Shown here piece by piece: positions 1-64,000 of a DNA stretch of 64,000 bases; within the stretch, counting starts at the first letter, position 1, and each line of letters starts with the position of its first letter. Source of the DNA: Sulfurimonas hydrogeniphila (GTDB lineage Bacteria > Campylobacterota > Campylobacteria > Campylobacterales > Sulfurimonadaceae); NCBI RefSeq assembly GCF_009068765.1, contig NZ_CP035534.1:1488001-1552000 (forward strand), written 5' to 3'. The translations under genes were made by a program, and so were the position numbers. The notes beneath the pieces are model-generated. The model saw only the letters and a program-made list of their open reading frames with translations. It made no database searches and was not told the origin of the DNA.

Positions 1-434
1 AAAGAACGCGGCATAAAGAATGAAACTGCATCAGCCTCAACAACATATCCGCCACGATTTTTCTTCGTAATGACACCTTCAACAACCAGGTCTTCAAAAT
101 CCTCTTTGTGTGCATCAATAAACTCTATAGTTTTTTCCTGCTCTAAAACTTTCTTGTATGATATTTTGGGACGCTCATTGTAGTATCCCATTTGCATAAC
201 TTTAATTTTATCACCGGTATTAAACTTCAACTCACCGTTTTCATCACGGATTTCGTCAAGGCTTAATATACCTTCGAGTTTATCACCTACACTTACTAAT
301 GCTCTGTTCTCATCAGCCTGTATCTCTACTATTTCACCTTCTACGATGCGACTTGTTTCTTGCTTTTTTTCGCTTGCTGCGAACATCTCTGCAAAATTTT
401 CTTCTTCTTCAAATGATTCGTTATCGAACGCCAT
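1..434 (-). CDS. rpsA: 30S ribosomal protein S1 (N-terminal part, runs off the window)
   Basis: Translation from the ATG at 434 gives an acidic N-terminus (MAFDNESFEEEENF) followed by OB-fold S1 repeats, including VEGEIVEIQADENRALVSVG. S1 binds mRNA on the small subunit during initiation. Only about 144 codons are present; the 3' end lies left of base 1. It is the last gene of the string pheS-pheT-aroA-ispH-rpsA, separated from ispH by about 50 bp. This order is typical of Campylobacterota (known of the group). The call rests on the S1 motifs, the acidic leader and the neighbourhood. Confidence 0.9.
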   Translation of the reverse strand, partial: MAFDNESFEEEENFAEMFAASEKKQETSRIVEGEIVEIQADENRALVSVGDKLEGILSLDEIRDENGELKFNTGDKIKVMQMGYYNERPKISYKKVLEQEKTIEFIDAHKEDFEDLVVEGVITKKNRGGYVVEADAVSFFMPRS

Positions 435-484
435 TGCCTATCCTCTGTTACATAAAAATTGTCGTGATTATAACAAAGTTATGA

Positions 485-1315
485 TTAATTTATACTTTTT
501 TCAATCGAATTGATAACATTTTGTATAATCCAGTCCGGAGTGGAGGCACCTGCAGTAACACCACAATGTTTTTTATCCAAAAACCACTCGCTCTCTAATT
601 CGTTTTCATCTTCAATATGATGACTGTTTGGACAGTTTTCATAAGATATATTAAAAAGCTGTTTGGTATTTGATGAATTTTTTCCACCGATGATTATCAT
701 AACATCTGCTTTTTTAGAAAGTTTTCTCACAGCTTCCTGATTTTCAAATGTTGCATTGCATATCGTGTTAAAAATACGTACCTCTTTGTGGCGGGGAATC
801 AGATAATTTGCAATCTCCATATAGTCTTCTACTTTTCTTGTTGTCTGGGCAATCAGTGCTATACGTTCATGAAACTTCAGATTCTGTAACTCTTGAACGC
901 TTGTAACAACCGTTGCACCGTGTGTTGCATAAGACTTTACTCCTTTTATCTCAGGGTGTGATTCATCCCCGAAAATGACAACATCATACCCATTTTCACT
1001 CATCTCCTGAGCTATCTCCTGTGGCTTTGTCACAAACGGACAGGTGGCATCCACCACTTCAATGCCATTTTCTTTGAGTTGCGCAAGTTCACCTTTGACT
1101 ATACCGTGTGTCCGAACGATTGCTTTATCTCCCGGCTTGAATGTTTGAAAATCTTCAACGAGGCCTACTTTAAAATCTTTATCCAGTCTTGCTATCTCTT
1201 TAGAGTTGTGAATCAACGGACCATAGGTTGCTGCATTTGTATTTTCTTCTGCAATTTTAATCGCCCGTTTCACACCAAAACAAAAACCGTAGTTTTCTGC
1301 AAGCTCTATTTTCAT
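485..1315 (-). CDS. ispH: 4-hydroxy-3-methylbut-2-enyl diphosphate reductase
   Basis: IspH (LytB) is the last enzyme of the MEP isoprenoid pathway: it reductively dehydrates HMBPP to IPP and DMAPP using a 4Fe-4S cluster. The 276-aa protein has the family length. The three cluster cysteines are visible at residues 12 (FCFGVKRAI), 92 (DATCPFVTKPQ) and 187 (NTICNATFENQ). The C-terminus has the family GASTPDWI motif. Its start overlaps the end of aroA by 4 bp, so translation is probably coupled. Cytoplasmic. Confidence 0.97.
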   Translation of the reverse strand: MKIELAENYGFCFGVKRAIKIAEENTNAATYGPLIHNSKEIARLDKDFKVGLVEDFQTFKPGDKAIVRTHGIVKGELAQLKENGIEVVDATCPFVTKPQEIAQEMSENGYDVVIFGDESHPEIKGVKSYATHGATVVTSVQELQNLKFHERIALIAQTTRKVEDYMEIANYLIPRHKEVRIFNTICNATFENQEAVRKLSKKADVMIIIGGKNSSNTKQLFNISYENCPNSHHIEDENELESEWFLDKKHCGVTAGASTPDWIIQNVINSIEKSIN

Positions 1316-2595
1316 TCTGTAAACTCCGTTTCACTTATTTTGCTTAAAAGTTCAAAAAAGTTTGGAAAAGAGGTATTTATACACTCCAAATCACTCACTT
1401 CCATCCCGCATTTCACTCCTGCAATAATAAAACTCATAGCAATCCTGTGGTCTCCGTCACTCTCAACCTTGGCTTTTTTCAATGCTCCGCCAGTAATTTT
1501 GTATCCGTCTTCATATTCGTCAACTTCAATACCGCAGGCTCTCAGACCTTCAACAACCGTAGAAATTCTGTCAGACTCTTTGACCCGCAACTCTTTGGCA
1601 TTTTTGACAATACTCTCGCCATTTGCAGTTGCCATAGCTATGGAGAGTGCCGGCAGTTCATCAATCAACCATGAGATGTTTTCCTCAATGACAATTGAGT
1701 GCAAAGGCGCATACTTTACATGTATATTGCCAACAGGCTCATACCTGTCATCTGTTAATTCGTAAGAGATATCCGCTCCCATACGTTCTAATGCCTTAAA
1801 AGCTTCTATTCTTGTAGGATTTAGTGTAACACCTTCAAGAATTACCTGAGAACCCGGAACAATCGCAGCCGCAACTGCAAAGAAAAAAGCAGAAGAAGGA
1901 TCAGCAGGAACTCGAATTTTTAAAGGTTCAAGAAGTTTTTTTAACGGTGTAACAGTCGTTGTCAAACCATCTACTTTGATATCTGCCCCCATACCTTTGA
2001 GCATTCGTTCTGTATGGTCACGTGAAAGTTCCGGCTCGCGATACCTGCACACCCCGTCTGCCCGCAGTGCTGCCAAAATCATTGCACTTTTCACCTGTGC
2101 TGAAGCAATTTTACTCTCATAATCAAAAGCTTTCAAAGAAGCGCCGCGAATTGAGAGCGGTGCCAAATCTCCGTTTTTTCTGCCGTCAAGTTTTGCACCG
2201 ATGCTCATCAACGGTTCCGTAACACGTTTCATCGGGCGGCGACGAAGATATTTGTCTCCCGTAAGAACAAAATGTCCGTTTGCAGAACTTAACAGTCCGC
2301 AAAAAAGGCGCATACCTGTTCCCGAATTACCGCAGTCAAGTATTTCAAACGGTTCCTGTATGCCGTTAGAGGATATTTTAATGATTTTTCCGTCATCTTC
2401 GACATTTGCACCAAGATTTTTTACAATTTCCAAAGAGTTCATCGTATCTTCGGCCCGTAAAAAATTTTCTATCTCACTGACACCTTTGCTTAGCATTGCA
2501 AACATGACACTTCGGTGTGAAATAGACTTGTCCGGGGCAATTTCTGAAATTTTCAGAGAAAAAGACTCAGCAGGAGAAACAACTACCGTATTCAT
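1312..2595 (-). CDS. aroA: 3-phosphoshikimate 1-carboxyvinyltransferase (EPSP synthase)
   Basis: AroA transfers the enolpyruvyl group of PEP to shikimate-3-phosphate in the chorismate pathway. The 427-aa protein shows the N-terminal PDKSISHR substrate-binding motif, the GNSGTGMRL motif, and the late LRVKESDR motif. Four-base overlaps join it to pheT upstream and ispH downstream, so it sits inside a compact operon. A TACATGTA palindrome lies inside the gene at 1718-1725. Confidence 0.97.
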   Translation of the reverse strand: MNTVVVSPAESFSLKISEIAPDKSISHRSVMFAMLSKGVSEIENFLRAEDTMNSLEIVKNLGANVEDDGKIIKISSNGIQEPFEILDCGNSGTGMRLFCGLLSSANGHFVLTGDKYLRRRPMKRVTEPLMSIGAKLDGRKNGDLAPLSIRGASLKAFDYESKIASAQVKSAMILAALRADGVCRYREPELSRDHTERMLKGMGADIKVDGLTTTVTPLKKLLEPLKIRVPADPSSAFFFAVAAAIVPGSQVILEGVTLNPTRIEAFKALERMGADISYELTDDRYEPVGNIHVKYAPLHSIVIEENISWLIDELPALSIAMATANGESIVKNAKELRVKESDRISTVVEGLRACGIEVDEYEDGYKITGGALKKAKVESDGDHRIAMSFIIAGVKCGMEVSDLECINTSFPNFFELLSKISETEFTE

Positions 2596-4928
2596 CGCAG
2601 ACCAATTCCAAGTTTCTTGTTTAATGCATCGAGGATAGAATCCATTGCCGTTGTGATATCTTCTTCTTCCAAAGTTTTTTCATCAGACTGCAGTACAAAG
2701 CGCAGAGAAAGGCTGATGTTGTCACCCAGTGATTCATCACTGTATTTGTCAACAGGATAAAAGCGCACAACTTCTTTGCGTGCATGTGTATGAATCACAT
2801 CTTTGACTCTCTCATAACTCATATCTTTTGGCATTATGATGCTCAAATCTCTAAAAGAGGCCTGATATTTTGATCTCTGCTGTGCGGTTTTCAATGCATA
2901 AGGAATTTTTTGCAAATCAAGTTCACACATATATGTTCTATGCAGATCATAGGCTTTTTCAACTTCAGGATGCACTCTGAAAAGTTCTCCGATCACTGCA
3001 TTGTTCAACAAAACCTCTGCTGACTGATAGGTATGGGAAAGGGCATGTTTTGTCGTATACTCACGCAACTCTATATCGCCAACCACATCCGCTATCTTCT
3101 GCACAAAAAAGGCAAAATCGACCTTTTCAGGCTTACCGCTGTTGGCAAGATTTTCATTCTCTTTATCCCCGCTGAAAACAAATGACATTTTGTAAGACTC
3201 TTCCCTGGTCGGGGTAAAAACAGAACCTATTTCAAAGAGCCTGACAGAAGCGTAACCATTTTTAATATTTGAGGATGCTGCTTTGAGCAGACCTGTTAAA
3301 AGTGTAGGACGCAGAGTGTCTAAAGTCTGTACAATTGGGTTTAAAAGTTCAAGGTCTTTTTTTGTTGTTTCAAATCCGTAAGACTCTAAAATCTTTTTCT
3401 CATCAAAAACAAAATGAACAGATTCAAAAAATCCGCTCTGTGCGCACCTGTGTCTAAAGACAGAACGCTTTTTGTATTCAAAATAGTTGTCTTCAAGTCT
3501 GTTTGCTTCTTTGAGAAGAAAGGGCTTGGAAGGGATATTGTCTATCCCGACCATCCGTACAATTTCTTCTACAATATCCTGCTTGTTTGCAATATCGTGA
3601 CGAAACTGCGGTATGGAAATTACAAACTTGTCAACTGATGACTTGGAAACATCAAAACCTAAATTTTTCAAAATCTTTGTAATAACGATTTTGTCAATAT
3701 TTGCACCAATTATCTCATCAATTTCCTGCTTTGTAACAATCACATTCTTTTCTCTGAATGACGTAGACAACTCTATACTGCCGCTGAATGTTGATGAGAC
3801 AGAGTTTGATTCTATCAGGTCAATACAGTATGAAAGTCCGCCATTCAACTCTGGTTCACTGCCCCGTGATGTTTTGTAAAACATTGGACCTGATTCAATT
3901 TTTTTCTCGGCCATTTTTTTAGAAATAATATCAGGCGGAATATAACTGGCTTCCAAAAGAACAATTCCCTCGTTTTTTGTCACTTTGGATTCATCTTTTT
4001 GAATAATACCGACTATGGAAGCAATTTGCCCCTCCTGTGTTTTGATACAGGCATATCCGTTTTCATCTTCGCCAAGAATAATCTTCGCCATCACTTCATC
4101 ATCTTTTGTAAAAAACTCATGTCTGTAGGCTCTCAAAATCACACCTGTAGCATGCGTCACATAGAGTGTCATTGCTTCAACATCACATTTTCGGGACTCT
4201 TCTATCTGTCCAAGACGGAGTTTGACAATAAAAGGCAGAACCAGTTCTTTTAAATCTATGGCTTTATAGCGTAAATTTACATCCAAATCTTTTTCATGTG
4301 TTAAAGAGAGAATGCGTCCTATTCCTCTTTTTTCATCATTGTCAGTCTGTTCGTACTCTTTCACAGGTCTGTCAAACGCAGCGCTCAAGTCTCTTGCAAC
4401 ACCACGAATACTTAAACAGTCTCCACGGTTTGCTGTCAACTCTATTTCAATCAAATCATCATTGAAAAGAGGATTTTCATTGACATCCTGTCCAAGCGAA
4501 AAGGTTCCTACACTTGCATCCAGTTCCATAATACCTTTGCCCAAATCAGGCAGACCGATTTCTGACGCCGAGCATATCATCCCCTCTGAATCTACTCCGC
4601 GAAGTTTGACAGGTTTTATCACAAGTCCTGACGGCATTACAGCCCCGATAGTTGCCACGACTACATGTAACCCTGCTCTGACATTTGAAGCACCGCATAC
4701 AATTTGACGGATACACGACCCTATATCAACCTGGCAGATATTGAGTTTGTCTGCATCGGGATGTTTTTCACACTCTAATACTTTTCCAAAAACTATTTTT
4801 GCAGGTACACGATATTCGTGAATCCTGTCAACCTCCAGACCGATAGCGTTAAAAGTATCAGCGAGTTCCTTTGTCGAAATTCCTTCCAGGTCAATCCATT
4901 CGTTTAACCAACTCTTCGTAACTATCAT
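2592..4928 (-). CDS. pheT: Phenylalanine-tRNA ligase beta subunit
   Basis: This is the large subunit of the alpha2-beta2 phenylalanyl-tRNA synthetase. At 778 aa it has the usual length. The N-terminal EMAP-type tRNA-binding domain (about residues 40-150, with [13 protein letters not shown]) is followed by the B3/B4 editing region, the B5 domain, and a C-terminal FDX-ACB anticodon-binding domain ([14 protein letters not shown] onward). It overlaps pheS and aroA by 4 bp each. It carries a TACATGTA palindrome at 4672-4679. Confidence 0.97.
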
Positions 4929-5917
4929 TGAAACTGCTCCAGTAACTTAATATCTCCCTCAAAAAGTGAGCGAAGGTCACCTATGTGATGAATCAGCATT
5001 GCAAAACGCTCTACTCCCAAACCAAAAGCATACCCGCTGACATTTTTGTAATTGACCGCTTCAAATACATTTTCATCCACAATACCGCAGCCGAGTACTT
5101 CCAGCCATCCCGTATGAGAGCAGACACGGCAGCCTTCTCCCTGACAAAACACACAGGAGATATCCACTTCCGCAGAAGGCTCCGTAAAAGGGAAAAACGA
5201 AGGGCGAAAACGAACCTTCACATCACCAAACATATACTTTAAAAAATCTTCCAGAATGAACTTTAAATTGGCAAAAGAGACTTTTCCCTCTTCATCAACA
5301 AGCAATCCCTCAACCTGATGAAACATCGGGGTATGTGTCAAATCATAATCACGGCGAAAAACCGCACCCGGTGCGATCATACGAATCGGCGGTTTTGACT
5401 CCAGCATTGTTCTGATTTGTACAGGTGAAGTATGTGTGCGTAAAAGCATTTCGTCTTTAAAATAAAATGTGTCTTGCATATCTCGTGCCGGATGGTATTT
5501 TGGAAGGTTGAGTGCTTCAAAGTTGTGAAAATCATCTTCAACAATCTGCCCTGTTTTTACAGAAAAATTCATACATGAAAAATATTCTACAATTCTGTCC
5601 ATTGTTTCCATCACAGGATGCAGTGCCCCTGCTGAAGATTTTGTGCCAAACATTGACACATCTATGGCCTCTTCTTTCATAGCACGTTGCAACTCTTGCG
5701 TTTGCAAGGCAATTTTTTTTGCAGTAAACTCATTCATCAATGCACTCTTGTGCTTGTTTAAATCTTTTGCGATTTGAGATTTTTGCTCATTTGGAGCATC
5801 TTTCATTTTAGCAAATTCGGCAGCTAATATGCCTTTTTTTCCAAAGACAGCAATGCGAATCTCTTCTAAAGCTTCTACACTTGGTGCTTCTTTTATTTTA
5901 TCATACCACTCTTTCAA
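4925..5917 (-). CDS. pheS: Phenylalanine-tRNA ligase alpha subunit
   Basis: This is the catalytic class II subunit, which charges tRNA-Phe. The 330-aa protein has an N-terminal coiled-coil (residues 1-85) and the class II motifs: motif 2 around [17 protein letters not shown] and motif 3 [11 protein letters not shown] near the C-terminus. It is first in the minus-strand operon that continues into pheT, aroA and ispH. A TATAAT-like -10 element lies about 30 bp upstream. The start is the only ATG consistent with the family N-terminus. Confidence 0.97.
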
Positions 5918-5949
5918 TAGAGTCTCCGTAGTTATTTAATTTTGTAGTG

Positions 5950-5955
5950 ATTATA
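5950..5955 (-). promoter_or_regulatory. Probable -10 element of the pheS operon
   Basis: Read on the minus strand this is a perfect TATAAT, about 33 bp before the pheS start codon. No good -35 match is seen, which is common for Campylobacterota sigma-70 promoters. Inferred from sequence only. Confidence 0.45.
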
Positions 5956-5964
5956 CTGAAAAAT

Positions 5965-5994
5965 TTGTTATAAATAGCTTTTATGTGCTACAAT
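5965..5994 (+). promoter_or_regulatory. Probable sigma-70 promoter of the HIT gene
   Basis: TTGTTA (5965-5970) and TACAAT (5989-5994) are separated by 18 bp on the plus strand. They lie just upstream of the Shine-Dalgarno AAGGAAAG and the ATG at 6018. This promoter is divergent from the pheS promoter in the same 100-bp gap. Confidence 0.5.
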
Positions 5995-6017
5995 AATAAG
6001 AAATGAAGGAAAGAATT

Positions 6018-6374
6018 ATGTGTCTTTTTTGTAAAATCGTAAATAAAGAAATACCCGCAAATATTGTTTTGGAGAATGAAAATTTTTTAGCTTTTCATGA
6101 CATCAATCCTAAAGCACCTGTGCATATTTTGGCAATACCAAAGTTGCATATAGACAGCTTTAACGAAGTTACCGGTGAGACTATGGCAAAGATGACAGAG
6201 TTTATTCAGGAAATTGTCAAAGAGGTCAAGATTGAGACCTCAGGATACAGAGTCATTACAAATGTAGGAGAGAACGGCGGACAGGAAGTCAAACATTTGC
6301 ATTTTCATATTCTGGGTGGAGCAAAACTCAAATGGGGCCATTTCAGTGATGCCGATCCAAAAGATTTTTTATAG
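6018..6374 (+). CDS. HIT family nucleotide hydrolase/phosphoramidase (HinT-like)
   Basis: This 118-aa protein of the histidine-triad superfamily is probably a purine nucleoside phosphoramidase of the HinT branch. It starts CLFCKIVNKEIPA and ends with the triad motif in KHLHFHILGG. The start at 6018 is preferred over the ATG at 6003 because AAGGAAAG lies at the right distance before it and the family N-terminus begins there. It is one of the few plus-strand genes here, convergent with the OsmC gene. A stem-loop follows the stop. Confidence 0.92.
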   Translation: MCLFCKIVNKEIPANIVLENENFLAFHDINPKAPVHILAIPKLHIDSFNEVTGETMAKMTEFIQEIVKEVKIETSGYRVITNVGENGGQEVKHLHFHILGGAKLKWGHFSDADPKDFL

Positions 6375-6392
6375 CTAGAGAAACTCTCTAGC
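6374..6392. terminator. Bidirectional stem-loop between convergent genes
   Basis: A perfect 8-bp stem, GCTAGAGA/TCTCTAGC, with a 3-nt loop lies exactly at the 3' end of the HIT gene and overlaps the 3' end of the convergent OsmC gene. It has a T-rich flank on the 5' side only. It probably ends both transcripts. Confidence 0.5.
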
Positions 6393-6852
6393 TTGGGCAA
6401 GACTCGATTTCGCCCATATCTATTTTCGCTCCGCCGCCGCTGATCATTTTTTCATTTTCACGAATCAGCTTGCCGTTATGTGTGATGGAGTAAGAAATCT
6501 CTGTTGTATCTCGAATAGTGTTGATAGTAGAACAATACGTTTCAACCGAAGCCATTACCCATCTTGCCGCTGTTACATCATCTGCATCCGAATTAAAACT
6601 GTAGGTCAAATGCAATTTTACAAATTTACGAGGATGATCCTCCGCACGAACCACATCACCGTCTACCACTAAATCGGTGACTGTTTTTCCCTGATTTTTC
6701 GGTATCAGTATCAAGTCAGTTGCACTGCATGTAATGATACCTGCCAAGAAATACTCAACAGGTGAAATTACCGGACAGTCTATAATAAAACTGCTTTTCT
6801 CGGTTTTTGCCTCAAATTTCATTCCTTCTTTGTGTGATACGCTTACTTTCAT
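6388..6852 (-). CDS. OsmC family protein
   Basis: This 154-aa protein has the OsmC/Ohr fold signature. After an N-terminal strand region comes SPVEYFLAGIITCSATDLI, with the family's first conserved cysteine on the central helix. A second cysteine lies in VETYCSTINTI. OsmC proteins are small cytoplasmic thiol peroxidases or related redox proteins; the exact substrate cannot be read from sequence. Four bases separate it from argH upstream on the same strand. Confidence 0.8.
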   Translation of the reverse strand: MKVSVSHKEGMKFEAKTEKSSFIIDCPVISPVEYFLAGIITCSATDLILIPKNQGKTVTDLVVDGDVVRAEDHPRKFVKLHLTYSFNSDADDVTAARWVMASVETYCSTINTIRDTTEISYSITHNGKLIRENEKMISGGGAKIDMGEIESCPS

Positions 6853-6855
6853 TTT

Positions 6856-8238
6856 TTATTGCTCCTCCAAATATTTTTTAAAATAGTCCAGTTGTTCCTG
6901 TGTTCTTAGTGTTGCCGTACCGCCTTGGGATTTTCTGGCATTCATAGAATTTTCCAGCACAAGAAAATCAAGGACATCTTCAGAAATTCTCTCATCAATT
7001 TCCTGCAAATATTTTAATGCAATTTCACTTAAATCAATGCCAAGTTCTTCACTTTTGGCCACTGCTTTTCCTGTAATAAAATGGGCTTCACGAAACGGAA
7101 TATTGCATTTTTCAACCAAATAGTCAGCCAAGTCTGTTGCCGAGAGATGCCCTACCTTACAGGCAGAATGCATATTTTGCGATTTTACCTGCATTGTTTT
7201 TATCGCTTCTTTTAAAATTTCCAAAGAGATTTCAGCCGTCTCTACTGCGTCAAATACACCCTCTTTGTCTTCTTGCGTGTCTTTGTTGTAGGCAAGAGGC
7301 AGACCTTTCATAACCGTCAAAAGTCCGACCAGTGCACCATATACACGGCCTGTTTTTCCGCGAAGCAGTTCAGGAACATCCGGATTTTTCTTTTGCGGCA
7401 TTATTGAACTTCCTGTGGAATATTCATCACTCAGTTCTATAAATCCAAATTCATAAGAGGACCAGAGAACCAACTCTTCACTCAAACGGGAAATATGCAT
7501 CATCATCGTCGATATATTAAAAAGAATTTCAAGAGCAAAGTCTCTGTCACTCACGGTATCGAGACAATTGACACTCACACGTTCAAAACCCAAAAGTTCT
7601 GCGCTGTATTGTCTGTCAATATTATGCGGTGTTCCCGCAAGAGCGGCACATCCAAGCGGTGACACATTGTTTCGTTCATACGAACTTTCAAACCGCTCAA
7701 TATCACGTTGAAACATTGCCAAATACGCTCCAAGATGAAACGCAAAGTTAATAGGCTGTGCATGCTGCAAATGTGTCATACCCGGTAAAAGCGTCTCTGT
7801 ATGTTTTTCTGCGACACCCACAATCTCTTTCATTAAAAGTTTCACAAGTTTCGCAATTTCAAGATTTTTTCGCAGAACATAACGACGAAAATCAACAGCA
7901 ACCTGGTCGTTTCTGCTTCTTGCTGTGTGCAACTTCTTCCCGGTATCTCCTATAATTTGCGTCAGGCGTTTTTCTATGCCCATATGCAAATCTTCGTCAG
8001 AAATATTCCACTCAAATTCGCCTGACTCAATCTCTTTTTTTACCTGAGCCAAACCTTCTTGAATCTGCCTTAGTTCATCTTGCGTTAATATACCCTGTTT
8101 TGCAAGCATCTGGGCATGTGCAAGGGAGCCCTCTATATCTTCACGGTATAACTTCCGATCATACATTATCGAGGCATTAAATTGATCTAAAAGATTTGAA
8201 GCAGATGCCGAAAAACGGCCTGACCACATTTTTTCCAT
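6856..8238 (-). CDS. argH: Argininosuccinate lyase
   Basis: ArgH splits argininosuccinate into arginine and fumarate, the last step of arginine synthesis. The 460-aa protein has the family length, starts with MWSGRFS, and shows [10 protein letters not shown] and the fumarase/aspartase superfamily signature [12 protein letters not shown] near residue 280. The gene lies downstream of the small cytochrome c-like gene and just upstream of the OsmC gene. Confidence 0.97.
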
Positions 8239-8319
8239 AGTTTTTCCTTCGTTTGTTTCATAAATAATATTAAAAAGTTTGCTATTTTATCTAAAAAGAA
8301 GAGTTTTACAAAGAGAGAA

Positions 8320-8353
8320 AAATAAAATGAAGCGATTATGCTTCATTTTATTT
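8320..8353. terminator. AT-rich stem-loop terminator
   Basis: A 14-bp perfect inverted repeat (AAATAAAATGAAGC / GCTTCATTTTATTT) encloses a 6-nt loop. It touches the stop codon of the cytochrome-like gene. Its A and T ends would serve as a U-tract in either direction. Confidence 0.6.
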
Positions 8354-8696
8354 AGTTACAGGCAGGAACATTCCCGCTGTCTTTGGCATATTCAACTAAA
8401 AACTGTTTCAAATGTTTTGATTTTCTGGCATATTTTTTACTCTTAAAATATTTCCATGATTTTTTGGCTTTTTCACTTTTCAGGTGGATTTCTGCCAAAG
8501 CTTTGCCTTTCTTTCGCATAAGCTTTTTCCATTTTTTCATTTTATACTTTGCAACAAAATTCTGTCCGGAGTCATGACACTTTAAACATTTTTTAATAAA
8601 AACACGCTGCCCTTTGTAAATAGCAGCATTTGACGAAGAAAGCGTCAAAAAAGCCAAAGAAAGTGCAATTAATAAAATTTTTTCATATACTTTTCC
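8352..8696 (-). CDS. Small secreted cytochrome c-like protein (frameshifted start)
   Basis: The mature part carries one c-type heme motif (CLKCH) after IYKGQRVFIKK and a very lysine-rich C-terminus, so it may be a periplasmic electron carrier or a related small heme protein. No ATG opens the main frame. In that frame the upstream codons read KILLIALSLAFLTLSSSNA, a clear signal peptide. The ATG at 8696, in another frame, would join it if the A6 run (8688-8693) had one more A. The annotation spans both parts. The exact subfamily is not recognised. Confidence 0.65.
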   Translation of the reverse strand, partial: GKVYEKILLIALSLAFLTLSSSNAAIYKGQRVFIKKCLKCHDSGQNFVAKYKMKKWKKLMRKKGKALAEIHLKSEKAKKSWKYFKSKKYARKSKHLKQFLVEYAKDSGNVPACN

Positions 8697-8786
8697 TGAA
8701 GTGAAATATCTTTCATTGATATTACATTAGAAATTATTATATATTCCTTACAGTGATAAAATTTATCACATAAAACACAAAAAATT

Positions 8787-10601
8787 CTATAATTGAAACT
8801 TACCGACGAGTTTTTCGTCCAGACTCCAGACTCCTTTTTCTTTTAACTTTTCAACAACACTCTGTGTACATTCGACATCATCAGGCCATTCTCTTGTAAA
8901 ATTATCCAAGGAATTTTTATTTGTACCGTCAATACCTACCATGAGTCCCGATGTATATACATCACGCAGTGCATCCATATTGTTCGTGACACGCCAAATC
9001 AGCATATAAGAGTTCCGTATGTCATTTTTTTCAGCATCAACAAATACAACCACTCTTACATGTGTACTCAATACCAGCAAATCATCAAAATACTCTTTTA
9101 CATTTCTTTTTTTATCTACACTGATGACTGTAACAGGGTTGTTTGTGCGCTGCATAAACTGATGCAAATCTACAACATCAGGAATGAGCTCTTTTACTCT
9201 ATTGAGAAGTTCTGCATCTCCCAAAAGCTGAGGCGCTTCAACGCTGTCTGCACCAGTAGCATCTATGCCAAGCTTTCCGCCTACCAAAGTCTCAGGAGAT
9301 GAGTGGTCAAGCGCATCCAGGATACCTTCTGTAATAAACAGTGATTTAGGAGTAAAACGATTCAGAACATATGTGGCAAAAGCTTCATAGTTCTCCAGTT
9401 TTGGTGCTTTTTCATCAACAAAAATGGCATGTTTGACAAAGCTCATCTGTCCGGCGCCCCAAAAAGCATGCATAAACTGTTTTGCATGTCCTTTGTAAAG
9501 TGGCTGCATTTTTGCAAGTATCAGGTTGTGAAAACCTGCATTTTCCGGCATGTGGTAATCCAGCAAATCAGGAGCAGTTGTTTTAAGCAAAGGAAAGAAA
9601 ATTTTTCCTGTTGCCCAACCCATATATTTGTCTTCAAGCGGCGGTTTTCCGACAACAGTAGCTAAAAAAGTTCTTTTTTGCTTCATCGTTATCGCTGAAA
9701 CTTCCATCACAGGGTAAGGTTCTTCCAAAGTGTAGTATCCTGTATGGTCACCAAACGGACCTTCAATTTTCAGACTATCAGGATCAACCCAGCCCTCTAT
9801 TACATAATCCACATCTTTGGGAATATACAAAGGCGTTGTCAAAGATTTTACAAGCTGTGCAGGCTTTTTGGTAATCAGTCCATACATTAAAAGCTCATTC
9901 ACGCCATAAGGCAGAGGAGCAGTTGCGCACCAGGTATACAAAGGATCTCCCCCTACAGCTATACTTACAGGCATTTTTTTGCCGGCTTTTTGATACTGGT
10001 CAAAAAAGTGTGAAGAATCCTTATGTATCTGCCAGTGCATGCCCAAATGATTTTTATCATATACCTGTAATCTGTACATACCAAGGTTTACCATTTCGCC
10101 GTCAAGGCTTTGTGTATAGACCTGACCCATTGTTATAAATGGTCCGCCGTCTTGTTCCCAGGTTGTCAGGACCGGTAATTTATATAAATCTATTGCATCT
10201 TTTAAATATTTTATCTGCTGGCATTCTCCCTCGCCTTTGAGACGTTTTGGAAAAATATTTTTGAGTGAAAAAAGTTCACTTGCCATAGAAATTTTCTCTT
10301 TGAAGCCTACGGGCGGTTTCATATGCAGCAGTTTTGTAATTTCATCTGCCACAGACTCAATAGTTCGTCCAAAAAGCAGCTCACAACGCCTGTAAGATCC
10401 AAAAAGGTTCATCATGACCGGTTCTTCAAATTTTTTACCGTTTTTTTTATCAACAACATTGGTAAAAAGCAGTGCTTTGCCGCCGTCTTCTTTTTTTACT
10501 TCGGCATAAGCCAGATGCGGAATTTCAAGATATATATCGAGTTCAGTATCTATTGTTGTGAGTTCATCATTTTTTTGTAAAAGTTTTATTGTTTTTTGCA
10601 T
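8787..10601 (-). CDS. UbiD family decarboxylase (menaquinone biosynthesis)
   Basis: This 604-aa protein of the prenylated-FMN-dependent UbiD family shows conserved stretches such as EGPFGDHTGYYTLEEPYP and GKPPLEDKYMG. Campylobacterota make menaquinone by the futalosine route, and mqnE is present at 54.2-55.3 kb. The likely role is therefore decarboxylation of the naphthoate intermediate, as a MqnL-type enzyme, rather than ubiquinone synthesis. This assignment is inferred; the family call itself is firm. It stands alone between the cytochrome-like gene and pgi. Confidence 0.88.
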   Translation of the reverse strand: MQKTIKLLQKNDELTTIDTELDIYLEIPHLAYAEVKKEDGGKALLFTNVVDKKNGKKFEEPVMMNLFGSYRRCELLFGRTIESVADEITKLLHMKPPVGFKEKISMASELFSLKNIFPKRLKGEGECQQIKYLKDAIDLYKLPVLTTWEQDGGPFITMGQVYTQSLDGEMVNLGMYRLQVYDKNHLGMHWQIHKDSSHFFDQYQKAGKKMPVSIAVGGDPLYTWCATAPLPYGVNELLMYGLITKKPAQLVKSLTTPLYIPKDVDYVIEGWVDPDSLKIEGPFGDHTGYYTLEEPYPVMEVSAITMKQKRTFLATVVGKPPLEDKYMGWATGKIFFPLLKTTAPDLLDYHMPENAGFHNLILAKMQPLYKGHAKQFMHAFWGAGQMSFVKHAIFVDEKAPKLENYEAFATYVLNRFTPKSLFITEGILDALDHSSPETLVGGKLGIDATGADSVEAPQLLGDAELLNRVKELIPDVVDLHQFMQRTNNPVTVISVDKKRNVKEYFDDLLVLSTHVRVVVFVDAEKNDIRNSYMLIWRVTNNMDALRDVYTSGLMVGIDGTNKNSLDNFTREWPDDVECTQSVVEKLKEKGVWSLDEKLVGKFQL

Positions 10602-10674
10602 ATATCCTACTCAAATATTTTTTCCTGATTGTAGCATATAAAAACTGAGTGTATAAAAAATCAGCCTCTTGTTT

Positions 10675-12183
10675 TTATTGCAAGCTGTCATCGTTTCTGT
10701 CTTGTTTTAATTTTTTTTTCAAAATAATTTTGCCGTTTTCAACACCGGGTTGATTGTAGGCATCAATATACATCAGTTTTGCACACAGGGAAGTCAACAG
10801 TTCATATTCATACATCAAAGCGGCAATGGCACTTTCACAAACACCGTCTATTGTTATCACATCACACGGGATGTCTTTTTGGCTGTTTATTGATTCTATC
10901 GTTGCATCCGCCTGTTTGTTTATCAATTCGGAAAAAGGAATATTATTAAGATATCGTAACTCTTCAAGCCCTTCCAGTTTTACATCCGGAATTTTCAAAT
11001 CATTGTCAAAATTTTCCACCTTGATGACAGTTACCGTTTTATCTCGTCTGCCTTCGATGATAAGCTGTAAAAACGAGTGCTGATCAATCGGACCGATAAT
11101 ACCGATAGGTGTCAATCCCTGACGTGTATTGTTTATATCAATTTTACCAAGACTTTCTCCCCAAAGCTGAATATACCACTTGTTGAAACCTTCAAGGCGT
11201 GAGGAGTAGGAAAAGACTACATTTATGTTGTAATTGTATTTGTATTCGACTAAAAATCGGGCTTTTTTTAAAAGGCGTTGTTTAATATTTATGCCATTGT
11301 CAGCCGGCACTGAAGTACCGGTTCCGGAGATATTACCTGTGTCATCTTTGTGGAGAGGCACTGAAGTAGCGGTTCCGGAGATATTACCTGCGTTATCGTT
11401 GTGGAGGGGAACTGAAGTAGCAGTTCCGGAGATATTGCCTGTGTCATCGTTGTGGAGGGGAACTGAAGTAGCAGTTCCGGAGATATTGCCTGTGTCATCG
11501 TTGTGGAGAGGCACTGAAGTAGCGGTTGCAGAGGTACCCTGGAACCCGTACTTCAGTGCGGGCTGCTCTTTATGAGTCCCAAAAAACTCATCATGTACTT
11601 TTCTCGCACCGGACAACAATGCATCTATGTCTATACCCACTATCGCCAAAGGTAGTAAACCGACTGCACAAAACACAGAAAAGCGTCCTCCCACATTTTT
11701 CGGAATCTCAAAAATCTTCATGCTGTGTATACGGGCATAATCACTTAATTTGGAATCGTTCTCACTGACAATCACGCTGTTTTCTCTGTTACATGTAACC
11801 AAAGAGTTTATATACTTAAACAATGCAATTGTTTCCAAAGTTGTCCCGGATTTTGAAATCACTATAAAAAGCGTATCTTCCAAATCAATATTTTCAATCT
11901 TGGACTTTATATCAATAGGGTCTGTAGTTTCAAGAAAAAAAAGTTTTTTCCTTAAATCTTTTGAGTGTTTTAAAAATTTATAAACAGCATAGGTACCAAG
12001 GGTACTTCCGCCGATACCGATAACGGCTATATTAGTTTGTTTCACTGTTTTGGCATACTCTTTATAAACAGATGTATCTTGAAGCGGCAGTGTATAATAG
12101 CCGATAGAGTTCTTTTCTTTTACAATTTCAGCAAAAACATCTTCATCTGAGATAGTCGGATTGAAATTATGACTATAGTTCAT
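10675..12183 (-). CDS. pgi: Glucose-6-phosphate isomerase with in-frame repeat insertion
   Basis: Pgi interconverts glucose-6-P and fructose-6-P. Family motifs are present: GIGGSTLGTYAVYKF, FIVISKSGTTLET, and WYIQLWGESLGK with GIIGPIDQHSFLQL. The protein is about 500 aa, roughly 100 longer than the compact epsilon-type enzymes. The excess is one block at about residues 209-297, encoded by a palindromic repeat whose left arm has expanded into 51-bp tandem copies. They are read as 17-residue repeats (SGTATSVPLHNDDTGNI). The ATG at 12183 overlaps the galU stop as ATGA and is chosen over the TTG at 12189. Whether the enzyme is active with this insert is unknown. Confidence 0.92.
   Translation of the reverse strand: MNYSHNFNPTISDEDVFAEIVKEKNSIGYYTLPLQDTSVYKEYAKTVKQTNIAVIGIGGSTLGTYAVYKFLKHSKDLRKKLFFLETTDPIDIKSKIENIDLEDTLFIVISKSGTTLETIALFKYINSLVTCNRENSVIVSENDSKLSDYARIHSMKIFEIPKNVGGRFSVFCAVGLLPLAIVGIDIDALLSGARKVHDEFFGTHKEQPALKYGFQGTSATATSVPLHNDDTGNISGTATSVPLHNDDTGNISGTATSVPLHNDNAGNISGTATSVPLHKDDTGNISGTGTSVPADNGINIKQRLLKKARFLVEYKYNYNINVVFSYSSRLEGFNKWYIQLWGESLGKIDINNTRQGLTPIGIIGPIDQHSFLQLIIEGRRDKTVTVIKVENFDNDLKIPDVKLEGLEELRYLNNIPFSELINKQADATIESINSQKDIPCDVITIDGVCESAIAALMYEYELLTSLCAKLMYIDAYNQPGVENGKIILKKKLKQDRNDDSLQ
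11301..11563. repeat. REP insertion with 51-bp tandem expansion inside pgi
   Basis: The left arm (11301-11325, core GGCACTGAAGTACCGG then TTCC) and right arm (11541-11563, GGAA then CCCGTACTTCAGTGCGGG) match the intergenic REP family. Between them ACTGAAGTA recurs at 11309, 11360, 11411, 11462 and 11513. The period is exactly 51 bp: one arm plus spacer. All copies keep the pgi frame open. Confidence 0.93.
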
Positions 12184-13130
12184 GAACAACTCTTGTTGTA
12201 AAAATAATTTGTAGCTGCAACAAAACCGTCTACACTGCCACAGTCAAAGCGTTTTCCTTGAAATTTATAGGCAATTACTCTGCCTTGTTTCGCCTGTTGC
12301 AGCAGTGCATCGGTTATTTGAATTTCTCCGCCTTTACCCGGTTTTGTTTCACGCAAAATATCGAATATATCCGGAGTAAGGATGTACCTGCCTATAATGG
12401 CCAGATTGGACGGAGCGTCCTGCGGGGATGGTTTTTCTACCATATCTGTAATTTTAAAAGCGTTATCGCCCAGACTAAAGTCTGGGTTCCGTATCTCACC
12501 TTCAATATCCTTGTCGCCTAGACTAATGTCTGGATTCCTTGTCTCACCTGCATCTGATTCATCTTCCCGGAACCCGTACTTCAGTGCGGGCTGCTCTTCT
12601 ATTGCTACTACACCGTATTTGTTAGTATCATCATAAGGTACTTCTTCGACAGCAACGATAGAGCACTTGTATTTTTCGTAAAGTTTTACCATCTGTGCCA
12701 AAACACCCGCACTCTCATTATCACACAAATCATCTGCTAGTATGACGGCAAAAGGTTCTTTTCCGATAAGAGTTTCACCTGTCAGTATGGCATGTCCAAG
12801 CCCTTTCATCTCAACTTGTCGCGTATAGGAAAAGGTGCAGGTTGTTATTACTTTTCTTATCTCTTGCAAATAACTCTCTTTTGCAGTACCTTTAATCTGA
12901 TGCTCGAGTTCATAAGAAACATCAAAGTGATCTTCAATTGCACGTTTCCCACGCCCCGTAACGATTGCCATAGTAGTAAGCCCCGCTTCTATTGCTTCTT
13001 CCACCCCGTATTGAAGAAGCGGTTTCGTAAGGACGGGGAGCATCTCTTTTGGTATCGCTTTTGTAGCCGGCAAAAATCTTGTTCCGTAGCCTGCCGCCGG
13101 AAAAAGACATTTTCTGATTGTTGTTTGCAA
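12180..13130 (-). CDS. galU: UTP-glucose-1-phosphate uridylyltransferase with in-frame repeat insertion
   Basis: GalU makes UDP-glucose for surface glycans. The N-terminus (CLFPAAGYGTRFLPATKA) is the nucleotidyltransferase motif, and VEKPSPQDAPSNLAIIGRY and GEIQITDALL are GalU signatures. The 316-aa product is about 40 residues longer than usual. The extra block, about residues 180-221, comes from REP arms and contains two 16-residue repeats (RNPDISLGD / RNPDFSLGD) and EQPALKYGF, the same peptide as in Pgi. The start is a TTG with AAAGGA upstream. It overlaps pgi by 4 bp. Confidence 0.93.
   Translation of the reverse strand: MQTTIRKCLFPAAGYGTRFLPATKAIPKEMLPVLTKPLLQYGVEEAIEAGLTTMAIVTGRGKRAIEDHFDVSYELEHQIKGTAKESYLQEIRKVITTCTFSYTRQVEMKGLGHAILTGETLIGKEPFAVILADDLCDNESAGVLAQMVKLYEKYKCSIVAVEEVPYDDTNKYGVVAIEEQPALKYGFREDESDAGETRNPDISLGDKDIEGEIRNPDFSLGDNAFKITDMVEKPSPQDAPSNLAIIGRYILTPDIFDILRETKPGKGGEIQITDALLQQAKQGRVIAYKFQGKRFDCGSVDGFVAATNYFYNKSCS
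12468..12591. repeat. REP insertion with 48-bp duplication inside galU
   Basis: Two left arms at 12468-12490 (hairpin CCCAGACTAAAGTCTGGG) and 12516-12538 (a degenerate copy) are spaced exactly 48 bp apart. They are followed by a right arm at 12569-12591 (GGAA, CCCGTACTTCAGTGCGGG). The galU frame stays open throughout. Confidence 0.9.
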
Positions 13131-13191
13131 GAGAATCCTTTGTTTTAATGAAATGATTATAGTAAACCTTTGATTATATTTACTTAAATTC

Positions 13192-13347
13192 AGCCCGTAC
13201 TGAAGTACGGGTTCCGAAAAAGCTGCACATCTCCAGGAATCAGTACTTTAATGCCGACTGTTGTTGCTTACTGTCACTCTCAGCCCACCCTAAAGGATGG
13301 GTTCCTAAATACTGAATACTTCCCGGAATCGGTACTTTAGTGCCGAC
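13192..13347. repeat. Two tandem REP doublets between galU and pglB
   Basis: Unit one (13192-13258) and unit two (13282-13347) each have a left arm ending in TTCC, a spacer of about 20 nt, and a right arm of GGAATC-GGTACTTTA type ending GCCGAC. Unit two has the variant left hairpin CCCACCCTAAAGGATGGG. The linker GTCACTCTC between the units recurs at other loci. Together with flanking bases they fill the 230-bp gap; no gene is seen. Confidence 0.92.
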
Positions 13348-13360
13348 TGTTCTTTAATTC

Positions 13361-15529
13361 TTATATTTTCAATTTATATACTTTAGCCTGTGGTGTTAAT
13401 ATCACAGGTTCAAAAAGTTTTTTATCATAATTTTCCAGCACCATCAGTTGTATATAGAGCGAATTATATGTCTGTTCATCCACTATTAAAAAAGTATTAT
13501 AGTTTTTCATAAAAATAATATTTAAATTTGAGGAAAGGTTGATAACCTGTACCTGTTTGTGTAGTTTCATATTTTTGTCATAGTAAGTTTGCACAAAACG
13601 TCTTATCGGCAATGTTTTATTTCCAAGAGTAAGCTGCAGAATTCTTTTGTCTAAAAATACATTTTGTGCCAATTGAATTTTGTTGCCAATATCTTTAAAA
13701 TTCCTGCTTACAAAGAAAAATGGCTGCCTGCCTTTGTCTCCGTTCATTAAATTCAAATTTGAGAAAAGTGTGACAGTCGGATAAATGTTTATCATTCTGA
13801 AAGGCAGATAAACGTAGATATCTCTTGTTTTTTTCGGCAGTTTAATATCAGACTGCAAACTCTTTAAAAATTCGTTTGTATCTTTGTATCCGTAATCTTT
13901 TGTCATCTGTTCGATATTTGAAAAAACTGTAATATTTTTGTCTTCTATCTCTTTCTTGTTTTTATCTCCAAAATCGTATGTTTTTTCCGTATACTCTACA
14001 TCAAGCCGTGCCATTTTTGCAGCCTCTTCCTGTGTGTGTGTCAGCATAAAACTCACAGGAAAATTCACGCTTCCACTGTGTTTTCCGCCATCGGCCAAAG
14101 TTTTGACATCTGCATAGTATCGAATTGGATAGCCATAGTCCCACCATGCTACAACATAATCTTCACGACTTGCTCTTTTTCCCAGGGTAGTTAAAACTTT
14201 CACTTCATTCGCATTAAAAACAGTAGGTACTTTATACGCCTCTATATGTTTATAGTTTGGATACAGTGCCAGCAGAGTAAAAGCACTCATGCTTAAAACT
14301 TTCAACTTCTGCGTAGGCATTTTTGAAGCAATCTGCGTAATTAAAAAGGCAATGCCGAAAGCTAAAATCGGTACGGCATAGATTGTAAAACGAAGTCCAC
14401 CGACATAGGCTAAAAATCCAAGCCCGACAAGAGGCAGTGAAAAGAGCATAATACGGTGTTTGTACAGTAAATAGATATAGCCAAACAAGGCAATCACAAA
14501 AGTAACAGTATTTCCACTGATACGATTAGCAAAAGTCTCAAAAGGAATATGCCCTGCTTCTCGTACCGTTTGTATTACCGTGAAAAAATGAAGTCCCAGT
14601 CCTTTGGTTCCCGCACTGACACTCTCTCTAAAAATATAGCCTTTTAACTGCGACCAAATCGGATCAAATCCACCGGTTGCAAAAAATGCAATAATTGAAG
14701 TCCCTAAGATATAGTAAATATACTTATCATATTTTTCCTGCTTAAATGTATAAAAAGCGGCTAAAACAAAACCCAGACGAACCAATCCGTCTGTATTCAT
14801 CATAGCAAACATCATAATGGCAAGCAGTTTATAATTAAATACATTTTTTCGATCAAACACCAAAGTATAAAAAAGAATCAATCCGAAAAATGAAAACTCC
14901 AAAGAGTAAGATTGAGGGTACCACCATCTGTAAACCAGAATATCCAAAGCAGTAAAGAGCAGATATATGTCTTTATTGGTTTTAATCGCCCAAATAACAG
15001 ACCAGAGCAAAAACATAGGAAGCACAATGTTGAGCATATCGGTATCATAATACCCTGCCATTGTACGGTTATAATAACTCCATGCAACAGATGCAAATAT
15101 TGCGGCAATAAACCCCATCTCAAGATTTTTCAGCGCTTTGGCTATCAAAATGATGGGAATAACGACAAGAGAACTCAAAAATACCGGTAAATAAAAAATA
15201 ACACTCTCAAAGGAAAAAGGCAGGATTTTTGCAAAGAATGCTGTAAGTTGGGAAGCAGCACTTGAAACAGGTGAGAGGTCATGCAACTGATGAAATTTAT
15301 CAAAATACTCTTTTGCATCCGGATTTGTTCCGGTTCCGGAAAGTAAATCACGAGCACCTTCCGCCCAAACATAACCATCATTGGTATTAATCATAAACTG
15401 CCCGTTAAAATAAAACGGTGCATATCCGTTAAAATGATATACCCAAACAAGGCGCATACCAATAGAAAAAGCAAAAGCTATAAAAATATAAAGAAGTGTT
15501 AATTTTGTTTCGTGGGAAGTATCTGTCAA
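13361..15529 (-). CDS. pglB: PglB/STT3-type oligosaccharyltransferase
   Basis: This integral membrane enzyme transfers a lipid-linked oligosaccharide to Asn in D/E-X-N-X-S/T sequons in the periplasm. The 722-aa length matches epsilon PglB. The N-terminal half is multi-spanning, with an acidic loop motif (INTNDGYVWAEGARDLL) and DTD in the second loop (YYDTDMLN). The catalytic WWDYGYP motif is near residue 460 at the start of the periplasmic domain. The start is a TTG. tRNA-Asn and pglF lie directly upstream, and galU lies downstream beyond a REP pair. Confidence 0.95.
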   Translation of the reverse strand: MTDTSHETKLTLLYIFIAFAFSIGMRLVWVYHFNGYAPFYFNGQFMINTNDGYVWAEGARDLLSGTGTNPDAKEYFDKFHQLHDLSPVSSAASQLTAFFAKILPFSFESVIFYLPVFLSSLVVIPIILIAKALKNLEMGFIAAIFASVAWSYYNRTMAGYYDTDMLNIVLPMFLLWSVIWAIKTNKDIYLLFTALDILVYRWWYPQSYSLEFSFFGLILFYTLVFDRKNVFNYKLLAIMMFAMMNTDGLVRLGFVLAAFYTFKQEKYDKYIYYILGTSIIAFFATGGFDPIWSQLKGYIFRESVSAGTKGLGLHFFTVIQTVREAGHIPFETFANRISGNTVTFVIALFGYIYLLYKHRIMLFSLPLVGLGFLAYVGGLRFTIYAVPILAFGIAFLITQIASKMPTQKLKVLSMSAFTLLALYPNYKHIEAYKVPTVFNANEVKVLTTLGKRASREDYVVAWWDYGYPIRYYADVKTLADGGKHSGSVNFPVSFMLTHTQEEAAKMARLDVEYTEKTYDFGDKNKKEIEDKNITVFSNIEQMTKDYGYKDTNEFLKSLQSDIKLPKKTRDIYVYLPFRMINIYPTVTLFSNLNLMNGDKGRQPFFFVSRNFKDIGNKIQLAQNVFLDKRILQLTLGNKTLPIRRFVQTYYDKNMKLHKQVQVINLSSNLNIIFMKNYNTFLIVDEQTYNSLYIQLMVLENYDKKLFEPVILTPQAKVYKLKI

Positions 15530-15574
15530 GTTTTAGTCCTCTAAAAAGTTGAGGAATTATAACATAAAAAGAAG

Positions 15575-15649
15575 TGGCTCCGGATACTGGATTCGAACCA
15601 GTGACCAAGTGATTAACAGTCACCTACTCTACCGCTGAGCTAATCCGGA
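15575..15649 (-). tRNA. tRNA-Asn (anticodon GTT)
   Basis: The minus strand reads TCCGGATTAGCTCAGCGG..., with anticodon loop CTGTTAA, T-arm GGTTCGAATCC and an encoded CCA end. The acceptor stem TCCGGAT/ATCCGGA is perfect. It sits between pglB and pglF. Confidence 0.97.
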
Positions 15650-15704
15650 ATGTATGGCAGAATTCTATCCAAACAATTTTAAAATAACCTAAAATTTTGA
15701 TAAT

Positions 15705-17435
15705 TTAGGAATTTGTTTGATGATTAAACTCCGGCACTATCTCTTTGAGTTTTTTCAGCGTATCATTACATGTAAGCAGTGCTTCTATATCTTCATTCAA
15801 TCTTTTCAAATCATACGGTGTAGGTTTTGCCACGGTTATGGATTCATATTCTGTTTTTGTGTCACTCTCGTCTATCAAAAGCTCTTCATAGAGTTTTTCA
15901 CCCGGTCGTAAACCTGTATATGTAATGTCAATGTTTTGACTTCCGCTCAGGTCAATCATTTTTTTTGCCAAATCAACTATCCTTATCGGTTCACCCATAT
16001 CAAGTATGAAAATCTCACCGCCGCTTCCTATAGCACCTGCCTGCAAAACCAGTTCACAGGCTTCGGGTATCAACATAAAATATCGTGTGATATCAGGATG
16101 TGTTACGGTAACAGGTCCGCCTGCTTCTATCTGTTTTTTAAATTTTGGAATAACACTTCCGCTAGAGCCTAAAACATTACCAAACCTCACAGCGACTATG
16201 TCTGTTCCCTGTCCATTTGAATTTTGGGCATACAGTTCGCAAATACGCTTAGTCGTTCCCATAACATTTGTAGGACGCACTGCCTTATCGGTAGATATCA
16301 TCACAAACTTTTGCACGCCATGCTTTATAGACGTATCTATAACATTTTTAGTGCCTATGACATTATTAACGATGCCTTCATATATGTTTGATTCAACAAG
16401 CGGTACATGTTTGTATGCTGCGGCATGTATAACTATCTGAGGTTTATACTTTTGAAATGTTTCATCTAAAAGTTTCGAATTTACTACACTTTGCATAACA
16501 GGAACAGCATCAACATTCTTAATCTCTTCCAAAATAGCATACAAATTGTATTCGCTGTGGTCTAAAAGTATAAGTTTTTTCGCTCCGTATTTTTCACATT
16601 GACGACATATTTCACTCCCGATACTCCCACCGGCACCCGTAACCAAAACAGTTTTGTCTTTTATGAATGCTTTTATCTTTTTTTTGTCCAAATCTTTTGG
16701 ATGGCGTGCAAGCAAATCTTCTACAGAGAGATCTTTTAACTGTGTCGAAAGATTTTTTCCCGTTAAAATTTCATCAATAGAAGGAAGAATCTGAATAACT
16801 TCAAAGTAATTTGAGAGATTGTCATATATCGTTCTGATACGCTCTTTTGGAACAGACGGCATGGCAATAACAAGCAAATCATACTTTTTATCTTTCATAA
16901 CTGTTTTGAGCTGTTGCTCAGAAAGTATATTTACAGAATCTACAGAACGGTTTTGCAAAGCCTTGTCATCATCCACAAAATATTCTATTTTATACTTAGA
17001 ATCATGAAACTCGGATGCCAGTTTTATTCCAGCCTTCCCTGCACCATAAATTACCACTGATTTTGTCTTCTTTACTTTTGATTTGTTGGTAAAATAATAG
17101 TATGCATACATCAAAAAATTAATGCTAAAAAGATATAAAAAAAGTTCTGATGCCAAAAAAGAAAAACGTACTTTTCCATAAAATACAGGCAAATAAACAA
17201 AAAAAGCAGCAATATAGACAACACTTTTTATAAGAAAAGTTTTTTGCGAAGCTTTCGACCAAGAGAGAGAGTAGTCTCGCAGTATAAAGCGTGATGCAAG
17301 CATACGAATGACGATGACGCTTGCCACAACCTCAAACTCAAACGGCATATGATAGATAAAAAATGTCCACCAAAACGTAATAAAAGAGAGTACTATAATT
17401 ACTAAAAAGTTTAATATTTTTTTATCTATTCGCAC
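15705..17435 (-). CDS. pglF: UDP-N-acetylglucosamine 4,6-dehydratase, membrane PglF type
   Basis: This enzyme starts the bacillosamine branch by converting UDP-GlcNAc to its 4-keto-6-deoxy form. The 576-aa protein has four N-terminal membrane segments (about residues 1-115), a CoA-binding-like Rossmann domain, and a second NAD domain with GAGGSIGSEICRQ near residue 265. STDKAVRPTNVMGTTKR is the catalytic-loop motif of the family. The start is a GTG. With pglB and the phosphoglycosyl transferase it suggests a protein N-glycosylation locus. No PglE or PglD is in the window. Confidence 0.93.
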   Translation of the reverse strand: MRIDKKILNFLVIIVLSFITFWWTFFIYHMPFEFEVVASVIVIRMLASRFILRDYSLSWSKASQKTFLIKSVVYIAAFFVYLPVFYGKVRFSFLASELFLYLFSINFLMYAYYYFTNKSKVKKTKSVVIYGAGKAGIKLASEFHDSKYKIEYFVDDDKALQNRSVDSVNILSEQQLKTVMKDKKYDLLVIAMPSVPKERIRTIYDNLSNYFEVIQILPSIDEILTGKNLSTQLKDLSVEDLLARHPKDLDKKKIKAFIKDKTVLVTGAGGSIGSEICRQCEKYGAKKLILLDHSEYNLYAILEEIKNVDAVPVMQSVVNSKLLDETFQKYKPQIVIHAAAYKHVPLVESNIYEGIVNNVIGTKNVIDTSIKHGVQKFVMISTDKAVRPTNVMGTTKRICELYAQNSNGQGTDIVAVRFGNVLGSSGSVIPKFKKQIEAGGPVTVTHPDITRYFMLIPEACELVLQAGAIGSGGEIFILDMGEPIRIVDLAKKMIDLSGSQNIDITYTGLRPGEKLYEELLIDESDTKTEYESITVAKPTPYDLKRLNEDIEALLTCNDTLKKLKEIVPEFNHQTNS

Positions 17436-17550
17436 TATTTATGATTCTCTGGATCTTTAAGTTTTAATACGCTCATACTATACTTTCCTCTCTTATTATA
17501 AACATCATTATAACACATTTGTAAACTCACAGTTTTCACTCCATATGTGC

Positions 17551-17684
17551 AGCGCACCATAAAGAGTGGGTTCCAAAAAACTGTACACATTCACAGAAAT
17601 CGGTACTTTCCTGGCATTCTCGCCCGCACTGAAGTACGGATTCCAAATGCAACAATTTCTCGGAATCGGTACTTCAGTGCCGAC
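17551..17684. repeat. REP doublets downstream of the WecA-like gene
   Basis: A worn unit (17551-17614) is followed by a good unit (17622-17684: GCCCGCACTGAAGTACGG ... GGAATC-GGTACTTCAGTGCC-GAC). The right arm enters the preceding gene on the minus strand and supplies its last codons and the TGA stop. Confidence 0.88.
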
Positions 17685-18560
17685 TGATAAAATACGCCAA
17701 GACAAATAAAACCATATTCGCCCCCATAGCCATAAACACAACTCTGTCATGGGAAAATCCGGCCTGCGTCAGCCTTTGGTATAGATGCTTTTTATGTGCC
17801 ACCAAAAGCCTTTCTCCATTGAGGTACCGCTTGACTAAAGTATACGTCGCATCAAACCAAAACACGCCAAATAAGATAATCCATATCCATAAATTTACAG
17901 CATCTTGATTTGCATAATATATAGCAAAAATCGCTACAGTATACCCAAGCAAAGTACTCCCGACATCTCCCATAAATATCTTCGCTCTATGCCAGTTCCA
18001 GACCAAAAATCCTAACACAGACACAATCAAAACTAAAAAATGCACCCCGCCAAAAAGTAAAAAACCGGCAATTCCAAGAAAAACAGCTTCACTTCCGGCA
18101 TAGCCGTCAATTCCGTCTAAAAAATTGTAAAGATTGATAAACCAGATAATCGCCACAAAAGCAATGATATTAGCAACCAGTTGATTTTCAATGCTAAAAA
18201 GCCAAAAGTCCAAGCTACCTAAACCACCCAGAGCCATTAACCCACCAACAGCGACACTGCTCTGTGTGACAAGCCTTACTTTAGGAGAAAGTTCATACAA
18301 GTCATCCAAGTAACTTACAACAGCAAGCACAACCCCCGCCATTAAAGCATAATACAAAGATGAAACAATCTCTCCCCTGAAAAAAAGATAACTCAACCCC
18401 ACAAACCAAGTAACAGCTATAGCAATCCCCCACCATGAGGCGTAGGCACCGTGTGAGAACTCCGTTCATTTACCTCGGCAACCAAGGATTTTTCAATGGC
18501 ATAATTTTTGATAAAATAAGTGAGCATAAATGACAATAAAAATAAAAATATATAGATCAC
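17674..18560 (-). CDS. WecA/MraY-family polyprenyl-phosphate phosphoglycosyl transferase (frameshifted)
   Basis: This multi-spanning enzyme joins a sugar-1-phosphate to undecaprenyl phosphate, the first glycan-building step. Motifs include SYLDDLYEL, NFLDGIDGYAG and KIFMGDVGSTLLGY, and the C-terminus has VAHKKHLYQRL. The N-terminal frame begins at a GTG (18560) with AAGGA upstream, and includes NERSSHTVPTPHGGG. It leaves frame at a C5 run (18427-18431 on the plus strand); one added base restores GGGIAIAVTWFVGL. A REP arm encodes the last residues (ISRH). The start overlaps the ligase stop as GTGA. WbpL-like identity is inferred from the adjacent WbpV-like epimerase. Confidence 0.82.
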
Positions 18561-19366
18561 AGATCGCTTCCTTTATATCTGACTCTCAAAAACACAGGAA
18601 ATCTTGGCTTTTTGTATTTTGTAAATTCTTGGTACTTAAATGTTACAATATCACCGACTTTAGGAGGATCCATTCTCTCTTTATTTGTAAATCCACTGCC
18701 TATTTTAAAGGTTGCATTGTTATCTAAACGACAGGTTAACGATCCCATCATATTTGCAAATTTTCCTTTGCCATGGTTGAGAGAGACAACCCTGCATTCG
18801 GCATCTTTAAATGATTTTACTTTTAAGGCTTTTGATGTTCTTTTGTCTATATATGCCACATTTGGGTCTCGCACCACAACACCCTCACCGCCTTTTGATT
18901 CTACTACGGATAAAAATCTAAAAAGTTCATCTTTTGAATTCACCTCTCTTTGAACTATTACATGTAAGATATCACTTTCATATGGTTTTACTTTTTCTAA
19001 ACGCTTCAAAAGACCTTCTTTTGCATGAGGTACTTCAAAAATGTTATATGTAATTTCTTTCCATTTTTCAGATGGTACTTTATCTCGCACTATAGAAGAT
19101 ATATTTTCAAAATCATCCCTTTTGCTCCACAACTCCCCATCTAATTCAAAAGGAGGAAAATCTTTTATAAAAAACTTTGGAGCATAAATATGCTTTCCTC
19201 CACGACTTATAAGTTGTTTCCCATCCCAGTAAGCACGGATCCCATCAAGCTTTTCACTCATTACCCAATTTGTAATATTTTGATCTTTATAGACTTGCAA
19301 AAGTAAAAGTTGTGGTTTTTGCGCAAACAGTACAAATGGCAGGAGTAATATTAGGTACAGTTTCAT
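18557..19366 (-). CDS. ligE: Periplasmic ATP-dependent DNA ligase (LigE type)
   Basis: This 269-aa minimal DNA ligase has a signal peptide (residues 1-16, MKLYLILLLPFVLFAQ). The adenylated lysine is K39 in SEKLDGIR. ELDGELW, EGVVVRDP and KALKVKSFKDAE match motifs III-V, and a small OB domain follows. Signal-bearing LigE proteins are known in naturally competent Gram-negative bacteria. Repair of incoming or extracellular DNA is plausible but inferred. It is tightly coupled (4-bp overlaps) to a glycan epimerase upstream and the WecA-like gene downstream, an odd place for it. Confidence 0.87.
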   Translation of the reverse strand: MKLYLILLLPFVLFAQKPQLLLLQVYKDQNITNWVMSEKLDGIRAYWDGKQLISRGGKHIYAPKFFIKDFPPFELDGELWSKRDDFENISSIVRDKVPSEKWKEITYNIFEVPHAKEGLLKRLEKVKPYESDILHVIVQREVNSKDELFRFLSVVESKGGEGVVVRDPNVAYIDKRTSKALKVKSFKDAECRVVSLNHGKGKFANMMGSLTCRLDNNATFKIGSGFTNKERMDPPKVGDIVTFKYQEFTKYKKPRFPVFLRVRYKGSDL

Positions 19367-20253
19367 ATCATTAAGTCCTTTAAACTTTTCTCACCGTTTA
19401 TCATAAAATCAATCCCTTCTTCCGCACCAAACGGAAGCGATGCTTCAGCCTTGCCAAAAAGTTTTTTCATTGCATCCTTATTGTCAACTTCCAAACTCCC
19501 ATAAAGCCTCTTATGAAACGATGGCTTTAAAACCTTCAACAAACTCTCAAAAAACGGCACCCGAACAAGATAAACTTTTTTTCCTAAATTTTCAGCTATA
19601 AGCTCTATAAGTTTTATGGTACTAAACGGTTTATCATCGCTCACTAAAAATATGCCATCTTTTTGCCGCTCAATGACAGCATCCATAAAAAAACATAAAT
19701 TCCCAATGTAGATCATACTGCGTCTGTTCTCAATTCCTCCAAAAGGCAACACAGGCACTTTGCGAACCAAATTAATAAGATTTTTTATGTTAGCTTTCAC
19801 CCCATACCCATAAACAATAGGCGTTCTTATAATAGAAACAATAAAATTATCATCTTCGATTTTTTGAAGTTCCTGCTCGGCTTTTAATTTACTTTTACCG
19901 TATTCATCCTGAGGGTAACATGGTGTACTTTCTGTATAACAAACATCACTCTCTTCCCCATATACTTTCACACTGCTCATAAACACAAAATGCTTCACGC
20001 CAGATGCTTTTGCTTTTTTGGCCAGATCCAAAGTTTGCGTAACATTTATCTTTTCATACGCCTCTTTACTCGCTCCACCCATCTGATGTACCAAAGCAGA
20101 CAAATGTACAACAACATCAACACCCTTTACATGTAGAGCATCAAAATTCTCCTGTAAAAAAGAAAAAGTTCTTATATTATAGTGTTGAGAATATTTTAAC
20201 TGGAAATAACTCCCGATAAAACCTCTTACCCCTGTTAATAAAATAGTTTTCAT
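19363..20253 (-). CDS. NAD-dependent nucleotide-sugar epimerase/reductase (WbpV/Gne-like)
   Basis: This extended short-chain dehydrogenase of 296 aa has the Rossmann motif TGVRGFIGS at the N-terminus, and the catalytic Ser/Tyr-Lys pattern in FMSSVKVYGE and YGKSKLKAEQ. Related proteins next to WecA/WbpL-type transferases reduce or epimerise UDP-4-keto or UDP-HexNAc sugars at the start of O-chain units. The exact sugar is not readable. It overlaps ligE by 4 bp and abuts the glycosyltransferase upstream. Confidence 0.82.
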   Translation of the reverse strand: MKTILLTGVRGFIGSYFQLKYSQHYNIRTFSFLQENFDALHVKGVDVVVHLSALVHQMGGASKEAYEKINVTQTLDLAKKAKASGVKHFVFMSSVKVYGEESDVCYTESTPCYPQDEYGKSKLKAEQELQKIEDDNFIVSIIRTPIVYGYGVKANIKNLINLVRKVPVLPFGGIENRRSMIYIGNLCFFMDAVIERQKDGIFLVSDDKPFSTIKLIELIAENLGKKVYLVRVPFFESLLKVLKPSFHKRLYGSLEVDNKDAMKKLFGKAEASLPFGAEEGIDFMINGEKSLKDLMI

Positions 20254-21396
20254 CTATATATCCATGTCTAGTTTCTTTAACTCACCTAACAGTTCATTCC
20301 AAAAATATTTTTGATCATACTTTTTGACAATACTATCTCTTACATTGCATCTAACAAAATTGTAAAATTTTTCATCTATAATAAATTTTTCCATTGCATG
20401 GAACAAAGCTACTTCATCTTTTTTCTTTACCAGCATTCCATTTATATTGTGTTCTATTACTTCATTACACCCATTTATATCAGTTGCAAGCAGTGGTATA
20501 TTAAAACTACCTGCTTCTATGAGAACATTTGGCAGTCCCTCCCTGTATGAAGGAAGAACAAATAGGTTAGTAATGCAAAGATATTTTCTTATATCATCCT
20601 GAAATTCTATATATTTTACAGAATTATTTTCTTTTATTATTTGATGGCTTTGTTTAGAAATCGGGTCTGATTCATTTTTATAATCGCCTATCAATAATAA
20701 TTTAATCTTAGGATATTTATCACTTAACAAATCAAATACACTCAACAACTCATCAATGCCTTTATCTTTTACAATTCTTCCTACAAAAGTTATTATAAAG
20801 TCATCTTTCTTAAGCTTTAAATTATCCTTGATTTTATTTTTTTGACTCTCCGAAAACTTATCTTTAAAAAACTCGGTATCAACACCGTTAACTGAACCAT
20901 TTCCAATTATAGCAACCTCTTTCGCTGTCATGTTTTTAACTGTTGCAGTCAAAATTTTGCTATTACAATATATTTTAGAGGAAAAAAAATATGTAGTCTT
21001 TTCTGTTATTGTCAATATTTTTTTTCTTATTCCTGTCGCTTCCAAATGAGGAAGGCCCACAACACTGTGCAGTCTATGCGGAACTCTAGTTATCCATGAT
21101 GAAATCATTCCAAGTAATCCGGCTTTTGGAGTAAGTGTATAAACAATCAAAGGCTTCTTTTTTAACAGATACACTGTAAGCTGTATCAAAACTTTTAAAT
21201 CTTTAAAAATATTAATTTTTCTATTAAAATCCACTATTTTTACAGATACATTTTCATACTCTTTAATACTTTGGATTTTATCTGAATATGATGTAACTAT
21301 TTCAACTTCATAATAATTAGATAAAAATTTTGCCTGTCCTTTTAGCCAAGTTTCTAAAACAACAGGAACAGTAACCATTATTACAATTTTTTTCAT
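20254..21396 (-). CDS. GT4 family glycosyltransferase
   Basis: This 380-aa GT-B fold enzyme has an N-terminal acceptor domain, the phosphate-binding FVGRIVKDKGIDELL motif, and the nucleotide-sugar site LPSYREGLPNVLIEAGSFNIP with its E-x7-E arrangement. It adds one sugar to the lipid-linked repeat on the cytoplasmic face. It overlaps the reductase gene upstream by 4 bp. Donor and linkage are unknown. Confidence 0.87.
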   Translation of the reverse strand: MKKIVIMVTVPVVLETWLKGQAKFLSNYYEVEIVTSYSDKIQSIKEYENVSVKIVDFNRKINIFKDLKVLIQLTVYLLKKKPLIVYTLTPKAGLLGMISSWITRVPHRLHSVVGLPHLEATGIRKKILTITEKTTYFFSSKIYCNSKILTATVKNMTAKEVAIIGNGSVNGVDTEFFKDKFSESQKNKIKDNLKLKKDDFIITFVGRIVKDKGIDELLSVFDLLSDKYPKIKLLLIGDYKNESDPISKQSHQIIKENNSVKYIEFQDDIRKYLCITNLFVLPSYREGLPNVLIEAGSFNIPLLATDINGCNEVIEHNINGMLVKKKDEVALFHAMEKFIIDEKFYNFVRCNVRDSIVKKYDQKYFWNELLGELKKLDMDI

Positions 21397-22211
21397 AAAT
21401 TAAATTCTTGTTGTAAATATTCTTTCACATTGATAAAATCATTTTTTTGAATTACTTCAACCAGTAATCTTGCATCAGAGGTTGAAACTTTTAACTCATC
21501 TCTAAATATATTGCTTGTTTTAATTTCGATCTGATTATTTGACAAAAATTCCAAGATCCCTTTTATTGAACTGCCAAAACCAGTACCTACATTAAGTATT
21601 TTAATATTTTGTATCTTTAACAGTTTACTATATATAAAAACCACATCATCAATATGTATAAAATCTCTAATGGCATTTCCATTGTTTACTATTTTTATTT
21701 CTTGATTGTTTTTATGAGCATTTATAATTTTACTGATAACAGAAAATTTATCATTTCCGCCATACATATTAAAAATCCTGGTAATCGTATAGTCTATCTT
21801 ATACTCATTACAATATTTTTCAATCAATTTCTCATTTGCAACTTTTAAAGAGGCATGCAAGTTTATAGGTTTTAATTCATCTGATTCATTACATAAAATA
21901 TTATTTCCATATACGGAACTGCTACTTGTGTATATTATTTTGTTGATGTCTGCATTTTTAAAGTAATCAAGCACTAAAGAAGTAATTAAAATGGCATTAG
22001 TGATGTAACTACTACTGCTATCGAAATTATTTAGCTGTGTTGCAGGTTGAAAGTTATTAAAAATAATATTAATTTTTTGATTTTTATACTCTTGTAAAAT
22101 ATTTATATTTTCCAATATTTCTCTTGAAGACAGTAATATGGAATTATCTATATACCTATTCATTCTTGTAGAAAGATTACTATTTTTCCCAATAATTAAA
22201 TTTTTAGGCAT
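21393..22211 (-). CDS. NAD-dependent epimerase/reductase, short
   Basis: This protein has 273 aa from the ATG at 22211, which is chosen because MPKNLIIGKNSNLS is a natural start and the longer form overlaps the upstream gene by 62 bp. The nucleotide-binding loop is unusual (IGKNSNLS rather than GxxGxxG). The catalytic YTSSSSVYGNN and the C-terminal FIHIDDVVFIYSKLL and LNVGTGFGSS segments place it in the extended SDR family. It could be a 4-ketoreductase. The gene is very AT-rich. Confidence 0.72.
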   Translation of the reverse strand: MPKNLIIGKNSNLSTRMNRYIDNSILLSSREILENINILQEYKNQKINIIFNNFQPATQLNNFDSSSSYITNAILITSLVLDYFKNADINKIIYTSSSSVYGNNILCNESDELKPINLHASLKVANEKLIEKYCNEYKIDYTITRIFNMYGGNDKFSVISKIINAHKNNQEIKIVNNGNAIRDFIHIDDVVFIYSKLLKIQNIKILNVGTGFGSSIKGILEFLSNNQIEIKTSNIFRDELKVSTSDARLLVEVIQKNDFINVKEYLQQEFNL

Positions 22212-23004
22212 AACTGTATCTCTTAAAAACAATCTTACAAATTTGTAACAAAGAACTAAATACATAATGTCTCATCGGTATCTCTTTTTTTAAAAAAATC
22301 AATGAAAGCAAATACAATGCTTTTCTGTAACCTATATCTGTCTCTCTGTTTGAAATTGAAGCATTATGAACTCTATAATTCAACAGCTTTTCTTTGAGTA
22401 AAACAATTTTTTTTTCATTTCTAATTAATTTTATCCAAAGTTGCCAATCTTCTACCGCAATCAAATTTTTCTCTTCTTCAAAATTAACTAAAGCACTTTT
22501 TTTTAACAATACAGAATTTACATTTATATAATTGATATAATAAATAATATTTTTCATACTTATAACAGTTTTTAAAAAATTAACCAGTTTTTGATTATCA
22601 AAATTTCCTTGTAATTCAGATTTTTCATCAATTTCATATGCCAATGTATGGACTACGTCAGCATGATTGTTTTGTAAAAATGCTAATTGTTTTTCTAACT
22701 TTTCCGGCAACCATACATCATCAGAATCCAAGAAAGCTATATATTCACCTTTTGCAATTTTTAAACCCTCATTTCTAGGATAAGCTGGTCCTCCTTTGTT
22801 CATATCCAAATTTACGACCTTGATTCTTTTATCTTGCTGCTGATATTCCTCAATAATAGAAACACTTTTATCTGTTGAATTATGATTTATAAGCAGTAGT
22901 TCAAAAACCTCATAAGTTTGCTTCAACACTGATTGTATTGTTTCATCTAGATAATTTTCTGCATTATATATTGGAATAATGACACTAATCAAAGGATTTT
23001 TCAT
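22204..23004 (-). CDS. GT2 family glycosyltransferase
   Basis: This 266-aa GT-A fold enzyme opens with SVIIPIYNAENYLDETIQS and has the DXD-type metal site in AFLDSDDVWLPEK. It has no clear C-terminal membrane anchor. It overlaps the next gene by 8 bp. It acts on the cytoplasmic side in O-unit or capsule assembly; donor unknown. Confidence 0.87.
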   Translation of the reverse strand: MKNPLISVIIPIYNAENYLDETIQSVLKQTYEVFELLLINHNSTDKSVSIIEEYQQQDKRIKVVNLDMNKGGPAYPRNEGLKIAKGEYIAFLDSDDVWLPEKLEKQLAFLQNNHADVVHTLAYEIDEKSELQGNFDNQKLVNFLKTVISMKNIIYYINYINVNSVLLKKSALVNFEEEKNLIAVEDWQLWIKLIRNEKKIVLLKEKLLNYRVHNASISNRETDIGYRKALYLLSLIFLKKEIPMRHYVFSSLLQICKIVFKRYSYA

Positions 23005-23005
23005 A

Positions 23006-23911
23006 TTAAATTTTATCCTTAATATATTTTTTCAAACCACTTTCCAAAGAAATATTCACTTTATAATTCAACTCTTTTTGCGACATTTCTATATCTGCAC
23101 ATGCTCTGATTGTATCAATTTTACGACTTTTATTCGCACCCCATGCAATATTTGCTTTTTTATTTGTAATACTTTCTAAAGTCTTTACCAAATCTCTTAT
23201 TGATATACATTTTCCTGTTCCCACGTCATAGTCAATTTTAGAAGCTTTAATATTATTAAAATCAAGAATAAGGTTATAATAAAGGTTTACAACATCATCT
23301 ATATGTACAAAATCCAATATCTGCTTACCATCACTCATATTAACAGCCTCATCCGAGTCTAGAGAATCTATAGCATAATCAATAATCTTTTTATTGGCAT
23401 TTTTCTTTCCATAAACTGTAAACAAAATCATATTTAAAAATTTAAAAGAGTTCTTTTTGGCATAGTACTCAATTATATATTTTGCAGAAGTTTTTGTAGC
23501 AGAATAAAAATATGTTGGGCTTATTATATTGTTGATATGATATTCGGAAAAAGAACCTGTATTTATAAACAATTGCAACTTGCAACCTGATAATGCAATT
23601 AACAGATTAGAGGTAAATACAATATTTGATTCTATTAGCTTAACTATATCTTTTGGTTCATCTGAACTTGTTGAATATGCAGCCAGATGAACTACAATTT
23701 CAGGTGAAAATTGTAAAACACTGTCATTAAACTCAGTTAGGTTATTACATTCGATATATATAACCGCATTCCCAAACATTTTTATGGCACTTTTTGAATC
23801 TCGAACAACCAGTGCAATTTCTATATTATGATTGATTAAAAGTTTATTCACAAGATCTGAACCAACATAGCCGGTTCCGCCAGTTACAAGAACTCTTTTT
23901 TTACCATTCAT
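23006..23911 (-). CDS. NAD-dependent nucleotide-sugar reductase/epimerase (CDP-sugar branch)
   Basis: This 301-aa extended SDR has VTGGTGYVGSDL, the catalytic YSATKTSAKYI, and FVHIDDVVNLYYNL. It sits directly after the cupin epimerase, rfbG and rfbF. The best inferred role is 4-keto reduction of a CDP-4-keto-6-deoxyhexose. No RfbH-type 3-dehydratase is present, so the product should be a 6-deoxy rather than a 3,6-dideoxy sugar. Confidence 0.78.
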   Translation of the reverse strand: MNGKKRVLVTGGTGYVGSDLVNKLLINHNIEIALVVRDSKSAIKMFGNAVIYIECNNLTEFNDSVLQFSPEIVVHLAAYSTSSDEPKDIVKLIESNIVFTSNLLIALSGCKLQLFINTGSFSEYHINNIISPTYFYSATKTSAKYIIEYYAKKNSFKFLNMILFTVYGKKNANKKIIDYAIDSLDSDEAVNMSDGKQILDFVHIDDVVNLYYNLILDFNNIKASKIDYDVGTGKCISIRDLVKTLESITNKKANIAWGANKSRKIDTIRACADIEMSQKELNYKVNISLESGLKKYIKDKI

Positions 23912-24308
23912 AGTTTATCTCATTAATATCTAAATTTATTGCTTCGTCTGGATTATGCTCAATTGAAGCGATATTTAATAACATACTGCTTTCGCTTAAA
24001 CCTTTAAAAGCCATCCACAAATTTGGTTTTACAGTAAGTCTTTGGTAATTTTTTTGAGAAAGTTTTACACTGAAAAACTCTTTATTTATTTCATCATACA
24101 CAACAAATTCTATTTCTCCAACAACCACTACAAGATTTAAAGTCATTTGAGTATGTTTCTTCCATCCCTTGATATCATTTAGGTATATAGTTGAAAAATA
24201 AGCTTCTCCAAATCCATCAAACCCCTCATCACTTTTTTTCATGGCATGAAAAATATCACCTTTTGGATTATAAATCTGTTTTAGCGGTGTTAAAATTACT
24301 CCGTCCAT
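23901..24308 (-). CDS. RfbC-like cupin sugar epimerase
   Basis: This 135-aa protein resembles the dTDP-4-dehydrorhamnose 3,5-epimerase family, with LKQIYNPKGDIFHAMKK at the start, then a cupin core (MTLNLVVVVGEIEFVVYDE) and LTVKPNLWMAFKGL. It is shorter than RmlC. Its place between rfbG and a reductase suggests 3- and/or 5-epimerisation of CDP-4-keto-6-deoxyglucose. Overlaps with both neighbours indicate one operon. Confidence 0.75.
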   Translation of the reverse strand: MDGVILTPLKQIYNPKGDIFHAMKKSDEGFDGFGEAYFSTIYLNDIKGWKKHTQMTLNLVVVVGEIEFVVYDEINKEFFSVKLSQKNYQRLTVKPNLWMAFKGLSESSMLLNIASIEHNPDEAINLDINEINYEW

Positions 24309-25396
24309 TGCAAACCTCGCGTTTTTGCCATACTTTCATATTCATTTATCTGTTCCAAAGTTTTTTCTAAAATATTGTTATTATTGTTATAAAAGTCATA
24401 ATACCACTCACTGGTAAATCTAATAGTATCTTTATACTCTAAATTTGCCTGCCATTTCAGATAAAAGAGAGCTTTGTCACAATTGAGTTTTAGCAATCCT
24501 GCCTCATGAAAAGGTATGTTCCCTGTAATAGTAAAAGCATCCTTGGCATTTGTAAAATGCCAATACTGACTTAAATCTGCAAGCAATTGTTTAACTGTGT
24601 GATTTTGTTCTGCCCTTGGTCCAAAGTTAAACGCTTCCCCATGCAAAGAGTTGTTTTCATACAAAACCTGCCCTAGATTTAAATATCCACTTAAAGGTTC
24701 AAGCACATGCTGCCAAGGTCTCGTAGCTTCTGGGCTTCGTATCTCCACACTTTGATTTTTACTCCAAGCGTGCATGCAGTCAACTACAATCCTGTCTTTT
24801 GCCCAATCTCCGCCACCTATAACATTTCCGGCTCTACCAATGGCTAACTTAACATTACAATTGTCTTTTTTAAAAAATGAGTGATAATATGATTTTATAA
24901 TAAGCTCAGCAGCACCCTTGCTACCACTGTAAATATCTTTACCACCCATTTTATCATCCTCTTTGTAGCCCCATACCTGTTCTACATTGGCATACGCTTT
25001 ATCACTTGTGATAATTATAACGCTGCATTTATGATTTGAGTTTTTAAGAGCTTCTAAAATATTTGCCGTTCCCATTACATTTGAGGATATTGTGTCAATT
25101 GGATTTTCATAAGATGTTGAAACTATCGGCTGTGCTGCCAGATGAAAAAGAAACTCCGGCGCTTCTGCGGCTATAATTTCATTCATTTTAGATAAATTTC
25201 TTATATCCTCTTGATAATGCTTTATCTTTTTTTGTAGCTGTAACTCTTCAAACATTGAAGGATTTGTCGGAATATCTTTTGAGATGCCTATAACTTTTGC
25301 CCCAAGTTTTAAAAGCCACAGAGTAAGCCATGTGCCTTTAAATCCTGTATGCCCGGTAACAAGTACTTTTTTATCTTTGTATACATTTTTGAACAT
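24296..25396 (-). CDS. rfbG: CDP-glucose 4,6-dehydratase
   Basis: This enzyme converts CDP-D-glucose to CDP-4-keto-6-deoxyglucose. It starts KDKKVLVTGHTGFKGTWLTLWL, the family's typical VTGHTGFKG variant of the Rossmann motif, and has YSGSKGAAELI at the catalytic Tyr-Lys and RPWQHVLEPLSGYL. The ATG at 25396 is chosen, giving 366 aa with an SD-like GGGA upstream; a 7-codon longer start at 25417 is possible. It overlaps rfbF. Confidence 0.93.
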   Translation of the reverse strand: MFKNVYKDKKVLVTGHTGFKGTWLTLWLLKLGAKVIGISKDIPTNPSMFEELQLQKKIKHYQEDIRNLSKMNEIIAAEAPEFLFHLAAQPIVSTSYENPIDTISSNVMGTANILEALKNSNHKCSVIIITSDKAYANVEQVWGYKEDDKMGGKDIYSGSKGAAELIIKSYYHSFFKKDNCNVKLAIGRAGNVIGGGDWAKDRIVVDCMHAWSKNQSVEIRSPEATRPWQHVLEPLSGYLNLGQVLYENNSLHGEAFNFGPRAEQNHTVKQLLADLSQYWHFTNAKDAFTITGNIPFHEAGLLKLNCDKALFYLKWQANLEYKDTIRFTSEWYYDFYNNNNNILEKTLEQINEYESMAKTRGLQWTE

Positions 25397-25398
25397 TG

Positions 25399-26175
25399 CT
25401 ATTCCCATACCTTCCAAGGGGCAACACCTTCATCCCAAAGTTTATTAAGATCATTTTTATCTTTTAAGCTATCCATCGGCTTCCAAAAGCCTTCATGTTT
25501 GAAAGTAAATATTTCTCCATCTTTAGCAAGTTTTTGCAGTGGTTCTTGCTCAAAAACAGTTGCATCTCCACCTGTAATGTAGTCAAAAACTTTCGGTTCG
25601 CAAACAAAAAACCCTGCATTTATCCAACCACCGTCACCCTTTGGCTTCTCTAAAAAATCTGTTACCTGATGTGATTCAGAGATATTAAGTGCACCAAAAC
25701 GTCCATCTGGTTGAGCAGAGGTCATAGTCATTGCTTTACCGTGTTTTTTATGAAATGCTACCAATTCTTTTATATTTACATCACTTACCCCATCTCCATA
25801 AGTGAGCATAAACGCTTCATTACCAATAACTTTTTGTGCCTGTTTAATTCGTCCTCCTGTCATAGAGTTCAGCCCTGTATCAAGCAATGTTACCTTCCAT
25901 GGTTCACTTGAATTATTTAACACTTCCATTTTACCATTTGACATATCTATAGTTATATCACTTTGATGTAAAAAATAGTTTGCAAAATACTCTTTAATAT
26001 AATAGCCTTTATATCCTAAGAGAATAACAAAATCATTAAAACCATACTCTGAATATATTTTCATAATATGCCATAAAATAGGCTTACCCCCTATTTCAAC
26101 CATAGGTTTTGGCCTTATGTCTGTCTCTTCACTAAGTCTTGTTCCAAAACCGCCTGCTAACAGTAATACTTTCAT
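25399..26175 (-). CDS. rfbF: Glucose-1-phosphate cytidylyltransferase
   Basis: This 258-aa enzyme makes CDP-glucose from CTP and glucose-1-P, feeding RfbG. The N-terminal LLAGGFGTRLSEETDIRPKP is the nucleotidyltransferase signature, and KPMVEIGGKPILWHIMK and YGDGVSDVN follow. The C-terminal segment FWKPMDSLKDKNDLNKLW is characteristic of RfbF. It overlaps the gene upstream by 4 bp and rfbG downstream. Confidence 0.94.
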   Translation of the reverse strand: MKVLLLAGGFGTRLSEETDIRPKPMVEIGGKPILWHIMKIYSEYGFNDFVILLGYKGYYIKEYFANYFLHQSDITIDMSNGKMEVLNNSSEPWKVTLLDTGLNSMTGGRIKQAQKVIGNEAFMLTYGDGVSDVNIKELVAFHKKHGKAMTMTSAQPDGRFGALNISESHQVTDFLEKPKGDGGWINAGFFVCEPKVFDYITGGDATVFEQEPLQKLAKDGEIFTFKHEGFWKPMDSLKDKNDLNKLWDEGVAPWKVWE

Positions 26176-27683
26176 AAATTATTTTCCTCAATTCCAAATA
26201 TATTTTTAATTCTTTCTTCTGTTGGCTCTCTAAAAAAGTTTTCCTTGTACCACAAAGAAATTTGCTTTATTTCATCTTTATAATTTTTTCTATATACCAA
26301 TAACTTATTATACAATTTCTCAATATCATCTTTAGTAAACGCAATATCCCAAATCTTCCCTTTTCCATGGGTCACTAATGGATTAGCGGTAAGATTATCT
26401 TGACTGGCTATTATTATTACAGATAATCCACAGGTTACTGCCTCAAGAGAAGTCCCAGAAGCAGTACCTATTACTAGTTTTGTGTTTTCAAAAAGTTTAT
26501 AAATATTGCTATTCGAAATTTCAATAGTATTTGGGATATTACCAAGTTTATGTATATTAACTGCTGGATGGTTTTTAAATATCACATTATCTAAATGTTC
26601 TATCCTTTCTATCATATATTTTGTATCATTTTCTATATAAGAACCGAGCAAAAGTACATTTTTTTCTTCTTTGATACCCTGAAATTCAAAAACTCCTTTA
26701 TATCTTAATGAAACTCCAACATCATATTTCACTTTTTCTCTATCTAATACATAATATTTTCCATTAACAGACACCTTATGAGGTGATGCAAGCATATCAT
26801 AATCTAAATCATCTACATAAGCATTAAAATAAGTTTCATAATTTAAATAAAACTGTAATGCGTTTAATGTTATTTTGTCATTATGATTTCTAATCCCATA
26901 GTTAAAACTTCTCTCAATCACTTGAAATTCACTCCAGGAATATATTGTTTTTATACTCTCAATTTGAGCTAAATTTTTACCTAAAATATATCTTGTTAAA
27001 CTATCAAAACTAAAATATTTAATATCATTAACTACAGCATTATTAAATATTTTATCAATATCATTCTCTTCTTTTTGTAACAGTCTTAATGTTTTAAATG
27101 GATACACTACTATAAGTCCAAACAGTTTCACAAAATCACTTAATTTCAAAAATTCATACTCAAATACAAAATCCTTTTTATCTTGATTTATTATTTTAAA
27201 AAAGTGTTTTAACTTTAATGGATTTTGACCAACGCCATAAGGTCTTAATAAAATAGCATACTGAGTATGATATTTTTCAAATATTTCATAGATACCGGTT
27301 AAATAATTTTCACTAAATTGACCATTTTCATTTGTCTTATCTATAAGTCCAAAAGTATCAATAATAATTTCTAATCTGTTTTTTCTTTGTTTCTTATAAT
27401 AAATTTTATAGATAAAAAAAGCAGTAACATATGAAAAATAAAGATAAATATTTTTTATATAATATTTCACTAATTTTCTTGTGAATAAAAACAGATTATT
27501 GTCTTTTTGAATATTATTTGTAAAAAAGTTTTTAGGAAACACACTTGCATATGGATTTTTAACTAAAGTAGCATTAATTATTGTATAGATATCCCATCTG
27601 GCATTTCTTTTTATCTTATCAATGTAGGCATGAAAATTACTTTTTTTATTTTGGTAATTCTCCTCTAATTCCTTTGGATTCAA
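26172..27683 (-). CDS. Putative GT-B surface-carbohydrate transferase
   Basis: This 503-aa protein is not recognised at family level with certainty. The C-terminal half looks like a GT-B donor domain: FKNHPAVNIHKL, then GTASGTSLEAVTCGLSVIII, the pattern seen in capsule transferases of the KpsC/S or sialyl/KDO type. The N-terminal half has one hydrophobic stretch (about residues 78-94) and no other clear motif. It lies between rfbF and a HAD phosphatase, both joined by 4-bp overlaps, so it belongs to the polysaccharide operon. Confidence 0.6.
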   Translation of the reverse strand: MNPKELEENYQNKKSNFHAYIDKIKRNARWDIYTIINATLVKNPYASVFPKNFFTNNIQKDNNLFLFTRKLVKYYIKNIYLYFSYVTAFFIYKIYYKKQRKNRLEIIIDTFGLIDKTNENGQFSENYLTGIYEIFEKYHTQYAILLRPYGVGQNPLKLKHFFKIINQDKKDFVFEYEFLKLSDFVKLFGLIVVYPFKTLRLLQKEENDIDKIFNNAVVNDIKYFSFDSLTRYILGKNLAQIESIKTIYSWSEFQVIERSFNYGIRNHNDKITLNALQFYLNYETYFNAYVDDLDYDMLASPHKVSVNGKYYVLDREKVKYDVGVSLRYKGVFEFQGIKEEKNVLLLGSYIENDTKYMIERIEHLDNVIFKNHPAVNIHKLGNIPNTIEISNSNIYKLFENTKLVIGTASGTSLEAVTCGLSVIIIASQDNLTANPLVTHGKGKIWDIAFTKDDIEKLYNKLLVYRKNYKDEIKQISLWYKENFFREPTEERIKNIFGIEENNL

Positions 27684-28297
27684 AGTTTAAACTCCAAAAA
27701 TGTATCAATATAATTTCCATACTGTTTTAACTCTGAATTATTATACCCATAAAAATTTATCTTATTCTTTTTAGCCGCATTATAATCTGTGATGGCATCA
27801 CCGATTAATATTGTTTCATCAGTTTTGTAATTATATTTCTCCATAATATTAGCTATTAAAATATCTTTTTTAGTTGGACTTCCATTGATTGATAAAAAAT
27901 AGCATGTGATTTCAAACTGTTTACACAAATCATTAAGTTCACGATTTTCTGCACCTGAGACGATATGAAAATTATATTCTTTGTAATTCGCTTTTATAAA
28001 TTCAATGGTTTCCATAATTAAGTTTTCTTTGTTAGATAATTTCATTTTAATAATCCGAGCAAATTTATCTGCTAGTTTTACAATTTCATCTTCTGAAATA
28101 TCTTGATGCAAAATATCAGTATAAAAATATCTAATTTTATCAAATCTTGAAACACCACCGTTTTCATAATGATATTTCTCAATCTGTTGTAAATATTTTT
28201 TGTCATAACCATGGAACAATTTTACAAAACCATCCCCCTTAATCTTCATACTATCAAGTATAACACCATCAAAATCCCATAAAATTGTTTTAATCAT
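27680..28297 (-). CDS. HAD superfamily phosphatase
   Basis: The ATG at 28297 gives MIKTILWDFDGVILDSMKI, with HAD motif I (DFDGV) at the N-terminus. Motif II is in HIVSGAENREL, the lysine in SPTKKDILI, and motif IV in ILIGDAITDYNAA. It is a sugar-phosphate phosphatase by inference. It overlaps the cyclase-family gene by 8 bp. A longer reading frame to 28333 lacks a better start. Confidence 0.8.
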   Translation of the reverse strand: MIKTILWDFDGVILDSMKIKGDGFVKLFHGYDKKYLQQIEKYHYENGGVSRFDKIRYFYTDILHQDISEDEIVKLADKFARIIKMKLSNKENLIMETIEFIKANYKEYNFHIVSGAENRELNDLCKQFEITCYFLSINGSPTKKDILIANIMEKYNYKTDETILIGDAITDYNAAKKNKINFYGYNNSELKQYGNYIDTFLEFKL

Positions 28298-28952
28298 GTA
28301 ATATTCCAAATACAGTACATGGTAAGCCATCACACTGAGATATTCTAAACGGTGACACTATAATCTCTTTAAACTGTACATTTTCGCTAATACTTCTTAA
28401 ATCCATATCTTCAAGTAAAAGTATAGGTTTTTGGGGATTTAAAAACCTTTTATGGGATTCTCTTCCTAATTCTCTGTTTTGAAAACTAGATACAGAGATA
28501 GAATCAAATCCAAACACTCTGATAGATGGAAAATTTTCTATTAAAAAATTATAAATATCTCCATGAAAACCATAATTCTCTTTCCAAAATTTTTCACTAT
28601 TTCGACTATTACAAATACCTGTTTTTACAATTAAAATATCATAACCAATATCTGTGATGTTTTTTAATCTTGCTGTCAATTTTTCATTTATAATTAACTC
28701 TTCTTGAACTATCTCTACAATGAGTGGTTTTTTAAATACCCAAAAATCAGCATTAAAATCCTTAACAGTCTGTCCCTTTTCATAAAAGTGGTAGGGCATA
28801 TCTATATGTGTACCTATATGAACAGTAGTAGATATTGTTGTATCATTAGCAACATCCCCTTTTAAAATATCACTTTTTTTTATTTGTACAAATTTATTTT
28901 TATTCCCGTAAGCAGGTGTGTGTTCATCTAATATATAAGACAAAAACAACAT
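28290..28952 (-). CDS. Cyclase / kynurenine formamidase family hydrolase
   Basis: This 220-aa protein has the family metal-binding signature HIGTHIDMPYHF and a C-terminal VSPFRISQCDGLPC segment. Known members hydrolyse N-formyl or lactone/amide bonds. Its position between a HAD phosphatase and a nucleotide-sugar epimerase suggests action on a sugar derivative, perhaps opening a lactone or removing a formyl group. No specific substrate can be assigned. Confidence 0.75.
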   Translation of the reverse strand: MLFLSYILDEHTPAYGNKNKFVQIKKSDILKGDVANDTTISTTVHIGTHIDMPYHFYEKGQTVKDFNADFWVFKKPLIVEIVQEELIINEKLTARLKNITDIGYDILIVKTGICNSRNSEKFWKENYGFHGDIYNFLIENFPSIRVFGFDSISVSSFQNRELGRESHKRFLNPQKPILLLEDMDLRSISENVQFKEIIVSPFRISQCDGLPCTVFGILHD

Positions 28953-29839
28953 CTACGCTTCCAGCTCTTCATGAATAACTTGAATACATTCCAAAAGACC
29001 CTGACCTAAATCAATATACGGATTTGCCACCAACTTTTTGGCAACAGTTGGATGATACGAATAAGGAGTAATTTTATAGTGTCCCATGTTATTATCTGTA
29101 ATTTGCTTCAGCTCTAGCTTGTTTTGCATGATCTCATTTATCATTGTAAGGAGTTCTATACGTTTTAGTCTTTCAGTTCCTGTTAAGATAATATGCTCAT
29201 TTTCGTAACTTTCATCCTCTAAAATGTCGACTGAAAGTTTTGCTGCATCTGCTGCGTGAATGTATTCTCTTAGATCTTGACCATCACCTTTGTAGTGAAG
29301 TTCTCCATTTTTCAAGGCATCATATAAAAGATTATAAATATAATTGTTATGACTCGCTCGCTCTCCATACAAAGAGCCGTAACGAATAACTGTATATTTC
29401 AGACCATACCTTTTATAATATTCTTCCGTAAGTTTCTCTGATGTTTGCTTACTAATGCCATAAAAAGAACCCTCATTACTAAGGGCATAAGCACTGCTTG
29501 CATACACAAATCTTTCTACTTTTCTTGTTTTACATACTTCAAGTATATTTAGATTCCCCATAACATTTATATTCATAGTATTGATTGGGTCGTGGATAGC
29601 ATCATCAAGATTTGCTATCGCTACAAAATTATATACAATATCAGCGCCATTAATTACATTTTTATACTGTTCATATCTAATATATCTACAGTTTGAAACT
29701 CTTGATTTACTTGTAAATACTTTGACTTATGAATATCAGCAATAACTACATCATAGTTTCTACGAGACAGTTCATCAGCGACATACGAACCTAAAAAACC
29801 ACTTCCACCGAAAATAACAACTTTCTTACGATTTGGCAT
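28953..29839 (-). CDS. NAD-dependent nucleotide-sugar epimerase (frameshifted)
   Basis: Two open frames make one SDR. The N-terminal part (29839 down to about 29660) has VIFGGSGFLGSYVADEL. The rest, down to 28953, has MNINVMGNLNILEVC, FVYASSAYAL, the catalytic YGISKQTSEKL and EYIHAADAAKLSVDIL. They are out of register at a T5 run on the plus strand (29659-29663). One more base gives the continuous sequence SIKNVINGADIVYNFV. It could be a real pseudogene or a sequence error. Confidence 0.78.
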
Positions 29840-29905
29840 TTAATACCTCACTGCACTGAATTTTTAGGAGTACTAACATATGGCACTCTCCACTTTGAAT
29901 TCTTA

Positions 29906-30826
29906 TCATAATTTATAATACTCTCTTAAATGTTTTATAGCGCTCATACCCATAGCTTCTACAGCTTCTTTTGCGTTTCCACCAATGTGCGGTGTGCATA
30001 TAAGATTTGGAAGTTCTAAAAATTCTTTATCTGTAGGTGGTTCTTCAACATAAGCATCTATCGCAGCACCTGCGATTATGCCGTTTTTTAAAGCATATTT
30101 TAAATCATTTTCATTTATCAGACCACCTCTGGCCGTATTTAACAAATATGCTGTTTTTTTCATCATTTTCATTTCATTTAAAGTTATGAAATTATATGTG
30201 CTTTCATCTTGCGGTGTGTGCACTGTTATAAAGTCAGACTCTCTGTAAAGTTCTTCTTTACTCACTTCTATCAAATCGTTTTGAGTATAGTATTCATCTT
30301 GATTTATAATGTCATTCACAAGTATTTTGCACCCAAAAGGCTTCAACAGTCTCACTAATTCTTTACCTATGTAACCCACGCCAACTATACCAACTGTTTT
30401 TCCGCTCAGTTGAAATCCTCCGGACTTATTCCAGACACCACTTTTAAGTTCATTTGTTGTCATAAAAAGATTACGACTAAACATAAGCATAAACCCGAGT
30501 GCCATCTCTGCTACTGAAAGACGATTTACTCCTCCTGTCCAGCCAATAGCTATGTCCCTTTTTTTACATGCTTTTTTATCTAAATTATTAAGACCAACAC
30601 CATATTTTGAAATTATTTTTAAATTTTTACAATGCTTGAGCACTTCTTCATTCACAGGTTCCAGTCCAACTATCAAAGCCTCAGCATCTTTGATATATTC
30701 TATCAACTCATCTTGATTAAACCTTTTGCCCTCTAAATTTAGCTTAGCCTCTGGAAAATATTTGTATACTTCTTCTTGTAAGATCTTATTTTTTGAAAAA
30801 CTGGGACTTGTTGCTACTATATTCAT
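29906..30826 (-). CDS. D-2-hydroxyacid dehydrogenase (SerA-like)
   Basis: This 306-aa NAD-dependent dehydrogenase has the nucleotide-binding motif GKTVGIVGVGYIGKEL, the substrate arginine in LLNTARGGLINE, and the catalytic histidine in PHIGGN. There is no C-terminal ACT domain, so it is not full-length SerA. In this operon it probably oxidises or reduces a hydroxy/keto-acid glycan precursor. Serine biosynthesis is the alternative. Confidence 0.82.
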   Translation of the reverse strand: MNIVATSPSFSKNKILQEEVYKYFPEAKLNLEGKRFNQDELIEYIKDAEALIVGLEPVNEEVLKHCKNLKIISKYGVGLNNLDKKACKKRDIAIGWTGGVNRLSVAEMALGFMLMFSRNLFMTTNELKSGVWNKSGGFQLSGKTVGIVGVGYIGKELVRLLKPFGCKILVNDIINQDEYYTQNDLIEVSKEELYRESDFITVHTPQDESTYNFITLNEMKMMKKTAYLLNTARGGLINENDLKYALKNGIIAGAAIDAYVEEPPTDKEFLELPNLICTPHIGGNAKEAVEAMGMSAIKHLREYYKL

Positions 30827-30830
30827 AATA

Positions 30831-31727
30831 CTAATCCTTAAAAATTTTTAATATGATAGTATCACATTTCCAATTATTTATTAAATCATTCCTATAAGCT
30901 TCTAATGTTTTTTCAGAAAAAATATCAAATCTACCTTGTCCCCCTGGTTTTCCATCCATCATCCAAGTTATATGATTTGACAAATCATATCTCTGTTCCG
31001 CTAATAATTCATATTTATATCCTAACTCATCTAAAATATATTTCAATGATTGAGGATTATAATAATAATGATGCGCAATAGACCAATAAAATTTTTCAAA
31101 TGTTGGTATATTATAAACAGAAGTCAATACATCCGTAGCAGATGGTATTTCGGCTATAATAACTCCACCATCATTGAGCATTTCGTAAGTTTCTTTTAAA
31201 AAATCAAATGGATTAGCTATATGTTCAAATACAAAAAAATGTACTATCAAATCAAATTTAATACTTTCTTTATTCTTTAATTCACTTATGCTTTCGTAAG
31301 CTTGATGCCCGTTCTTTTTTAAAAATTCTAAGAATTCACCAGATGGTTCAACCCCATAACAATCTAAACCAACATTTTTAAAAGCATCCATCATAAATCC
31401 TGATGAACAACCAATTTCTAATATTTTTTTGCCTTTGTGCAAATGATTGGCTAAAAAGTGCCATCGCCTTTTTACTTGATCTTGGTTTGAATCTATATGC
31501 TTTTGTGCATTGCTCCAATCTCGATGGTCACCTACTCTTTTGGACATAAATTTTTCAAACTCTTTTTTATAAAAATGTTTTTCTTCTTCTTCGGTTAAAT
31601 ATGGGTATAAATATATTACACCACATTTTGAACATTCCCAAAAATTATGCTCATCTTTTCCACCAAATACATAATCTGCTCTTAAGATTTGATTCTCTTT
31701 ACATTTACATACTCTACATATTGGCAT
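30831..31727 (-). CDS. Class I SAM-dependent methyltransferase with zinc-finger-like N-terminus
   Basis: The start at 31727 follows AAGGAG at proper spacing. The N-terminus has two CxxC pairs (CRVCKC and CSKCG), as in sugar C-methyltransferases and related glycan methylases. Then comes the SAM-binding GKKILEIGCSSGFMMDAF, the acidic YGVEPSG, and FDLIVHFFVFEHIANP. It probably methylates a sugar. The ORF can be extended to 31751, which overlaps the upstream gene. Confidence 0.8.
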   Translation of the reverse strand: MPICRVCKCKENQILRADYVFGGKDEHNFWECSKCGVIYLYPYLTEEEEKHFYKKEFEKFMSKRVGDHRDWSNAQKHIDSNQDQVKRRWHFLANHLHKGKKILEIGCSSGFMMDAFKNVGLDCYGVEPSGEFLEFLKKNGHQAYESISELKNKESIKFDLIVHFFVFEHIANPFDFLKETYEMLNDGGVIIAEIPSATDVLTSVYNIPTFEKFYWSIAHHYYYNPQSLKYILDELGYKYELLAEQRYDLSNHITWMMDGKPGGQGRFDIFSEKTLEAYRNDLINNWKCDTIILKIFKD

Positions 31728-31728
31728 T

Positions 31729-32658
31729 TTAATTCTCCTTAACCCACTCAATCATTTTTTTTAAACCTTGCTCAAAACTTGTTAATGGTTTATCATATAT
31801 ACTGAGTAATAATTGATTATTTGCATATATCCCAAACTGATCACCAGGAGTACCTTTTGATATAACAATATCTTTTGTACTTTGTAAATTATCTTTTATT
31901 AAAGTCAATATCTGCTTGACTGTTGTTTTTTTACCTGTCCCAATATTTAAGATTTTGTTTTTAAATTTATCATTTCTTGAAGACTCTATAGTGATGTCAA
32001 CAACATCATCAATATATATTAAATCCCTAAAACGATTTAAATCACCTTTTACAAGTACCTTTTCAAAAGAATCATCTAAAAATTGCTTCAGATATATACT
32101 AACCATGCCCTGTTTTAAATTTTCAAGATTTTGCCCCGGACCATACACATTAAAGTATCTTAATGCTACATACTCTATATCATATTGTTGTGCAAAAATT
32201 TTCATATATTTTTCACTTGCCAATTTGCCAACAGCATAAAATGATTTTGGATTTTCAACATCATCTTCAGAAAATTGCTCTTTATTGGATTGCTCCCCAT
32301 ATACAGACATAGTAGAAGCATATACAAATTTTTTACATCCTGTTTTTACACAATATTGCAATAACTTCAAAGTAGATAATGTATTAGTATTTAAATCATA
32401 TTCTGGGTCTTCAAAACTTATCTCCCCAGAACTTTGACCACCTATATGAAAAATTACATCAAATTTTGCATTTTGAAGCTTTTCAATAGTTTCATTTTTA
32501 CTAAAATCTTCATTAATAAAAACTGTATTTTTAGGGATGTTAGAAAGATGACCTGTTTGAAGATTGTCTATAACATATACTTCATTTCCCTCATTTAACA
32601 ATCTATTAGCAATAGCACTACCAATAAACCCTGCTCCTCCTGTTACTAAATATCGCAT
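31729..32658 (-). CDS. NAD-dependent epimerase (UDP-glucose/GlcNAc 4-epimerase-like)
   Basis: This 309-aa protein from the ATG at 32658 begins MRYLVTGGAGFIGSAIANRL. It has the catalytic STMSVYGE and YAVGKLASEKYM, then LRYFNVYGPGQ and FRDLIYIDDVVD, the typical GalE/WbpP set. The start is chosen because the Rossmann strand begins there and the upstream acetyltransferase ends at 32660. Confidence 0.87.
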   Translation of the reverse strand: MRYLVTGGAGFIGSAIANRLLNEGNEVYVIDNLQTGHLSNIPKNTVFINEDFSKNETIEKLQNAKFDVIFHIGGQSSGEISFEDPEYDLNTNTLSTLKLLQYCVKTGCKKFVYASTMSVYGEQSNKEQFSEDDVENPKSFYAVGKLASEKYMKIFAQQYDIEYVALRYFNVYGPGQNLENLKQGMVSIYLKQFLDDSFEKVLVKGDLNRFRDLIYIDDVVDITIESSRNDKFKNKILNIGTGKKTTVKQILTLIKDNLQSTKDIVISKGTPGDQFGIYANNQLLLSIYDKPLTSFEQGLKKMIEWVKEN

Positions 32659-32659
32659 C

Positions 32660-33247
32660 TTATTTTCTCTTTCGTATAAGTTTTGCAGGAACACCACCCA
32701 TAACAGAATATGGTTCTACATCTTTTGTAACTACAGAACCCGCACCAATAATTGAACTTTTGCCTATTTTAGTATTTGCTGTAATCACACAATTTGAGGA
32801 AATCCAAACATCATCTTCTATTATAATCTCACCATAAGTATGTCCTTGTTCTCTAAACGGAACATTGGGGTCATCAAAAGTATGATTTGCGGCTCTTAAT
32901 ACACAATTCGGAGCAATCGCACAATCATCTCCAATAACTATCTTACCAAAACTAGCACCAAGTTGTGAATTAGTATTCATTGTGAAGTTATTTCCTATCA
33001 CAATATCCCCTCCATCATGAGCATAAACATAACTATTTTTCATTAATACTATATCATTACCTAATGAAATATTTTTAAACCCCATAATAGTTACTCCAGT
33101 ATCAATATTAAATTTTCCTTTTACTTCTTGAAAAAAAGGTCTATAACCCCAATATCTTAATGTTGTGCCCAGTTTTGTTGGTATTGATGATAAGAATGCT
33201 ATATAAAGTTGAAAAAATAACTTTTTAAATTTATTGATAACTTTCAA
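32660..33247 (-). CDS. Left-handed beta-helix O-acetyltransferase
   Basis: This 195-aa protein has hexapeptide repeats from about residue 60 to the end and ends GAGSVVTKDVEPYSVMGGVPAKLIRKRK. This is the hallmark of the maltose/galactoside acetyltransferase-like family in capsule and O-antigen loci. The His-bearing loop AANHTFDDPNVPF is the usual active-site region. It is probably an O-acetylation enzyme of the glycan. Confidence 0.88.
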   Translation of the reverse strand: MKVINKFKKLFFQLYIAFLSSIPTKLGTTLRYWGYRPFFQEVKGKFNIDTGVTIMGFKNISLGNDIVLMKNSYVYAHDGGDIVIGNNFTMNTNSQLGASFGKIVIGDDCAIAPNCVLRAANHTFDDPNVPFREQGHTYGEIIIEDDVWISSNCVITANTKIGKSSIIGAGSVVTKDVEPYSVMGGVPAKLIRKRK

Positions 33248-33304
33248 TTAACTCATCCTTTTTAACCATATCCATAATCCTCTCTAAAATTTCTATATCC
33301 ACTA

Positions 33305-33801
33305 TTATCTCTTTAATACCTCGCTATCTCTTATAAACTCAAATTTATCAATACAATATTTATAAAAAATATCATAAAAAATAAAAGTTTATAAGTAATG
33401 TCATAAATAAGATTGATACTATCTACTACTTCATCTTGATTGAAACTATACTCATGAGCTATCTCATTTCTATCTTTTCTCAACTTCAACCATTCATTTT
33501 TATCTACAATTCCTAATTCTTCTAATCTATTGAGTCTGTCTATAAATGGTTTACTTTTTACCTCTTCTCCCATTAGCTCAAGCAATGCTGGGAAAAGTTT
33601 ATCTCCCATAGTATCCTGTAGCTTAGAAAATCTAAATATAAGCTGATCTATATAGCTAATATAATCATCATTAAGATTGTTATACTTTTGAATATTAAGT
33701 GGTATAATTGAATCCAGTTTCTTTTTTGCTAAAAGTAACCTTTTTTTATGCTGATTACATTCATGGAGTTTTTCTATAAATGTAGCTTTTAGATCTCTCA
33801 T
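33305..33801 (-). CDS. HEPN-domain protein, HepT-like toxin (3' frameshift)
   Basis: This mostly helical protein has the HEPN RNase-type motif RNEIAH (R111 to H116) in RKDRNEIAHEYSF. Its 4-bp-overlapping partner upstream is an MNT nucleotidyltransferase, the order of HEPN/MNT toxin-antitoxin pairs. The long frame ends in a hydrophobic tail at 33331. One more base in the A6 run (33376-33381) would instead give YDIFYKYCIDKFEF and a stop at 33305, a more normal C-terminus. The shorter reading is possible. Confidence 0.75.
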
Positions 33802-34085
33802 AGTTCTATCCCTGTTCTTAAAGCCTCTTTTTCTATAAGTCTATTTAAATCTTTTGCAATTACTACATCAATTTTTTGCTCACCTATGTACTCATCTAAT
33901 TTTACTAAAAAATCAATCTTCTTTTTTCTTAACTCATCATGATTTTTAGGAACAATATACAAGTCAATATCCCCACCTCTTTTTGTATCATCTACACGAC
34001 TTCCAAAAAGATAAATTTTACCATCTTTAAAAGTTTCAAAAAAAGCTTTTTTTATTAAGTTTACTTCATCATCAGTGAGTCTCAT
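33798..34085 (-). CDS. MNT-domain nucleotidyltransferase, MntA-like antitoxin
   Basis: This 95-aa minimal nucleotidyltransferase has the GS motif at residues 28-29 (LFGSRVDD) and the two aspartates D39 and D41 in RGGDIDLYIV. Known MntA antitoxins AMPylate the HEPN toxin; this is inferred here from pairing. It sits between the KdsB-like gene and the HEPN gene, inside the glycan operon. Confidence 0.85.
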   Translation of the reverse strand: MRLTDDEVNLIKKAFFETFKDGKIYLFGSRVDDTKRGGDIDLYIVPKNHDELRKKKIDFLVKLDEYIGEQKIDVVIAKDLNRLIEKEALRTGIEL

Positions 34086-34101
34086 CTATTTATACCTTAA
34101 C

Positions 34102-34869
34102 TTATATATAGTTCTCAAACAACTCATCATCTTTCATAATCTCCACAACTTTATCCAAATCTTCCTTTGTATCAACAGCTTTTGTTTCATACTCTGTGTC
34201 TATCATTTTAACTTTGCCCCCATTTTCAAGAATTCTCATCATATCAACTGATTCTATTATCTCTAAAGGTGTTGGTTCCATTTCATTGTACTCTAGTAAA
34301 AAATCTCTAGTAAACGGTATGACACACACTTGTTTTTTCATAGGAACATCCAAAACACCTTTTTTTCTACTTGGTATTGGTTCTCGTGAAAAATAAAGGG
34401 CATGATTATTCTTATCCATAACAACTTTTACTTCATTTGGATCTTCAAACTCTTCAACCGTGTTTAAATCGGCTACTAAGTTTGTAATTTTTATGCTTGT
34501 ATCTTGAAGCATAGGTTCTACTGCTTCATCTATCATCTGAGGAAATGTCAAAGGCTCATCACCCTGCACCATTATCATGATGTCAACTTTGATATTTTCA
34601 TCTTGTTCTATTTTAAGCATAGCCTCCGCACACCTGTCACTGCATCTCTCATGGCAATCACTTGTCATAACAGCTTTTCCGCCTATGGATTCTACATAAT
34701 TATAAATTTCTTCATCACATGTAGCTACATACACTTCACTCAAAAGTTTAGACATTTTTACCCTTTTGTAAACATGTCCTATCATTGGCATTCCAAGTAT
34801 ATCTGCCATCGGTTTACCTGGAAACCTACTTGAGCCCATTCTTGCTGGAATTATCGAAATGATATTCAT
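34102..34869 (-). CDS. KdsB-like 3-deoxy-sugar cytidylyltransferase
   Basis: This 255-aa protein opens IISIIPARMGSSRFPGKPMA, the CMP-KDO synthetase signature, and has MVQGDEPLTFP and FSREPIPS as in KdsB. It activates a 3-deoxy-keto sugar with CTP. Its place at the head of an accessory glycan operon, beside an HpcH-type aldolase gene across the IS110, suggests a dedicated keto-deoxy sugar rather than lipid A KDO. The specific sugar is unknown. Confidence 0.83.
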   Translation of the reverse strand: MNIISIIPARMGSSRFPGKPMADILGMPMIGHVYKRVKMSKLLSEVYVATCDEEIYNYVESIGGKAVMTSDCHERCSDRCAEAMLKIEQDENIKVDIMIMVQGDEPLTFPQMIDEAVEPMLQDTSIKITNLVADLNTVEEFEDPNEVKVVMDKNNHALYFSREPIPSRKKGVLDVPMKKQVCVIPFTRDFLLEYNEMEPTPLEIIESVDMMRILENGGKVKMIDTEYETKAVDTKEDLDKVVEIMKDDELFENYI

Positions 34870-34984
34870 GATTTTATTCCTCGTATAATAAATTTATCAA
34901 ATCATTACATCCAAAGGAGTAGTGATTTGATATTTATTTTTTAGTTTTTGATAAAGTTGTTATATTTGTCAAATACTAAAACAA

Positions 34985-35167
34985 CTTACAGTTAAAGAGT
35001 TGAATGACAGTCATTTTTCCTTATGAGGTGTAATGCCAACTATCTAAGAAAGCATACTGCGTTTAACCTGAGTAACTTACCCATAGGATGCCAGGATGAG
35101 TTCTATCTCAATCCTCTATCGTTACGAGGCTGTAAGAAAAAAGTTAAACATACGAAAGGATGTACAG
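34985..35167 (+). ncRNA. Candidate IS110 bridge RNA region
   Basis: This non-coding stretch upstream of an IS110 transposase contains stem-loops: AGGATGAG pairs with CTCAATCCT (35093-35115, one bulged A), and CCTC with GAGG (35113-35129). IS110-family elements are known to encode a structured guide RNA in the non-coding end next to the transposase. Here this is inferred from position and visible pairing only; exact ends are not determined. Confidence 0.3.
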
Positions 35168-36406
35168 ATGCACTATTATGTAGGTATAGATATAGCAAAA
35201 GGTTTTCATGTTGCCTGTGTGGTTAATCAAGATGATAAAGTGATAAAGAAGTCACTTAAGTTCAGCAATGATGAGAATGGCTTTAATGAGCTACTTTTAC
35301 TTTTAAACTCCATTGATGAAGTATCAACCTTTACCATTGGTATGGAAACCACTGGAATTTTCTTTGAAAATCTCTATCTTTATCTGAGTGAAAAAGGATT
35401 TAATGTACTATTACTCAATCCTTATCAAACAAATAGATTTAGAGAGATGGACAGCATGAAGAAAGTAAAAAATGACAACATTGATGCTTTAATGATAGCA
35501 GCTCTTATTAAATCAGGCAGATACTCTAAAGCCTATGTAAGTGAAGATACTTATCAGAGTATCAAATCACTCTATAGACATAAGAATAATCTACTTGAAG
35601 AGATGAAAAAGCATAAAAGACAAATCTCTACACTCTTAGCTGTGGTATTCCCAGAGATGGAACAAGTGATAAGAGATCCCTTTAATGTGACAGGCTTGGC
35701 ACTTTTAGAGAAGTATCCAACTGCAAAGCATTATCATCATGCGAGTGTAGAGAGAATACTAAAAACCTTTCGGGGTATCAAAGGCAATAACTTCAATGAA
35801 GAAAAAGCTACAAAGCTTTTAGAGTTAGCCAAACACTCTGTTTATCAAGGCAATGGTGTAGATGAGAGAGCTTATGTTATTAAATCTCATATCCGAGTGA
35901 TTAAGCTTCTACAAGAGGAGCTTAAAGAGCTTGAGAATGAGATGTTAAAGCTTTTTAATCAAACACCGCAACTTGAGAGTAATGAAGAGCAAGAGATTAT
36001 GAATATTATTGATAATCTTAGAACCATACCAGGTGTGAGTGATAAAACCATCTTTGCTCTTATTAGTGAGTGTGGAGACTTAGCGCGATTCAAAAATAAT
36101 TCTCACTTCATTGGTTATTTAGGTCTTTATCCTACACTAGAGCAATCAGGTAATAAACTCACCTACGGTGCAATCGCAAAAAGAGGTGCAAAGCTTGCTA
36201 AAAAAGCTCTCTATCAAGCCGCTATTGCTGCCATTAGGCATAATGAGCAACTCAACAAGCTTTTTCTTGACAAGGTCTCTCAAGGTAGAGCCAAAAAGGA
36301 AGCTGTTGTGATTGTTGCAAGGAAGCTTGCACATATCATTTTAGCTATATATAAAAACAATGTTGCCTATAACCCACAAAGGGTATTTCAAGCATCACTA
36401 TCCTAA
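35168..36406 (+). CDS. IS110 family transposase
   Basis: This 412-aa DEDD transposase starts at the ATG at 35168 (AAGGA upstream). The acidic residues are seen as D8 (YVGIDIAKG), E60 (IGMETTG), and D103/D106 (KNDNIDALMIA). The C-terminal Tnp20 domain follows, with LRTIPGVSDKTIFALISECG and the serine region FIGYLGLYPTLEQSG. It is on the plus strand against its neighbours and separates the two glycan operons. The frame is intact, so the element may be active. Confidence 0.93.
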   Translation: MHYYVGIDIAKGFHVACVVNQDDKVIKKSLKFSNDENGFNELLLLLNSIDEVSTFTIGMETTGIFFENLYLYLSEKGFNVLLLNPYQTNRFREMDSMKKVKNDNIDALMIAALIKSGRYSKAYVSEDTYQSIKSLYRHKNNLLEEMKKHKRQISTLLAVVFPEMEQVIRDPFNVTGLALLEKYPTAKHYHHASVERILKTFRGIKGNNFNEEKATKLLELAKHSVYQGNGVDERAYVIKSHIRVIKLLQEELKELENEMLKLFNQTPQLESNEEQEIMNIIDNLRTIPGVSDKTIFALISECGDLARFKNNSHFIGYLGLYPTLEQSGNKLTYGAIAKRGAKLAKKALYQAAIAAIRHNEQLNKLFLDKVSQGRAKKEAVVIVARKLAHIILAIYKNNVAYNPQRVFQASLS

Positions 36407-36704
36407 AGTTTAATTCAACTATTTAACAATAAGTTGTTATAGAACTTGATAAACACTATATAGGAAATTATATAAATTGTCCTATACCCTCAAGGGGCAC
36501 CTAGTACCTTATCATTGTCAACCAAACAGTTTTTAGGTGTTTGATCATTGAAACACTTGAGTCAAATTCTAGATAATGACTTTAATAAAGTGCTTCAAAA
36601 ATCAAACAATCCCAAGAGTTTTATACTCTTGAAAATGTTCTTTGAGGTTTTATTGTTACTGGGCTATTGTTTTTTTTATTTTTTTACTCCGTTTAAGTTA
36701 TTCT

Positions 36705-37469
36705 TTATAGGATTGCTTTTTTAATTGTTTCCATCCCTTTTATAGCCAAATCTCGCATAAAAAAGTAATCTATCCCGTAAGCTAAAAATGTACAACCTTG
36801 TTCTATCTTCTCTTGTAATTTTGATGGGTCTGTATCTACTACATGAAAACCTGAGGGGATATTGTTTTTTTTGCAACTATCGAGTACAGTTTGCACAGCA
36901 TCCTTTACATCATCTCGTTCAAACTCTCCAGGATGACCTATACTACCGCTTAAGTCATACGGACCTATAATAGTACCATCTATTCCTTCTACACTTATAA
37001 TTTCATTTATATTATTTATTGCATCTATATGCTCTATTTGAGCTATGATTACAAGCTCTTCTTCCACCCATTTTTTATATTCTTCAAAACCTGTTCCATA
37101 TTTAGAAGCTCTGTATAGTCCAACACCTCTTTTGCCTATTGGTGGGTACTTTGCAAACTCTACTGCCTGCAGCGCATCTTCTTTTGAATTTACCATGGGC
37201 ACTATGATGCCATCAGCTCCCATATCTAAAACTTTTTTTATGATTACTTCTTCATTTTTACTTACTCTTACAAGTGCTTTTATTCCACTTGATTGAATGG
37301 TCGCTATTAAATCTTGAATTGTTTTTAAGTCTATTGAAGTATGCTCTGTATCTACTACAAGCCATTCAAAACCAGCCAAAGCCATAACTTCAACACTCAT
37401 AGTATCGCCTATCATTATCCAACTACCAATAGTTAACTCATTGTTTTTTAGTTTATTTTTTAGTGACAT
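36705..37469 (-). CDS. HpcH/HpaI aldolase family protein
   Basis: This 254-aa class II (metal-dependent) aldolase has VRVSKNEEVIIKKVLDMGADGIIVPMV, IAQIEH and GTIIGPYDLSGSIG, the active-site and metal-binding segments. Family members cleave or form 2-keto-3-deoxy acids from pyruvate and an aldehyde. Next to a KdsB-like cytidylyltransferase it may make or break a 3-deoxy-ulosonic acid. This is inferred. It overlaps the flippase gene by 17 bp. Confidence 0.85.
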   Translation of the reverse strand: MSLKNKLKNNELTIGSWIMIGDTMSVEVMALAGFEWLVVDTEHTSIDLKTIQDLIATIQSSGIKALVRVSKNEEVIIKKVLDMGADGIIVPMVNSKEDALQAVEFAKYPPIGKRGVGLYRASKYGTGFEEYKKWVEEELVIIAQIEHIDAINNINEIISVEGIDGTIIGPYDLSGSIGHPGEFERDDVKDAVQTVLDSCKKNNIPSGFHVVDTDPSKLQEKIEQGCTFLAYGIDYFFMRDLAIKGMETIKKAIL

Positions 37470-38949
37470 TTTTTAACCTTAAAAAAAGTGTATTTATCTC
37501 ATCTCTATCAGTTGCAAAAACTTTTGGAAATATATATGCTCCTATTATAACAAAACCTGTATATAGTGTACTTGATGTCAAAAAATTTATCAGAGGAGAG
37601 GTAAAACTAAAAACATGACTTGATATATAAGCGATGACTACAAAAAACACTATGGAATAAATTTGATGATATACAAATGACTTCATCTTAAAGTTTAAAA
37701 ATTTAGCATTAAAATAAAGTTGAATATTTACACCAATTAGTTGAAGAATAAGTATTTTAACGGCAAGTCCTATAGCCCCAAAATCTAAAATATATATCAG
37801 TCCAAAAGATATAAACATCCCTAGTGGCTGTGTAAATAAAGATATATTGCGCATAAGTTTCGTCTTCCCAGTAGCATAAAATACACTTCCACTAAGCTGT
37901 CCATAAGTTTGATGAATAGGGTACAATGCCATTATCATTAAAACCGGATAAGCATTTTGAAATTTTTCATCTGTAAATATTGCCAATACATTTTCACTCT
38001 GTATAGAAATAAATACCGCAAAATATGCAGCTATACTATAAAGCATAGGTATATATCTATAAAAAAGTTTTCTCATATTTTCTAAATCTTTTTTCTCATA
38101 AGATTTACTAAATTCTCTAGTGATGATAGGTGTCATAGCAGAGGTAAATAAAAAACACATAGCTGCTAAACTATAAGCAAGACCATAAAACCCGGTTTGT
38201 TCACTTCCAGCTATTTTTTGAAGAAGCCAAATATCAAAAAAACCGGCAATTAGTCCTACTATGCTGTATATCACAAGAGGATGACAATATTCTATAAACT
38301 CTTTTGAGAGATTTAGAATTGAAAATTTAAGACTAAAAACATTTTCAAATATCCTTTTTTTAACAAACAGCCAAGAAATTATCAATAAAAAAGATATTAA
38401 TGCAATATATTGAAAATAAAAATATTTATGTAAATCAAAAGCAGTAACATAAACAAAACACAAAAGCAACAAAAGAGATGCTATTTTATGCCCTATTTTT
38501 ATAAGTTCTACTGATACAGTCAATGCATAGGCATCTGATATTTTAATAAATATTTGAGTAAACCATGAAAGAAAACCAAAAAGTAAACCCATAAAAATAT
38601 ATTCACTTGGTATATTTGGCAAAAGTTTTTCACTGTAACCCAAGCTTTTAACACCATATACAAAAAGTAATACTATAAACAATACTGCAATAGAATATAA
38701 GAAATAAAATGAGATAAGCTCTTTTCTAGTATGTCTAGCTGAGAGCTTTGTAAAAAAAGCAATAGAACTTCCCATATCTAAAAAACCAATTGCTTTCATA
38801 AAAAAATCTTGAAGATATACAAACTGCCCGTAAGCAACAGGACCTAATGCTTTTAGTACAATAGCTACTAAAATAGCACCTATAATACCACTTATGATAT
38901 TTGCAAAGAGTTTAATGCTATATCGTTTTTTTAGGCTATTTTCTTGCAT
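37453..38949 (-). CDS. Wzx-type polysaccharide flippase
   Basis: This 498-aa membrane protein has about 12-14 hydrophobic segments and the MOP/polysaccharide-transporter pattern (FANIISGIIGAILVAIVLKA near the start, TGFYGLAYSLAAMCFLFTSA in the middle). It probably moves undecaprenyl-linked glycan units across the inner membrane. It overlaps both neighbours, so it is translated with the nonulosonate operon. Confidence 0.87.
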   Translation of the reverse strand: MQENSLKKRYSIKLFANIISGIIGAILVAIVLKALGPVAYGQFVYLQDFFMKAIGFLDMGSSIAFFTKLSARHTRKELISFYFLYSIAVLFIVLLFVYGVKSLGYSEKLLPNIPSEYIFMGLLFGFLSWFTQIFIKISDAYALTVSVELIKIGHKIASLLLLLCFVYVTAFDLHKYFYFQYIALISFLLIISWLFVKKRIFENVFSLKFSILNLSKEFIEYCHPLVIYSIVGLIAGFFDIWLLQKIAGSEQTGFYGLAYSLAAMCFLFTSAMTPIITREFSKSYEKKDLENMRKLFYRYIPMLYSIAAYFAVFISIQSENVLAIFTDEKFQNAYPVLMIMALYPIHQTYGQLSGSVFYATGKTKLMRNISLFTQPLGMFISFGLIYILDFGAIGLAVKILILQLIGVNIQLYFNAKFLNFKMKSFVYHQIYSIVFFVVIAYISSHVFSFTSPLINFLTSSTLYTGFVIIGAYIFPKVFATDRDEINTLFLRLKNVTKK

Positions 38950-39856
38950 TTAGTTCTTTCTCTAATATTTCTGTAACTAACTTTTTGGTATCACATTTTT
39001 TTGAAGAGTAATACTCTATAATGTCATCATATCGTTTTCTATTTTTTGTTATATTTTCAATATTTCTAACTTTTTCTTCCAAATCATCAACAGTATCAAC
39101 TAAAATGAACATTTTTTTCATATCTTCTAGTGTCTCTTCTGGTAAGCAGAGAGGTGGTCCACTAAACAAGATTATATCTCTTTTATAGTGCAATTCTCTA
39201 TTTATAAACTCTGACGAAAAATAGTCACTAATTATATATTTACTTTTCGGAATTAAATTTTGAATTGGAATACTAAATTCTATAGTCACATTTGGATAAT
39301 TCTGACTTAATTCTAAAAATGGTATATATAACATTGTCTCCAGCATAATACCTGGCTGTATTTTGATACATATATTTTTATCTTTCAATTTTATACCAAA
39401 AAGCTCTATTATTTTTTTATGTCTTGTGTATATATTATTTGTATCCGTTGAAACTAAATGAGAAAAATTATTTATTAACACTCCTGTATATGAATAACCG
39501 GTACAATATGTAATATATAAAAAATCAAACTTTTTTTTCTTTTCTTTTATTGAATAGTTAAAATTTATACTACCTACAGATTCAATTTTTTTAGCTCCTC
39601 TATTCTGAAATAATTCTTTAGTAAAGTCATTAAATACAAAGTTTATATCAGCAGGATATATTTCATTGTATTTTAAAAAAATATTTTCCTGTAAATAACT
39701 GCCATGTTGCATAAATATATTTGGAATTGAATTTTTTTTATTTATAAGTATTTGTCGATAGTTTTGCATCCTGGATAAAAAAGAAAAAGGTTTTATAATT
39801 ATATATTTTTCATCATATTTGGTTATATGAATAGTAATATCTTCTAATAATTTCAT
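38936..39856 (-). CDS. Putative surface-carbohydrate transferase, C-terminal domain
   Basis: This 306-aa protein is not firmly recognised. IFMQHGSYLQENIF and KSKYIISDYFSSEF recall the CDP-glycerol-phosphotransferase/capsule GT-B group. It overlaps the next upstream ORF by 4 bp. One extra base in the T7 run at 39879-39885 would fuse both ORFs into one protein of about 560 aa (DKKNSLFKNQYMKLLEDI), so this may be half of a split gene. Confidence 0.5.
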   Translation of the reverse strand: MKLLEDITIHITKYDEKYIIIKPFSFLSRMQNYRQILINKKNSIPNIFMQHGSYLQENIFLKYNEIYPADINFVFNDFTKELFQNRGAKKIESVGSINFNYSIKEKKKKFDFLYITYCTGYSYTGVLINNFSHLVSTDTNNIYTRHKKIIELFGIKLKDKNICIKIQPGIMLETMLYIPFLELSQNYPNVTIEFSIPIQNLIPKSKYIISDYFSSEFINRELHYKRDIILFSGPPLCLPEETLEDMKKMFILVDTVDDLEEKVRNIENITKNRKRYDDIIEYYSSKKCDTKKLVTEILEKELNARK

Positions 39857-40584
39857 ATATTGATTTTTAAATAGACTGTTTTTTTATCTATTATAGTTTT
39901 ATTTACTCTTCCTATGAAATCAAAAATTTGCTTTTTTTCAATACTCTCTTTTCTCGTTACCGGATTCAAATCATTATAGACATCTAAAAAATGTATCATA
40001 TCATATGGTAAGCTTGTATCTTTTCTTAAAATATATTTATTTATAATATTTTCAAATATATCTTTTTTATATTTTAAAGTATTAAAAATATTTTGTAGTT
40101 TATTCTTTTTATAAAAACTTGCATCTTTATTTTTTATGTTTATAATTTTATCCACATATTGATTATCAAATAAACAACTTTTATATAAAAAACAATTCTC
40201 TTCTCTCTTTATACCATCTACATCTGTAAGATAAAAAATTTGTCTATTTTCTTTTTTGGCTAATTTTAAATAACTTTTGAGCTGATTAAAATATTTTTCA
40301 AAAGTTATCAAAAAAGCAAAATCTCTAAATAAAAAACTCAATTCTTTAAAGTCACTAAAAATTTCTTCAAACTCTTTATATTCTTTAAATACATTTTTAT
40401 GAAATTCTTCAATCTTTACTATATCATGAAAAGTAATAAATTTTTTCTTAGCTTGATTCAATAAAAAGCTAGAATAAGGGGTCAATGATAATATATTTGC
40501 ATTAATATCTTTTAGATAACTACTTAAATCAAAACTATTTTGTTTAAATCTCATATCAACAATATATAAATATTTATCTTTCAA
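39853..40584 (-). CDS. Uncharacterised glycan-operon protein, possibly N-terminal half of a transferase
   Basis: No family is recognised. The protein is lysine- and phenylalanine-rich, starts with KDKYLYIVDMRFKQNSF from a proposed TTG start at 40584 (GGGGA upstream), and overlaps the pseI stop by 11 bp. An ATG at 40554 is the alternative. It lies between pseI and a GT-B-like ORF and might be joined to the latter if a homopolymer base is missing. Confidence 0.45.
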   Translation of the reverse strand: MKDKYLYIVDMRFKQNSFDLSSYLKDINANILSLTPYSSFLLNQAKKKFITFHDIVKIEEFHKNVFKEYKEFEEIFSDFKELSFLFRDFAFLITFEKYFNQLKSYLKLAKKENRQIFYLTDVDGIKREENCFLYKSCLFDNQYVDKIINIKNKDASFYKKNKLQNIFNTLKYKKDIFENIINKYILRKDTSLPYDMIHFLDVYNDLNPVTRKESIEKKQIFDFIGRVNKTIIDKKTVYLKINI

Positions 40585-41599
40585 ATCTATCCCCAAACTT
40601 ATAGTCTTTATCAGATATTTCACCCAAAACATCTTTCAAATACTTAGGATGTATTCCATATCCTGGTCTTACACTTCTTACATTTTCTTCATTAAATTTT
40701 TCACCTTTTTTTATATTTTTAGCCACATAAAGACTTCGTGCAAATTGACGAGATTTTTTCTTTTTTTCATTCATACTATAGTCAACTTTTCCAAGCAATT
40801 TCTCAGTATCTCTTATAGCTTTTACCATATCACTAAATTCTTGTTTATCAAGACTAAAATCAGCATCAGCTCCACCTATGCTTTTATCTAGTATAAAGTG
40901 TTTTTCAATTACTTTCGCACCAAGAGTAACCGCTGCTATAGGAGCAGTTAAACCTAAAGTATGGTCACTAAAACCACTAATAACTCCAAAAGTTTGTGCT
41001 AAGTTTGGTACCATTTGCAAGTTTGCATCTTCTAATGGTGCTGGGTAAGCAGAAGTACATTTCAATAAAACTATATCTTCATTTCCTTCTTCCCTGCAAA
41101 TATCCACAGCATCCTGAATCTCATCTATTGTTGCTATCCCTGTACTTATAATAACAGGTCTGCCCGTAGAAGCTGTATAGCGTATAAGTTCGTAATCTGT
41201 TATCTCAAAAGAAGCTATCTTATACGCTGATGGATTAAACTGTTCTAAAAAGTCAACCGCCGTTTTATCAAAAGGAGAAGAGAAGATGTCTATACCTATC
41301 GCTCTTGCATATTCAAAAAGTTCTTTGTGCCACTCCCACGGGGTATATGCTTCTTTATACAAATCATACAGTTTTTTTCCATCCCAAAGAGTGCCACCTT
41401 TTATGATAAAATCTTCTTTATCTGAGTCTAGTGTCATACTATCTGCTGTGTATGTTTGAAGTTTAATAGCATTTGCACCTATCTCTTTTGCACCTTTAAT
41501 AGTATCAAGTGCATTTTGTAATACACCATTATGGTTTGCACTAAGTTCTGCTATTATATAAACTCCATCTTTTTCTAAATCAAAACTACCTATTTTCAT
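40574..41599 (-). CDS. pseI: Pseudaminic acid synthase
   Basis: PseI condenses the 6-deoxy-diamino hexose with PEP to form the nonulosonic acid. The 341-aa protein has an N-terminal NeuB TIM barrel (IIAELSANHNGVLQNALDTI, IFSSPFDKTAVDFLE, GFSDHTLGL) and a C-terminal SAF antifreeze-like domain (RSLYVAKNIKKGEKF). PseI rather than NeuB is supported by pseB, pseC, pseG and pseH in the same operon. Confidence 0.93.
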   Translation of the reverse strand: MKIGSFDLEKDGVYIIAELSANHNGVLQNALDTIKGAKEIGANAIKLQTYTADSMTLDSDKEDFIIKGGTLWDGKKLYDLYKEAYTPWEWHKELFEYARAIGIDIFSSPFDKTAVDFLEQFNPSAYKIASFEITDYELIRYTASTGRPVIISTGIATIDEIQDAVDICREEGNEDIVLLKCTSAYPAPLEDANLQMVPNLAQTFGVISGFSDHTLGLTAPIAAVTLGAKVIEKHFILDKSIGGADADFSLDKQEFSDMVKAIRDTEKLLGKVDYSMNEKKKKSRQFARSLYVAKNIKKGEKFNEENVRSVRPGYGIHPKYLKDVLGEISDKDYKFGDRFER

Positions 41600-42080
41600 T
41601 TTTCAACTCCATACAAATTACATCTTTGTTATGCACTATTTTTACTCCAACTTCTTTAAAATTGAATTTTTTATATAAATTTATAGCTTTTTTATTATCT
41701 TTAAAAACTTCAAGTTTTAGTTTTTTAAACTTTAAGTTTTTAAAGACATAATTAATGCATAATTGTTCTAAAACTTGACCCACCCCAGCTATTTTTTCAA
41801 AAGGATTAGCATATAGTCCAAAATAACATTCTCTCTTTTTATAGTCAATATCGGTAAAATAAATTACTCCAAGAAAGATATCATTTTTTTTGACTAAAAA
41901 ATACTTATCCTTTTTTTGTTCTAAGAGGTTAATATGTTCTAAATGTTCATATAAAGAAATCTCTGTATTACGATACATCCATTTTTTTACATCCAAATGA
42001 TTCCTCCACTGCAAAACCATTTCTTTCTCTAAATCTGATAAGTCAGGAAATGAAATTAACTGATAGCTACCCATCTTCAT
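41586..42080 (-). CDS. pseH: PseH-like N-acetyltransferase (GNAT)
   Basis: This 164-aa GNAT protein has EMVLQWRNHLDVKKWMYRNTEIS, typical of PseH, and the acetyl-CoA region GVGQVLEQLCINYVFK. It acetylates the 4-amino group of the UDP-linked precursor. The ATG at 42080 overlaps the deacetylase stop as ATGA. Operon context agrees with the pseudaminate pathway. Confidence 0.87.
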   Translation of the reverse strand: MKMGSYQLISFPDLSDLEKEMVLQWRNHLDVKKWMYRNTEISLYEHLEHINLLEQKKDKYFLVKKNDIFLGVIYFTDIDYKKRECYFGLYANPFEKIAGVGQVLEQLCINYVFKNLKFKKLKLEVFKDNKKAINLYKKFNFKEVGVKIVHNKDVICMELKNENR

Positions 42081-42757
42081 CGTATATTCCTCACACATTT
42101 AAAAGCCTCAACATACTCTTTGCCTATTCTCATACCTCGATGCTTAGCATTTAGTTCAATTCCTTCTAAACTCCTGGGATGAGGATATTTACACAATTCG
42201 GAATCATACGCTTTCATTGCTTCTATTTTTAAACTTAAAGTCGTTGAGATATCATAAAAAGTATCAGGACTAAAAGAAAGTGGATAGTTCCATTCAGTGG
42301 AAGATAAAACCTCAAAGCTATATATCTCCTTAACAGATTCCTCTTCCATAGGTCTAGTAGCGGTAATGACAGTTTGATAGGTTATTCGATGGTCAATATT
42401 TAAATCATTTTCATAATGAGTAAAGATAATATCTGGTTTAATATTTTCTTTAACTTTAGAGACAACCTTGACAATATCTAACAAATCAACACTATCAAAA
42501 CGATTATCCGGAAAACTTTCAACAAAAACTTTTTTAATACCTATAATGCTATTTGCTTTTTTTATTTCACTATTCAGTACCCATAACTCATTTTTTTTAT
42601 TTTCTATCTCTCTTTTTTTATCTCTACTTGTTTTTCCCTCTCCAAGAATAAGTGTATATGCTTCATATCCTTCTTTTATAAGTCTTGCAACTGTTCCAAA
42701 ACAACCCAATACTTCATCATCAGGATGCGCTGCTATAATTAATATCTTTTTATTCAT
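42077..42757 (-). CDS. PIG-L family deacetylase
   Basis: This 226-aa zinc-dependent N-deacetylase has the metal motif AAHPDDEVLGCFG and the second-site THYENDLNIDHRITYQ. The family removes acetyl groups from GlcNAc-type sugars. It lies between a formyltransferase and pseH, overlapping both. Together they suggest that one N-acetyl group of the nonulosonate or its precursor is exchanged for another acyl group. Confidence 0.9.
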   Translation of the reverse strand: MNKKILIIAAHPDDEVLGCFGTVARLIKEGYEAYTLILGEGKTSRDKKREIENKKNELWVLNSEIKKANSIIGIKKVFVESFPDNRFDSVDLLDIVKVVSKVKENIKPDIIFTHYENDLNIDHRITYQTVITATRPMEEESVKEIYSFEVLSSTEWNYPLSFSPDTFYDISTTLSLKIEAMKAYDSELCKYPHPRSLEGIELNAKHRGMRIGKEYVEAFKCVRNIR

Positions 42758-43448
42758 TTTCTTTTACCTCAAACCTTCCGACCAGTTCATTCTTTTTTAA
42801 ATGAACTTCACTAAATTCAATTTTTAAATTATTTACCTCTATATATGCTTTAGGATAGCCTTCAGCATCCAACATCCTTATAAAATCATACATTTTTTTC
42901 ATAGTTGTAATTTGTTCATTAAGTATATTACTCTGGTTGGGAGTTCTTCTTTTAAATTTTGTTATTTTACCTTTTTGTGGTATTGATTTTATTGGATGAT
43001 TCAAAAATTGTGGAATCATTTTATTAAAAATAATATTAGACAATTCTATAAAATTTTCTTCTGCACTTCCAAGGGAGATATTAAAAGGTTCTTTTAAATA
43101 AATATTACCTGTATCAAGACCTTCTTCAACTCTTATAGCAGATACTTTTGTTTCATATATTTCAGACATTATTAAATTTTGGAAAGGACTTCCGCCTCTT
43201 CCAAACGGTAAATCAGTCATATGAAATAAAATTGATTCAAAATTTTCATATATCTCTTTAGGTATTAACCAAGACCAATGAGGGAAAAATATATATTTAG
43301 GCTTTATTTTTTTTAACTCTTCATAGTTAAGCTCTTTGGGTGTTGTTATTAACATAAAATCAAATTTATTTTTATATTTTTCTGCCAAAAGAAAGTATTG
43401 TTTAATATTCCATTCCTTAATAGTGGCAATGATAATTGTATCTTTCAT
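42750..43448 (-). CDS. Sugar N-formyltransferase-like protein
   Basis: This 232-aa protein has the formyltransferase core: LFHMTDLPFGRGGSPFQNLI (position of the conserved HxSxLP..RG) and RVEEGLDTGNIYLKEP. The N-terminal Rossmann part begins MKDTIIIATIKEWN. Folate-dependent sugar formyltransferases of this type modify amino-sugars in O-antigens. The neighbouring PIG-L deacetylase would provide the free amine. Substrate inferred. Confidence 0.8.
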   Translation of the reverse strand: MKDTIIIATIKEWNIKQYFLLAEKYKNKFDFMLITTPKELNYEELKKIKPKYIFFPHWSWLIPKEIYENFESILFHMTDLPFGRGGSPFQNLIMSEIYETKVSAIRVEEGLDTGNIYLKEPFNISLGSAEENFIELSNIIFNKMIPQFLNHPIKSIPQKGKITKFKRRTPNQSNILNEQITTMKKMYDFIRMLDAEGYPKAYIEVNNLKIEFSEVHLKKNELVGRFEVKENE

Positions 43449-44314
43449 ATCAATCCTTTAAATATGTCTATATTATCAATAGTTTTATATCCATTACTTT
43501 TAAGATAACTATAGATTTCTCCTTGATTATCAGCCGTCTTTATAACCACAAAATCAACACCTAAAAAGTATACTTCATTCACCGTTACACTAGGAGTTAT
43601 TATAGCTAATTGACTCTGATTCATAAGCTTTGCTATCCTCTTTGAGTTTATGAAAAGTGAGATATTTACTTTATCTTTAACATACTCCTGTAACTGGGTT
43701 AGATTTTTATTCGCAGTTGTTGTAACAAGTGCCACTTTTTTATCTTTTGGTAAAATTTCTAAAATTTTTATATTTAGATTAGCTGTATCTGCTCCACCCA
43801 TTGCAATAAAATACTCATAAATTTTTTCTCGTTTTATCTTCTTTTCTTCTATAAATTCATTACGCAAAAGTGTATAGTCAGCCCCACATCTTATCTCACA
43901 AAAAGAAGGAACTAAACTTTTATATCTACTTTCATCAGCACTCATATTATGATTTAACAGTATATCACAATAGTGCTTTTCATAAGTATCATCAAACGAA
44001 AGAATTTTTAATGTTGGATTTTTGGTTTTTAATGCTTTTTCAGATACTTCATCTATTTCATAATGATCAATAACCAACAAGTCTATTTTTAACTTTTTGA
44101 TCAAACTGTGTAATTCATTGAGCGTATTAGATTTTAAAAGTTCTATGGCATATCCTGCCTCTTCTATTCTTTCATTTGCATTCCCTTCCAGATCTAAAGT
44201 AGCAAAAATAATATTGGCATTTTTATACTGCTGTGCCAATACTAAATCACGCATAATATGCCCTGTTCCTATGCTTGAAGATGAATCTACACGAAAGAGG
44301 ATATTTTGATTCAT
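43445..44314 (-). CDS. pseG: UDP-2,4-diacetamido-2,4,6-trideoxy-altropyranose hydrolase
   Basis: PseG removes UDP from the pathway intermediate before PseI acts. The 289-aa GT-B-like protein shows the N-terminal RVDSSSSIGTGHIMRDLVLA motif with its catalytic histidine, VIDHYEIDE, and the C-terminal AMGGADTANLNIKIL and TPSVTVNEVYFLG segments. It overlaps the formyltransferase gene by 4 bp. Confidence 0.92.
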   Translation of the reverse strand: MNQNILFRVDSSSSIGTGHIMRDLVLAQQYKNANIIFATLDLEGNANERIEEAGYAIELLKSNTLNELHSLIKKLKIDLLVIDHYEIDEVSEKALKTKNPTLKILSFDDTYEKHYCDILLNHNMSADESRYKSLVPSFCEIRCGADYTLLRNEFIEEKKIKREKIYEYFIAMGGADTANLNIKILEILPKDKKVALVTTTANKNLTQLQEYVKDKVNISLFINSKRIAKLMNQSQLAIITPSVTVNEVYFLGVDFVVIKTADNQGEIYSYLKSNGYKTIDNIDIFKGLI

Positions 44315-44316
44315 AC

Positions 44317-45630
44317 TTAATTCAACCTTTTGAATCCGCTGTGACAGACATCAGTTTCTAATAAATTTTTAATTTTTTTATTTCCCAGTTCACACTCTTT
44401 GATAATCTCAAAAATCGGTTCTAATTTCTCAAAATATTCATTTACAATATCCTTTGTATGTGCAATGGAAGCATAAAAAACATTAGAAGCTAAAAATCCT
44501 TTTTTTAGCATCTCTTGTGTAATATAGGTTTTATATTCTAATGCATCACTGCTCTCTATCATAAATCCACCCAACGGTTTAATACCCCAAGTATTTATTT
44601 CTAACTCATATTTTAATGCTAAATCTTTCCATCTTGTTGTAACATCTGAACCAATCTTGCTAATCTTCTCCCAAGATTTTTCTTTTTCCATAATTTCAAG
44701 TGTTTTTAGTGCTGCTGTTGGACCAATTCTTTCTGTCCAAAAAGTACTGCTTATAAAAGTATCTTGTGTGGCTGTCATTATTTCTTTTTTACCGATACAA
44801 GCTGAAATAGCATAACCATTTCCAAGAGCTTTTGCAAAAACTGCCATATCAGGTTCAACACCAAAATTTTTATGAAGCCCTCCATAGCTCTCCCTGAATC
44901 CTGAAGTACACTCATCAAAAATCAAAACAATATTATGTTTAGTTGCTAAAGCTCTCACTTTATGTAAAAAACTGTCATTAGGACCTTCATTTCGTGAAAC
45001 TTCCATTTTAATAGCTGCAATCTCATTTTGATTTTCTAAAATGATTTTTTCTAAACTTTCAATATCATTATAATTAAAAGGTAATGTTGTTCCGACCAAT
45101 CCTCTTGGAACTCCACTAGGTTTTAACCCTGGAAGGAGATGTCCATCCAGGTTCTTATCACTGCTAAGATTTGTAGAAAGGTACCAGTCATGCCAGCCAT
45201 GATACCCGCAAATAGCTATTTTATCTCTACCTGTAGCACTTCTTGCTATCCTAATAGCTATTGAATTTATTTCACCACCTGCTCGTGCAAATCTTACCAT
45301 ATCTGCCCAAGGATGAAGATTTATGAGTTTTTCTGCCAAATAAACCTCTTCAGGACAATTAAAAGTGGACATATTACTTTTATAAGTTACTTCTCTTACA
45401 GCTTCATCAACTTCATCATTTGCGTATCCCAAAGTATTTGTTCCAATACCCATAATAGACATATCTATATATTTTTTATCATCTAAATCCCAAACTTCAC
45501 ACCCTTTTGCTTTGCTGTAATATGCGGGCCATAGGTCAGGTAAAAACATCTCTGGTCTTTTTGAAAGAAGTTGTGTTCCTCCTGGAATATACCGTTTTGC
45601 TTTTTTGTATAATTTTTGAGATTTACCCAT
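44317..45630 (-). CDS. Class III aminotransferase (glutamate-1-semialdehyde aminomutase-like)
   Basis: This 437-aa PLP enzyme has ARAGGEINSIAIRIARSATG, CGYHGWHDWYL, LIFDECTSGFRE, and the Schiff-base lysine in MAVFAKALGNGYAIS. It resembles HemL but is embedded in the pse operon, where HemL-like proteins are often found. It may transaminate a nonulosonate side chain. A true housekeeping HemL role is unlikely from context. Confidence 0.85.
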   Translation of the reverse strand: MGKSQKLYKKAKRYIPGGTQLLSKRPEMFLPDLWPAYYSKAKGCEVWDLDDKKYIDMSIMGIGTNTLGYANDEVDEAVREVTYKSNMSTFNCPEEVYLAEKLINLHPWADMVRFARAGGEINSIAIRIARSATGRDKIAICGYHGWHDWYLSTNLSSDKNLDGHLLPGLKPSGVPRGLVGTTLPFNYNDIESLEKIILENQNEIAAIKMEVSRNEGPNDSFLHKVRALATKHNIVLIFDECTSGFRESYGGLHKNFGVEPDMAVFAKALGNGYAISACIGKKEIMTATQDTFISSTFWTERIGPTAALKTLEIMEKEKSWEKISKIGSDVTTRWKDLALKYELEINTWGIKPLGGFMIESSDALEYKTYITQEMLKKGFLASNVFYASIAHTKDIVNEYFEKLEPIFEIIKECELGNKKIKNLLETDVCHSGFKRLN

Positions 45631-46390
45631 TTTTTTGATCCTCTTGTAATGATTTTAAATAGCCCTCATTACGATTAATTTCACTATTGAGTTCTAAAAT
45701 ATCTAAATTATGTTCCAGAAATAAAATCATTTCTTCAAATGTAAAATCATTTGTTTTGAAATGATTATAAATTTTCTCTATAACTGTAAAATCACTTGGT
45801 TCGTCTACTGTTAAACGCCAATTATTATAAATAATATCTTTTTTTAAATCCATAACCTTGAATTTACCGCTATTCCTAATATAAGGTGTTACATGCTCTT
45901 TTTGAGATATTTTAGTTGCTTCATAATATGCTTGTTTTAATGTTTTAAAAGTAAAAACTTCAGCATCAAGTCCATCTGGATAGATTGGTTTTACACAATT
46001 TGCCATATAATCACAATCAGCTATTAAAAAAGCATCTATTAATTCATCTATAATCTTAGCATCATGTACAGGACAATCTCCTGTTAGCCTGACAATAATA
46101 TCGCTATCTTTTAAATCTAACTCATTACAGCATTTATAAAATCTCTCTAAAACATTATTTTTTGAACCACGATAAACTGAATATCCAAATAATTGAACTG
46201 TTTTTGCCAATTCATCATCGTTTTTTTCCAAACTCGTTAACAATATTAATTTATCTATTAATTTAGATTTATCTGTTCTTTGCAACTGATGAATAATCAT
46301 AGGTATACCCAAAAGAGGTTTCAATACTTTTTTAGGTAATCTAGTAGAATCTGTTCTTGCTTGTAAAAGTGCAACAATTTTTCTATTCAT
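45623..46390 (-). CDS. pseF: SpsF/PseF-type CMP-sugar synthetase
   Basis: This 255-aa cytidylyltransferase of the SpsF group starts MNRKIVALLQARTDSTRLPKKVLKP and has VRLTGDCPVHDAKIIDEL. With no other CMP-nonulosonate synthetase nearby, it most likely activates the PseI product with CTP. It begins at the ATG at 46390, overlapping the aldo/keto reductase stop as ATGA, and overlaps the aminotransferase. Confidence 0.8.
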   Translation of the reverse strand: MNRKIVALLQARTDSTRLPKKVLKPLLGIPMIIHQLQRTDKSKLIDKLILLTSLEKNDDELAKTVQLFGYSVYRGSKNNVLERFYKCCNELDLKDSDIIVRLTGDCPVHDAKIIDELIDAFLIADCDYMANCVKPIYPDGLDAEVFTFKTLKQAYYEATKISQKEHVTPYIRNSGKFKVMDLKKDIIYNNWRLTVDEPSDFTVIEKIYNHFKTNDFTFEEMILFLEHNLDILELNSEINRNEGYLKSLQEDQKNG

Positions 46391-47295
46391 TGCATATTCC
46401 ATCTACTTGGATTAATTATATTTTCTGGAATATTTGAAAAAGCTCTGTTTATATTGTTTAAAATTTCTTCCTTTAATTTAGGTAATTTACTGTAAGTTTC
46501 TATATTTTCTTTTGCCTGAGTTAAGCTGTCACATCCAAATAAAACAACAGCATCATCTGCTATACTTTCTACATATGCCATTGCAAAGTCTGCTATAGAC
46601 AAATCCAGTGTTTCTCGCATACTATTCATCTGCTTTAAATACCCCTTAGCTTCCATAAGTGTCCCTGTTAATTTTTCTATCTCCATAAAAAAAAGACCCT
46701 GGAGAAATACAGAACGAATAAAAATCAATTTGTTAGCCTCTTTTGCTTTTTGAAACCAACTATTATTATTTGCCCTTTGATCAAACAGATTAAAAGGAAT
46801 TTGAATAATTTCTATTGAAGTATTCTCTATTGCCAAATCAAATTCTTCATTGGTATAAATAGAAACGCCAAAGTGATTAATTAGATTATACTTTTTTAAT
46901 CTATCAACTTTATCTCGATATTCATCTCTCCATCGAAAAAGTAACTCCCCATCATGTAGCATAAAACCAAATAACTTTGAATAACCTAATCTATCCAGTG
47001 AGCGAAACAGTATCTTTTCCACATCTGAAAGAAAAATATCTGATTTTACTTTTGAAACAATGTGACAACTTTTTTTTTGATTTAATGCTTTGCCTAAAAC
47101 GATTTCACTATCTCCATAAGCAACAGCTGTATCAAAACAATTAATACCACTTTGTGTTACAAATCCAACAATATCATTCACCTCATCTTGTTTCGGTTTA
47201 CCACTACTGTTTGAAATACCATAATTCAGTCCAAATTGAACTGTACCTAAAGAGAGTTTGGAAATTTCATTCCCATTGAAATTTATATATTTCAT
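46387..47295 (-). CDS. Aldo/keto reductase
   Basis: This 302-aa TIM-barrel reductase has SLGTVQFGLNYGISN, NCFDTAVAYGDSE (catalytic Asp and Tyr), and LLFGCDSLTQAKENIETY near the end. Such reductases recur in pseudaminic and legionaminic clusters between pseC and the cytidylyltransferase, but their exact substrate is not settled. Four-base overlaps join it to pseC and pseF. Confidence 0.87.
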   Translation of the reverse strand: MKYINFNGNEISKLSLGTVQFGLNYGISNSSGKPKQDEVNDIVGFVTQSGINCFDTAVAYGDSEIVLGKALNQKKSCHIVSKVKSDIFLSDVEKILFRSLDRLGYSKLFGFMLHDGELLFRWRDEYRDKVDRLKKYNLINHFGVSIYTNEEFDLAIENTSIEIIQIPFNLFDQRANNNSWFQKAKEANKLIFIRSVFLQGLFFMEIEKLTGTLMEAKGYLKQMNSMRETLDLSIADFAMAYVESIADDAVVLFGCDSLTQAKENIETYSKLPKLKEEILNNINRAFSNIPENIINPSRWNMQ

Positions 47296-48419
47296 TTTAA
47301 CATCTCAAACAAATTCTCTATAATATATTCTTGTTCATCATCACTCAGTTTAGGAAACATTGGTAAAGAGAAACACTCTTTGTAATAGTTATCCATATTA
47401 GGCGTGTATTCATCTCCATAACCTAAACTTTGATAATAAGGTTGCTTATTAATGGGCATATAATGCAACTGAATACCAATATTTTTTTCTCTAAGCCTAT
47501 GAAACAATTCTTCTTTTGAAAGAGTAAGTTTTGAGAAATCAACTTGCACTACATAGAGGTGATACGATGACTTGCCATCAAAAAAATAAAGAGGCTTGAT
47601 AATACTCTCTTTAAAAGCTTCGTCATACCTTTTTACTATCTCTGTTCGCCGTTCTATAAAGCTATCTAGTTTATTAAGTTGAGAAAGACCTAATGCACAC
47701 TGCATATCGCTAATACGGTAGTTAAATCCAAGTTCCCGCATCTCATATTCCCAAGGTTTCATATCGGGGGTTTTAACCATTCCGTGACCTCGCAATGTAA
47801 GCATCTTTGCATAAAGCTCTTTTGAATTTGTAGTAATCGCTCCACCTTCAGCCGTAGTCAAATGCTTCACAGGATGAAAAGAGAAGATAGAAACATCAGA
47901 GTTTGTACAACTCCCTGCTTTGATGCCATTATACACGGCTCCAATAGCATGAGCATTGTCTTCTAAAATTCTAATACTGTAGGTATCTTTTAGATATTTC
48001 AACTTCTCTTGATTGACCATGCGACCTGAAAAGGAAACAGCATATATGGCTTTGATAGAACTGTCTTTTTTAAGCTCCTCTTCACACAGATCCAAATCAA
48101 TATTCCCGTCTTTTGCAATATCGACAAAAATTGGTTTAGCCCCTGCATACAAAATAGCATTGGAAGTAGCCAAAAATGAGTTTGGTGTAGTTAAAACTTT
48201 TTCATCCTTATTTAATAAAACCAATGAAGCCAAATGTAAAGCAGCGGTACCATTAGCAACAGCAATACAATATTTCGCTCCACAATAATTACTAAGAGCC
48301 TTTTCAAATACTTTTACTACCGGACCCGTTGTTAAATAGTCTGATTTTAATACATCTACGACAGCATCAATATCATCTTGCTCTATAAATTGTTTACCAT
48401 AAGGAATAAATTGTTTCAT
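47292..48419 (-). CDS. pseC: UDP-4-amino-4,6-dideoxy-altrose-forming aminotransferase
   Basis: PseC transaminates the PseB product at C4. The 375-aa DegT/DnrJ/EryC1 protein has VANGTAALHLASLVL, LEDNAHAIGAVYNG, and the PLP lysine in FSFHPVKHLTTAEGGAI. It starts 2 bp after pseB ends. Gene order pseB-pseC matches flagellar and capsule nonulosonate loci of Campylobacterota. Confidence 0.94.
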   Translation of the reverse strand: MKQFIPYGKQFIEQDDIDAVVDVLKSDYLTTGPVVKVFEKALSNYCGAKYCIAVANGTAALHLASLVLLNKDEKVLTTPNSFLATSNAILYAGAKPIFVDIAKDGNIDLDLCEEELKKDSSIKAIYAVSFSGRMVNQEKLKYLKDTYSIRILEDNAHAIGAVYNGIKAGSCTNSDVSIFSFHPVKHLTTAEGGAITTNSKELYAKMLTLRGHGMVKTPDMKPWEYEMRELGFNYRISDMQCALGLSQLNKLDSFIERRTEIVKRYDEAFKESIIKPLYFFDGKSSYHLYVVQVDFSKLTLSKEELFHRLREKNIGIQLHYMPINKQPYYQSLGYGDEYTPNMDNYYKECFSLPMFPKLSDDEQEYIIENLFEMLK

Positions 48420-48420
48420 C

Positions 48421-49422
<1,002 letters not shown>

Positions 49423-49540
49423 TCATAATATTAAATTACATATTTGTATAGTTTACTAAGAGTTTTTCGTATTTTTTATAAGAGCAGTACTCAGTATATC
49501 TAAAATTTGAATTGTAGTAAAAAATTTATTTCTTATTATC

Positions 49541-49918
49541 TTAAAAGGTGAAAAATTTTCTGTTAGTATTACATAATCTGTTTTTTCTATTGCTATTGTC
49601 ATAGACTGTTTCCAACTCTCTTTGCAGTTCTTCATACTCAGCTTTTTTTCTGGCGATAAACTTTTTTGTAAGGTCTATTTTGGTTTTTATGCCATCTTCT
49701 GTCAAGAGGTATTTGTACTGGTTTTTATGTTTGTTAGCGAAAAAGTTTTCGGCTTTTACCAAGCCTTTTTCTATGAGGGCTTTAAGAACATAGTTTACTT
49801 TTCCTACACTGTATCCCAATTCATCAGCCAAAGATTTTTGACTTCTTGAGCTTTCTATCTTTCTAAGTACATTCAGTATCAATTCATCATTTTGCAATAC
49901 GGTATTCCTAAAATTCAA
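49541..49918 (-). CDS. MarR-family EPS-associated transcriptional regulator
   Basis: This 125-aa winged-helix protein has SRSQKSLADELGYSVGKVNYVLKALIEKGLVKAENF as its DNA-binding region (residues 28-63), then a coiled-coil tail. It matches the small regulators found near exopolysaccharide operons. It lies directly upstream of pseB on the same strand, so it may control the nonulosonate operon. Its asparagine-rich C-terminus is unusual. Confidence 0.8.
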   Translation of the reverse strand: MNFRNTVLQNDELILNVLRKIESSRSQKSLADELGYSVGKVNYVLKALIEKGLVKAENFFANKHKNQYKYLLTEDGIKTKIDLTKKFIARKKAEYEELQRELETVYDNSNRKNRLCNTNRKFFTF

Positions 49919-49983
49919 TTTTTGAATTATAATCTTTTTTTACTTATATAGTTATAAAATGTTCTCTTTCATTTCAATTTTTC

Positions 49984-50138
49984 TGGAATCTGTACTTTCT
50001 ATGCTAAAACAAACTACAGAAAAAACTAAATTTTTTTCTGTAGTGCCGACTGTTGTTTTTGTCATGCCACTCCCAGCCCACCCTAAAGGATGGGTTCCAA
50101 AAACAATAGCTTCCCGGAATCGGTACTTCAGTGCCGAC
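49984..50138. repeat. REP doublet plus worn half-copy
   Basis: A complete unit at 50075-50138 has left hairpin CCCACCCTAAAGGATGGG, a 17-nt spacer, and right arm GGAATC-GGTACTTCAGTGCC-GAC. It is preceded by a decayed right arm (49984-50003) and the linker TGCCACTCCC. The rest of the 49919-50267 gap shows nothing else but the ComEA-gene leader. Confidence 0.87.
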
Positions 50139-50267
50139 TAACAATTCCAGGTTACAAAAATACCCATTACTATTAAAAGCACACACAATATTCTGACAAT
50201 TAACAATAAAATTAGCTAAATAATATTTTTTTATGTACACTGTATTCAAATCAAAAAAAGGATTTCC

Positions 50268-50516
50268 ATGAAATTTTTAGCTATATTAGCCATAAGTACT
50301 ACACTGCTTTTTAGTGCAGTAGATATAAACAATGCAAGTAAATCAGAGTTGACAACACTAAGCGGCATCGGTGCGAAAAAAGCTGAAGCAGTTTTAGCCT
50401 ACAGAACAAATCACTGTTTTAAAAATGTAGATGATTTAACAGCAGTCAAAGGTATAAGTACTAAAACTGTAGAAAAAAACAGAGCTAATTTAACAGTCGG
50501 AAAGTGTAAAAAATAA
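50268..50516 (+). CDS. ComEA-like secreted helix-hairpin-helix protein
   Basis: This 82-aa protein has a signal peptide (residues 1-17, MKFLAILAISTTLLFSA) and one tandem helix-hairpin-helix domain (VDINNASKSELTTLSGIG, KVDDLTAVKGIS region). ComEA-type proteins bind incoming DNA in the periplasm during transformation. AAAGGA sits before the ATG. Together with LigE it hints at natural competence. It is one of the few plus-strand genes. Confidence 0.87.
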   Translation: MKFLAILAISTTLLFSAVDINNASKSELTTLSGIGAKKAEAVLAYRTNHCFKNVDDLTAVKGISTKTVEKNRANLTVGKCKK

Positions 50517-50589
50517 CTTAATTCTTAGATTAAGAATATTGGCTAACAAACCATACAGTCTCAGCTGTTTGAACTTTTTTGCCACTCTC

Positions 50590-50646
50590 GCCCGCACTAA
50601 AAGTACGGGTTCCCAAATACTGTGGAATCGCTACTTTAGTGCCGAC
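50590..50646. repeat. Compact REP doublet
   Basis: The left arm GCCCGCACTAAAAGTACGGG-TTCC, a 10-nt spacer and the right arm ending GCCGAC are all present. The repeat's last base is also the first base, on the plus strand, of the Uma2 gene's stop codon complement. Confidence 0.85.
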
Positions 50647-51194
50647 TATTTCCAAATTTTACTAAAATCAAACGGCAGTTCTTTGTTGCATTCATCAATT
50701 TTAAATGTCACAATCCCATCGCTAATATCACACATTTTTATATATTTGCCATTTTGAAGCTGGTACACTTTTGCATTTTCTTCTTGAGGATCAACCATGA
50801 TGTAGTAGTTCACACCCTCTTTTTCATACAAATCATATTTTACGCCTCTGTCTTTTTTGGCAGTTGCCTTGGACAATACTTCAAAAATAATTTTTGGCGC
50901 CTGTGTAATATAAGCATCATTTTTGGGTTCATGGCATATCACACTGTTGTCTGGCTGAACAACAGTATCTTCTGCAATTTTCCAATCAACAGGAAGCAAA
51001 ACCTGACATTTTGGACAGTCTTGAAAAATACTTTTCAATTCCCATCCAATATTATTACTTATTTTCTGATGTTTAATCATAGGAGCAGGAGACATAGCGT
51101 ACGGATACCCAGCTATCAGTTCCCACTTTCCATCCCATAATTTATAATCATCATACGTATATCGTGGTATTTCTTCTACTTTTAAAGCACCCAT
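50646..51194 (-). CDS. Uma2 family endonuclease
   Basis: This 182-aa protein has the PD-(D/E)XK fold of the Uma2/DUF820 family: VLLPVDWKIAEDTVVQPDNSVIC carries the catalytic aspartate, and KIIFEVLSKATAKKDRGVKYDLY the E-x-K element. The biological role of these nucleases is not known; they are often expanded beside mobile or repeat DNA. A decayed second copy of its C-terminal part lies at 51.8-52.0 kb. The stop abuts a REP. Confidence 0.87.
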   Translation of the reverse strand: MGALKVEEIPRYTYDDYKLWDGKWELIAGYPYAMSPAPMIKHQKISNNIGWELKSIFQDCPKCQVLLPVDWKIAEDTVVQPDNSVICHEPKNDAYITQAPKIIFEVLSKATAKKDRGVKYDLYEKEGVNYYIMVDPQEENAKVYQLQNGKYIKMCDISDGIVTFKIDECNKELPFDFSKIWK

Positions 51195-51292
51195 AATAAA
51201 TCCTTGTAAAATTATTGTTCATTATAACAAAGTTTTACTTTTTATTTGAATGAGATATTGATAATATTTATTTTGTAATGATGTTCATGAGG

Positions 51293-51368
51293 TGGTGGCC
51301 TGTCTCGGAATCGAACCAAGGACACAGTGATTTTCAGTCACTTGCTCTACCGACTGAGCTAACAGGCC
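51293..51368 (-). tRNA. tRNA-Phe (anticodon GAA)
   Basis: The minus strand reads GGCCTGTTAGCTCAGTCGG..., with anticodon loop CTGAAAA, T-arm GGTTCGATTCC and an encoded CCA. The acceptor stem GGCCTGT/ACAGGCC is perfect. Confidence 0.97.
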
Positions 51369-51582
51369 TTTGTGAAAGAGTTGGAATTATAGTCATACTT
51401 AACTGAATAGTTGCTTAGTATGAAGCTCTTCAGCGGTTTTTTTCTTTTTTCTTTGTCCCAACAGCTTTTGTATAGTTTTTTTAAAACAATATTTCTGTAT
51501 TTATCCAGATCTTTTGTAAATACACACTGGCATTATCTTCTACATATTTACCGTTGCTTACCAACTTTCTTGCTACTATCTC

Positions 51583-51690
51583 AGCCTACCCTGCAGGATG
51601 TGACATTCGGAATCGCTACTTTCTATATTAAAACATGACTTGTGAGAAAAAAACTTGATGTTTTCTTGGAACCTAGGTTTTAACCTAGGC
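51583..51690. repeat. Decayed REP copy and a variant hairpin arm
   Basis: A worn doublet (51583-51626) is followed by a fifth type of arm at 51668-51690: GGAA, then the perfect hairpin CCTAGGTTTTAACCTAGG, then C. The layout (4-nt foot, 18-nt hairpin) equals that of the other arms but the stem sequence differs. The remaining part of the gap 51369-51582 shows no gene. Confidence 0.65.
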
Positions 51691-51710
51691 TTTAATCTTG
51701 AAAAACACAA

Positions 51711-51820
51711 AGCCCGCACTGAAGTACGGGTTCCGAAAAAGCCGCTTAACTTAATGGCATTGCCTAAAGGATAGATTCCAAAAACTGCACATCTCTCGGA
51801 ATCGGTACTTCAGTGCCGAC
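51711..51820. repeat. REP composite with three arms
   Basis: The left arm AGCCCGCACTGAAGTACGGG-TTCC is followed by a spacer, a worn second left arm (GCCTAAAGGATAGATTCC) and a right arm ending GCCGAC at 51820. The first arm with its spacer is repeated in inverted orientation near 59.4 kb. Confidence 0.85.
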
Positions 51821-51822
51821 TG

Positions 51823-52005
51823 TTTCCAAATATCGGTAAAATCAAACGGCAGTTCTTTGTTGCATCCATCTATTTTAAATACTACAACCCCGTCACTTAC
51901 ATCACACATTTTTATATATTTGCTGTTTTGAAGCTTATACACTTTTGCATTTTTTTCCTGCAGGTCAACTGTGATGTAGTATTTTATGCCTCTGTCTTTT
52001 TTGTT
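51823..52005 (-). pseudogene. Remnant of a Uma2 endonuclease gene
   Basis: The minus strand still encodes KYIKMCDVSDGVVVFKID and CNKELPFDF, nearly identical to the C-terminus of the intact Uma2 gene 1 kb away. The N-terminal two thirds are missing. An internal deletion removed about eight residues after KKDRG, and the stop is lost so the frame runs into the REP. It overlaps, in another frame, the 3' end of the glycosyltransferase gene. Confidence 0.8.
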
Positions 52006-52738
52006 GCTCTAAAATTTTTCCATCTAACTCATACTGAATTAAAAGCCTTTTTTCTTCACTATTACATGTAAGCAGCAGTTTTTTGAGCACTTTTATTCTG
52101 TATACATCCATATTTTTTCGAAACCCGAGTTGTGCATCATGCCCGGCATATTTTATAATAAGTGTTTCATCTATAAGCCCTATTTTATGCTTACATGTAA
52201 TACGAAGCCACAGGTCATAATCTTCACAAACTGCCAAATGCTCATCAAAAAGTCCTACTGTTTCGAGTAAACTTTTATGAAGTATTACGGATGAAGGAGC
52301 AATATTACAATATGACAAATTTTCTAAAAAAGCATCTTTTCCTATTTTTCTATATTTTTTAGGTATTTTTACCGTAATTCCGTTTCTCACCCATTTTTCA
52401 TGCGTATAACTCATTAAAATATCCAGATTATGTGTATGAAAATCTACTTGTTTTTGCAGCTTTTGAGGGCAGAATTCATCATCTGAGTCCAAAAAAGCTA
52501 TCCATTCGCTTTTGGCGATTTCTATGCCTTTGTTCCGTGCAGCAGAAACTCCACTGTTTTTTTGATAAATGTATATAATGTTTGGAAAATCATTTTGTAT
52601 GTTACATGTAGTATCGGTAGAACCGTCATCTATCACTATAATTTCTTTTGGTGTGTATGTTTGAGCGAGTACTGATTTTATGGCTCTTTTTAAAAGTTTG
52701 TATCGGTTATATGTTGGAATGATTACCGATATGTCCAT
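51965..52738 (-). CDS. GT2 family glycosyltransferase (3' end recombined)
   Basis: This 257-aa GT-A enzyme has SVIIPTYNRYKLLKRAIKSV, VIDDGSTDTT and AFLDSDDEF (DXD). AGGAGAG, part of a REP linker, serves as its Shine-Dalgarno. After DGKILE the last 15 residues are read from the Uma2 remnant in a different frame, so the original C-terminus has been replaced. Function in glycan assembly is inferred. It contains three TACATGTA palindromes. Confidence 0.85.
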   Translation of the reverse strand: MDISVIIPTYNRYKLLKRAIKSVLAQTYTPKEIIVIDDGSTDTTCNIQNDFPNIIYIYQKNSGVSAARNKGIEIAKSEWIAFLDSDDEFCPQKLQKQVDFHTHNLDILMSYTHEKWVRNGITVKIPKKYRKIGKDAFLENLSYCNIAPSSVILHKSLLETVGLFDEHLAVCEDYDLWLRITCKHKIGLIDETLIIKYAGHDAQLGFRKNMDVYRIKVLKKLLLTCNSEEKRLLIQYELDGKILEQQKRQRHKILHHS

Positions 52739-52760
52739 TTTTCACTCTCCTGCCACTCTC

Positions 52761-52774
52761 GCCCGCACTGAAGT
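52761..52774. repeat. Left part of a REP cut by an insertion sequence
   Basis: GCCCGCACTGAAGT, preceded by the usual linker TGCCACTCTC, stops in mid-hairpin at the IS boundary. The rest resumes at 54185. ACTGAAGT is present on both sides, the 8-bp target duplication. Confidence 0.92.
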
Positions 52775-54184
52775 CATAAGTATCTACACAACTCAAAAAA
52801 GCAAAGAAAGCGGAATAGATATTGCATAAGATTTTAAAAAACAAGAGAGTTTATGCAATGGAAGAGCGTTTAAAAAAAAAGATATATGAGACTGGTAAAA
52901 AGTCATATGAATCATAAACAACACAGTACCAATGGATTAAACCTGCTACAAAAGACTGAAGGATTTTCACAAGCACAAAGTGCTTGGAGATTTTACAATA
53001 ATGAGCATGTAGATATAGAGTCACTCAATGAGCCAATGCTTACAAGAGGGATTAAAACTATTAATAAAAGCAGTGATGAATATATACTTGTAGCCCATGA
53101 CTGGTCACTCATAAATTATAAAAACCATACGGCAAAAACAGATTGTATACGAAAACGCAGAAGCAATGTAAATAATGCTTCATCAAGAGGATATGAGTTG
53201 CAAAGTTCCCTTGCAATTGAGAGCAGCAGCGGCAAACCAATCCTTCCCTTGGTACAGAACCTAAAGACACAAGATAAAGTGCTCTCAAGCTATAATCCTA
53301 CAATGAAGAGTCATCTTACCCATCTCGGTGAATTAACACAAAGAATAGCTTATATCAATCAATCCCTCAACATACAAAAGAAAATTGTACATGTAATTGA
53401 CAGAGAAGCAGACAGTGCGGGGTTTTTCAGAGGACTGCAAAAAGAGGATTTATATATAGTACGAGCATTAGACAATGTCAAAGTCAGGTATGAAGATGAA
53501 GATATTACCCAAAAAGAGTTGTCCAAAAAAATGGATAAAGGCAAATATGTAAAAACTATACAGTATCAAAATAAAAAAGTAAAAATTTATGTTAATACGG
53601 TAGATATACTTATAACAAGAGACAGCTATCAAAAGACAGATACGCCACAAGGTAAAACAATAAAACAAAAAGTAAAAGGCAAGCCAATAAAAAACAGATT
53701 TATAGTCCAAAGACTCATAGATGAGAAGAACAATACAGTTGCTACCTGGCTTCTGTTAAGCAATCTTCCAAAAGATGTTGATATAACAAGGATAGGATTG
53801 TGGTATTATTACAGATGGAATATAGAAACGTATTTTAAACTGTTAAAAAGCTCAGGGTTTAATTTGGAAAAATGGCAGCAAGAGAGTGCACAGGCTATAT
53901 TTAAACGCTTGTTTGTTGCCTCTTATGCCTGTTTGCTTGTATGGGAAATTGAACATACAAATAGTAAAAACATGCTGGCAATTAGAAAGTTTTTAGTTCG
54001 ATTAAGCGGGAGATTGGTAGCAAGAAAGAAGATATCTACCTCTCCGGCTCTGTTAGCAGGTTTATGGAACTTCTTCTCTGCTATGGATATGCTTGAACTT
54101 TATGATATTGAAGAACTCCATAGCATTAAAAAAGAACTCAATGACTTTATGCAGATGGAGTTTTAAGTTGTGTAGATACTTATG
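52775..54184 (+). mobile_element. IS4-family insertion sequence (IS50/ISPepr1-like)
   Basis: The element is 1410 bp with perfect 19-bp terminal inverted repeats (CATAAGTATCTACACAACT and its complement) and an 8-bp target duplication, ACTGAAGT. It carries one transposase gene. It interrupts a REP hairpin exactly inside the stem, so it arrived after the REP. Confidence 0.95.
52858..54166 (+). CDS. IS4-family DDE transposase (frameshift near start)
   Basis: DDE residues are visible (numbering from the ATG at 52886): D72 in VAHDWSLINY, D172 in VIDREADSAGF, and E314 in YYYRWNIETYFKLLKSSG, the Y-(2)-R-(3)-E-(6)-K signature. The long frame starts at 52886, but the N-terminal MEERLKK begins at 52858 in another frame. 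A one-base change in the A9 run (52872-52880) would join them as RLKKRYMRLVK, as in related transposases. It is either inactive, made by slippage, or a sequence error. Confidence 0.88.
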
Positions 54185-54244
54185 ACTGAAGTACGAGTTC
54201 CCAAATAACTGCATATTCTTCGGAATCGGTACTTTAGTGCCGAC
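54185..54244. repeat. Right part of the IS-interrupted REP
   Basis: Starting with the duplicated ACTGAAGT, the hairpin is completed as ACGAG-TTCC. A spacer and a right arm ending GCCGAC follow. The unit ends 5 bp before the mqnE stop codon. Confidence 0.9.
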
Positions 54245-54248
54245 CAGT

Positions 54249-55286
54249 TTACCAGACCTTTATCTCATTATACACACTGTCACGCTCAACAGGAATAAAG
54301 CCAGAATTTGTTATCAATCCCGTAAATTCTTTCACATCCACCCCATTGGCACTCGCGGCTCCTGCTGCAGAGTTGATGGACTCTTTTTCTATCGTCCCAT
54401 CCAAATCATTTGCCCCGAATTCCTGTGCGACAAGTGCAAGATTCACAGTCGATGTCACCCAGTACGCTTTTAAATTCGGCACATTGTCAAGAACCAGCCT
54501 TGCAATGGCATAGGTTTTGAGTATTTCATTTGCCGTAATCGGTTTGTCAATATTAAGGTAATTATTTTCTGTCTGATAGACAAGCGGTATAAAAGCGTTA
54601 AACCCACCCGTTATATCTTGCAACTCACGAATTCGCATCATATGATCTATACGGTTTGCACGAGATTCTACATGTCCAAAAAGCATAGTAACATTAGATT
54701 TTTTCCCGCGTTCATGCCATTTACGATGAATTTCAAACCATTGATCTGATGTCACTTTGCCTTTACAGATGTAATCTCTGACCTTTTCATCAAAAATCTC
54801 CGCACCGCCGCCGGGCATAGAATCTACACCGTTTTCTACCATCAAATCAAGCACTTCATCATATGTAAGTCCATGATGACGAGACAAGAAGTCCACTTCT
54901 GCAGCAGTCAATGCCTTTACATGTAAGGCTGGATACTTCTCTTTGATTTTTTTAAAAATACCCAAATACCAATCGAGCGTTACATTAGGATTATGGGCAG
55001 AAACTATGTGAACCTCTTTTGCATCATGTGCCACTATGTTGTCGACTATATTCATAATTTCTTCATGGCTCATTGTATACTGGTTAGGATTTTTGCGTGT
55101 TGCCGAATAGGCGCAAAATTTACAAACATCTGCACAGACGTTTGTAGGGTTTATATGCCGGTTAATATTAAAATATGTCTTTTTACCGTGTAATTCCTGA
55201 CGCTTTGCATCGGCAAGTTCACCAAGTTCAAAAAGGTCTCTTTCATAAAGTTTTATTGCATCTTCAAAATTTATTCTGTTATTCAT
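54249..55286 (-). CDS. mqnE: Aminofutalosine synthase (radical SAM)
   Basis: MqnE adds the adenosyl radical to the enolpyruvyl-benzoate intermediate in the futalosine menaquinone pathway. The radical SAM cluster motif CADVCKFCAY is near residue 55, and MPGGGAEIFDEKVRDYI and FGHVESRANRIDHMMRIR are family segments. The ATG at 55286 (345 aa) starts MNNRINFEDAIKLYERDLF, the expected N-terminus. The frame stays open 72 codons further only because REP DNA lacks stops there. It is flanked by REPs on both sides. Confidence 0.94.
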   Translation of the reverse strand: MNNRINFEDAIKLYERDLFELGELADAKRQELHGKKTYFNINRHINPTNVCADVCKFCAYSATRKNPNQYTMSHEEIMNIVDNIVAHDAKEVHIVSAHNPNVTLDWYLGIFKKIKEKYPALHVKALTAAEVDFLSRHHGLTYDEVLDLMVENGVDSMPGGGAEIFDEKVRDYICKGKVTSDQWFEIHRKWHERGKKSNVTMLFGHVESRANRIDHMMRIRELQDITGGFNAFIPLVYQTENNYLNIDKPITANEILKTYAIARLVLDNVPNLKAYWVTSTVNLALVAQEFGANDLDGTIEKESINSAAGAASANGVDVKEFTGLITNSGFIPVERDSVYNEIKVW

Positions 55287-55314
55287 TCTTTTACCTGTTT
55301 TTTTAGCGCTTGCA

Positions 55315-55446
55315 GCCCACTCCAAGAATGGCTCCGGAATCGGTACTTCAGTGCCGACTGTTACTACTTTTTTGTCACTCCCGCCCACCCTAAAGGATGG
55401 GTTCCGAAAAATAATGACTCCTCGGAATCGGTACTTCAGTGCCGAC
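55315..55446. repeat. Two REP doublets between lsrK and mqnE
   Basis: In unit one (55315-55358) the worn left arm directly touches the right arm, with no spacer. In unit two (55383-55446) the hairpin is CCCACCCTAAAGGATGGG, with an 18-nt spacer and a right arm. The linker TTTTTTGTCACTCCC lies between them. They fill the gap to lsrK. Confidence 0.9.
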
Positions 55447-55455
55447 TTTACTTCT

Positions 55456-57018
55456 TTAAAGTCCGGGGGCTTTCCACATTGAAGTCGTGATATTATCATC
55501 AACTAGCTTTAATTGCACTTCATACGCTTTTTGCCATCTTTCTTTTAACTTTGCATAAACTTCTTTATTCTTCTCGTTGGGCATATATTTTTTATCCCAG
55601 ACCACCAACTCTTTTGCCGCTTCTGCTAAACTTTTATAAACACCGACACCTACACCTGCTGCCATTGCCGCACCAAGTGCGGTTGCCTCGGTCACTTTTG
55701 GAATCTTCACCACACAGCCCGTTACATCCGCTAGAATCTGTGCCCACAGTTTTCCTTTGCTTGCCCCGCCTGCAAAGACAATCTCTTTTATTTTTATACC
55801 GCTGAATACCTCTATATTTTGCAAATTAATGCTTGAAACAATGGCAGCATTTTCCTCCAAACTCCGAAACATTGAGATATGATTATATTTCTCGGCATCA
55901 AGTCCGAGATTTAAAAAACTCGGCGCGGCATGGTACCACTTGCCGTATTTCATCACATCTGAAAATATCGGTAAAATATCATAAGAACCTGCGGGAATTT
56001 TCTGTGCTTTTTCTTCTAAAACTTCATAAACATCTTTACCACACAGACTTGCCTCTTCTTTTTCCGTCTGACAAAAAGCGTCGCGAAACCAGCGCATAAC
56101 AAGCCCAGAAAAAAATGTTATGCCCTCCGCCTGAGAAAGCCCTTCTATAACATGCGGATTGACGCGTATACTCATATCTTTTGGTGGTTTGACACTGCTT
56201 GGAATATTGACCACCTGTTGCCAAAAACTTCCACCCAAAATTGCCACATCACCCTCTTTGACAACCCCGAGTCCGGCAGAACCAAGTTGCACATCTCCTC
56301 CGCCCATCACAACTTTCGTCAAGGGGCTCAATCCTGTTTCATCTGCAACTTTTTCACTTACATTGCCAAGAATCGTTCCCGTTTCCAGCACAGGAGGAAA
56401 TATCTCCTCTTTTATACCGACTTTTTGTGCCATCTCTTTTTCCCAGCTGCGCGAAGCAAGAGAAAAAATTCCTGTAGTGCCGCCGTTACTTGGGTCAACG
56501 GCTATTACTCCGCTCAAACGTGCCAAAATCCAATCACCTATCATAGAAATATTTGCCACTTTTTCATAGATTTTTGGTCTCTTGTTTTTAAGCCACAGCA
56601 AACGGGGCAAAGCGCCAAGAGCAAAGGTCTGTCCGCTTTTTTGGTAAAACTCTTCTTCGATTTCAGGAAATTTTTCTTTTAAATATTTTACTTCTTTTGA
56701 AGCACGGGCATCAACATTAGCAACGCCCCAGAGTTCCTTGCCGTTCTTGTCATACAGGACAATTCCCTCACGCATACTTGTAGCACTGAGTGCCAAAATA
56801 TCTGCAGGATTAATCTTTGATTTTGCAATAACATTTTTGATACAGTTACATGTAAGCAGCCAGTTCTTTTCAAAATCAAAAGCCATGGAGTTTGCTACAC
56901 CCTCTTCTTCTAAATGTGTCCATTCTTTTTGCTCTGCGGCAATTTGCTTCCCCTGCGTATCAAAAAGTACAGCACGAATACTTCCTGTACCTGCATCTAT
57001 TGCTAAAAGATATGCCAT
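55456..57018 (-). CDS. lsrK: Autoinducer-2 kinase (FGGY family)
   Basis: The 520-aa product resembles enterobacterial LsrK along its whole length: LLAIDAGTGSIRAVLFDTQG (N-terminal phosphate site), SMREGIVLY, VDPSNGGTTG, GGGDVQLG, ALEENAAIVS, FAGGASKGKLW, and even the end TTSMWKAPGL. LsrK phosphorylates AI-2 (DPD) in the cytoplasm. The ATG at 57018 has AAAAGGA upstream. No LsrACDB transporter or LsrR is in the window, but an LsrG-like gene and an aldolase lie upstream on the same strand. Confidence 0.92.
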   Translation of the reverse strand: MAYLLAIDAGTGSIRAVLFDTQGKQIAAEQKEWTHLEEEGVANSMAFDFEKNWLLTCNCIKNVIAKSKINPADILALSATSMREGIVLYDKNGKELWGVANVDARASKEVKYLKEKFPEIEEEFYQKSGQTFALGALPRLLWLKNKRPKIYEKVANISMIGDWILARLSGVIAVDPSNGGTTGIFSLASRSWEKEMAQKVGIKEEIFPPVLETGTILGNVSEKVADETGLSPLTKVVMGGGDVQLGSAGLGVVKEGDVAILGGSFWQQVVNIPSSVKPPKDMSIRVNPHVIEGLSQAEGITFFSGLVMRWFRDAFCQTEKEEASLCGKDVYEVLEEKAQKIPAGSYDILPIFSDVMKYGKWYHAAPSFLNLGLDAEKYNHISMFRSLEENAAIVSSINLQNIEVFSGIKIKEIVFAGGASKGKLWAQILADVTGCVVKIPKVTEATALGAAMAAGVGVGVYKSLAEAAKELVVWDKKYMPNEKNKEVYAKLKERWQKAYEVQLKLVDDNITTSMWKAPGL

Positions 57019-57052
57019 ATTTTTCCTTTTCATTAACTTTCCTACCACGCTT

Positions 57053-57203
57053 GCCCGCACTGAAGTACGGGTTCCAAAATGCAGTGACTCCTCGGAATCG
57101 GTACTTCAGTGCCGACTCTTTGAACTTTTTTGCCGCTCCCACCCACCCTAAAGGATAGGTTCCAGAATGCAGTGACTCCCGGAATCGGTACTTCAGTGCC
57201 GAC
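57053..57203. repeat. Two REP doublets at the 3' side of the RAYT gene
   Basis: Unit one (57053-57116) and unit two (57141-57203) have near-identical spacers containing AATGCAGTGACTCC and share the linker TTTTTTGCCGCTCCC. Unit two ends 5 bp from the RAYT stop codon. Confidence 0.92.
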
Positions 57204-57208
57204 TTTTG

Positions 57209-57718
57209 TTACTCATATTTACTAAAAACCCGCTCATCTGTGAGTCCGGCTTTGAGAGGGTTATTTTTTATGTAATTATAAACTTTTACATAATGTTCTT
57301 CATCTCTTATAAGTTTGTCATAATACCCGTCTGCCCAAAATTTTCCTGATTTTTGCAAAAGTCTATTGAGTTCAACCGCACTTTTACCTTTGATATATTG
57401 CATAATTTTACCTAAATCCTCATTTTGCTTGAATAACAAATGAATATGATTTGGCATAACTGCCATCATTTCCACATCATAAAGTTTTTCGTCTTCTTCT
57501 AAAATAACATCTACAAAGACATCAATAGCTTCATCAAACAGATAGGCACCATTTTTTGACATGTCCAAATAACTGTCTATTTGAAACTGTTTTATATGTT
57601 CTTTTTCATCATTTGCCAGAATTTTTTGTACATAAGCATCTACGCTGTCTTGTGTACGAAATGTTATAAATTGGTAATGTTCTTTCAGACTGATATGATG
57701 CAGTTTTGTGTGGTTCAT
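57209..57718 (-). CDS. REP-associated tyrosine transposase (RAYT, TnpA-REP)
   Basis: This 169-aa Y1-type HUH enzyme has the metal-binding H91-I-H93 in AVMPNHIHLLF and the probable nucleophile Y149 in VYNYIKNNPLKAGL; KFWADGYYDKLIRDE precedes it. RAYTs cut and join single-stranded REP hairpins in known systems. Here REP doublets flank the gene on both sides within 5-80 bp, and the same arms are spread over the window. It interrupts the lsr-like gene set. The frame is intact, so the system may be active. Confidence 0.93.
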   Translation of the reverse strand: MNHTKLHHISLKEHYQFITFRTQDSVDAYVQKILANDEKEHIKQFQIDSYLDMSKNGAYLFDEAIDVFVDVILEEDEKLYDVEMMAVMPNHIHLLFKQNEDLGKIMQYIKGKSAVELNRLLQKSGKFWADGYYDKLIRDEEHYVKVYNYIKNNPLKAGLTDERVFSKYE

Positions 57719-57758
57719 TTTTTATTGTAAAGCCCTCTTTAAATTTTTACTCAGTTTA

Positions 57759-57887
57759 GCCCGCACTGAAGTACGGGTTCCGAAATTTCCCGGAATCGGT
57801 ACTTTAGTGCCGACTGCTGTTACTTTCTTGCCACTCTCGCCCGCACTGAAGTACGGGTTCCGGGATAAATTACACTTTCGTGCCGCC
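57759..57887. repeat. Two REP doublets at the 5' side of the RAYT gene
   Basis: Unit one (57759-57814) is complete with a 10-nt spacer. Unit two (57839-57887) has an intact left arm but a worn right arm (ACTTTCGTGCCGCC). The linker TTACTTTCTTGCCACTCTC joins them. The unit ends just before the aldolase stop. Confidence 0.9.
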
Positions 57888-57891
57888 TTTG

Positions 57892-59067
57892 TTACTTTTT
57901 CAGTTTCGCCTGTTCCAGTTCCCAGTACTCCATCGCAAAGCTCTCTTTTTCACTGATGCTTTGGTAGCCGCCTAATTTGTCTGAGCGCAATACTGCCAAC
58001 ATGGTATGGTTTACTATATCATTGATAATTGCCGCTTCTTTTCTGTTTTTTCCAAAAGAGATGACTGCGAGATTTTTTATAATCATATAATTGGGGGCAG
58101 GATTCAGCATCACCTCATCAGTGGCATATTTTTCAAAATAGGTTTTATACTCTTGCATATATTTTTCTACTGCTGCTTCCAAATTTGTATCTTCCATCAC
58201 AAGCGGTACTCTTTTTGTGCGTATGATATGCTCAGGAGTCAAGACACCGCGTGATGCAAACTCTTTTAAATTCGGCTGTGACGCATAATATGCTGCCAAA
58301 GGCGACTGATTGATATTGATAGAGACTTCATAGCCTTTCGCGGCAGAAAGTACCTTTGTTATTTTTCCGATATCACAGTCACTGTGGACATAATTATGTT
58401 CAATATGCACAACAGCCTGTTCGTCCAAAAAATTTTCTGCTTTTGTGACGGCTTCTATCATTTTGTCATAAGATTTTTTGGCATCATTGTCGAAAGTAAA
58501 AATCCCGTGATGATGCAAAATGATGCCGTCTATACTCTCCCAGTCCAAATCTTTTGTCATTTTATAAATTGTATGTGCCAGTTCAAAGCCCGGCATAATA
58601 TAATCAACAATTAAAAAATTTGGAAAAAGCTTGACAATATGCTCATCCCCGTTCACTGAATTTGAAATCGTTACAATAGCATCCGCATGGGTATGGTCCA
58701 CAAATTTGTAGGGAATCAGCGCATGCAGTATCGCTTCCACCGAAGGATTCGGCGCAGATTTATCCGTCATCGCCTCTCGTTGCAGGTGTACCATTTCACT
58801 GTCACTCAAATGCTCACGTTTTGCCATTTCTAAAAGTACATCCAGTTTCACAGGTGCAAAACCTTCTGCTTCTATGCTTGCCAAGTCCCAGCCACTTCCC
58901 TTTACATGTAAGACATCTTCGCCGTTTATTTTGCTTTTGAGTGAGGTATTGCCGCCTCCGTGCAGTACCAGTTCATCATTTTGTCCCAACAGGTTTGAGC
59001 TGTATACCCTCAAATCCAAATCACTTTTACATGCAGCCGCTTTTTTTTCATTCCATAAATTGTCCAT
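57892..59067 (-). CDS. Class II aldolase/adducin family protein (RhaD N-terminal-like)
   Basis: This 391-aa protein has LVLHGGGNTSLKSKING (substrate-phosphate loop), VDHTHADAIVTISNSV (two zinc histidines), and ILHHHGIFTFDNDA (third and fourth). It matches the aldolase domain of long rhamnulose-phosphate aldolase/dehydrogenase proteins but lacks the dehydrogenase half. It starts 3 bp after the LsrG-like gene. Between lsrG-like and lsrK it may cleave a phosphorylated DPD or 5-deoxy-pentose product. This is inferred. Confidence 0.87.
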   Translation of the reverse strand: MDNLWNEKKAAACKSDLDLRVYSSNLLGQNDELVLHGGGNTSLKSKINGEDVLHVKGSGWDLASIEAEGFAPVKLDVLLEMAKREHLSDSEMVHLQREAMTDKSAPNPSVEAILHALIPYKFVDHTHADAIVTISNSVNGDEHIVKLFPNFLIVDYIMPGFELAHTIYKMTKDLDWESIDGIILHHHGIFTFDNDAKKSYDKMIEAVTKAENFLDEQAVVHIEHNYVHSDCDIGKITKVLSAAKGYEVSININQSPLAAYYASQPNLKEFASRGVLTPEHIIRTKRVPLVMEDTNLEAAVEKYMQEYKTYFEKYATDEVMLNPAPNYMIIKNLAVISFGKNRKEAAIINDIVNHTMLAVLRSDKLGGYQSISEKESFAMEYWELEQAKLKK

Positions 59068-59070
59068 GAT

Positions 59071-59358
59071 TTAGCCCAACACTTCTAATTCATCTGTGTA
59101 TTTGTCTTCACAGTATGGCTCGTATGAAGATTTATATACTTTATAATGGGCAGAGGCTTTATGCCCGTTCAGTGCAGCTTCATTTTCCCAGGTCTCAACT
59201 GCCATAAATCTTTTTTTATCGTTTTTGTATTGAAATATTTCATAAAAAATACAGCCTTTTTCTGCCTTGCTCGGTGCTACCATTGCAGACAGCAGTTCTT
59301 TCATTTTTTCTTCACAGCCCTCTTTTGCTATGAATGTTACGCTTTTTGTAATTGTCAT
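59071..59358 (-). CDS. LsrG-like antibiotic-biosynthesis-monooxygenase-domain protein
   Basis: This 95-aa ABM-fold protein has SVTFIAKEGCEEKMKELL, EKGCIFYEIFQYKNDKKRF, and WENEAALNGHKASAHYKVY, where the HxxxxHY element matches LsrG-type enzymes that isomerise phospho-AI-2. GGGAAAA precedes the ATG. It is first of the set lsrG-like, aldolase, (RAYT), lsrK. A generic quinol monooxygenase is the alternative. Confidence 0.75.
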   Translation of the reverse strand: MTITKSVTFIAKEGCEEKMKELLSAMVAPSKAEKGCIFYEIFQYKNDKKRFMAVETWENEAALNGHKASAHYKVYKSSYEPYCEDKYTDELEVLG

Positions 59359-59392
59359 TTTATTTTCCCTTTTTATTTTTACTGCCGCTCTC

Positions 59393-59460
59393 AGCCCACC
59401 CTAAAGGATGGGTTCCATTAAGTTAAGCGGCTTTTTCGGAACCCGTACTTCAGTGCGGGC
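59393..59460. repeat. REP composite with reversed arm types
   Basis: The left arm hairpin is CCCACCCTAAAGGATGGG, and the right arm (59438-59460) is GGAA then CCCGTACTTCAGTGCGGG. Spacer and right arm form an inverted copy of the block at 51.7 kb. The remaining gap to glnD holds a worn arm near 59480-59493 (GCCTAGATTCC) and no gene. Confidence 0.88.
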
Positions 59461-59620
59461 TTTGTGTCTTTCAAAACTAAGGCCTAGATTCCGAAAGAAT
59501 ATCGAACTTTTTTTCTTAACCTAACGGCATTGACCCTCCAAAAATAGGTTCCATTGTCGACTATTTTTGCTTTTTTAAATTTTAAAGATAAATTATAGCA
59601 AAAATTCAATATAATCAATT

Positions 59621-62134
59621 ATGAATTTACTTTTAGAAATAGAAAATGTATTAGAAAAAAAAGGCTCAGACTTTGAGCTGTCCAAACTTTTTAAACAATA
59701 CATAAAAGAGTATAAAGAATCGCTTCCCGAACTTTTTACAAAAAACCAGGGCAAAGACTTCCTTGTCCGCCACACAAAAAAACTCGACTCCATCATCGAA
59801 CTGATGTATAAAACTGTCCTGCGTCGAGCCTTTGGCAACTACCTGCCTATGCGCAGTTCCATACCCATAGCCATTATAGCCCTTGGAAGTTATGGCAGAG
59901 AACAGCTCTGTGTACACAGTGATATTGACCTGCTCATCGTTTACCAGGATGTTGAAGGGTACAACTCTGAACTCATTATCGAAAAACTGTTTTATCTTGC
60001 CCTTGATGCAGGGATGAAACTCGGACACAGAGTCCACGAGGTTGACGACCTCTTTAAAGCAAGCATACAGGATATAACCATTAAAACCTCTTTAATGGAA
60101 TCCAGGTTTATCACAGGATCTCCCTTTACCTGGCATGCAACGCAGAGAGAACTTGGCAGAATTCGTCTGCATGAACAAAAAGAGTTTCTCCTTGCCAAAA
60201 TAGAAGAAGCACAAAAAAGAAGAAAAAAATACCCGACCTCTATGCAACCAAACATAAAAGAGAGTGTTGGAGGCTTACGGGATGCCCACCTCATCTATTG
60301 GGTAGCCAAAACAATTTATGGCATTAACAGTATCAAAGAACTCAGCGGTACTGTTTTCAGTGATGAAGAGTACAAAGAATTCCGCATAGCCCTTGAACTC
60401 CTCTACAGAGTCAGAAGCGCCCTGCACCTCATAGCAAACAAACAAGAAGACAGACTGCTTCTTGAGTATATTCCTCAAGTGAGTAAACTATTAGGCTTCA
60501 AAGACCAAAAAAAACTTGCCGGTAAAGTTTTGGAAGCCGGATGGCGTATCAATAACTTCACACAGATTTTTGTAAAAAAAATGGTACGTCCCTATATCTA
60601 TGATGCCAAACATATAGCATCTTTCAAACGAAACAGGCTCAAAAAAGGTTTTTATCAGTACAATGCAAGGCTTTATGCTTCCTTCAAGCTGCCTCAGCAA
60701 AAAATTTCAGATTTACTGCAACTGCTTCTTGACCTAGAAGACAAAGACTACCGTTTTGATGCCGGTTTTTTGCATCAGTTTACTGTTGCAAAAGTTTCCC
60801 ATCCACTGAGTGAAAAAACCTATTTTCTCATAAAAAAGCTCTTTACAAAAGCCCATATAGCTTCCTTTTTAAAACTTTTTTATGATGCGGGAATCCTTCC
60901 AAAAATTTTTCCGAATTTTCGAAAAGTCATGCATCTGCCACAGTTTGACGGCTACCATCACTACCCTGTTGATATTCATTCCATCAAATGTGTCCAAGCC
61001 CTGGAAAACATTACAGAGCCTTTTTTGCAAAATCTTTTTAATACACTGAGCGAAGAAGAAAAACTGATTCTCAAAATTGTCGTATTTTTCCATGACAGCG
61101 GCAAGGGAAGAAGGCAGGATCACAGTGAAGTCGGCGCAAAACTTGTTGTGCAGTTTGCAAAACATATCCATTTGAATGAAGAGCAGACAAAAAGAGCAGT
61201 CACTCTTGTTCGGCAGCATATTCTTATGAGCAGTGTAGCCTTCAAAGAAAACATACACAATGAAAAAACACTCTATAAATTTATGTCAAAAGTGGGCGAT
61301 GCCAAAAACCTTCAACTGCTTTACATCCTCACCTATGCCGATATCAGCGGTGTCGGCGGAGATATCTACAACGCTTTTAATGCAAAACTTTTACATGATT
61401 TGTATTTAAGTGCTCTTGAGATTGCCCAAAACACTGGAAGAATTACCGATGCAAAAAAAAGACTGCTCATAGAAGCAAGAGTCAGAAATCTTGACGAGTT
61501 TAAAGAACTGCCGAGTCTGTTGCAGAAAAAAGTTTTAACAATAGAATCCAATCTTTTTTTCTTTAAACATGCACCCCAGGACATTATCAGTATTGCCAAA
61601 ATTGCAAAAGAGACAAAAGAGTACAGTTTTCGAGTCAAAAACATCAACTCTTTGAGTATAGAAATTTATCGTCGTATCCCTTTAAATATCGGTTATCTTC
61701 TAGCTACCCTGGCACATCTCAATGTTGCTTCGATGGAGATTTTCACTCTCTTTGACGGCATTAAATATTTTAAAATCGAGTTTATACAAAATGTAGACTC
61801 TAATGTACTCGTTGAAATTCAAGACACCATTGACAATGCTTTTGACATGAGTAAAGAGGTCAAACTCAAAAAAATTCACATTAAAAGAGAAGAGATTGCA
61901 ATTGACTGTGAACACTCAATGACGCATGCCGAACTGACAATTCATACGGCAAACCAGATAGGGCTTTTGGCCTATGTCATGCACAAGTTTGAAGAGCTGC
62001 ATATCAATATCATCACAGCAAAAATCCACTCAAGCAAATACAAAGTCCGAGACAGTTTTTTAATGGAAAAACAAAACAATATATGTAATAATGTTGAAAA
62101 AATCTATGAATTATTATCAGAAAATACAAAATAA
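59621..62134 (+). CDS. glnD: PII uridylyltransferase / uridylyl-removing enzyme
   Basis: GlnD senses glutamine and modifies PII. The 837-aa protein has the nucleotidyltransferase motif ALGSYGREQLCVHSDIDLLI (about residues 88-107), a helical linker with SVGGLRDAHLIYWVAK, and the HD domain VVFFHDSGKGRRQDHSEVG near residue 487. C-terminal ACT domains follow, the last with LTIHTANQIGLLAYVMHKF. It opens the plus-strand block with glmS. Both genes are housekeeping. Confidence 0.95.
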   Translation: MNLLLEIENVLEKKGSDFELSKLFKQYIKEYKESLPELFTKNQGKDFLVRHTKKLDSIIELMYKTVLRRAFGNYLPMRSSIPIAIIALGSYGREQLCVHSDIDLLIVYQDVEGYNSELIIEKLFYLALDAGMKLGHRVHEVDDLFKASIQDITIKTSLMESRFITGSPFTWHATQRELGRIRLHEQKEFLLAKIEEAQKRRKKYPTSMQPNIKESVGGLRDAHLIYWVAKTIYGINSIKELSGTVFSDEEYKEFRIALELLYRVRSALHLIANKQEDRLLLEYIPQVSKLLGFKDQKKLAGKVLEAGWRINNFTQIFVKKMVRPYIYDAKHIASFKRNRLKKGFYQYNARLYASFKLPQQKISDLLQLLLDLEDKDYRFDAGFLHQFTVAKVSHPLSEKTYFLIKKLFTKAHIASFLKLFYDAGILPKIFPNFRKVMHLPQFDGYHHYPVDIHSIKCVQALENITEPFLQNLFNTLSEEEKLILKIVVFFHDSGKGRRQDHSEVGAKLVVQFAKHIHLNEEQTKRAVTLVRQHILMSSVAFKENIHNEKTLYKFMSKVGDAKNLQLLYILTYADISGVGGDIYNAFNAKLLHDLYLSALEIAQNTGRITDAKKRLLIEARVRNLDEFKELPSLLQKKVLTIESNLFFFKHAPQDIISIAKIAKETKEYSFRVKNINSLSIEIYRRIPLNIGYLLATLAHLNVASMEIFTLFDGIKYFKIEFIQNVDSNVLVEIQDTIDNAFDMSKEVKLKKIHIKREEIAIDCEHSMTHAELTIHTANQIGLLAYVMHKFEELHINIITAKIHSSKYKVRDSFLMEKQNNICNNVEKIYELLSENTK

Positions 62135-62143
62135 AGGGTCTGC

Positions 62144-63957
62144 ATGTGCGGAATTGTCGGATATATAGGAAACAAAAATACAAAAGAAATTTTATTAAAC
62201 GGCCTCAAAGAGCTGGAATACAGAGGTTATGATTCTGCCGGCATTGCAGTGTTGAGTAATGGAGAATTTTCCAATTTCAAATCCGTAGGCAAACTTGTCA
62301 ACCTTGAAGAAAAAACAAAAGATTTTGTGACCGACAAATTTGCAGTCGGTATCGGACATACCCGCTGGGCAACACACGGCAAACCAACAGAACTCAACGC
62401 CCATCCCCATACCGGAATACACTCTTATGTCGTGCATAACGGCATTATAGAAAACTATGCGGAGTTAAAAAAAGAACTCCTCAAAGAAGGTAGCATTTTT
62501 TTAAGCCAGACAGATACCGAAGTGATTGTACATCAATTTGAAAAAAACCTGAAAAATACCAAAAATGCTTTTGAAGCCTTTGAAAAAACAATTTTTGAAC
62601 TCAAAGGGGCTTATGCAATTCTTTTAGTCACGAAAGAAGAAAAAAATAAAATATTTTTCGCAAAAAACGGTTCTCCCATGCTTGTAGGCATCAACGAAGC
62701 AAATGAAAAATATTTTGCATCCTCGGACACACCGCTTATCGGACAGTGTGGTAAAGTCAATTACTTTGAAGACGGTGATTACGGCTATGCGACACCTGAT
62801 GAGCTTGTTATTTTTGACAAGAACCGTGAAAAAAAAGAACCTCATTTCATACAGCTTACAAACAACAAACTCTCCGCACAAAAAGAGGGATACCGTTTTT
62901 TTATGGAAAAGGAGATATATGAACAGAGTTCTGTTGTTGCCGATACGCTTTTAGGACGTTTGAGTGATAATGCAATCATTTTTGATGAACTGGGAAAGGA
63001 TTTTTTCGAAGGTATCAACGAGATAAAACTATGTGCCTGCGGTACTTCGTACCATTCGGCCCTGACAGCCTCTTACCTGTTTGAACGCTATGCAAAAATA
63101 AAAACTTCTGTTGAAGTTGCTTCAGAGTTTCGCTACCGTTCACCTCTCATGAATGAAGATACACTCTTTGTTGTTATATCACAAAGCGGTGAGACTGCAG
63201 ATACACTTGAGACACTCAAAATGGCCAAAAAAGCAGGATTAAAAACGCTTGTTATATGTAATGTTGACAACTCTTCCATGGTCCGCATTGCCGACAAAAC
63301 GATACTCACGCGGGCAGGCATTGAAAAAGGAGTGGCTTCAACAAAAGCCTTTGCAACTCAGGTCACGGTTTTTTGGATGCTTGCTTTACATGTAGCACAA
63401 AGCAAAAAAACACTCACCAAAGCTGCAATGGCACAACATATACACCATCTGCGCAGCATTCCTGCAAGTGTAAAGGTCAGTGATACCCTGCATGAACGCA
63501 TCAAACGGTTGTCAAAACGCTACTTGCACGGACACGGTTTTTTCTTTATCGGCAGGGATGTCTTTTTTCCATTGGCCCTTGAGGGTGCTTTAAAACTCAA
63601 AGAGATCTCTTATCTCCATGCCGAAGGGTATCCAAGCGGAGAGATGAAGCACGGACCTATTGCTCTGGCCGATCCGGAACTCTTCACCATTGCCCTGCTG
63701 CCGCAGCATATGCTTTATGAAAAATCAAAAAGCAATGCTGAGGAGCTGAGTGCAAGAGATTCTACTATCTGTGCCATCAGTCCTTTGGAATTTGACAAGG
63801 CGGATGACTTCATCCAGACAAAAAACATGAACACTATATGCTGGAGTTTTTTGAAATGATGGTTGTTTTACAACTCTTATCCTTAGAAATTTCGATTCGT
63901 CTTGGAAATGATGTTGATATGCCAAGAAACCTTGCAAAAAGTGTTACGGTAGAATAG
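62144..63957 (+). CDS. glmS: Glutamine-fructose-6-phosphate aminotransferase (3' frameshift)
   Basis: GlmS makes glucosamine-6-P for cell wall and glycans. The N-terminal nucleophile Cys2 is in [12 protein letters not shown] domains include [15 protein letters not shown] and [13 protein letters not shown], and [15 protein letters not shown] is near the C-terminus. The frame ends early at 63859. In the next frame, [20 protein letters not shown] continues to the family terminus [11 protein letters not shown] with its stop at 63955-63957. One A missing from the A6 run at 63820-63825 explains it. Repaired length is 604 aa. A sequencing error is likely because the gene should be needed. Confidence 0.93.
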
Positions 63958-63960
63958 ATA

Positions 63961-64000
63961 TTTCTTGAAATCGGTACTTTCTCTGCCTGCAAGCCCGCAC
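63961..64000. repeat. REP copies at the right edge, cut by the window end
   Basis: A worn right arm (GAAATCGGTACTTTCTCTGCC) is followed by the start of a left arm, AGCCCGCAC, which runs off the window. Confidence 0.7.

Follow-up and report, generated by a model that had tools for sequence, protein, structure and literature searches.

Three genes on the minus strand of the window (the whole stretch of 64,000 nucleotides that we analyzed) probably form an intracellular module for disposing of DPD (AI-2), a LuxS by-product that the cell would make itself, and for recycling its carbon, with a class II aldolase doing the job of the thiolase LsrF. The first gene of the set (59071..59358) encodes an LsrG-like protein, which is a candidate P-DPD isomerase; the next (57892..59067) encodes a class II (metal-dependent) aldolase, which is the candidate replacement for LsrF; and the last (55456..57018) encodes LsrK, the autoinducer-2 kinase. 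We infer that LsrK would trap DPD by phosphorylating it to P-DPD, that the LsrG-like protein would convert P-DPD to P-HPD (3-hydroxy-5-phosphonooxypentane-2,4-dione or its hydrate), and that the aldolase would cut the C2-C3 bond of P-HPD to give dihydroxyacetone phosphate (DHAP) and a two-carbon unit. With both the Lsr importer and LsrR absent, AI-2 would be treated as waste and not as an imported signal.

LsrK (520 amino acids) scored 875.2 bits against the NCBIfam equivalog for autoinducer-2 kinase (NF008187), well above the cutoff of 528 bits. It is 55% identical to LsrK from E. coli, and the alignment runs from residue 2 through the final residue, which bears out the full-length match to the enterobacterial enzyme in the preliminary description. 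Its top match in the PDB is E. coli LsrK itself (5ya0, 627 bits). All five active-site residues (T21, S23, R93, Q278, and F312 in the numbering of the E. coli enzyme) are identical in the two proteins, and each of these positions is kept in 117 to 119 of 119 sequences. The likely start codon is the ATG at 57018-57016; an alternative GTG at 57060 falls within a repeat.

The LsrG-like protein (95 amino acids) does head the set, as first described, and it does contain an ABM domain (PF03992, 55.7 bits). However, it scored just 28.9 bits against the LsrG equivalog (NF007791), for which the cutoff is 135 bits. It is 27% identical to E. coli LsrG across 70 amino acids, and in a search of the PDB it was nearer to a generic ABM protein than to LsrG. 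The LsrG label is the weaker one, and as judged from its sequence, the protein is best termed LsrG-like only. In some relatives, a cupin that is linked to LsrK may take the place of LsrG.

The aldolase (391 amino acids) matches PF00596 (67.5 bits) and is a short form of PRK08324: its match to PRK08324.2-5 (470 bits) covers positions 1-410 of the 583 positions in the profile; the protein ends there and lacks the C-terminal SDR (short-chain dehydrogenase) domain. The first 215 residues of a predicted structure (pLDDT 91) resemble class II aldolases, with a fold match to 3m4r (Z = 31) and Z scores of about 17 against FucA and DrdA; the fold assignment applies to this part of the protein. E111, H125, H127, and H187, which align with the metal-binding and catalytic set of class II aldolases, are invariant in the alignment. 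Both the predicted fold and the aligned catalytic residues agree with what is seen in class II aldolases that depend on DHAP. In a tree of the family, the short aldolases that are linked to LsrK and LsrG form their own clade.

We also considered whether the aldolase might belong to ordinary rhamnose or fucose catabolism. It resembles the bifunctional RhaE-type rhamnulose-1-phosphate aldolase/SDR proteins (PRK08324) in its N-terminal aldolase domain and in the C-terminal stretch that precedes their SDR domain. However, it lacks the SDR domain; it has E111 where RhaE from R. etli has aspartate; there are no rhamnose genes, and no isomerase or sugar transporter, in the vicinity; and its identity to the R. 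etli RhaE, which is linked to rhamnose genes and sits on a very long branch, is just 27%. We rejected this role.

The host is a marine bacterium that oxidizes sulfur; its genome is of the Sulfurimonas type (2.34 Mb, complete in one contig) and contains luxS. The preliminary description held that LsrF had been replaced by the aldolase and that the Lsr transporter and LsrR were missing, and both statements now extend to the entire genome. The only DeoC-family protein is of the PRK06852 type (its LsrF score, for PRK08227, is 55.9 versus 297), and no protein in the genome has the LsrB fold (PF13407) or belongs to the LsrR family (PF04198), although the same searches were positive in E. coli. Of the components of the Lsr importer, this genome-wide search covered the LsrB family, and AI-2 might be imported by some other transporter.

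The linkage of these genes is conserved in relatives. Across 199 genomes of the order Campylobacterales, LsrK is present in 46. The aldolase is found in 42 of the 46 genomes with LsrK but in just 3 of the other 153 (P of about 1e-34), and the LsrG-like protein is found in 37 of the 46 but in just 2 of the others; these counts ignore kinship, as they were not corrected for phylogeny. The order LsrG-aldolase-LsrK occurs in 32 of the 57 named loci whose upstream sequence was long enough to tell, and in 27 of these 32, the gap between the aldolase and LsrK is under 300 bp. Loci with this order come from Sulfurimonas, Sulfurovum, Sulfurospirillum, and Arcobacter. Many loci have metK adjoining LsrK, and among the relatives' loci, we found neither a conserved transporter gene nor a conserved regulator gene beside the set. 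Co-occurrence with luxS, which had been suggested as a check, turned out to be uninformative: luxS is present in 45 of the 46 genomes with LsrK, but it is present in 185 of all 199 genomes (P = 0.2). It does lie directly beside the aldolase, LsrG, and LsrK genes in one genome (G136) and nearby in another (G169), but this linkage is known from one genus only.

Two other features of the locus do not seem to be part of the set. A REP-associated tyrosine (IS200-like) transposase of the RAYT type (57209..57718, minus strand; PF01797, 42.9 bits; 74.8 bits against the REP_Tyr_transpos profile, which is under the cutoff of 80) lies between the aldolase and LsrK, and there are REP-like palindromic repeats on both sides of it. 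In the gap between the aldolase and the transposase (57720..57890), these are of the CCCGTACTTCAGTGCGGGC type at 57759 and 57839 and of the CACTGAAGTACCGATTCCGRG type at 57789 and 57844; in the gap between the transposase and LsrK (57040..57205), the matches are at 57053, 57091, and 57178. Neither the transposase nor the palindromes figured in the earlier account of the set. The transposase looks like a later insertion, because the genes for the aldolase and LsrK are contiguous in sister genomes, without a transposase in between. A search of Rfam near the set found no known regulatory RNA. Downstream of the set is mqnE (aminofutalosine synthase; 54249..55292, minus strand; NF006276, 632 bits), whose SAM chemistry had been proposed as a tie to these genes. 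This proposal does not hold: mqnE adjoins the set where the locus is of the Sulfurimonas type, whereas most loci from Sulfurospirillum, Sulfurovum, and Arcobacter lack this neighbor, and the arrangement, along with glnD and glmS, is a matter of Sulfurimonas-type synteny.

The set shares LsrK, with the same active-site residues, and an LsrG-like ABM protein with the Lsr systems of E. coli and Salmonella (lsrRK and lsrACDBFG). Unlike those bacteria, the host has no LsrB-family protein, LsrR, or LsrF; it has a class II aldolase instead of the thiolase; and it carries luxS itself and has no known route of import. The lsr operons of Alphaproteobacteria (Sinorhizobium meliloti, Paracoccus, Thalassospira, and others) are similar in that they encode LsrK and LsrG together with a class II aldolase of the short form. 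All nine of the alphaproteobacterial operons that we compared encode an aldolase of the same family (413-419 amino acids, 36-39% identity) after lsrB, which is the position of LsrF in E. coli; LsrB from these operons shares 73-80% identity with its E. coli counterpart, and a relative of LsrG follows lsrK. The presence of this aldolase in the LsrF slot is independent support for a role of the set in disposing of AI-2. Unlike the set in the window, the alphaproteobacterial operons retain LsrACDB and LsrR, and their aldolases form a separate clade, which is nearer to the mtnA-linked form from Alphaproteobacteria. S. meliloti itself does not contain luxS (PMC3386761). The aldolase is already annotated in these public operons, without comment. 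We did not find a paper on a transporter-free LsrG-aldolase-LsrK set, as the preliminary description had supposed, but the arrangement is widespread in Campylobacterota and its aldolase is not new to lsr operons.

It is unlikely, but not negligibly so, that the same chemistry serves to scavenge foreign AI-2, as food or for quorum quenching, after uptake by another transporter. E. coli takes in some AI-2 without Lsr, by a PTS-dependent route (reviewed in PMC3386761); a PF13407 binding protein is present in 16 of the 46 genomes with LsrK; and the LsrACDB importer does accompany the aldolase in its alphaproteobacterial relatives. On the other hand, a search with the sequence of E. coli LsrB, which had no internal positive control, gave no match in any of the 199 genomes, and the host has no PF13407 protein, no conserved transporter beside the set, and luxS in the same cell. 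It seems still less probable that P-AI-2 or its products act as an internal signal through a regulator other than LsrR, with the set mainly tuning that signal. In enteric bacteria, LsrG and LsrF do lower P-AI-2 and switch signaling off (reviewed in PMC8016206), but the host lacks any LsrR-family protein and relatives lack a conserved regulator beside the set; we consider this reading very improbable.

The preliminary description had left endogenous AI-2 and 5-deoxypentoses from SAM salvage as alternative substrates. In the latter case, LsrK would act on the ketose form of 5-deoxyribose or 5-methylthioribose, and the aldolase would split 5-deoxyribulose 1-phosphate into DHAP and acetaldehyde. 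Salvage of 5-deoxyribose and the DHAP shunt (DrdK-DrdI-DrdA; MtnK-MtnA-Ald2) also combine a kinase, an isomerase, and a class II aldolase to form DHAP, and the aldolase fold is similar (match to 6btd/6btg). A class II aldolase is used in the DHAP shunt (PMC6079011). In addition, the aldolase family includes a longer SDR-fused form, which is found alongside MtnK and MtnA in relatives and alongside mtnA in Ruegeria, and metK neighbors the set in many loci. However, the host's kinase is of the FGGY type and not MtnK, its ABM protein is not MtnA, and neither MtnK/DrdK (TIGR01767) nor MtnA/DrdI had a match in its genome, although the search for MtnA did match four other genomes (G114, G180, G158, and G140). 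Because these enzymes are missing here, and because in relatives they are paired with a distinct and longer aldolase that is fused to an SDR domain, with LsrK retained as well, salvage of 5-deoxyribose is disfavored; given also the score of LsrK as an AI-2 kinase and the distinct clade of short aldolases, we view it as quite improbable. Gene content speaks well for the breakdown of self-made AI-2: luxS is present, the search for an uptake system found none, the gene order is conserved, and the same aldolase family occupies the LsrF slot in genuine lsr operons.

If the set does dispose of AI-2, then the hydrated ketone could be split in the last step by a retro-Claisen reaction, with the metal stabilizing the enediolate of DHAP as in ordinary class II aldolases. 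Acetate would be the most natural product for a metal-dependent aldolase that does not use CoA; the sequence does not discriminate between acetate, acetyl-CoA, and acetaldehyde. An aldehyde dehydrogenase beside the aldolase would have suggested an aldehyde product, but none of the neighbors of 400-520 amino acids that we inspected beside unlinked aldolases resembled one. A broader picture is possible, and we offer it tentatively as a whole: LsrF-free breakdown of AI-2 would be a separate and widespread pathway; the aldolase would have entered the operons of Campylobacterota and Alphaproteobacteria separately; P-HPD would be cleaved to acetate and DHAP by a CoA-free retro-Claisen reaction; a small cupin would replace LsrG in several Campylobacterota and perhaps in Deinococcus; and LuxS-containing bacteria of this kind would consume AI-2 inside the cell without importing it.

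Whether AI-2 is a signal or merely a waste product of LuxS has long been disputed, and almost all genomes of the order (185 of 199) encode LuxS. A module that phosphorylates and degrades AI-2 without a recognizable importer or LsrR would be a clear-cut example from nature of AI-2 being handled as a metabolite, and deletion of two or three genes would be enough to put the question to the test. Another prediction is that the class II aldolase performs the role of LsrF in the lsr operon of S. meliloti, which is a tractable organism. If our proposal is correct, then AI-2 in these bacteria is waste to be recycled and not a message.

Three genes on the minus strand form the set in this Sulfurimonas-type genome (2,342,011 bases, single contig), and the closest named loci are Sulfurimonas records. 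An ABM-domain protein comes first (window 59071-59358), followed three bases later by a class II aldolase (57892-59067), and LsrK is last (55456-57018). LsrK scored 875 bits against the profile for the AI-2 kinase equivalog (cutoff of 528) and 627 bits against the structure of E. coli LsrK (5ya0). It retains all five of the E. coli LsrK residues T21, S23, R93, Q278, and F312, which are discussed in PMC8016206 and PMC8028047. The ABM protein fell below the LsrG cutoff (28.9 versus 135 bits); its sequence warrants only the label LsrG-like.

The aldolase and LsrK are separated by a RAYT-type transposase (57209-57718) with palindromic repeats. This insertion looks secondary because the two genes overlap or have a gap of about 100 bp in the sister genomes (G016 and G076). 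The REP-like palindromes that surround the transposase (57040-57205, 57720-57890, 55333-55441, 50113-51815, and 11303-17679) are of the CCCGTACTTCAGTGCGGGC and CACTGAAGTACCGATTCCGRG types, which matched the window 10 and 13 times, respectively (overlapping counts, as some sites fit both patterns), with no match expected by chance. The same repeats seem to be in frame in two ORFs, a glucose-6-phosphate isomerase-like one (10675-12189) and a UTP-glucose-1-phosphate uridylyltransferase-like one (12180-13130), whose peptides include PALKYGF and a threefold stretch of the ATSVPLHND.TGNISG type; these resemble the Rickettsia palindromic elements. Also, an IS4-type transposase (52886-54166) adjoins mqnE, and an interrupted copy lies directly upstream of luxS in the same genome (L071:3102-4004).

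The preliminary description reported no Lsr transporter or LsrR, and this holds for the complete genome: no protein matched PF13407 (the LsrB fold, by which we judged import) or PF04198 (LsrR). LsrF was not found either, as the sole DeoC-family protein is a PRK06852-type aldolase. The genome does contain luxS (G000:C1:242276-242728), about 1.3 Mb from the set.

Linkage in relatives was also borne out. In a set of 199 genomes from the order, 46 encode LsrK, 45 encode the aldolase, and 42 encode both (Fisher p of about 1e-34, taking no account of phylogeny, in genomes from many families). Of the LsrK genomes, 37 also encode the LsrG-like protein, as do 2 genomes that lack LsrK, and the arrangement LsrG-aldolase-LsrK is found again in records from Sulfurimonas, Sulfurovum, Sulfurospirillum, and Arcobacter. 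Among SAM-cycle neighbors, metK recurs at 22 loci and MtnK with MtnA at a few; luxS adjoins the aldolase and LsrG in two genomes of one genus. The proposed tie to SAM chemistry through mqnE fell away: mqnE, glnD, and glmS are neighbors through Sulfurimonas-type synteny.

A 123-amino-acid cupin adjoins LsrK at a subset of loci (such as L139:2433-2801, Campylobacterota). Thirteen of the 14 genomes with this cupin (among the 199) have LsrK, and it is found in 7 of the 9 LsrK genomes without LsrG (p = 0.0009). In Deinococcus psychrotolerans, LsrK is followed by a cupin that is 47% identical (L192:11563-11961). The cupin may stand in for LsrG.

The set had been proposed to degrade either AI-2 or 5-deoxypentoses. 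The second option lost ground: neither MtnK nor MtnA was found in this genome or in other short-aldolase genomes such as G016, G076, G125, G147, and G102. Three genomes with LsrK and no short aldolase (G114, G180, and G158) instead encode a 653-amino-acid aldolase-SDR fusion immediately after MtnK and MtnA. In a tree, the long aldolases form one clade and the short aldolases linked to LsrK and LsrG another (98*); a third group, also short, contains luxS-linked forms. The distribution of MtnK and MtnA and these clades favor a role for the short form in the AI-2 pathway and for the long form in 5-deoxypentose salvage, with the long form possibly covering both jobs where it is alone. In Campylobacterota the fusion's place directly after MtnK and MtnA is seen at loci L154, L155, and L156, and in Ruegeria it directly follows mtnA (L204); this long protein is likely the DHAP shunt aldolase in bifunctional form.

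The AI-2 option gained independent support from alphaproteobacterial lsr operons. Plasmid searches with the aldolase and with LsrK led to Sinorhizobium meliloti, where lsrA-lsrC-lsrD-lsrB is followed by a 416-amino-acid class II aldolase and a relative of LsrG sits after lsrK. Paracoccus, Thalassospira, Alloyangia, Ensifer, Rhizobium WL3, Roseateles XES5 (an unverified record labeled as a betaproteobacterium, with an operon like the rhizobial ones), Tritonibacter, and Shinella share this arrangement. All nine alphaproteobacterial-type operons examined (L190, L191, L193-L198, and L200) have the aldolase after lsrB in place of LsrF, unlike a Lacticaseibacillus operon, which has LsrF. Their LsrB proteins are 73-80% identical to that of E. 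coli. We found no paper in the open-access literature that treats this replacement. The alphaproteobacterial aldolases form one clade, which adjoins the long form from Ruegeria. Because this clade stands apart from that of Campylobacterota, the family seems to have joined AI-2 operons separately in two phyla, although long branches leave the root unsure.

LsrG and LsrF are reported to convert P-DPD to DHAP and acetyl-CoA, with LsrF acting as a thiolase (reviewed in PMC8016206). In the predicted structure of the aldolase (pLDDT of 91), residues 1-215 match class II aldolases, including DrdA with DHAP (6btg). The positions aligned to the catalytic glutamate and the three metal-binding histidines are invariant. 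Class II aldolases stabilize the enediolate of DHAP. P-HPD (3-hydroxy-5-phosphonooxypentane-2,4-dione) has a ketone where an aldol substrate has a hydroxyl, so we infer that cleavage by way of the hydrate would yield acetate and DHAP. Acetyl transfer is another possible chemistry, as is a reduction with subsequent aldol cleavage that would release acetaldehyde. The set is best read as Lsr-type AI-2 processing without recognizable import, LsrR, or LsrF, and the class II aldolase is likely its terminal enzyme.

Follow-up and report, generated by a model that had tools for sequence, protein, structure and literature searches.

The genome of Sulfurimonas hydrogeniphila very probably carries a REPIN-RAYT (REPtron) system, made up of a RAYT gene and a family of short hairpin repeats that brackets the gene and recurs throughout the genome; we infer that the encoded protein binds, cleaves, and mobilizes the repeat arms. 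The system resembles a REPtron in how it works and contains the defining components of one, and it departs from the formal description in its tag, which is not GT[AG]G, and in an NCBIfam score below the family cut-off. The gene lies in a window of 64,000 nucleotides, the whole stretch of DNA analyzed (contig NZ_CP035534.1, positions 1,488,001 to 1,552,000), whose features are collected in Table 1.

Table 1. Features of the RAYT region and other repeat-bearing sites. Coordinates are positions in the window.
Feature	Position	Strand	Remarks
REP-derived 51-bp tandem array	11308..11558		REP-like units, degenerate cores; fewer units in G116
Single REP	12569..12586	-	conserved in G116
REP cluster	13198..13342		common to G116
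REP pair	17627..17679		orthologous G116 site is a decayed remnant only
REP pair, RAYT-flanking family	51717..51815
1410-bp DDE IS	52775..54184	+	in REP hairpin apex; 8-bp duplication ACTGAAGT
REP cluster	55336..55441		between kinase and mqnE-like gene; common to G116
FGGY carbohydrate kinase gene	55456..57060	-	downstream of insertion
REP arm, GGAACCCGTACTTCAGTGCGGGC	57053..57075	-	3' side of RAYT
Complete REPIN	57094..57163	+	3' side of RAYT; GGAA-hairpin 57094-57116(+), linker, hairpin-TTCC 57141-57163(-)
REP arm, GGAATCGGTACTTCAGTGCCGAC	57181..57203	+	3' side of RAYT
RAYT (TnpAREP-like Y1 HUH endonuclease, 169 aa)	57209..57718	-	HUH H91-I92-H93, Y149, conserved W128
REP arm, GGAACCCGTACTTCAGTGCGGGC	57759..57781	-	5' side of RAYT
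Complete REPIN	57792..57861	+	5' side of RAYT; arms 57792-57814(+), 57839-57861(-)
Decayed REP arm, eighth of block	about 57862..57887	+	5' side of RAYT
Class II aldolase gene	57892..59067	-	upstream of insertion

The initial annotation had recognized an intact Y1 HUH transposase with HIH at residues 91 to 93 and a tyrosine at 149. Our analysis agrees: the ORF is intact and encodes 169 residues, the protein matches Pfam Y1_Tnp (6.4e-11), and an alignment with 26 relatives from several phyla shows no variation at residues H91, H93, W128, and Y149. The protein thus has the HUH motif and single catalytic tyrosine of the Y1 HUH fold. The top PDB match of its AlphaFold (AF2) model (pLDDT 93.6) was Escherichia coli TnpAREP with a REP hairpin (4ER8; E = 1.7e-7), which ranked above the IS200/IS605 transposases. 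Against the NCBIfam model REP_Tyr_transpos (NF047646), the protein scored 74.8 bits, below the cut-off of 80, and against the IS200 model it scored 34.4 bits (cut-off, 55). All 26 aligned relatives matched NF047646 at E ≤ 1e-3, a statement about this threshold and not about their individual scores relative to the cut-off. The genome holds one copy of RAYT, and the dN/dS of 0.10 between this copy and that of the nearest relative (G116) indicates purifying selection. A single copy kept by selection fits domestication, and the gene does not behave like an IS.

The REP family amplified in the genome also flanks RAYT, with one complete REPIN on each side in addition to single arms. Two REP doublets per side had been proposed initially; the four arms on the 3' side stood, and the 5' side has three arms and one decayed copy. 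The arms at 57141-57163 and 57862-57887 are divergent. The doublet itself had to be redefined, in that the conserved unit is a tail-to-tail pair with outer tags (70 to 71 nt), not a head-to-head pair. Specifically, we found 23 tail-to-tail arm pairs, 20 of which span 70 to 71 nt, and identity across the oriented linker was 71%, compared with 50% for head-to-head spacers. Each unit consists of two 18-nt hairpins flanking a conserved linker close to CTGTTGCAATAGTCTTGCCACTCTCAG, with GGAA outside each hairpin, which is the inverted doublet with a conserved spacer that characterizes a REPIN.

To quantify the family, we searched the 2.34-Mb genome with two patterns. The core CACTGAAGTACNGNNTCC occurred 74 times exactly and 131 times at ≤1 mismatch (reversed control, 0), and the tag-including pattern GGAANCNGTACTTCAGTG occurred 154 times at two mismatches (reversed control, 1), so that the genome-wide count of arms suggested by the initial annotation came out clearly above background. 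In stretches around the sites found by the one- and two-mismatch searches, 192 arms were collected at ≤3 mismatches, a number that applies to these stretches rather than to the genome as a whole. We put the repeat at about 150 to 190 copies, part of which reflects local tandem duplication. By crude ORF calls in sampled DNA, 155 of the 192 arms lie outside called ORFs; 19% are inside, compared with 85% coding sequence in the sampled DNA, and the family is thus largely intergenic.

In its functional orientation, a typical arm reads TTTTTC-GGAA-[18-nt hairpin]-CT, and the GGAA tag is exact in 174 of the 192 arms. A short hairpin directly after a 5' tetranucleotide is what defines a REP. However, the canonical tetranucleotide is GTAG or GTGG, and because GGAA takes its place here, we filed the system as a variant. 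The hairpin has a 7-bp stem, a conserved T.G pair, and a TTCA or TTTA loop. Covariation at stem pairs 5-22 and 7-20 exceeded that in all 500 shuffles, and the T.G pair is mostly retained at stem positions 9-18. Of the two strands, the one carrying GGAA has the better fold.

Among the congeners compared, the repeats are abundant only in genomes of one RAYT lineage. Across 18 compared genomes, we counted 146 REPs in S. hydrogeniphila, 143 in G116, 23 in G033, and zero or one in each of the other 15, which are close congeners without a RAYT of this lineage; an initial scan across 60 relatives had shown a similar pattern. G116 has a RAYT at the same site that is 88% identical. In G033 (73% complete), RAYT is truncated after about residue 79, and 23 REPs are still present. 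Repeats equally common in relatives without the RAYT had been named at the outset as the observation that would count against the system, and the congeners did not provide it. The co-occurrence concerns a single lineage, and common descent rather than function could be a partial explanation. In other relatives with a RAYT, the gene is surrounded by cognate hairpins of a different kind. In a pattern search for one arm type per genome, G009 had 4 hairpin copies and G007 had 8, nearly all adjoining RAYT, both counts being lower bounds. Together with the single copy and the low dN/dS, the lineage-limited repeats and the distinct hairpins of other RAYTs support the domesticated REP/RAYT system that had been proposed.

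A full-length RAYT of this type was present in about 11 of 298 sampled Campylobacterota genomes. Related RAYTs with hairpins of their own, mostly tagged with GGAA or GGAG, occur in Campylobacterota and some Proteobacteria. The tags before hairpins of similar size at related RAYTs are mostly GGAA, and also GGAG, GGAT, and GTAA, as read by eye from the RAYT flanks, the automatic finder being noisy. A candidate link between the tag and the residue after the conserved tryptophan was dropped; no clear relation emerged, and beyond the close clade the automatic detection of tags gave noisy results.

The genomic position of the block indicates that it has moved. In S. hydrogeniphila and G116, the REP-RAYT block splits an aldolase-kinase gene pair. 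In eight relatives (G118, G007, G082, G027, G018, G076, G070, and G015), the aldolase stop codon lies directly beside the kinase start or within a few tens of bases of it, the spacer in G032 contains one hairpin, and further relatives have longer, unrelated spacers. In G033 and G236, RAYT instead comes after the mqnE-like gene in that gene cluster, a different position from which we conclude that the block changed place.

Within the window, the family had been noted at over a dozen loci; we counted 25 arms (≤2 mismatches) at 12 sites. Most aligned orthologous intergenic sites have REPs in both S. hydrogeniphila and G116, with changed copy number. That these sites are mostly shared suggests slow turnover and no recent burst. 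Separately, about 29 kb of the window (about 20243-49609) had no syntenic match in 100 kb of G116 and is possibly an island.

The repeats are also the target of an insertion sequence. The 1410-bp DDE IS has 12 intact full-length copies as well as broken ones in the genome (loci L279-L299), and every resolved end adjoins REP-apex sequence (ACTGAAGT, ACTTCAGT, ACTTTAGT, or a close variant), usually with the apex bases as an 8-bp duplication. Because the IS ends are unlike the REP and the duplicated bases belong to the REP core, we regard the REP as the target of the IS. REP-specific ISs are a known kind (Tobes and Pareja 2006, PMC1525189). As with ISPsy8, ISRm22, and ISPpu9, all copies sit at one point of the REP, and ISRm22 and ISPsy8 likewise insert at the palindrome axis; the present element differs from the three in its 8-bp duplication and its new REP host. 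We also considered the ISs of G116 as REP targeting and rejected them, since they are not in REPs. The two flanks of one copy in S. hydrogeniphila (L290) do not resemble each other, as if copies had recombined with one another. In four others (L292-L299; near 0.24, 1.83, and 1.90 Mb), some 1.2 kb of intervening DNA separates a part encoding residues 1-298 from one encoding residues of about 279-426, a structure that would fit insertion of a second element followed by spread of the composite.

Since all resolved IS ends lie within REPs, the repeats might have been spread by this IS rather than by RAYT. We consider this extremely improbable: G033 lacks the IS and yet has REPs, G116 has REPs and only weak matches to the IS, from other elements outside REPs, and the IS ends are unrelated to the REP sequence that the IS duplicates. 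It is also very unlikely that RAYT is an ordinary self-mobile IS200-type IS, with the repeats as its ends and solo remnants. Such an element would have the same HUH fold and hairpins bracketing its gene, and the different location of the gene in G033 and G236 would be expected of it. However, a single gene copy stands against some 150 to 190 hairpins, which pair in 70- to 71-nt units of their own, and the gene is under purifying selection. Furthermore, the protein scores far lower against the IS200 model than against the REP transposase model, and its closest fold is TnpAREP.

Despite their association with RAYT, the repeats could be host elements, such as terminators, mRNA stabilizers, or nucleoid binding sites, with RAYT adjacent by chance or as a rider. 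Roles of this kind are reported for other REPs in the introduction of PMC12306157, and the mostly intergenic location and the many sites orthologous with G116 would suit them. On the other hand, congeners without RAYT also lack the repeats, other RAYTs have distinct hairpins of their own, and at least six arms fall within 1.3 kb around RAYT (Poisson P of about 2e-9 with 192 arms taken genome-wide). We therefore judge it most improbable that host function accounts for the repeats in place of RAYT. The two readings are not exclusive, as mobilized elements can acquire host roles.

Under the REPIN-RAYT reading, the biochemistry of TnpAREP (PMC8266576) suggests how the system may operate. By this precedent, RAYT most likely binds single-stranded REP DNA, recognizing the GGAA tag and then the 18-nt hairpin, and would use Y149 to nick the DNA next to the hairpin. 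As the probable mobilizer of the REPINs, it would then move or copy the 70- to 71-nt unit (GGAA-hairpin-linker-hairpin-TTCC) to other intergenic sites. With GGAA as the guide, the rule from the same study would place the cleavage site at TT or TC; the TTTTTC that usually precedes the tag provides both dinucleotides. A wider proposal, which we hold with slightly more doubt than confidence, is that a GGAA-type guide, not GTAG, is used across a broad RAYT clade of Campylobacterota and some Proteobacteria, with cleavage shifted to TT/TC, and that the REPIN was amplified about 150-fold in one Sulfurimonas lineage, the hairpins remaining at 4 to 8 copies, nearly all around RAYT, in two tested sister genomes.

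The maintenance of RAYTs and the spread of REPINs remain questions for the field, and RAYT biochemistry has so far addressed GTAG-type systems of gammaproteobacteria. With a GGAA-type set, the guide rule can be tested on a prediction made beforehand (cleavage at TT/TC). Sister genomes offer a natural comparison, since the repeats around their homologous RAYTs are amplified in some and unamplified in others. In addition, the use of the REP apex as an IS landing site ties REP abundance to IS load.

The system resembles the REPIN-RAYT systems known from Pseudomonas fluorescens SBW25 (Bertels and Rainey 2011, PMC3116915) in its inverted REP doublet, which forms a long hairpin with about 71 nt between ends, in its intergenic location and clustering beside RAYT, and in having several REP subtypes. 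It differs in its GGAA tag, phylum, and RAYT motif group, and in the DDE IS that uses the REP apex. With E. coli TnpAREP/REP (4ER8; PMC8266576) it shares the HUH-Y1 fold, a single gene copy, a tag directly 5' of the hairpin, and a conserved stem mispair. In contrast, the E. coli REP has a GTAG guide, a longer stem, and an AA-GC bulge where ours has GGAA, an 18-nt hairpin, and a T.G wobble, and the two proteins are 16% identical in structural alignment. TnpAREP subclass 2.4 (Bertels group 4; Quentin et al. 2018, PMC6006769) is scattered over many phyla, with canonical GT[AG]G REPs and the motifs NH[IFV]H, WQ, and YIxNNP. RAYT agrees in NHIH and YIKNNP, but its tryptophan is followed by A, not Q, and its HUH-to-Y distance is about 56 residues versus a median of 88. 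TIRYT/TIRtron genes (PMC3733652) are similarly RAYT-like and flanked by non-GTAG repeats that are sometimes amplified as dimers; the paper describes those repeats as long inverted repeats at the termini, GGGGWSAS being present in some. It also reports GTAG repeats in epsilonproteobacteria, including Sulfurovum NBC37-1, so that the initial remark that such systems are little described in Campylobacterota is only roughly right. A 2025 survey (PMC12306157) counted REP candidates in Sulfurimonas gotlandica without mentioning transposases. Our literature search, which was incomplete in coverage and is weak evidence, found no paper on a Sulfurimonas RAYT system.

Several observations concern how the repeats are arranged on the chromosome. 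A relation between REPIN orientation and the replication fork was dropped as a candidate: 20 of 23 strict REPINs in S. hydrogeniphila have the same polarity (5/5 on one replichore and 15/18 on the other), with gene direction uncontrolled. A looser scan was rich in false matches, and, judged by eye, the polarity excess was absent in G116. The GC skew of the sampled S. hydrogeniphila DNA changes sign near 1.2 to 1.3 Mb, and 39 REPs lie before 1.25 Mb and 153 after it. Counted as sites, 23 of 81 lie before this point and 58 after (P of about 5e-6). The REPs of G116 seem unevenly distributed too, among the matches listed. Finally, an AT-rich insert of ~44 bp (..CTTAGAAAAAAACTAAATTTTTTTCTG..) interrupts the loop of several REPs at one and the same point, with five cases in the sampled S. 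hydrogeniphila DNA (L007, L247, L204, L213, and L216) and five in 100 kb of G116 (L187-L191).
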